Assembly (NCBI GenBank): GCA_024636405.1 | Contig: JAGXHC010000108.1 | Span: 1 to 7,964, forward strand | Direction of reading: 5' to 3' | Source of the DNA: Sulfitobacter sp. | GTDB taxonomy: Bacteria; Pseudomonadota; Alphaproteobacteria; Rhodobacterales; Rhodobacteraceae | DNA: 7,964 nt | Shown: positions 1-7,964 of the stretch, piece by piece | Numbering within the stretch: position 1 is the first letter of the stretch | Layout: each line of letters opens with the position of its first letter | Position numbers and translations under genes: made by a program | Notes under the pieces: generated by a model | The model's input: only the letters and a program-made list of their open reading frames with translations | Told to the model about the DNA's origin: nothing | Database searches by the model: none

Positions 1-332
1 ACTACCATTGCCATCGACGGAAAATGGCGTCCCAGAACCTCGCGGTACGCGCGGCCGACCTCGGCCTGTGCCGCCAGATATTCAGCCTTGTCGGTCACAT
101 ACCAGGTCAAACGCATGATATCCTCCGGCACACCGCCCGCCGCTTCGACGACGGCGCGAATGTTCAGCAGCGCCTGCTTCATCTGACCGATGAAATCATG
201 CGCCTCGAACTTCTGATCAGCGGTCCAGCCGATCTGGCCACCGACAAAAAGATGTCCGTCCGCGCTGAGCATGCCGTTTGCATAGCCTTTTGCGGGGGCC
301 CAGCCTTCGGGTTGAATGGTGCGATGTGACAT
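1..332 (-). CDS. RidA/YjgF-YER057c-UK114 family protein (N-terminal ~110 residues; cut by left edge)
   Basis: Small Rid-superfamily protein, open to the window edge with no stop seen. 110 residues are visible of a usual ~125-135. The ATG at 332..330 is preceded by AAAGGA at a good distance, 39 bases after the upstream ATPase gene on the same strand, so it looks like an operon member. Family signs are the strand around residues 28-35 (LFVGGQIG), the helix with VVEAAGG at 61-67, and the block RLTWYVTDKAEYL at 74-86. Archetypal RidA is a cytosolic trimer that hydrolyses reactive enamines/imines to ketones plus ammonia, using an arginine in a FPARS-like segment (Arg105 in E. coli). Here that segment reads FPSMAMV at 104-110, with Met107 at the arginine position. 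The protein is therefore probably not a classical imine deaminase but one of the arginine-less Rid groups. A role in the neighbouring anthraniloyl-CoA route is inferred from context only. Confidence 0.88.
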   Translation of the reverse strand, partial: MSHRTIQPEGWAPAKGYANGMLSADGHLFVGGQIGWTADQKFEAHDFIGQMKQALLNIRAVVEAAGGVPEDIMRLTWYVTDKAEYLAAQAEVGRAYREVLGRHFPSMAMV

Positions 333-339
333 GATGTTT

Positions 340-345
340 TCCTTT
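340..345 (-). promoter_or_regulatory. Ribosome binding site of the RidA-family gene
   Basis: AAAGGA on the minus strand, seven bases before the ATG at 332. It confirms the start of a gene whose end is outside the window and shows that the gene is translated independently of the ATPase gene 39 bases upstream. Confidence 0.6.
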
Positions 346-371
346 GTTGTCAGCGGGTGTTGTCGGCAGGT

Positions 372-1061
372 TCAGACACCCAGATATTGATCGGCCACGG
401 AACGGTCCAGTTCCGCCATTTCACCAGCCCAAACGCTGCGTCCTCTTTCAAGGATCACAGCCCGGTCCGCGATGCGCCGCAGTTCGGCAAGTGATTTATC
501 CACAACGATAAGCGCCAGTCCGGTATCGCGCTTGAGCGTCGCCACGGCGTCCCATATTTCCTGACGCACAACCGGGGCAAGCCCTTCGGTCGCCTCATCC
601 AGGATCAGCAGCGTGGGGTTGGTCATCAGGGCGCGCCCGATGGCCAGCATCTGTTGTTCACCCCCCGAAAGCGATCCGGCGATCTGGTCACGGCGCTCTC
701 CCAGACGGGGGAACAGGGCACAGACACCGCTGTAATCCCATGCACCGGGGCGCGCGGCGGCGTGCAGGTTCTCATGCACCGTGAGCGGCGCGAAACAGCG
801 ACGCCCCTCCGGCACCAGCCCCAAGCCCGCCTGCGCGGCACGAAAGCTGGGCAGATTGCCAATGTCGCGCCCGTCGAAATGAAGCGTGCCGCCGGAATGT
901 TTCAGCATCCGGCAGATCACCTTGATCGTCGATGATTTGCCCATGCCGTTGCGGCCCATCAGGGCACATACCTCACCCGGCTCCAACGTCAGATCAACGC
1001 CGAAAAGCGCTTGCGATGGGCCATAAGACGCTGTGATGCCCCGCAATTCCAGAAAACTCAT
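372..1061 (-). CDS. HAAT-type ABC transporter ATP-binding protein, LivF-type
   Basis: Second of two cytoplasmic ATPases of the importer, 229 aa, close to the usual ~233-237 for LivF. Visible motifs: Walker A GRNGMGKSS (36-44), the LivF-style VPEGRR segment (83-88) in the Q-loop region, signature LSGGEQQ (131-137), and Walker B LLILDE (151-156) followed by ATEGLAP. The switch position, His in most ABC ATPases and often Gln in LivF, is Lys189 here (IVVDKS). The D-loop region has DEATEG where DEPSxG is more usual. Both traits are known in some LivF-like branches, so they may be lineage features, but they suggest unequal ATP sites in the LivG-LivF pair. The ATG overlaps the stop of the livG-type gene by four bases (ATGA), and a GAGGA motif lies six bases before the start. 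The gene powers the two permeases encoded just upstream. Substrate unproven. Confidence 0.93.
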   Translation of the reverse strand: MSFLELRGITASYGPSQALFGVDLTLEPGEVCALMGRNGMGKSSTIKVICRMLKHSGGTLHFDGRDIGNLPSFRAAQAGLGLVPEGRRCFAPLTVHENLHAAARPGAWDYSGVCALFPRLGERRDQIAGSLSGGEQQMLAIGRALMTNPTLLILDEATEGLAPVVRQEIWDAVATLKRDTGLALIVVDKSLAELRRIADRAVILERGRSVWAGEMAELDRSVADQYLGV

Positions 1062-1816
1062 GCCGCGTCCTCTGCGCCAAGATACGCCTCGCGTACCAAG
1101 GGGTCGGCCTTGATCTGCTCTGCCGATCCGGTTGCGATCACCTTGCCGTACACCAGCACTGAAATGCGGTCCGCCAGCGCAAAGACCGCGTCCATGTCAT
1201 GTTCCACTAGCAAAGTCGGGGCTTCGCTGCGCAAGCTGTCAAGAAACCCGGTCAGACGTTTGGACCCCGACCCACCCAACCCTGCCATCGGTTCGTCCAT
1301 CAAGAATACTTTGGGCTTCAGCGTCAGGGCCACCGCGACCTCCAACTGACGCCGCTGACCGTGGGACAGATCTGCCGTGCGCTTGGCGGCGTGATCCGCC
1401 AGCCCGACACGTTCCAGCGCGGCCATCGCGCGTTCGCGCAAATCCTGCCGCGCCATCACGGGCCGGAAAAACCGCATCACGCGCCCCTCCTGCCCCAACG
1501 CGCCCAGCACGGCATTCTGAAGCACCGTGAAATCCATCGCCAGCGATGATATCTGGAATGTCCGCCCCAGCCCCGCCCGCGCCCGCACCACCGTCGAAAG
1601 CGCAGTTACGTCGCGCCCTGCGAACTTGATCACGCCCGCGTCGGGGCGCAAGCCACCGGCGATCTGCTTGATCAGCGTGGATTTGCCCGCCCCGTTGGGC
1701 CCGATCAGCGCATGGATTTCGCCGGGCTGAAGGGTGAGCGACACGTCGTCGGTTGCCTTTAACGCGCCAAAGCTCTTGCGCAGGCCGTGCACCTCAAGCA
1801 GTGGCTGATCAGTCAT
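1058..1816 (-). CDS. HAAT-type ABC transporter ATP-binding protein, LivG-type
   Basis: First ATPase of the importer, 252 aa from the chosen start. Visible motifs: Walker A GPNGAGKST (39-47), Q-loop Gln88 in GRTFQIS, signature LSHGQRR (150-156), Walker B VFLMDE (170-175) and switch His206 in LLVEHDMD. The long insert between Q-loop and signature and the C-terminal tail ending near VREAYLGAED are typical of LivG/BCA_ABC_TP_C proteins. The frame could extend to a TTG at 1837, but a near-perfect Shine-Dalgarno (GGGAGGTG) lies inside that extension at the right distance from the ATG at 1816, so MTDQPLLEV is taken as the start. It overlaps the end of the permease gene by eight bases and the livF-type gene by four, implying translational coupling. 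The region after Walker B (GLGGSGSKRL) departs from the usual GLNPxE pattern of LivG, a mild oddity. Confidence 0.94.
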   Translation of the reverse strand: MTDQPLLEVHGLRKSFGALKATDDVSLTLQPGEIHALIGPNGAGKSTLIKQIAGGLRPDAGVIKFAGRDVTALSTVVRARAGLGRTFQISSLAMDFTVLQNAVLGALGQEGRVMRFFRPVMARQDLRERAMAALERVGLADHAAKRTADLSHGQRRQLEVAVALTLKPKVFLMDEPMAGLGGSGSKRLTGFLDSLRSEAPTLLVEHDMDAVFALADRISVLVYGKVIATGSAEQIKADPLVREAYLGAEDAA

Positions 1817-2795
1817 GCGCCACCTCCCGGCCGGCAATCGTGCCGATCAATCCGCCCCGCGCAAACAGTACCACCAACAGCAAAAGCAGCCCCAGATAGA
1901 CGTGCCAATAGTCCGACAAGCCACCCAGCACATGTTCCAACAGGATAAACAACGCCGCCCCGGCGACAGGACCAAACAGCCGCCCGACCCCGCCCAGAAT
2001 GACAAAAACCATAATCTCGCCGCTGGTCTGCCAGCTGAACATCACCGGGCTGACAAAGCGGTTGAGATCGGCAAAAAGCGCGCCCGCGAGCCCGGTGACC
2101 GCGCCCGACAGCACAAACGCCACCAGCCGCAACCGGTACGGCGCAAGGCCCACCGTCTCGACCCGCTCTGAATTCTGCCGCGCCGCCGACAGCGCCAGAC
2201 CGAAGGGCGACCGCGCCAGCATCCCTGCAAACAGCAGCACCACAGCCAGCACGCCAAACGATATCCAGAAAAATGGCAACGGTGCCAATGTATTGACCCC
2301 CGGAAAGCCGTTTCGCAGATAAACCGACAGACCGTCTTCGCCGCCGTAAGCAGGCCATGAGATCGCGAAATAATAGAGCATCTGACCAAAGGCCAGCGTG
2401 ATCATAATGAAATAGACCCCGGAGGTGCGCAGGCTCAGCGCCCCGATTGCCAACGCCCCAAGGCCTGCGATGCAGACCGCCGCCAGCCAGATCAACGGCA
2501 TGGATTTGGTGCCTTCGATCAAAAAGGGCGTCTGCATCAGCGGCGTATAGGTTTGCGCGTGGAATGCCAGGATGCCCATGGCATAGCCGCCCAGCCCGAA
2601 GAATGCCGCGTGGCCAAAGCTGATCAACCCGCCAAGGCCCAAGGCGATGTTAAGCCCGACACCGGCCAGCGCCAGGATCGCCGCCTTGGTCGCCAGTGTG
2701 ATAATGAAAGGTTCATCCAGAAAATGCGCGATCAGCGCGGTGCCGGGCAACAGCGCAAACAAGGCGATGTTCAACAAGGTCTCGCGGCGCATCAT
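1809..2795 (-). CDS. HAAT-type ABC transporter permease, LivM-type
   Basis: Inner-membrane permease of the branched-chain/hydrophobic amino acid transporter class, 328 aa, normal for LivM. Hydrophobic segments appear at about 8-25, 33-52, 60-79, 101-122, 126-146, 175-193, 223-242, 260-287 and 297-313. The early signature FGHAAFFGLGGY (60-71) matches the LivM-type motif. The cytoplasmic coupling loop follows FGLALSAARQN (198-208) with Glu210 and the VGLAPYRLRL run (215-224), where LivM proteins contact the ATPases. The gene starts ATGATG, with GGGGA six bases before the first ATG, and overlaps the LivH-type stop by four bases. It pairs with the LivH-type permease to form the channel. No frameshift or missing segment is seen. 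The substrate cannot be read from the sequence; the flanking tryptophan/anthranilate genes suggest an aromatic compound. Confidence 0.94.
   Translation of the reverse strand: MMRRETLLNIALFALLPGTALIAHFLDEPFIITLATKAAILALAGVGLNIALGLGGLISFGHAAFFGLGGYAMGILAFHAQTYTPLMQTPFLIEGTKSMPLIWLAAVCIAGLGALAIGALSLRTSGVYFIMITLAFGQMLYYFAISWPAYGGEDGLSVYLRNGFPGVNTLAPLPFFWISFGVLAVVLLFAGMLARSPFGLALSAARQNSERVETVGLAPYRLRLVAFVLSGAVTGLAGALFADLNRFVSPVMFSWQTSGEIMVFVILGGVGRLFGPVAGAALFILLEHVLGGLSDYWHVYLGLLLLLVVLFARGGLIGTIAGREVAHD
1821..1828 (-). promoter_or_regulatory. Ribosome binding site deciding the LivG-type start
   Basis: GGGAGGTG on the minus strand, with its GGAGG core six bases before the ATG at 1816. It lies within the seven-codon extension that would be needed for the TTG at 1837, and so argues for the shorter protein. 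It also lies inside the end of the permease coding sequence. Confidence 0.75.
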
Positions 2796-3712
2796 GTGTG
2801 TTCCCCAAAAAGCCCGGTAGGCTTGAACAGCAGCACCGCCGCCATCAGGATATAAATCGACATGGACGCCAGCGCCGAGCCAACGGAGGTGGCGGACGAC
2901 GGGTCCATGAAGCTGGCAAACAGCAGCGGCAACAGCACAGAGCCAAGCGTGTCGGTCAGCCCCACCAGCAGCGCCCCCACCAGCGCGCCTTTGATTGATC
3001 CGATGCCACCGATCACGATCACCACAAAGGCGAGGATCAGCACCGGTTCACCCATACCGACCTGCACCGATAGGATCGCGCCGACCAGCGCACCGGCCAA
3101 GCCTGCAAGCGCCGCGCCAAGCGCGAAGACCAGCGTGTAAAGCTTTGATATGTCTACACCAAGTGCGGCAATCATTTCGCGGTCCGCTTCGCCTGCGCGG
3201 ATCTGGATGCCGATGCGGGTGCGCGCAATCAGCGCAAAAAGCCCCGCCGCCACCACCAGCCCTACGGCGATGATCAGCAGGCGGTAGGCCGGATAAAGGA
3301 TGCCACCGGGCAATGTCACCGGCCCGGACAACGCCGCCGGCACATCAAGATAAAGCGGGAAAGACCCGAACAGCCAACGCGTGCCTTCAGAGAATATCAG
3401 GATCAGCGCAAAGGTGGCCAGCACCTGATCCAGATGATCGCGATCATAAAGTCTGCGGATCACCAGCAGTTCGATCACCGCCCCAGCCGCCGCCGCCGCC
3501 GCAAGCGATGCAACCAGCGCCAGCACAAAGGATCCCGTTGCCCCAGCCACCGCCGCTGCGGCAAACGCGCCGACCATGAACAGCGATCCGTGGGCAAGAT
3601 TGATCAGCCCCATGACCCCAAAGATAAGCGTCAGACCGGCGGCCATGAGAAAAAGCATGATGCCCGATTGCAGACCGTTGAGGATCTGTTCAATCAGCAG
3701 AATGGTGGTCAT
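2792..3712 (-). CDS. HAAT-type ABC transporter permease, LivH-type
   Basis: Other inner-membrane permease of the importer, 306 aa. The LivH-type signature is near the N terminus (GVMGLINLAHGSLFMVG, 32-48). The coupling loop is RTRIGIQIRAGEADREMIAALGVD (164-187), followed by hydrophobic segments at about 191-214 and 224-236. Further membrane stretches lie at about 17-38, 46-82, 97-111, 143-162 and 284-297. The start ATG at 3712 is preceded only by a distant AGGGG run (about 14 bases away), so initiation looks weaker than for the binding-protein gene. That fits the lower amount of permease needed. Residues 71-76 are six alanines encoded by five GCG codons plus GCT, a simple repeat inside a membrane helix. 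The gene lies downstream of a terminator-like hairpin and is coupled to the LivM-type gene by an ATGA overlap. Confidence 0.94.
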   Translation of the reverse strand: MTTILLIEQILNGLQSGIMLFLMAAGLTLIFGVMGLINLAHGSLFMVGAFAAAAVAGATGSFVLALVASLAAAAAAGAVIELLVIRRLYDRDHLDQVLATFALILIFSEGTRWLFGSFPLYLDVPAALSGPVTLPGGILYPAYRLLIIAVGLVVAAGLFALIARTRIGIQIRAGEADREMIAALGVDISKLYTLVFALGAALAGLAGALVGAILSVQVGMGEPVLILAFVVIVIGGIGSIKGALVGALLVGLTDTLGSVLLPLLFASFMDPSSATSVGSALASMSIYILMAAVLLFKPTGLFGEHT

Positions 3713-3733
3713 CTGGAAAAACCGCCCCTAATG

Positions 3734-3748
3734 CCGCGCGCTGCGCGG
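3734..3748 (-). other. Small GC-rich hairpin in the leader of the LivH-type gene
   Basis: Six-base arms CCGCGC and GCGCGG around a three-base loop, 22-36 bases before the permease start. It lies between the terminator-like hairpin and the weak ribosome binding region. It could protect the 5' end of a processed permease mRNA or reduce ribosome access. It is short enough to occur by chance in GC-rich DNA. Confidence 0.35.
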
Positions 3749-3760
3749 TCGACTATCATT

Positions 3761-3797
3761 CAAGAAAACGCCCCGGCCACGCGGATGGGCCGGGACG
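3761..3797 (-). terminator. Intrinsic terminator/attenuator between binding protein and permease genes
   Basis: Read on the minus strand, arms CGTCCCGGCC (3797..3788) and GGCCGGGGCG (3778..3769) pair over ten base pairs with one G-T wobble around a nine-base loop, followed directly by TTTTCTTG. This is the classical layout of a Rho-independent terminator. It starts 22 bases after the binding-protein stop codon. Because the co-directional permease and ATPase genes follow, partial termination is more likely than a full stop. It would also protect the binding-protein mRNA from 3' decay. Attenuation at this point is common in binding-protein-dependent transporters, where the periplasmic component is needed in excess. 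The interrupted U tract suggests incomplete efficiency. Confidence 0.72.
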
Positions 3798-3819
3798 CAT
3801 TTGCACACAAAACGGTTGC

Positions 3820-4965
3820 TTACATCTTGCAGTCGACGCCGTAGACGTCCTGATGATCCGCCGCAGCGACGCCCAACGTCTTGTTGGTTACGACATCACC
3901 TTCCTTGACCACTTCACGCATGTAGATGTCATGGATCGGGTGGTGGTTGGGTGCAAAGCTGAACTTGCCGCGCACGGATTCAAAGTCAGCCTCTTCCAGC
4001 GCCGCCTGAAACGCAGCGGTGTCCTTGACGTCGGCCTTGCCCATCGCGCTGATCAGCAGATTGGCGGTGTCATATCCTTGTGCCGCATAAAGCGATGGCA
4101 GACGGCCATATTCGGCCTGAAAATCCGCAACGAATTTCGTATTCGCTGCGTTGTCCAGATCCTTGGCCCAATGTGACGTGTTTTTCACGCCTATAGCTGC
4201 ATCACCGATCGCACCCAAAATACCCTGATCAAAGCTGAAAGCCGGGCCCATGACGTTCTTTTCCACGCCGGAGCCTGCGTATTGCTTCATGAACGAAATC
4301 CCCATGCCGCCCGGCAGGAAGAAATAGATCGTATCCGCATCAGAGGCGCGCATCTGCGCGATCTCAGCGGCATAATCGGTTTGACCCAGTTTGGTATAGA
4401 CCTCTTCCGCAATCTCACCTTTGTAGAAGCGCTTGAATCCTGCGATCATGTCCTGACCGGCAGGGTAATTCGGTGCCATCAGGAAAACTTTCTTGATGTC
4501 GTTTTCATTGGCCCACATGCCCGCCGCCTCGTTGAAGGCATCGTTCTGCCAGGAAACGTTGAAGTAAAGCGGGCTGCACCCTTTGCCTGCCAATGCCGAA
4601 GGTCCGGCGTTGGGGCTGAGGTAAAATTTGCCCTGTGCTGTCGCAGCAGGCACCACCGCCATGGCAAGGTTCGACCAGATGATCCCGGTCAGCACATCGA
4701 CCTTCTCGGACTGGATCATCTTGTCAGCCAGTTGCACGGCGATATCGGGCTTCTGCTGATCGTCTTCGGTGACAATTTCCAGCATTTCGTTGCCCTTGGC
4801 CGCCAGCATGAAGCCGTCGCGCACGTCAATGCCCAGACCCGCACCCCCGCCCGAAAGCGTTGTGATCATGCCAGCCTTGACCTTGCCGCCATGGGCATCG
4901 GCCCATGCCCCGCCCGCACCGAGCGCCGCAATGGACGCCGCGAGAATGAGTGACTTGATTTTCAT
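3820..4965 (-). CDS. Periplasmic substrate-binding protein of a HAAT-type ABC importer
   Basis: Secreted ligand-binding component, 381 aa, of the type-1 periplasmic binding fold (Peripla_BP_6/LivJ-like). It starts MKIKSLILAAS with a Sec signal peptide: a lysine-containing N terminus, a hydrophobic core at 6-18 and a likely cut after Ala-Trp-Ala at 20-22, leaving mature DAHGGKVKAG. The lobe-1 opening KVKAGMITTLSGGGAGLG (28-45), the segment VLTGIIWSNLAMAVVPAA (91-108) and the C-terminal FAPNHHPIHDIYMREVV (337-353) are typical of this family, including members found with aromatic-degradation genes. There are only two cysteines after the signal peptide, at 130 and 379. There is no lipobox, so a soluble periplasmic protein is expected. 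A frame extension to 5010 would bury the signal peptide behind 15 charged residues; the ATG at 4965 with AAGGGAG six to seven bases upstream is preferred. Ligand unknown; tryptophan, kynurenine or anthranilate are contextual guesses. Confidence 0.94.
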   Translation of the reverse strand: MKIKSLILAASIAALGAGGAWADAHGGKVKAGMITTLSGGGAGLGIDVRDGFMLAAKGNEMLEIVTEDDQQKPDIAVQLADKMIQSEKVDVLTGIIWSNLAMAVVPAATAQGKFYLSPNAGPSALAGKGCSPLYFNVSWQNDAFNEAAGMWANENDIKKVFLMAPNYPAGQDMIAGFKRFYKGEIAEEVYTKLGQTDYAAEIAQMRASDADTIYFFLPGGMGISFMKQYAGSGVEKNVMGPAFSFDQGILGAIGDAAIGVKNTSHWAKDLDNAANTKFVADFQAEYGRLPSLYAAQGYDTANLLISAMGKADVKDTAAFQAALEEADFESVRGKFSFAPNHHPIHDIYMREVVKEGDVVTNKTLGVAAADHQDVYGVDCKM

Positions 4966-4970
4966 TATTT

Positions 4971-4978
4971 TCTCCCTT
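4971..4978 (-). promoter_or_regulatory. Strong ribosome binding site of the binding-protein gene
   Basis: AAGGGAGA on the minus strand, with its AGGGAG core six bases before the ATG at 4965. It fixes the start at the signal-peptide methionine and is stronger than the site before the LivH-type permease. Confidence 0.7.
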
Positions 4979-5050
4979 GGTTTTTCGGGCCTCGTATTGT
5001 CCGGACCCATTTGATCGCGTGAAGGTCGCCCTTGTGCACGCGGTGCTCAG

Positions 5051-5072
5051 TCACGCGTCAGGTGACGCGTGA
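5051..5072. repeat. Perfect 10-bp inverted repeat spanning the kynU stop codon
   Basis: Arms TCACGCGTCA and TGACGCGTGA are exact reverse complements separated by two bases. The kynU stop codon (5060..5058) lies in one arm. As a hairpin it would have nine pairs and a four-base loop. In the gene direction no T tract follows, so it is not a standard terminator for the kyn genes. On the plus strand it is followed by a T-rich stretch (TTTGATTTTGTATTTG), so it could end antisense transcription coming from the transporter side. Alternatives are an mRNA-stabilising 3' hairpin for ligase-kynA-kynU, or a dimeric regulator's operator for a transporter promoter in the 92-base gap, where I could not identify convincing -35/-10 boxes. 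Confidence 0.55.
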
Positions 5073-6248
5073 TTTGATTTTGTATTTGTCGTTGTCCCAC
5101 AGCGCATTGTTCATCACATCCTTGATGATCTGGACGGCGCGGCTGACGTCGCCCGCGTCAAGGTAGAGCGGTGTGAAGCCAAAACGCATGATATCGGGGG
5201 CGCGGAAATCACCGATCAGACCCCGGTCAATCAGCGCCTGCATCGCCGCATAGCCCTGTTCAAAACGAAACGATACCTGCGATCCGCGCACATCTGTATT
5301 CCGCGGGCTGGCCAGTTCAAGCTGCGGAATGTCACGCTCTACCTCTTCGATGAACTGCTCTTGCAGCGCCAGTGACGCCGCGCGCAGGGCGTCCATATCA
5401 ATGCCCTCCCACAGCTCCATCGCCACCTCAAGTGCGGTAAGTTGGATCACAGGCGGCGTGCCAACGCGCATCCGCTCGATCCCCTCGCCGGGCCTGTAGT
5501 TCAGTTTGAATTCAAACGGTTGCCGGTGCCCCAGCCACCCGCTGAGCGCGGGTTGCACTTTGTCCGCCAAATCGGGACGCACATAGATGAACGCAGGCGC
5601 GCCGGGGCCACCGTTGAGGTATTTATACGTGCAGCCGATGGCGAATTCACACCCTGACGCCGTCAGATCCACCGGGATCGCCCCTGCGGAATGTGCCAGA
5701 TCCCAGACCATTACGGCACCCGCCGCCTGGGCCAGTGCCGTGATCGCCATCATGTCATGCTTGCGGCCCGTGCGGTAATCAACCTCCGTCAGCATCACAG
5801 CCGCGATGTCTTCGCCCATCGCGTCGGCCACATCTTCGGGGGCCACGGTGCGCAGCTCATACCCCTGCTCCAGCAGCCCGACCAAGCCTTCCGCCATATA
5901 AAGATCAGACGGGAAGTTGCCTGTATCGCTGAGGATCACACGCCGCTCCGGGCGCATCTTTACCGCCGACGCAAGCGCCTGAAAAACCTTGATCGACAGG
6001 GTGTCGCCCATCACAACCGACCCGGCGGGCGCGCCAATGATCCGGCCAACCATATTGCCGACGCGCGCGGGCTGTTCCATCCAGCCGGCCTTGTTCCAGC
6101 CCCGGATCAGCATTTCACCCCATTCATCGCTCAGCATTTGCTGCACCCGCGCCGCAACCGCCTTTGGCATCGGACCAAGCGAATTACCGTCCAGATAAAT
6201 GACACCCTCGGGAAGAATGAATGCTTCTTTATTCAATATGTTAGCCAC
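5058..6248 (-). CDS. kynU: Kynureninase (EC 3.7.1.3)
   Basis: PLP-dependent cytosolic hydrolase that splits kynurenine into anthranilate and alanine (3-hydroxykynurenine is the other family substrate). 396 aa from the chosen start, normal for bacterial KynU. Landmarks in that numbering: YLDGNSLGP (18-26), FPSDLY (112-117) in the cofactor region, WDLAHSAGA (182-190) with Asp183 and His186 at cofactor-binding positions, and TYKYLNGGPG (207-216), where Lys209 should form the Schiff base with PLP. RVGTPPV at about 251-257 is also family-typical. The frame runs to a GTG at 6272 inside kynA, but the GTG at 6248..6246 has AGAGGAG seven bases upstream and overlaps the kynA stop by one base (TAGTG), so it is preferred. 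The first codons are unusually AT-rich, which should keep the initiation region unfolded. Cotranscribed with kynA and the CoA ligase, its product feeds directly to the ligase. Confidence 0.97.
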   Translation of the reverse strand: MANILNKEAFILPEGVIYLDGNSLGPMPKAVAARVQQMLSDEWGEMLIRGWNKAGWMEQPARVGNMVGRIIGAPAGSVVMGDTLSIKVFQALASAVKMRPERRVILSDTGNFPSDLYMAEGLVGLLEQGYELRTVAPEDVADAMGEDIAAVMLTEVDYRTGRKHDMMAITALAQAAGAVMVWDLAHSAGAIPVDLTASGCEFAIGCTYKYLNGGPGAPAFIYVRPDLADKVQPALSGWLGHRQPFEFKLNYRPGEGIERMRVGTPPVIQLTALEVAMELWEGIDMDALRAASLALQEQFIEEVERDIPQLELASPRNTDVRGSQVSFRFEQGYAAMQALIDRGLIGDFRAPDIMRFGFTPLYLDAGDVSRAVQIIKDVMNNALWDNDKYKIKSRVT

Positions 6249-7075
6249 TAAAGCGCTCCTCTGACATGCCACAGTTCCGGGAACAGTTCGACCTCAAGCA
6301 TCTTGCGCAAATAGGCCACGCCGTTGGTGCCACCGGTGCCGCGCTTGAACCCGATGATGCGTTCCACCGTTGTGACATGGTTGAACCGCCAGCGGCGGAA
6401 GTAATCTTCGAGATCGACGAGTTTTTCGGCCAGTTCATATAGATCCCAATGGGCTTTCGGGTTCTCGTAAACTTTCTGCCACAGGTCCTGCACAGGCTGT
6501 TTCGCCTCCCAGGCCTGCGCTTTGGGTTCACCAGCAAGCGGATCATGACCAAGCCTGCGACACAGCAGATCAATTGCCACCTGATACAGGCTTGGTTGCG
6601 CCAATTCATCCTGCAAGGCCTTCAGCGCGTCGGGGCGGTGTTCATGCACTTTCATCAAGGCACCGATGCGATTGCCAAGCAGATATTCCACCAACCGGTA
6701 CTGATGCGACTGAAATCCGGACGACTGTCCCAGCGACGGACGAAACGCGGTATATTCGCTGGGTGTCATCGTGCGCAGCACGTCCCAGGCATTATTGAGT
6801 TGCTCCAATATCCGCGCCACGCGGCTTAGCATTTTGAAAGCCGACTTCAGATCATCCTGCAACATCACCTGACGCGCGGCCTGCAATTCGTGGATAGCCA
6901 GCCGCATCCAAAGCTCGGACGTCTGGTGCTGGATGATAAACAACATCTCGTCATGGGCATCGCTCAGCGGTTTTTGCGCCGACAGGATGGCATCAAGCCC
7001 AAGGTAATCGCCATAAGACATTGCATCCGAAAAGCTCATTTTCGCGCCTTCAGAGGCGGTGTCAAAATCGCTCAT
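6248..7075 (-). CDS. kynA: Tryptophan 2,3-dioxygenase (EC 1.13.11.11)
   Basis: Heme enzyme, normally a cytosolic homotetramer, that inserts O2 into L-tryptophan to give N-formyl-L-kynurenine, the first step of the kynurenine route. 275 aa, typical of bacterial TDO. Visible signatures: [12 protein letters not shown] (20-31); [11 protein letters not shown] (46-56), where His50 corresponds to the active-site histidine (His55 in Xanthomonas TDO); [10 protein letters not shown] (121-130), with Arg127 expected to bind the substrate carboxylate; [14 protein letters not shown] (229-242), with His233 as the likely axial heme ligand; and the [12 protein letters not shown] loop (246-257). All key residues are present, so the enzyme should be active. 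The ATG overlaps the ligase stop by four bases (ATGA), with GAGGA eight bases upstream. It is the second gene of the visible catabolic block and precedes kynU. No kynB formamidase follows, unlike common kyn operons. Confidence 0.97.
6256..6262 (-). promoter_or_regulatory. Ribosome binding site deciding the kynU start
   Basis: AGAGGAG on the minus strand, seven bases before the GTG at 6248 and embedded in the last codons of kynA. It supports a TAGTG stop-start junction, with terminating ribosomes reinitiating, over the longer GTG start at 6272, which would begin within kynA. Confidence 0.75.
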
Positions 7076-7964
7076 GACGGTTTCCTCAGGGCGAAGCGTT
7101 GAATCTTGCCGGTTGGTGTCTTGGGCAGTGCGTCAATAAAAACGATGTCACGCGGGTATTTGAATGGCGCGATGGTAGCTTTAACATGGTCCTGTAACGC
7201 TTTGATCGTGCTCACATCTTTCGGTGTGCCTTCAACCAGGACGATATGCGCCTGCACGATTGATCCACGCGCCTCGTCGGGTTTGCCGACCACGCCACAT
7301 TCGCTGACAAACGGATGGCTGAGCAGCGCCGCCTCCACCTCTGGTCCGGCGATGTTATAGCCGGACGATATGATCATGTCGTCATTGCGCGCGGCAAAAT
7401 GCAGATAGCCGTCTTCGTCCATCGCAAAGCTGTCACCGGTGATGTTCCAGCCGTCGTGAACATAGATTGCCTGACGGTCATCCGCGAGATAGCGACACCC
7501 CGTCGGCCCGCGCACCGCAAGCCGCCCCACTGTGCCGCGTGGCACGTCATCACCGTTTTCGTCAATGATCCGCGCCTCGTATCCCCCCACCGGCTTGCCA
7601 GTGCAGGCGGCCTTGTGATCGTCAAAGCGGTTGGAGATGAAGATATGCAACATTTCCGTTGCACCAATTCCGTCCAGCATCGGCTTGCCCGTCTTCTTTT
7701 TCCAGTCGTGAAATACTGGCGCGGGCAATGTCTCGCCTGCGGAAACAGCCGCGCGCAGACTGCTGAGGTCCGCGCCTTCTTCCATGGCCTGCAACATTGC
7801 GCGGTAGGTCGTGGGCGCGGTAAAACACACGGTTGCTTTGTATTTTTCGATGATTTCGATCATGTTCGGCGGGCTGGCGGTTTCCAGCAGCGTCGCCGCA
7901 GCCCCGAAGCGTAAGGGGAAAATCGCCAGCCCCCCAAGGCCAAAGGTAAAGGCCAATGGCGGAG
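7072..7964 (-). CDS. 2-aminobenzoate (anthranilate)-CoA ligase, C-terminal part (cut by right edge)
   Basis: AMP-forming acyl/aryl-CoA ligase of the ANL superfamily. 296 residues are visible of a probable ~540; the frame is open to the edge, and the apparent start at 7956 is an internal Leu codon (TTG). The ATP/phosphate loop (TSGTTGxPK type) would lie outside. Visible landmarks: [12 protein letters not shown] near the edge, the [12 protein letters not shown] block (GxTE adenylation motif), WNITGD, the hinge region [23 protein letters not shown], and the C-terminal [14 protein letters not shown], whose catalytic Lys is encoded at 7107..7105. The [11 protein letters not shown] wording matches the benzoate/2-aminobenzoate-CoA ligase branch. 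Lying directly before kynA-kynU, it should convert the anthranilate made by kynureninase into anthraniloyl-CoA, using ATP and CoA. Benzoate or another aryl acid remains possible as substrate, because the acid-binding pocket is only partly visible. Confidence 0.85.

Follow-up and report, generated by a model that had tools for sequence, protein, structure and literature searches.

TdcF of Escherichia coli holds its ligand through Arg105, which is salt-bridged to the carboxylate group, and the keto oxygen of the ligand, a stand-in for the imine nitrogen, contacts the Cys107 amide and Glu120 (PMC1884159). RutC, which like the system discussed here belongs to a catabolic operon with a monooxygenase, deaminates 3-aminoacrylate, also a vinylogous enamine, but acts on a free carboxylate and needs Arg104, the R104A variant being dead (PMC8113886). 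The same source reports that rutC is dispensable for growth on uridine and that the reaction also proceeds unaided. The 2-aminomuconate deaminases of the AmnE type are Rid-family deaminases of an aromatic-amine pathway with a conserved cleft arginine, Arg117 (PMC6742747), and their substrate is a dicarboxylate formed after ring cleavage. Tryptophan occupies the Arg105 position in Rid4 and Rid7, whereas Rid5 and Rid6 have a variable residue there, not arginine, and are given no function in the available text (PMC4433059). Deaminase activity is said to be absent from the Rid4-7 proteins, all without the arginine (PMC8113886), and few arginine-less Rid proteins have been assayed, a single Rid7 by 2017 (PMC5619798).

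The closest described pathway is the aerobic 2-aminobenzoyl-CoA pathway of Azoarcus evansii, in which a ligase is followed by a monooxygenase/reductase, whose product is 2-amino-5-oxocyclohex-1-ene-1-carbonyl-CoA, and then by beta-oxidation enzymes; the available part of that account describes no Rid step (PMC4539516). Likewise, no Rid step in the anthraniloyl-CoA pathway is assigned in the titles and abstracts listed by searches of the open-licence literature, and a curated pathway resource omitted tryptophan degradation by the anthraniloyl-CoA route 'due to a lack of knowledge' (PMC9007349).

The stretch of DNA analysed here (the window, 7,964 nt) encodes the following features, all on the minus strand.

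1..332 (frame 3..332), minus strand: 5' part of a Rid-family (PF01042) gene, 110 codons, with the ATG at 330-332, the 3' end past the left edge, and Met107 at the Arg105 position
372..1061, minus strand: branched-chain-amino-acid-type ABC transporter ATP-binding protein (LivF-like)
1058..1837, minus strand: ABC transporter ATP-binding protein (LivG-like, PF00005 and PF12399), whose true start may be an internal ATG
1809..2795, minus strand: ABC transporter permease (LivM-like, PF02653)
2792..3712, minus strand: ABC transporter permease (LivH-like, PF02653)
3820..4965, minus strand: ABC transporter substrate-binding protein (PF13458)
5058..6272, minus strand: kynureninase (TIGR01814, 285.7 bits, above the cut-off of 246.4)
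6248..7075, minus strand: tryptophan 2,3-dioxygenase (PF03301; TIGR03036, 387.5 bits, just below the cut-off of 390.7)
7072..7962, minus strand: 3' part of a benzoate/2-aminobenzoate-CoA-ligase-family protein (TIGR02262, 256 bits over part of the model; cut-off 375.25)

Kynureninase yields anthranilate and alanine. The full-length relative of the ligase (L003:1683-3305) scores 356 bits against the TIGR02262 cut-off of 375.25 and is 52% identical to the ligase of plasmid pAL1; activity has been demonstrated for a pAL1 anthranilate-CoA ligase (PMC3534580). The 7,964-nt window contains no anthraniloyl-CoA monooxygenase/reductase (MONO; NF006101, named 'bifunctional salicylyl-CoA 5-hydroxylase/oxidoreductase' in NCBIfam), which in relatives lies upstream.

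The Rid fragment in the window is 110 residues long and ends in ...RHFPSMAMV. A 133-residue protein, P0001, matches it over all 110 residues and supplies the C-terminus, continuing VVAVLIEDEAKVEIEATAVIKPR; the last 23 residues discussed here are taken from P0001, outside the window. The full-length copy scores 69.6 bits with PF01042 (gathering cut-off 27.3), which places it in the Rid family. The initial annotation had held that Met107, in the motif FPSMAMV, replaces the arginine of RidA, and alignment with E. coli TdcF and RidA confirms this: Met107 falls on TdcF Arg105 (the reference sequences RidA, TdcF, RutC, YoaB, and YjgH were taken from MG1655). That the missing C-terminus might provide an arginine in the same pocket is excluded, because P0001 has no substitute near the pocket; its only candidate is the terminal Arg133, at a position that is empty in 55 of 62 aligned rows.

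The window-type Rid shares the fold, length, and Pfam family of RidA and TdcF, as well as the Glu120 position (Glu123 here) and the Tyr17 position, but is only 30–35% identical to the two E. coli proteins and differs from them in having Met for Arg105, Gly for Asn88, Trp for Val35, and a four-residue insertion after TdcF Phe84. It scores below the cut-offs of TIGR00004 (52.6 bits vs 106.25) and of the RutC model TIGR03610 (34.2 bits vs 169.1), with Met at the RutC Arg104 position. The methionine also differs from the tryptophan of Rid4 and Rid7, and is compatible with the variable residue of Rid5 and Rid6. By these sequence comparisons the protein is a Rid protein but not a RidA as defined by the arginine, not RutC, and not Rid7. 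An AF2 monomer model built from 15 close sequences (pLDDT 91.2) has the Rid fold; Foldseek aligns it to goat, human, and Bacillus subtilis Rid members at a TM of about 0.8, and the best 50 of its 983 PDB matches are all Rid-family proteins. An apparent fusion of Rid to another domain in one genome (G179, a 797-aa open frame) was discarded, since the sequence ahead of the Rid start looks unrelated by eye.

A scan of one genome per species returned 317 relatives. The 80 best loci were retained, and by title nearly all of them belong to Rhodobacteraceae or other Alphaproteobacteria. The locus of a Roseobacter relative (L003) runs ECH, acyl-CoA dehydrogenase, ligase, dioxygenase, kynureninase, transporter, and Rid, the last adjoining a convergent zinc transporter, and its MONO, oriented like Rid, is found 11.6 kb upstream of that gene. 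Many other species have the order MONO, SDR, MarR, ECH, acyl-CoA dehydrogenase, ligase, and Rid, with no tryptophan genes between. At least one of MONO, ECH, dehydrogenase, and ligase is found in 55 of the 80 loci, ten have transporter or tryptophan genes only, and 15 have none of these. An association with tryptophan genes instead of the CoA pathway is disfavoured, as 27 of the 55 loci with a core gene have no tryptophan gene (some contigs are short).

Two loci have peculiarities of their own. One contig titled Nocardioides marinus DP1N28-1 (L068, JAHVJD010000002.1) encodes at 10001-10390 a Rhodobacteraceae-type Rid 73% identical to that of the window, and given its actinobacterial title this record is probably mislabelled or mixed. 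On a Ruegeria pomeroyi megaplasmid (L137), RebB-family R-body genes at 8461-13448 lie directly downstream of the anthranilate-operon Rid.

The genomic link between this Rid and MONO is firm. The co-occurrence that the initial annotation put forward for checking is seen in 41 of 41 and in 24 of 25 Rid genomes of two samples, and it extends over several phyla and two domains. The first sample comprised 299 Pseudomonadota genomes drawn evenly around G001, a genome chosen for its Rid. MONO (E<=1e-200) is present in 42 of these, in 39 of them above the curated cut-off, and Rid (E<=1e-20 with a profile built from 15 Rid sequences) in 41, all of which hold MONO (Fisher p = 7.8e-50). Seven weak matches (E 1e-26 to 1e-23) were left out before the pairs were counted; the four that were read have one Met and three Ser. 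The two genes lie within 15 kb of each other in 36 of the 41 genomes, on different contigs in three, and far apart in two. In G127 a MONO-to-ligase operon is accompanied by a lone, distant Rid; in G095 Rid belongs to a ligase-tryptophan operon and the only MONO listed, below the curated cut-off, is 1.8 Mb away.

The second sample was taken from the order to which G237 belongs (200 genomes, G237 included) and partly overlaps the first, with six MONO-bearing genomes common to both. It contains MONO in 26 genomes, a strong Rid (E<=1e-50) in 25, and both in 24; 20 of the 24 pairs are on one contig at most 17 kb apart. Eleven weak Rid matches (E 9e-18 to 1e-15) were left out, and the five read have two Ser, two Arg, and one Ala. 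MONO was scored from three candidates per genome in the first sample and four in the second, so some copies may be missed. MONO was also found in all 12 Rid-bearing genomes of one set checked for it anywhere (that of L043 among them) and in 18 of a set of 19, 17 times above the curated cut-off. The 19 had been picked because their Rid locus showed no core operon gene in the available stretch, and represent 14 of the 15 loci without any of the genes above and five of the ten. MONO and Rid are therefore kept in one genome even when they have ceased to be neighbours. One metagenomic locus (L072, a MAG) has Rid, and a search of that genome found no MONO.

The pairing also occurs in Actinomycetota, Deinococcota, and haloarchaea. 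MONO matches 95 (E<=1e-100) and Rid 91 (E<=1e-15) named plasmid records, the listings covering part of the 95 and of the 91–99. Of 14 loci examined around plasmid Rid matches, 13 are of the Met/Leu type and one, from Sphingobium (L136), has Arg. MONO is within the stretch in 11 of the 13, including those of Arthrobacter pAL1, Rhodococcus, Streptantibioticus, Deinococcus, Natronococcus, Haladaptatus, and Natronosalvus; the stretches of the Sphingomonas and Gemmatirosa loci contain other pathway genes and no MONO. In the haloarchaeal MONO clusters, an extra gene for a luciferase-like (LLM) flavin oxidoreductase immediately precedes MONO (L127 8399-9262; L128 1543-2415; L138 11295-12155).

In an alignment of 62 Met/Leu-type rows, which leaves out three Ser-type rows of the same branch, the Arg105 position is Met in 61 and Leu in one, a haloarchaeon; the glutamate at the Glu120 position and Tyr or Phe at position 17 are kept in all 62, and Gly occupies the TdcF Asn88 position in 61. 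Met is present in all 46 strong profile matches of the 299 Pseudomonadota genomes, in all 25 strong loci of the second sample, and in all 80 related loci, although the last count is biased by one of six search words that contained that Met. It occurs in none of 30 background Rid loci (30 of 64 PF01042 matches from eight genomes, whose Met-type copies lie outside the 30), where the residue is Arg, Trp, Ser, Thr, Ala, or Asn; tryptophan is found in four of these 30 and in E. coli YjgH. A 76-row tree, built on 133 columns and with many weak forks, joins 37 Met/Leu-type rows and three Ser-type paralogs in one branch with support 100/94. The Ser-type proteins (motif FPPST; L187, L188, and L189) are second Rid copies from G171, G047, and G229, genomes that also hold a Met-type Rid and MONO.

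We propose that this Rid probably serves aerobic anthraniloyl-CoA degradation as an enamine hydrolase (deaminase), acting on 2-amino-5-oxocyclohex-1-ene-1-carbonyl-CoA. Starting from the observed gene context, co-occurrence, residue pattern, and single clade, we predict its substrate, its reaction, the roles of its residues, and the ring opening as follows. Tryptophan reaches anthranilate through the dioxygenase and kynureninase, together with a formamidase, which was not seen in the window; the ligase would form anthraniloyl-CoA, and the flavoprotein MONO, by its published reaction, converts this to the enamine-CoA. The latter would bind in the intersubunit cleft of the Rid trimer, where Glu123 and a backbone NH would direct water to the amino-bearing carbon, giving ammonia and 2,5-dioxocyclohexane-1-carbonyl-CoA, a beta-keto thioester that could then be opened by a crotonase-family protein or an FAH-family hydrolase. 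The changes of Arg105 to Met and Asn88 to Gly would make for a neutral, roomier cleft, and the carboxylate-gripping arginine would be dispensable because the substrate has a CoA thioester at that place, not a free carboxylate. The alignment and the monomer model suggest that CoA could fit in the cleft.

Rid occurs with both downstream gene sets, ECH plus acyl-CoA dehydrogenase and FAH plus small cupin (Arthrobacter, Rhodococcus, and Rhizobium leguminosarum), and its substrate should therefore precede ring opening, at the MONO product. In anthranilate-grown Arthrobacter Rue61a, whose plasmid pAL1 carries a Met/Leu-type Rid, and only in cells so grown, a CoA ester of C7H8O4 was reported, perhaps cyclohexanedione-carboxyl-CoA (PMC3534580); the calculated formula of 2,5-dioxocyclohexanecarboxylic acid is C7H8O4. 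However, the cells were extracted and quenched in formic acid before that measurement and the enamine MONO product is reported to be unstable below pH 5 (PMC3534580), so that the ester may be a product of the work-up, which slightly lowers our confidence. At neutral pH the enamine would presumably require a catalyst, yet it may also hydrolyse by itself, given that RutC is not needed on uridine.

In the initial annotation, Rid was suggested to bind, hydrolyse, or isomerise this intermediate, or to protect the pathway from it, by chemistry different from that of RidA. Hydrolysis of a vinylogous enamine fits the co-occurrence, but the different chemistry finds no support: the catalytic-type glutamate and the Tyr/Phe are invariant and what is most clearly lost is the carboxylate anchor, which makes RidA-like hydrolysis of a carboxylate-free substrate the simpler reading.

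Rid could instead be a damage-control protein off the main route that hydrolyses or sequesters a leaked reactive imine or enamine of MONO, such as its dienone in the imine form, although we regard this as unlikely. Such a function would follow the RidA paradigm of protecting cell enzymes from 2-aminoacrylate; in one model Rid proteins speed reactions that also run unaided, rutC is dispensable on uridine (PMC8113886), and Leisingera-type genomes keep an unlinked Rid. Against it, most genomes (36 of 41 and 20 of 24) have Rid within the catabolic cluster, in many cases as the gene that follows the ligase, and the MONO product still holds a nitrogen that must be lost, so that a role on the pathway needs no extra assumption.

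If the protein acted once the ring has been cleaved, with an amino-muconate-like compound from a 5-hydroxyanthranilate route as its substrate, it would be a counterpart of 2-aminomuconate deaminase, and Rid-type deaminases of such products do exist (PMC6449761, PMC6742747). Small cupin, FAH, and thioesterase genes stand beside Rid in actinobacterial and some rhizobial clusters, and in G495 Rid adjoins a gentisate-dioxygenase-like cupin. We nonetheless find this improbable: ECH lies within 1.5 kb of MONO in 30 of 41 MONO loci and gentisate dioxygenase in one of 41, Rue61a fails to grow on 5-hydroxyanthranilate (PMC3534580), and the products in question bear carboxylates, for which AmnE has its conserved cleft Arg117 (PMC6742747), a residue that we infer to be equivalent to Arg105.

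That the protein merely binds the CoA ester, as a non-catalytic ligand sensor, chaperone, or scaffold, would agree with the lack of deaminase activity so far for arginine-less Rid proteins (PMC8113886) and with the history of TdcF, first regarded as a ligand-binding protein (PMC1884159). However, all 62 rows keep the catalytic-type glutamate, and the clusters already have annotated regulators of the MarR or PaaX type, which makes such a role quite improbable. A RidA-like guard of the pyridoxal-phosphate enzyme in the same operon, as might be thought from the clustering of RidA genes with PLP enzymes (PMC4433059) and the kynureninase in the window, is very hard to credit when the arginine tied to 2-aminoacrylate deamination is absent, 27 of 55 core loci have no tryptophan gene in the available stretch, and the co-occurrence partner is MONO.

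Deamination of the enamine-CoA would thus bear on a stated gap, as Rid is one conserved candidate gene for the nitrogen-releasing step after MONO. We lean, by a narrow balance, toward the wider proposal that these proteins form a distinct Rid subfamily, either new or within the functionless Rid5/6 groups, of arginine-free CoA-thioester-enamine deaminases, the missing nitrogen-releasing enzyme of the pathway in bacteria and haloarchaea. If true, this would be the first function for arginine-less Rid proteins, and Arg105 would no longer predict Rid deaminase activity, the arginine reading the substrate carboxylate and not the chemistry. It would also correct the automatic names 'RidA family protein' and 'enamine deaminase RidA'.

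The pairing with Rid could further distinguish the anthraniloyl-CoA from the salicylyl-CoA versions of the database 'salicylyl-CoA 5-hydroxylase'. In the first sample a single genome, G308, combines MONO with the lack of any match to the Rid profile. Its MONO is flanked by genes for a thioesterase, an FAH-family hydrolase, and a protein resembling gentisate dioxygenase (306 bits; curated cut-off 442), an arrangement that would be expected for salicylyl-CoA, which carries no nitrogen to lose. A nearby regulator, on the other hand, is similar to AndR, the regulator of anthranilate dioxygenase (203.9 bits, below the cut-off of 350). The two Rid proteins of G308 both have Arg. Cupriavidus taiwanensis, Caballeronia (pSBC1_4), and Novosphingobium have like clusters, and G237 has one around a second MONO copy. 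None of these five gentisate-type MONO clusters, G308 included, has a Met-type Rid in the stretch read; in Novosphingobium an Asn-type Rid lies 6 kb from the cluster. All five have a gentisate-dioxygenase-like protein and FAH, and their substrates are therefore probably nitrogen-free. Clusters with this thioesterase, gentisate-dioxygenase-like, and FAH set represent a distinct pathway that shares the monooxygenase family. Each kind of MONO is represented by one copy in G237, where Rid accompanies the MONO of the anthranilate operon, and Caballeronia sp. SBC1 has, besides the plasmid with the Rid-less MONO, another plasmid on which MONO and Rid are 4 kb apart.

A few other genomes depart from the general pattern. 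In the second sample, MONO occurs without a Met-type Rid in G338, where it stands beside a different ligase with a homologue of the anthranilate-type ligase (about 50–60% identity) some 10 kb off, and in G377, where MONO is below the curated cut-off; G404 has Rid and MONO in pieces only. G495 blurs the contrast between anthranilate and gentisate-type clusters, as its Met-type Rid and MONO are on different contigs (loci L293 and L251), each near a gentisate-dioxygenase-like gene (32–36% identity). Its Rid is beside the gentisate-dioxygenase-like cupin and an alpha/beta hydrolase, possibly a third downstream variant. Among the five gentisate-type MONO clusters (L221, L236, L237, L238, and L239), some additionally encode a racemase-like protein, a nitrilase-family protein, and subunits of indolepyruvate oxidoreductase.
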